Below, piece by piece: positions 1 to 10,105 of a stretch of 10,105 nucleotides of DNA; position 1 is the stretch's first letter, and every line of letters begins with the position of its first letter. A program made the position numbers and the translations under genes. Below the pieces are notes generated by a model, which did no database searches, was not told the origin of the DNA, and worked only from the letters and a program-made list of their open reading frames with translations. Origin of the DNA: Nitrospinota bacterium (GTDB taxonomy: Bacteria > JADFOP01); assembly GCA_022562795.1 (NCBI GenBank), contig JADFOP010000057.1, positions 1 through 10,105 of the forward strand, given 5' to 3'.

Positions 1-72
1 CGCGCTTGACCGTGAGATCGAAGGCCCGCCACACTGACCGACGGTGAGCTTCAGCAGGCTTGGAACGGCCAT
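1..72 (-). CDS. Possible start of a gene running off the left edge
   Basis: An ATG at 72 on the minus strand opens a reading frame of 24 codons that stays open to the window edge (begins MAVPSLLKLTVGQCGG). A purine-rich GAGAG lies about 8 bases upstream of this ATG, which is acceptable as a ribosome binding site. The visible peptide has no motif I recognise. A second frame over the same bases also stays open but has no start codon. With so little sequence this may be chance, and the function is unknown. Confidence 0.2.
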   Translation of the reverse strand, partial: MAVPSLLKLTVGQCGGPSISRSSA

Positions 73-196
73 GGGCTTTCTCTCGTGGGATTCTCCGCGA
101 GCAAGCTAACTGGGCCTGGCATCACCCCTTTTTATGCAGATCAAGCAGCCCCTAGTGTCCCGTCCGATCAATTGGTTGAATCAGTCTGGTCCGCGA

Positions 197-224
197 GCCG
201 TCGTACGGCCATCCAGCCGACGGC
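197..224. repeat. Inverted repeat / hairpin, 7-bp arms
   Basis: GCCGTCG at 197-203 is matched exactly by its reverse complement CGACGGC at 218-224, with a 14-base loop. No T-run follows on either strand, so it is not a typical intrinsic terminator. It lies just downstream of the minus-strand TPR fragment that stops at 262 and could stabilise a transcript end. In GC-rich DNA a 7-bp match may also be chance. Confidence 0.3.
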
Positions 225-261
225 CGGTTGAGGAAAGCGAATATCTGTCTTTGGGGATCGA

Positions 262-552
262 TCAGGGAGTCACTTGGTCGCTGACTTCGCTAAGTGCCGG
301 CAGATCCAAGTCTGCGTTGTGCCAGATATCCGCAAGTGCGGTATAAGTTTCGCGGGATGCGGCCGCATTGCCGGTTCCGGCATTGGCGCGCGCCAGTCCC
401 AGTAGTGACTTAGTGCGCATCAGGGATCGCGAAAGGTGGTCCTGATAGGCAAGGGATGCTTGGCCAGCTCGGCCGAGCCCGAGAAGAACGCCTCGGTCAC
501 CTCGGATCAACGGCGCCAACGCGGTAATATCGAGATCGGTGAGGTCGGTCAT
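262..552 (-). pseudogene. C-terminal fragment resembling a TPR-repeat protein
   Basis: This 96-codon frame ends in a helix-turn-helix pattern typical of the last repeats of tetratricopeptide proteins. The motifs SLLGLARANAGTGN (near residues 50-63) and the following ETYTALADIWHNADLDLP fit the common ending 'LxGLARAxxxxGDxxxAxxxYxxLxxxWxxADxDLPxL'. The apparent ATG at 552 sits directly at a rearrangement joint with galE, only 3 bases from a 23-bp tandem duplication, so the true N-terminal part is probably missing rather than naturally this short. There is no signal peptide or ribosome binding site of its own. The first 30 residues are weakly repeat-like (LLGLGRAGQASLAYQDHL resembles a TPR A helix). 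The family call is inferred from pattern only; function is unknown and the fragment is probably non-functional. Confidence 0.4.
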
Positions 553-1453
553 GCCGCCACCTCGGCGGGAATGGCGACGCCACCTCGGCGGGAATGGCGA
601 TGCCGCTGGCAGTTTCTACAGCCGCGACCACCTCCTTGACTGATGCGCCTTTCTTGGTACCGAGATTGATGCTAGTAGTGGCCCCTCCTTGAGCCAGCCA
701 ATCCATGGCTAGGAGATGGGCTCTTGCCAGGTCCACCACGTGGATGTAGTCCCTAACACAGGTGCCGTCGTGGGTGGCGTAATCGTCCCCGTAAATTTGC
801 ATGGGTTCAGGGGCGGACTCACGGCGGCCGTCCCCGTGTGCGGCGGCGGCCTGGGCTACCCGCAGAATTCTGGGAATAAGATGGGTCTCCGGGTCGTGGT
901 CTTCGCCGAGGTCATCCTCCCAGTTGGCCCCCGCTGCGTTGAAGTACCGCAAGCTTACCGATCGTAGGCCGTAGGCCGCATCGGCGTCCCGTAAGAGTTG
1001 CTCGGCTATGTGCTTGCATCGACCGTACGGGGAGATGGGCTCCAGGGGATGGTCTTCCGGGATGGGAACCTCGGTGGGATTACCGTAGACCGCCGAGGAA
1101 GAGGAGTAGACCAAATTGGGCACCCCGTGGCGTTGCATTGCAGCAACCAGGGTGTGGGTCCCCACCACATGGACCTCGTAGTAGGGAAGCGGATCTTCCA
1201 TGGAATCACCCACCGCGGTGGGGCCGGCCAGGTGGACGGCCCCGGAGATGGGGCGGTTCCGAAAGATGGAGTCGAGTAGGTCTGAGTCGGTAACGCTGCC
1301 CACTACGAGTTCGACGTCCCTGACGGCCTCTCGATGGCCGGTGGAGAGGTCGTCAAGAACTATGCACGGGATATTTGCCTTGGTCAGCTCTTGGACAATG
1401 TGGGAGCCTATGTAACCGGCTCCCCCAACGATGAGAAGCGTTCCTTGTTCCAT
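497..1453 (-). pseudogene. galE: UDP-glucose 4-epimerase, C-terminally truncated
   Basis: This is an extended SDR epimerase of the GalE type, which interconverts UDP-glucose and UDP-galactose (or the N-acetyl forms) in the cytoplasm using tightly bound NAD. The Rossmann NAD motif GGAGYIGSH is at residues 10-18. The Ser-rich strand VYSSSSAVYG is at 115-124, catalytic YxxxK is Y143-K147, LRYFNAAGA is at 168-176, and RDYIHVVDLA is near 234-243. The normal protein is about 330 residues. Here similarity stops at residue 282 (IPAEVA), where the family normally continues with an ARRxGD-type UDP-binding segment. Instead a 23-bp tandem duplication shifts the reading into 36 unrelated residues rich in Arg and Pro. 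The Asn usual in the YYxxN motif is His (YYEVH, 91-95). The start ATG at 1453 gives the standard N-terminus, though no good Shine-Dalgarno is visible. Loss of the C-terminal substrate-binding part makes activity doubtful. Confidence 0.85.
555..600. repeat. Perfect 23-bp tandem duplication at the galE break
   Basis: Bases 555-577 and 578-600 are identical 23-mers lying head to tail. The unit begins CGCCACCTCGGCGGG on the plus strand. It lies exactly where galE similarity ends and the TPR-like fragment begins. With only one copy, the galE frame would stop at a TGA overlapping the ATG of the next frame; the extra copy shifts galE into a longer aberrant tail. The repeat may be a slippage product, a repair scar or an assembly artefact. 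Confidence 0.95.
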
Positions 1454-1556
1454 AACTATTTCAACCGATTACAACGATCCCCGACGGGCGCCGGTACTGG
1501 TCTGGCGGGCCAACGGTGGGCCTCTCAACGAGGCATAGAATCTCACAGTCGTTTTC

Positions 1557-1585
1557 ATTATAATTCAGTTCGTTTCATTTGTAAC
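1557..1585 (-). promoter_or_regulatory. Putative sigma70 promoter for galE
   Basis: On the minus strand, GTTACA (1585-1580) is separated by 17 bases from a perfect TATAAT (1562-1557). Transcription would begin near 1550, giving a leader of about 100 bases before the galE ATG at 1453. Because ATTATAAT is self-complementary, a plus-strand -10 exists at the same place, but its -35 (TAGAAT) is poor. The call is inferred from consensus matching only. Confidence 0.35.
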
Positions 1586-1638
1586 GCACAAGGCTCTCCT
1601 TCTAAAACTTTCTGGCTTGAGGGAGGCCCCTCGATTGA

Positions 1639-1677
1639 CTATAGTGGCGCACGTGTGAGGGCAGAGGTGCACTATAG
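1639..1677. repeat. 8-bp inverted repeat upstream of the M24 peptidase
   Basis: CTATAGTG at 1639-1646 is matched exactly by CACTATAG at 1670-1677 with a 23-base spacer. The spacer includes the palindrome CACGTG. The arms lie about 85-120 bases upstream of the peptidase start, where an operator or a 5' leader stem might be expected. No known regulator is recognised. Confidence 0.4.
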
Positions 1678-1760
1678 GCCCGTTTTAAGTTCCGTCGGTA
1701 AGGCTTCTTCTCAGCGACGGCGGGGCCATTATCCAGTGATGTTCACCGTGAGGTAGGGTG

Positions 1761-2918
1761 ATGAGACACCAGCAGCACCCCGGTGAGGAGGAAGCCGACG
1801 CCAGGCTACTCATCGGTGCGAGTGAGGCAGACGCCAATATCTACTACGCCACCCGCTTCTTTGCTCCCGATCCATTTGTCTACGTGGAGGTCGCTGGGGC
1901 GACCTACGTCATGGTGAGCGACCTAGAGCTCGACCGGGCCAGGTCCGAGGCAAAGGCTGATAACGTGGTGGCCCAGTCGGAATGGACCAAGAAGGCCAGG
2001 GCCTCTGGGCTGGATGAACCGAAGCTCCTCGACGCCCTCGACCTGCTGCTCAAGGAATTGGGGGTCGCAAGGCTCATGGTGCCCGGGGCCCTCGGCGTGG
2101 AGTACGCTGACGGCCTCAGGCTGCGGGGCTACGAAGTGCGGGTCAAGGCAGGGCCATTCTTCGAGGGTCGGCTGCTCAAGTCTTCCGAGGAGGTGGAAGA
2201 AATCACTCGGGTCTTACGGAGCACCGAGGCGGCCCTCGATGCGGCCATCGGAGCCGTACGGGAAGCCAAGGTGGCGGAAAATGGCGCCCTGCTCGCTTCA
2301 GACGGTGGCCCCCTAACCTCGGAGGCCATCAAGCGGATGATCGGCCGCCACCTTCTCGACCACGAGTGCCTGGCCGCCCACACTATCGTGGCCGGCGGCG
2401 AGCAGGCTGTCGATCCACACGAGCGGGGCTCTGGGCCCTTGCGGGCTGGGGAACCTATCGTCATCGACATCTTTCCCCGTTGCCTCACTACAGGATACTA
2501 TGCCGATATCACACGCACAGTTATCAAAGGCCCGGCCACCGATGCTCAGCGGGCCATGTACGAGGCGATTCTGGAGGCGATGGAGCTCGCCTTCGGGCGC
2601 ATCCGCGACGGGTTTGACGCGCAGGCCATCCACCAGGCGATCCTCGACCTATTTGAGGCCAAGGGCTTTTCCACGGGTGAGCAGGACGGTCGTATGCAGG
2701 GGTTCTTCCACAGCACCGGCCACGGCCTCGGTCTCGAGATTCATGAGCCCCCACGAATCTCAAAGGCCCCCGAAATCCTCAGAGCGGGGATGGTGGTGAC
2801 TGTGGAGCCGGGCCTTTACTACGCCGGCAATGGCGGCATCCGGGTCGAGGACATAGTTGTGGTGGAGGTTGGTGGCTGCCGCAACCTGACGGCCTATCCC
2901 AAGTTCCTGGAGGTTTAG
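1761..2918 (+). CDS. M24 family metallopeptidase (Xaa-Pro dipeptidase/aminopeptidase type)
   Basis: This is a cytoplasmic 'pita-bread' metallopeptidase that probably removes or splits N-terminal residues next to proline using two divalent metal ions. All five expected metal ligands are visible, numbered from the ATG: D236 (VIDIFPR), D249 (YADITRT), H321 (STGHGLG), E349 (VTVEPGLYY) and E363 (RVEDIVVV). H220 in DPHERG is the usual active-site histidine. Residues 1-130 form the creatinase-like N-terminal domain and about 140-385 the catalytic domain. The 13-residue step from D236 to D249 is longer than the 11 usual in PepP and matches the DIFPR-type subgroup I know from other bacteria. I chose ATG 1761 because GAGG ends 7 bases before it; a GTG three bases upstream is possible. 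There is no signal peptide or membrane segment. The gene stands alone on the plus strand, convergent with the methyltransferase, so its link to the glycan genes is positional only. Confidence 0.93.
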   Translation: MRHQQHPGEEEADARLLIGASEADANIYYATRFFAPDPFVYVEVAGATYVMVSDLELDRARSEAKADNVVAQSEWTKKARASGLDEPKLLDALDLLLKELGVARLMVPGALGVEYADGLRLRGYEVRVKAGPFFEGRLLKSSEEVEEITRVLRSTEAALDAAIGAVREAKVAENGALLASDGGPLTSEAIKRMIGRHLLDHECLAAHTIVAGGEQAVDPHERGSGPLRAGEPIVIDIFPRCLTTGYYADITRTVIKGPATDAQRAMYEAILEAMELAFGRIRDGFDAQAIHQAILDLFEAKGFSTGEQDGRMQGFFHSTGHGLGLEIHEPPRISKAPEILRAGMVVTVEPGLYYAGNGGIRVEDIVVVEVGGCRNLTAYPKFLEV

Positions 2919-2925
2919 ATAAGAA

Positions 2926-2954
2926 GGGCTAGGCTCCCTACCCGCCTTTTTTTT
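2926..2954 (+). terminator. Rho-independent terminator of the M24 gene
   Basis: GGG-C-TAGG (2926-2933, one bulged C) pairs with CCTACCC (2937-2943) around a CTC loop, giving seven base pairs. GCC and eight consecutive T residues follow (2947-2954). It begins 8 bases after the peptidase stop codon and reaches into the last codons of the opposing methyltransferase gene, where the T-run encodes Lys-Lys. The reverse orientation has no good T-run. Confidence 0.75.
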
Positions 2955-3600
2955 CCAGCTCGAATAAGATCACAGGGCAGAAAGGGCTTTTTAGGAGCCC
3001 GATTCGGTGGAGCCGTACAGGGTGGAGCCCCGTCCCCTCAAGGGCCCCCTCCAGCTCTGAGGTTGAGTAAGTCTTGAGGCGATGGGGAAGAGTGGGATCG
3101 TGCCAATGCAGGAGTCGGAACCTCAAGACGGTTGGGAGGTTCCATCGGTTCCTGATGTCTATCAGGCAGCGGCCGCCGGGCTTGAGGACGCGGGCCATCT
3201 CCAGCAAAAAGGTGCGTATGACGGCCATGGAAGGTAGGTTGTAAAGGGTGTTTAAGCAGGAGGCCGCTTCAAAGGTCCCGTCCGGGAAAGGGAGAGCTTC
3301 GGCCCTGGCGCTCACCAAGTGGGCCGCGGTGCCTCCATGATTGTCCAGGTAGGTTCGCGTGAAGGAGCGAAGCTGGTCCGTGGCGTTGTCGATCCCCACC
3401 GTATAGAGATTAGGTGCGGTGAGGGCAAGCTCTTCTAAGAAGAACCCTCTGCCGCAGCCAATCTCAAGGAATCGGCCTGAGGCGCCAACAAGGGCCAGGG
3501 CTGCGCGGTGCCGGACACGAGGCTGGTAGAAGCCCCGTGCAATGCCCTCCCGGGCCGTCAGGCCTCTCACCGCCCTGAACAGCTTTGGAATCATGGTCAC
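2938..3600 (-). CDS. Class I SAM-dependent methyltransferase
   Basis: This small Rossmann-fold methyltransferase of the Methyltransf_11 type (about 220 residues, normal length) is predicted cytosolic. Motif I LEIGCGRG (residues 45-52) binds S-adenosylmethionine. VGIDN (68-72) is the acidic-loop strand, EALPFPDGTFE (101-111) is the motif III region, and LKPGGRCLIDIR (139-150) is the post-motif strand. The acceptor cannot be read from sequence; its place at the end of a glycan operon suggests a sugar, a lipid-linked glycan or a small precursor. The furthest start is GTG 3600; ATG 3594 is an equally good choice and loses only two residues. No strong Shine-Dalgarno precedes either. Immediately upstream lies the wreck of a GDP-mannose dehydratase-type gene, so translation may once have been coupled to it. 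The C-terminus (KKGG) overlaps the terminator of the facing peptidase gene. Confidence 0.9.
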   Translation of the reverse strand: MTMIPKLFRAVRGLTAREGIARGFYQPRVRHRAALALVGASGRFLEIGCGRGFFLEELALTAPNLYTVGIDNATDQLRSFTRTYLDNHGGTAAHLVSARAEALPFPDGTFEAASCLNTLYNLPSMAVIRTFLLEMARVLKPGGRCLIDIRNRWNLPTVLRFRLLHWHDPTLPHRLKTYSTSELEGALEGTGLHPVRLHRIGLLKSPFCPVILFELEKKGG

Positions 3601-3620
3601 GATACTTTGGCCGGGTGGTC

Positions 3621-3791
3621 TTACTTATGCCTCTGGCTTATTGGCGATGACTCTGCGCCAGTAGTCCAGAAAATCGCACAATGTCTCCTCCAGCACCTAA
3701 TCCCGTAGATATCCAAGCCTTCCATCTCAATTAACAGCTCCACCAAGTGGCGGCCGGCGAAACCGGTAATTCCGGTTATCATAACCTTCAT
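3621..3791 (-). pseudogene. Internally deleted GDP-mannose 4,6-dehydratase/reductase remnant
   Basis: ATG 3791 opens with MKVMITGITGFAGRHLVELL, an NAD(P)-binding start typical of GDP-mannose 4,6-dehydratase (Gmd) and GDP-4-keto-6-deoxymannose reductase (Rmd). After about 31 codons (near 3699) homology breaks off. In a different frame the DNA then encodes VLEETLCDFLDYWRR followed by eight more residues and a TAA at 3625-3627, which is the characteristic C-terminal end of the same family. About 260 middle codons, including the YxxxK catalytic site, are missing. The original frame runs into a stop at 3621. The ATG overlaps the TGA of the wecA-like gene upstream (ATGA, 3788-3791), so the ancestor was a translationally coupled operon member, probably making GDP-rhamnose- or GDP-fucose-type sugars. 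The fragment cannot be active. Confidence 0.75.
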
Positions 3792-5008
3792 GGGGCATCA
3801 TCCTCGGCTTCGTCAGGCGCCACAGACGAAACCGTGTGCTCCCCTTCGGTTGATACGGGGGATTGTCGCTCTTTGTCGTTCTCCCGTCTCCAACGGGTCA
3901 CGTTCTCCAGGATGGTCACCAGTAGTAGAATCACGACTGCCTGGACAATCAGCAGTAAGGCGTCCCTCGTTTGAGCATTGCGCAGGACCGTGGAGGTCAG
4001 TCCCAGACAGAAGGACAGCAGTAAAATGAACAGCACGCTCTGGCGCGGGCTGTCGAGCACCTCCGCCAGACGGTGGTGCAGATGGTCCTTTCCCGTGTAT
4101 TCCAACCACTCCCTTATGGTCGAGATCTTTCCAGTGTAGAACCGGGCTATTGTGGTATGGAACATATCGAAAATGAGCACGCTGAATATGAGCAAAGGAG
4201 CGGAAATGGAGACAATGGGGTTTTGGTGCGCCCACTCACCCAGCACTGCCAAGCAGGCCAGGGCGAAGCCGAGGAAGGTGCTCCCGGTATCGCCCAGGAA
4301 GATGGTTGCGGGCCCGTTGAACCGAAAGTTGTAGGGCATGAAGCCGACCGAGGCTCCGAAGATGGCGATTGCCAGCCATCCAAGGTAGGGCTGGTTGGTC
4401 TGGAAGGCCAGGATCCCCAAGAAGAAAGAAATGACGGCGGCCAGCCCCGGGGCGAGACCGTCCATTCCGTCGAAGAAGTTCATGGCGTTCGTGATACCGA
4501 CGATCCAAATAATCGTGAGTGCGCCGTTGACCAGCGTGCTGCCTATCCAGGCCTGGGGAATCAGGACGAGGGTCACCCCGCTGGCCATGACAATGGCTGT
4601 TGCCACTAGCTGGGCGGCGAGCTTGGTCCGGGCACCTACGCCTACAACGTCGTCGATGACCCCTATGACGACGACAATCGTGCTTCCGATAAGGATACCC
4701 TTGATCTGCGGGATGAAGAGGAAGTTGGCGAAAATCGAGCACGTGAAAGCGATATAAATGGCCAGGCCTCCCATCAGCGGCGTCGGATGGACGTGCACCT
4801 TCCTGGAGCTTGGGATATCTACGACATCGAGGGCCGAGGCCCCGGAGCGGACCACTGGGGTCAGGAGATAGGAGATGGCGAAGGATAAGCCGAGGATGTA
4901 GGCCGACCTGAGGCCCCATGCAGTGAGGAGGTGTTTTGTGTAGGGAAGCAGGAGGGCTATTAACAAGCCCAGTACCGAATAGTAGGTGGTCCTCTCAGTA
5001 GAAGTCAT
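3788..5008 (-). CDS. Polyprenyl-phosphate sugar-1-phosphate transferase (WecA/TagO/MraY family)
   Basis: This integral membrane enzyme transfers a sugar-1-phosphate, commonly GlcNAc-1-P, from a UDP-sugar to undecaprenyl phosphate. That is the first membrane step of O-antigen, capsule or teichoic-type glycans. About ten or eleven hydrophobic segments span its 406 residues, within the usual size range. Family motifs are clear: TPLMGGLAI (76-84), the Mg-binding GVIDDVVG with D119/D120, NAMNFFDGMDGLAPG (174-188) with D180 and D183, FLGDTGSTFLGF (237-248) with D240, and the cytoplasmic HLHHRL (309-314). The HHR motif favours the WecA/TagO branch over MraY, which makes lipid I. After the last membrane pair there is a charged cytoplasmic tail of about 40 residues rich in Asp and Glu. 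It starts 21 bases after the PIG-L stop with only a weak GGGG upstream, so it is probably read by coupling. Its stop overlaps the ATG of the dehydratase remnant. Confidence 0.93.
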   Translation of the reverse strand: MTSTERTTYYSVLGLLIALLLPYTKHLLTAWGLRSAYILGLSFAISYLLTPVVRSGASALDVVDIPSSRKVHVHPTPLMGGLAIYIAFTCSIFANFLFIPQIKGILIGSTIVVVIGVIDDVVGVGARTKLAAQLVATAIVMASGVTLVLIPQAWIGSTLVNGALTIIWIVGITNAMNFFDGMDGLAPGLAAVISFFLGILAFQTNQPYLGWLAIAIFGASVGFMPYNFRFNGPATIFLGDTGSTFLGFALACLAVLGEWAHQNPIVSISAPLLIFSVLIFDMFHTTIARFYTGKISTIREWLEYTGKDHLHHRLAEVLDSPRQSVLFILLLSFCLGLTSTVLRNAQTRDALLLIVQAVVILLLVTILENVTRWRRENDKERQSPVSTEGEHTVSSVAPDEAEDDAP

Positions 5009-5029
5009 AGGCGGCCGTGGCCCCAGGTC

Positions 5030-5647
5030 CTAGTCCACGTTTACAAAAAGGCGAAGCGGGATAAACCCTTCGGCATTTTTCACTCGACCCTGGATGCCTC
5101 GGAAATGCGCTGCCGAGCGAGCGAAGTCCACAATCGTAAGCCCCTCAATGTTGGTCTTCGTCACCTGAGAGGCGTGGGCCTCCAGACAGGCGAGCTTATC
5201 CTCTAGCTCATTCTCTATATCGGTGAACACGGTGGGGGCGAAGTTTTGTGTCGTGGGGACCTCGTAGAATAAGACGTTCTTGATGTATCGAGTAGCGGAG
5301 GTGGTGACCTTAGAGAGGGCGCGGTGGTCTTGATGGGTGTCGTCAAAATAGTGGACGAAAATGATGTTGGGGCTGACGACTTTGATGACATCCTCGATGC
5401 GAGATATCAGCTCTTTGTCAAGAGGCAGCTTGGTGTCCGGGTATTCGAAGATAAACAGGTCCGTAGCACCCATAATCTGGGCCGAGCGCCTGAGCTCCTT
5501 AGCCCGCACATTTCCATCGCCGCCTTGATCCCCATGTGTCGCGACGAGGAGGTAGACCTTGTGGCCTTGGCGCGTGTACTTGATGAGGGTGCCGCCGCAG
5601 CCGAACTCGATGTCGTCAGGATGAGCGCCTACGGCTAAGATGTTCAC
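5030..5647 (-). CDS. PIG-L (LmbE-like) family N-deacetylase
   Basis: This soluble zinc-dependent amidase removes acetyl groups from N-acetylglucosamine-type sugars or related conjugates. Diagnostic features are the N-terminal AHPDD motif (residues 8-12; H9 and D12 bind zinc, D11 is the likely general base) and HQDHRAL (105-111), which supplies the third zinc ligand. THGDQGG (38-44) and EYPDTKLP (68-75) are also family-typical. The length of 205 residues is normal. Translation starts at GTG 5647, which overlaps the TGA of wbqC (GTGA), and GGGAG (5660-5656) precedes it by 8 bases. Placed between wbqC and a WecA-like transferase, it may deacetylate either a nucleotide-activated amino sugar or the undecaprenyl-linked sugar made by the next gene. 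BshB-, MshB- or antibiotic-type substrates cannot be excluded from sequence. Confidence 0.9.
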   Translation of the reverse strand: MNILAVGAHPDDIEFGCGGTLIKYTRQGHKVYLLVATHGDQGGDGNVRAKELRRSAQIMGATDLFIFEYPDTKLPLDKELISRIEDVIKVVSPNIIFVHYFDDTHQDHRALSKVTTSATRYIKNVLFYEVPTTQNFAPTVFTDIENELEDKLACLEAHASQVTKTNIEGLTIVDFARSAAHFRGIQGRVKNAEGFIPLRLFVNVD

Positions 5648-6336
5648 AGGAGAGTCTCCCTGGCTCGGCGGACCAACTCAAATCCTCCCTTTCCGCAGTT
5701 GAAGAGCAAGTCAATGGCGGCCATAGCGGGTTCAAAGTGTTCAAAACATTGGGGATAGACCGGGTGTGTAAACTCTTGAAACTCGACGGCGATCTTCGCT
5801 TCTTCGAACATTTTCATATCCATATAGTTTCTTCCCCCCACGCCTGCGAGGTAGGTCTCTGCCTCCAGGGCCTTGCAGAGGTCAATAAGCCGTGCCGTGG
5901 GCTCCTGATGGGTTTCAAAGGATGAGGCCAGGTGTACTGGGGTCACGATACCAAAGGCTTCCTTGAGGTATGTTAGGGTATGGAGGCAGAGTTCTACGAG
6001 CTTTGGCCATAGCTTGACATAGGTGTCGGTAAGGAAGGGCAGGTGCTCCATAAAGTGAGGTGCGCGGCCGTAGTTGAGCTTGAGCGCTTGTAGGTGCTTC
6101 CGGCTCCATGTCTGCTCGTTGTCGATGGTGACCTCGAGCAGGGGCGCTTTGTAAGCGCTCTTGACCGGAACTGTGAGCCACGTCCAGCCGTCGGCCGTCC
6201 TGATGCGGTTGCGGTTCTGGTGCTCCCGCCTGACAAACTGGACCGTATCGAGTACGACAAAGGCATCAGCCCTGTCAAGCTTATCCAGGTAGCCAAGCCA
6301 GGGGAGGTAGTGAGGTTGGTGGATAGCAACAATCAT
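5644..6336 (-). CDS. WbqC-like family protein
   Basis: The protein begins with the WbqC signature IHQPHYLPWLGYLDKL (residues 5-20), followed by DAFVVLDTVQFVRRE and QNRNRIR (40-46), and has the usual length of about 230 residues. Family members are found across O-antigen and polysaccharide clusters. Their biochemical role is poorly defined; involvement in amino-sugar modification or acylation has been suggested from context, not from this sequence. It is predicted soluble, with no signal peptide or membrane segment. It is the first gene of the minus-strand operon, transcribed from a likely promoter at 6408-6436, and its stop overlaps the PIG-L start by 4 bases. The ATG at 6336 gives exactly the family N-terminus but lacks a visible Shine-Dalgarno, so initiation may be weak or depend on leader structure. 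Confidence 0.9.
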   Translation of the reverse strand: MIVAIHQPHYLPWLGYLDKLDRADAFVVLDTVQFVRREHQNRNRIRTADGWTWLTVPVKSAYKAPLLEVTIDNEQTWSRKHLQALKLNYGRAPHFMEHLPFLTDTYVKLWPKLVELCLHTLTYLKEAFGIVTPVHLASSFETHQEPTARLIDLCKALEAETYLAGVGGRNYMDMKMFEEAKIAVEFQEFTHPVYPQCFEHFEPAMAAIDLLFNCGKGGFELVRRARETLL

Positions 6337-6407
6337 AGGTGGGCTAGTGGTGAATAAACGGTCCTCGCTAAGCGGTCCAGCGCCTCATAAAGGCACTTTT
6401 GTCTCGT

Positions 6408-6436
6408 AGTATACCAAGCCGGGGGGCAAGTGGCTA
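6408..6436 (-). promoter_or_regulatory. Putative sigma70 promoter of the wbqC operon
   Basis: On the minus strand, TAGCCA (6436-6431, 4 of 6 matches to TTGACA) lies 17 bases from TATACT (6413-6408, 5 of 6 matches to TATAAT). The predicted start near 6401 leaves a leader of about 65 bases before the wbqC ATG. The position is right for driving wbqC, the PIG-L gene, the wecA-like gene and the genes after them. Confidence 0.45.
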
Positions 6437-6464
6437 GCTCTAAGAGGAACCTGCTGTAAATCAA

Positions 6465-6659
6465 TTGCTAATATCCTCCCGGCGTGGGGCGGCGAAGAGA
6501 GGGTTGGGCAAAATCAAGACCGTAGCCATCGGACGGGCCATCAACAATGCGGTTTATCTCGGGCTGTTGGGGGTTCTACTAGCCGGCCTAGGCTACGGGG
6601 TCAAAGCGGCATTGGTGGCGACAGTCCTCCTCATACCTTGGCCTAGCACGGAGAGTTGA
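6465..6659 (+). CDS. Doubtful small hydrophobic ORF
   Basis: This 64-codon frame from TTG 6465 contains a strongly hydrophobic run (VYLGLLGVLLAGLGYG and LVATVLLIPW, residues 29-60) preceded by a basic stretch (RRGAAKRGLGKIK). It therefore reads like a one- or two-pass membrane peptide or the tail of a lost transporter. The frame is open back to a stop at 6441. There is no clear Shine-Dalgarno and no recognised family. It overlaps the 3' end of the opposing glycosyltransferase gene by 17 bases. It may be a remnant or a chance frame in GC-rich DNA, but it is the only coding candidate in the gap 6337-6642. Confidence 0.2.
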   Translation: MLISSRRGAAKRGLGKIKTVAIGRAINNAVYLGLLGVLLAGLGYGVKAALVATVLLIPWPSTES

Positions 6660-9024
6660 GGAGGTCTCTATAGACCTGATCAATCCCGTCGAGCATAACC
6701 TGGTGTGAAAAGCGTTCCCGAACCCGCTGGGGCCCGGCTTCCCCCATCCTGCGGCGGGCGGTCTCGTCTTCGAGGAGCTGGAGGATGGCGCTTGCCAAGG
6801 CCTGGGGATCTTCTGGTGGGACGAGTAAACCTGTGACCCCGTCTTCGACGACCGACGGCAAGCCTCCCACGGCTGTTGCCACCACCGGTCGGCCGCAAGC
6901 AAGCGCTTCGACGGCGGCCCTGCCCATCCCCTCGTTCCGGGATGGGAGTACCGAGAGGTCAAAGACGTGGTAGAGGGGTTCTAGACGCTCCTGCCAGCCG
7001 AGGAAGAGCCACCGTTCGGCCACACCCAGGCGGCGGGCTTGATCCTCCAGGGCCCTTCGTTCCTGTCCATCGCCCGCGACCACAAACCAGGCGTCAGGTC
7101 TGTCCCGCAGCACTATGGCCGACGCCTCGACAAGTTGGTCGTAGCCTTTGACCCGGTCCAGTCTCCCGACGCTGCCCACGACAGGCCCGCTTTGAGGCAG
7201 GCCCAACGTGGCCCGCACTGCTGGCCCCTCCTCGGCTGGGAGGGAGCCAAAACCCTCCAACTCCACCCCACTAGGGATGACCCTGAACTTCTCCTTAGGG
7301 GCGATCCCCCAAGCCACATGCTCCTCTACGCCTATGGGCGTGAGCGTGATGATGGTGTTGGTGATATGAGCCGTTAGGCGCTCGGCGTAGACGAAGAGCC
7401 GAGAGAGGGCGGGCCGGTAGTATCCGGTAAAGACGTGGCCGTGGGGTGTGTGAACCAGGTGTCGGCAGCCAGCCAGCCGGGCAGCCCACCGGCCCAGGAT
7501 GCCCGCCTTGGAGGAGTGGGTGTGTACTAGATCGAACCGTTCGCGCCGGAACATCCGATAAAGGGCCCAAAAGGCCTGCAGGTCAGCCAGGGGGCGGATG
7601 GCCCGAAGGAGGCTCGGAAGAAAGCGAACCGTGATGTCAGGGCGCTCCTTCAGGCGGCGCACAAGGGGCGAGGGAAACGTTGTCATGCCTGTAACGAGGG
7701 TTACACGGTAGCGAGCCGGATCGAGGCCCAGAACCGTCAGGAGGGTGTTATCGGTTGAGCCGCCCCGGTCGAGACGGGTGATGATGTGGGCGACCTTCAA
7801 GGGCTTGGATTCAGGTCTATCTTTTGTAGCCTCGTACCAGGGCAGAACCTCAATTGGGGGTGGGGATTTGTCTCGGGCGAGGAGCTCTTCCGCTGCTTCT
7901 ATGACGGCCTCCGAGGAGATTTGGGACAATGGGGCTCCGGCAGATTCGGGCGCCTGCAGCCGATAGAGGGCCGGGTCGGTATACGGTGCATAGGCTTGGA
8001 GGAGTTCGGTAGGATAGCAGGCGACGATGGGGGTGCCGACCGCTGCGGCGATATGGAGAGGGCTTGAGAGCACACCGAGAAAAAGATCACACTTTTGGAG
8101 AAGGGCCGCCGCCGCTCGAAGGGGAAGACCTCCGGCCGCGACGATGGCGTTGCCAGGGAGCATGTCAGCGAAACTCTTGGCCGCTTCAGCATCCTGAGGC
8201 CCGCCGAGGATAACAAACGTCCCTCCGTGGATGTCCGACAGCGCTTCGGCCGACTGGGCCCAGGAGGAGAGGGGCCATTGGCGACCGGAGTCTTTGACCC
8301 AAGGGTGTATGGCGATGAGCGGGCGACTTGGCGGCCCGTGGGCGGCCAGGAAAGTGTCGGCGGCTCGGCGACTTTCTTGAGACAGCGGTATCGTCAGTGG
8401 GCCAGAGTCCGCAGCACATCCGAGGGCTTCTAACAAGGCCAGGTTCAGTACGACCGCATTGCGGGAGTCGGGCCAACCCTCAGATGTCCGAACGTGGAAG
8501 GCCGCTGCCCGCCCGTCGGTATCCCGTCCGGCCCGGTAGGTCGCTCCGATGGACTTTAGCAGAAATCCCATCAGCAAGGCGCCTCGAAGAGAAGAGATCT
8601 GCACGAAATTGACGGCCAGATCGAAGCGCTCACGCCGAAGCCGTTGCCAGGTCTGCCAGAGGTGGCGCAGACCCTCGGGGCGACACCAGCCCCACCGCTT
8701 TCCGTAGATAAGGAGGTCGATGTCGAGCGGAACAATAGCATCAACCGCCGACCATCCTTCCAGGATATCCTCCGCCCGGCGGTTTACAAGTAGGACGATG
8801 CGAGCATCGGGGTAGCATTTGCGAAGGGCGCGGAGGGCAGGTGTGGCCAGAAGGCAGTCCCCTATTCCCGCTACCAAAGTTACCAGGATTTTATTTACAC
8901 GAGCAGGAGGCGATTTAGGCCTGCCTAGGGTTCGTCTAAGAAGGGCCAGAATAGCCCTTTCCGGGATGCGTATCACAGTACGTGGCCTCGCCTCTAACCC
9001 GTGATCATTCCTTAAGTAGCCCAC
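6643..9024 (-). CDS. Fused GT9 heptosyltransferase-like / GT4 glycosyltransferase
   Basis: One 793-residue frame carries two complete GT-B glycosyltransferases. Residues about 44-385 are GT9 (ADP-heptose:LPS heptosyltransferase type): KILVTLVAGIGDCLLATPAL (45-64) with the catalytic-type D56, a donor-domain stretch VKDSGRQWPLSSW (243-255), and PLHIAAAVGTP (322-332). The usual (N)DSG before PLH is replaced by VLSS (318-321), losing the conserved Asp. Residues about 386-408 form a Pro/Lys-rich linker. Residues 409-793 are GT4: VAHIITRLDRGGS (411-423), HTHSSKAGILGR (501-512), HTPHGH (525-530), GSVGRLDRVKGYD (617-629), and the EX7E motif E698-E706 in SRNEGMGRAAVE. There is no membrane segment; the enzyme is probably cytoplasmic at the inner membrane. 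GTG 9024 has GAGGG (9035-9031) six bases upstream, supporting the start. It is likely to add successive sugars to a lipid-linked or LPS-core acceptor; the exact donors are unknown. Confidence 0.92.
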   Translation of the reverse strand: MGYLRNDHGLEARPRTVIRIPERAILALLRRTLGRPKSPPARVNKILVTLVAGIGDCLLATPALRALRKCYPDARIVLLVNRRAEDILEGWSAVDAIVPLDIDLLIYGKRWGWCRPEGLRHLWQTWQRLRRERFDLAVNFVQISSLRGALLMGFLLKSIGATYRAGRDTDGRAAAFHVRTSEGWPDSRNAVVLNLALLEALGCAADSGPLTIPLSQESRRAADTFLAAHGPPSRPLIAIHPWVKDSGRQWPLSSWAQSAEALSDIHGGTFVILGGPQDAEAAKSFADMLPGNAIVAAGGLPLRAAAALLQKCDLFLGVLSSPLHIAAAVGTPIVACYPTELLQAYAPYTDPALYRLQAPESAGAPLSQISSEAVIEAAEELLARDKSPPPIEVLPWYEATKDRPESKPLKVAHIITRLDRGGSTDNTLLTVLGLDPARYRVTLVTGMTTFPSPLVRRLKERPDITVRFLPSLLRAIRPLADLQAFWALYRMFRRERFDLVHTHSSKAGILGRWAARLAGCRHLVHTPHGHVFTGYYRPALSRLFVYAERLTAHITNTIITLTPIGVEEHVAWGIAPKEKFRVIPSGVELEGFGSLPAEEGPAVRATLGLPQSGPVVGSVGRLDRVKGYDQLVEASAIVLRDRPDAWFVVAGDGQERRALEDQARRLGVAERWLFLGWQERLEPLYHVFDLSVLPSRNEGMGRAAVEALACGRPVVATAVGGLPSVVEDGVTGLLVPPEDPQALASAILQLLEDETARRRMGEAGPQRVRERFSHQVMLDGIDQVYRDLLNSPC

Positions 9025-9534
9025 GTTCAGCCCTCTTTTTCAGCCTACATTGTCCGGGAAGCTCTTAACCAAATACAACCCACGGTCTCTCGGCCCATAC
9101 TGCTCATGGTGTGTGCCAGGACCCCGATTTTGTAAACTTGGCACGTATCCCGGTCACCAGTCTGCCGCCAACACCAACTCCAACCACAAGCAGCTTGAAT
9201 TTCCTGAGAGGCTTGGCGCAACGCCGGGAGCGCGGGAATACATTACATAATGATGGACCGTTGTCGAATAGGTCAAGGAGAGGCAGATGGGACGAATCAG
9301 CTCTCGGGATAGGCCTAGGAAGCCTATCCAGGTGCCAATGAACAAGTCCATGACACGGAAGGACAAACCCAGAGAATGAATATAGAGCTTCCGAAAATTG
9401 CGTTCGAGAGTTCTAGTCACCTTCAGGGCCTCATCAGCAGGGTCCGGCTCGCAAGGAAGGACCCCTCGGGGCGCACCAGGTCTCAGGCCTTCGGGAAAAG
9501 CCACGTTTGGATGGTAGAAGACGGTTTCTTCGCC
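9025..9534. other. Gap of about 510 bases without a convincing gene
   Basis: A 116-codon minus-strand frame (9154-9504, GTG start) covers much of this gap, with one mildly hydrophobic stretch (MDLFIGTWIGFLGLSREL). It has no recognisable motif, no ribosome binding site and an unusual composition, so I do not call it. The 5' side contains the Shine-Dalgarno of the fused glycosyltransferase (9031-9035). A TTTACA (-35-like on the minus strand near 9130) has no matching -10. A perfect hairpin sits at 9307-9329, and a short GAAGA/TCTTC stem (9517-9531) lies just past the stop of the next gene. A decayed gene cannot be excluded. Confidence 0.5.
9307..9329. repeat. Perfect 8-bp inverted repeat with 7-base loop
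   Basis: GGATAGGC (9307-9314) and GCCTATCC (9322-9329) are exact reverse complements around the loop CTAGGAA. No T-run follows on either strand, so it is not a standard terminator. It lies in the gap between the membrane protein and the fused glycosyltransferase, where a processing site or regulator site would be possible. Confidence 0.4.
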
Positions 9535-10105
9535 TCATTGACCTAGGTGTGCTGAAACAATCGTCGACAATTTGATCTGCTTTAAACATGCTCTTGTATG
9601 ATAGGCACACCAATTGGCAATACCAAAGAGCTTGGTCCCATCTTCAGCGAAGGTCCCCCCGGGGAAATAAACTAGTTCTAGATCGATCATTATTGAAAAC
9701 CCAAAGAAACCGAAAGCAATGAGCAAAAGAAGATATTCCGTGTTAAGCAATGTTTTACTAAAGCGTATCAGGTAAAGGGCTACTATAATTCCATATAAGG
9801 AGAGAATTACCTTTTCAGCAATTTGGGAGTAGCGAGTTAAGAATTCATGCATGAGGAAATAATCATCAATAAGAAGAACGGACGTTATCAAGCCTGAGCA
9901 GAGGAAGAAGTACGACCATTCTCGATTGTGCAGATCATTCCTAAGCACCACGAAACTAAAAAGGCAAATCGCTGCGGAAAAACACCAAAGTACAAAACCA
10001 ATTTTTTGGGCAACCCCAAGGTACAGTGGGGCTTTCATGACCTCTACTGGATCGCGGAAAAGGTGCGGCATAGGGACGCCGTATCGCAACCTTATGATGA
10101 GAAAC
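9535..10105 (-). CDS. Multi-pass membrane protein of unknown function (5' end outside window)
   Basis: The frame is open to the right edge; the first candidate start inside the window is TTG 10089, but upstream codons contain no stop, so the gene probably begins outside. About 184 visible residues contain four hydrophobic segments, numbered from that TTG: KIGFVLWCFSAAICLFSFVVL (29-49, described here as a segment), WSYFFLCSGLITSVLL (58-73), VILSLYGIIVALYLIRF (94-110) and EYLLLLIAFGFFGFSIMID (118-136). Polar features recur at segment ends: IDDYFLMHEF (74-83) and EDGTKLFGIANWCAY (149-163). This layout resembles a group of hypothetical membrane proteins I have seen in other bacteria, with a DD-x-FxLHE-type motif after the second segment, but I know no function. 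Acidic and His residues in the loops could bind a metal or substrate; this is speculation. Its base composition is clearly AT-richer than the genes to the left, suggesting separate origin. Confidence 0.7.
   Translation of the reverse strand, partial: FLIIRLRYGVPMPHLFRDPVEVMKAPLYLGVAQKIGFVLWCFSAAICLFSFVVLRNDLHNREWSYFFLCSGLITSVLLIDDYFLMHEFLTRYSQIAEKVILSLYGIIVALYLIRFSKTLLNTEYLLLLIAFGFFGFSIMIDLELVYFPGGTFAEDGTKLFGIANWCAYHTRACLKQIKLSTIVSAHLGQ

Follow-up and report, generated by a model that had tools for sequence, protein, structure and literature searches.

Gene content of the locus and the fused reading frame

The stretch of DNA that was analysed, here called the window, is 10,105 nucleotides long and represents one entire contig (C57) of a Nitrospinota genome. 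A single long frame encodes a GT9-type and a GT4 glycosyltransferase module and is accompanied by further genes of a polysaccharide cassette. The features are:

6643..9024, minus strand: fused coding sequence GT9-linker-GT4, 793 amino acids (open frame and Pfam)
7876..9024, minus strand: GT9-type GT-B module, residues 1-383 (Pfam, motif alignment and model)
7801..7875, minus strand: linker, residues 384-408, of low model confidence (models and congener comparison)
6646..7800, minus strand: GT4 module, residues 409-793 (Pfam, motifs and model)
5644..6336, minus strand: WbqC-like protein, the next gene of the cassette (Pfam)
5030..5647, minus strand: PIG-L family deacetylase (Pfam)
3788..5008, minus strand: WecA/MraY-type polyprenyl-phosphate sugar-phosphate transferase, PF00953 (Pfam and NCBIfam)
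2938..3600, minus strand: SAM methyltransferase (Pfam)
8798..8854, no strand: stretch of 57 bp that exactly matches the end of contig C5 from this genome, G000:C5:80690-80746 (contig comparison)

A GalE-type epimerase gene lies at 497-1453 (minus strand); its match to TIGR01179 covers only positions 2-284 of 332, and a truncation or frameshift near position 500 seems to affect the C-terminal end.

The long frame begins with a GTG at 9024 and ends with a stop at 6643-6645. Its translation from the minus strand has no internal stop, while the plus strand has many stops across 6643-9024. A preliminary description of the window, which gave no strand, had proposed a single 793-codon frame with no frameshift, composed of two complete GT-B enzymes and a linker at about residues 386-408, and all three points were borne out. 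The exact start is uncertain, because residues 1-11 are disordered in the model and a second GTG is present at codon 17 (8976), which may be the true start of the protein.

Three Pfam domains score above their cut-offs: Glyco_transf_9 (PF01075) at residues 123-350 (E 2.3e-22, 80 bits against a cut-off of 22), Glyco_trans_4_4 at residues 422-586 and Glycos_transf_1 at residues 604-766 (E 1.8e-45, 155 bits). The match to TIGR03088 (XrtA-system glycosyltransferase) reaches 189 bits against a curated cut-off of 409. The two halves were aligned and modelled separately, and the models carry no relative placing of the modules. A MAFFT alignment of the complete fusion together with single-domain homologues was discarded: it set GT9 proteins on the GT4 half and scored the GT9 of a congeneric species, which is 62-63% identical, at 22%. 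Both halves are confidently modelled and are predicted to be complete GT-B folds, with a mean pLDDT of 90.6 for the GT9 half (residues 1-401) and 93.6 for the GT4 half (residues 401-793). The nearest PDB structures are the GT9 protein 3tov, WaaF (1psw) and WaaC (2h1h) for the former and MshA, BshA and PimB' for the latter. The final well-formed helix of the GT9 model stops at residue 383, confidence falls thereafter, and the first GT4 strand starts from about residue 409, which places the linker at residues 384-408. Internal initiation of a free GT4 protein at the TTG within 'PLK' (around 7800) is unlikely, because no Shine-Dalgarno-like sequence was seen just upstream of this codon.

The locus in a congeneric genome and the probable assembly junction

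One genome of the same genus (G001, contig C66) was available for comparison. Collinearity with the window extends to both sides of the GT9/GT4 junction, and DNA identity is about 78% along most of the alignment and 72% at the GT9 end. There, a separate gene, closed by a stop, encodes the GT9 (383 amino acids), which is 62% identical to the GT9 half of the window, while the GT4 orthologue (80% identical) occupies the C-terminal half of an 863-codon frame, with another GT4 as the N-terminal half (GT4a-GT4b). The congener thus shares locus, cassette, GT4 and GT9 with the window but differs in the N-terminal partner of the GT4. The junction measures 69 nucleotides in the window (7810-7878) versus 1,276 nucleotides in the congener, and the difference is roughly what the additional GT4 takes up. 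From these two genomes, the simplest reading would be an in-frame deletion of a GT4 in the lineage of the window, or an insertion in the lineage of the congener. The fusion itself rests on one assembly, and the sole close relative does not have the same fusion.

Between window and congener, dN/dS (NG86) is about 0.23 for the GT9 half and about 0.15 for the GT4 half, indicating that both halves are under purifying selection in a comparison that spans fused and unfused states. These values argue against decay of one half and, together with the 62% and 80% identities of the proteins, exclude a chance open frame. Among the matches listed, those that come next in similarity to the GT4 half are stand-alone proteins of 387-410 amino acids (53% identical in G139, 51% in G355, 50% in G050 and 45% in G044), which presumably makes the unfused state the ancestral one.

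Separate GT9 and GT4 genes are also found side by side, in the order of the window. In G093 the stop of the GT9 gene and the start of the GT4 relative nearly touch (GCATGAATGA), and in G008 the ends of the two genes apparently overlap (TTGA); both pairs are confirmed by Pfam. The GT9 and GT4 frames of G360 overlap, and in G095 one methyltransferase-like gene lies between the two. Coupled neighbours of this kind could probably be fused by a small change. The idea that such enzymes have separate genes elsewhere is correct for the GT9 of the congener and for the adjacent pairs of G093, G008 and G360.

A cassette with the order export protein, Wzc, ligase/polymerase-like protein, one or more glycosyltransferases, GT4, WbqC, PIG-L and WecA is kept in other lineages. 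That of G044 starts with an export protein, a Wzc-like kinase, a ligase/polymerase-like protein, a GT4 and then the relative of the window GT4, and continues with a metallohydrolase-like protein, WbqC, PIG-L, a DegT aminotransferase and a WecA-like protein; the congener has the same order with the GT9 in place. The ligase-like gene scores slightly under the Pfam cut-off (29.5 against 31.7 bits), and the locus stretches examined revealed no ABC transporter. By its gene families, we take the cassette to be an exopolysaccharide or O-antigen setting.

The 57-bp match at 8798-8854 affects the N-terminal coding region of the GT9. Contig C5 ends at this match, within the start of a second GT9, of which 62 codons are present (87% identical to those of the window). 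Exact matches between the end of one contig and the interior of another usually mark a branch in the assembly graph, and 8798-8854 is probably such a junction. The first 75 or so codons of the GT9 and the kilobase upstream are thus ambiguous and could belong to two GT9 copies or to two strains. The two GT9 5' ends (window 8798-8989 and G000:C5:80555-80746) have 90% DNA identity, join at the 57-bp match and may represent either a partial duplication or strain variation.

This raises the question of whether the fused frame is an assembly chimera, put together from pieces of two GT9 copies or two strains. Besides the end of C5, there are two observations in favour: C5 bears the genes found ahead of the GT9 in the congener (export protein, Wzc-like, ligase-like), and window 9072-10105 matches only short fragments elsewhere in the genome. 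This last region contains, at 9535-10104 (minus strand), the open-ended gene of a membrane-type protein (at least 189 amino acids) that matches nothing in Pfam or NCBIfam and lacks homologues in the congener and in G002. However, the ambiguity is confined to codons 1-75 and the sequence upstream, and the GT9 start encoded is the same in both versions. Neither the linker nor the GT4 half is matched at the level of C5 by any other contig of the bin, and on the GT4 side homology to the congener is unbroken and gene order is the same. This supports, at the level of sequence and without proof from read depth, that the linker is not implicated in an assembly join, and we consider a chimera very unlikely.

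The GT9 upstream regions of the window and of C5 start to be homologous at a dispersed element, TGTA(G/T)TGGTTAAGA(G/A)CT(T/C)(C/T)CCGGAC, located at window 9051-9077 (minus strand). The genome of the window has four copies of it (window, C5:80532, C22:32741 and C35:23169) and the congener has two, with one mismatch (C22:35169 and C772:2482); both orientations occur. The element is absent from G002 and has no Rfam match. It may be either a regulatory site or the end of a mobile element.

Active-site motifs of the two modules

Both modules were described earlier as retaining most core motifs, which is true of the GT4 half but only in part of the GT9 half. By alignment, the GT4 half retains the glycine loop (G421/G422), R621, K626 and the E-x7-E pair E698/E706. 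It belongs to the GT4 family (PF00534/PF13439) by profile, by GT-B fold and by the E-x7-E and Arg/Lys phosphate-binding residues, and the GT9 half belongs to its family (PF01075) by profile, GT-B fold and catalytic base.

In the GT9 half, D56 (8857-8859) corresponds to the catalytic base D13 of WaaC and is an Asp in all 45 aligned matches; E280 and H324 correspond to the conserved E222 and H266 of WaaC. Two other positions are changed. R248 replaces Lys192 of WaaC, as it does in the GT9 of the congener, and L319 (8068-8070) is found at the position of D261, which is an Asp in 34 of the 45 aligned GT9 matches. D261 and H266 delimit the heptosyltransferase signature D(T/S)(G/A)XXH (PMC3559599), which is absent from the GT9 half (LSSPLH, L319 to H324). 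In WaaC, the D13A mutation reduces activity about 4,700-fold and D261A about 2,000-fold (PMC5713226).

The GT9 half also stays below the NCBIfam cut-offs for heptosyltransferases I, II and III (63.4/185.3, 54.8/134.6 and 102.8/170.2 bits). The term heptosyltransferase-like calls for caution: the GT9 half has its fold and catalytic base in common with WaaC and WaaF but not the signature, and on its sequence the module should be labelled a GT9 member rather than a heptosyltransferase. Its donor is probably not bound in the fashion of typical ADP-heptose transferases. ADP-heptose itself is probably present, because HldE domain II is encoded in the genome.

The main alternative to a GT9 half that transfers a sugar is that it is no longer a transferase and only binds or positions the acceptor for the GT4 half. 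The replacement of the signature Asp and of Lys192, in window and congener alike, would fit this, but we regard it as unlikely for several reasons: the GT9 half retains D56 as the catalytic base, H324 and a well-formed donor domain; the dN/dS of this half is low, albeit across fused and unfused states; WahF heptosyltransferases have a Ser at position 261 instead of the Asp and are still active (PMC3559599); and the unfused GT9 of the congener carries the same change (LSGPLH), so the loss of the Asp is not a decay caused by the fusion.

Transferase fusions in other genomes and proposed function

The frequency of related fusions was surveyed in two lists, the about 150 best GT9 matches from 290 genomes and the about 150 best GT4-half matches from 386 genomes. 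The GT9 matches include a GT4-GT9 fusion of 700 amino acids (G286, L079:1050-3149), a GT2-GT9 fusion (G076), and a lipid A acyltransferase-GT9 and a GT9-ELM1 fusion in one genome (G089, L078:1568-3523 and L077:3045-5240). Among the GT4 matches are GT2-GT4-GT4 triple fusions in two genomes (G341, L108:3132-6584, and G071, L109:2945-6604), with frames of about 1150-1220 codons and a C-terminal module related to the window GT4, as well as the GT4-GT4 fusion of the congener and a frame of 940 codons with GT4, formyltransferase and polysaccharide deacetylase/DUF3473 (G241, L110:4943-7762). Further cases are a GT2-GT4 fusion (G031) and GT4-GT4 fusions in G059 and G002.

Some long frames were rejected. 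An open frame of G033 with a reported length of 1032 that appeared to be a GT9-GT4 fusion has several stops between the genes on translation; those of G196, G327 and G287 were left out because the N-terminal portions match no Pfam family and could be non-coding; and the long frame of G139 (C2) consists of a GT9 only, with seemingly untranslated sequence upstream.

Transferase fusions are therefore frequent in the sampled genomes, and the rarity implied by the preliminary description was not confirmed. As to architectures with both GT9 and GT4 domains, the survey yielded the fusion of G286, which likewise has both domains in one frame but in reverse order, with distant sequences and with the usual Asp in its GT9 half (PDSAPMH). 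No second GT9-first fusion was found among the matches listed. A literature search for GT9-GT4 fusions found no relevant description, a weak result given that subscription journals were mostly outside its coverage. The fusion of the window is real but mostly ordinary, and fusions of this type arise repeatedly between neighbouring genes.

Glycosyltransferase polymerases with several modules, such as WbdA, WbbB and WbbM, are well established (PMC11231755), and together with KpsC (PMC10148158) they exemplify chains with several GT modules in the pathways to O-antigen and capsule. As far as the accessible text of these two papers goes, all four resemble the window fusion in having at least two GT modules per chain in a pathway to a cell-surface polysaccharide, and none is described as GT9 plus GT4. 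The window fusion, with two complete GT modules in a polysaccharide locus, is of the same dual-module type by architecture; its locus has WecA-, Wzc- and ligase-like genes.

The two enzymes might simply act as if they were separate, the single chain being without functional consequence. In favour are the ease with which adjacent coupled genes can fuse, the many fusions of this kind and the different partner in the congener; against it, the repeated occurrence of multi-transferase chains in these pathways may hint at some benefit, and we judge a neutral fusion distinctly improbable. The reading to which we lean, if only slightly, is a genuine dual-module transferase of a lipid-linked exopolysaccharide or O-antigen-type pathway that derives from fused neighbouring genes and adds two sugars in succession. 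The GT9 gene and the GT4 gene of one cassette would have become a single reading frame, either through in-frame loss of an intervening GT4, which the congener retains, or through direct read-through between coupled neighbours. A bifunctional protein is plausible on these data: the two modules would add two consecutive sugars to an undecaprenyl-linked repeat unit, the GT4 step would be a retaining transfer and the fusion would hold the acceptor close. The WecA-type initiating enzyme belongs to the same cassette.

The general picture does not change, as chains with several transferases were already established; what is added is a documented GT9-GT4 order with the GT9 first. The most interesting aspect of the fusion is the difference in partner between two congeneric species at one locus. 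A more speculative reading, which we consider rather unlikely, is that within this one genus the C-terminal GT4 is fixed while its N-terminal partner has been swapped (GT4 versus GT9), and that the GT9 half, which lacks the heptose-contacting Asp, takes a donor other than ADP-heptose. If this is true, a single in-frame deletion would alter the sugar before the GT4 step and hence the polysaccharide repeat. The same GT4 with two partners at one locus in two related species offers a usable natural test of whether module fusion sets the sugar sequence in polysaccharide synthesis.
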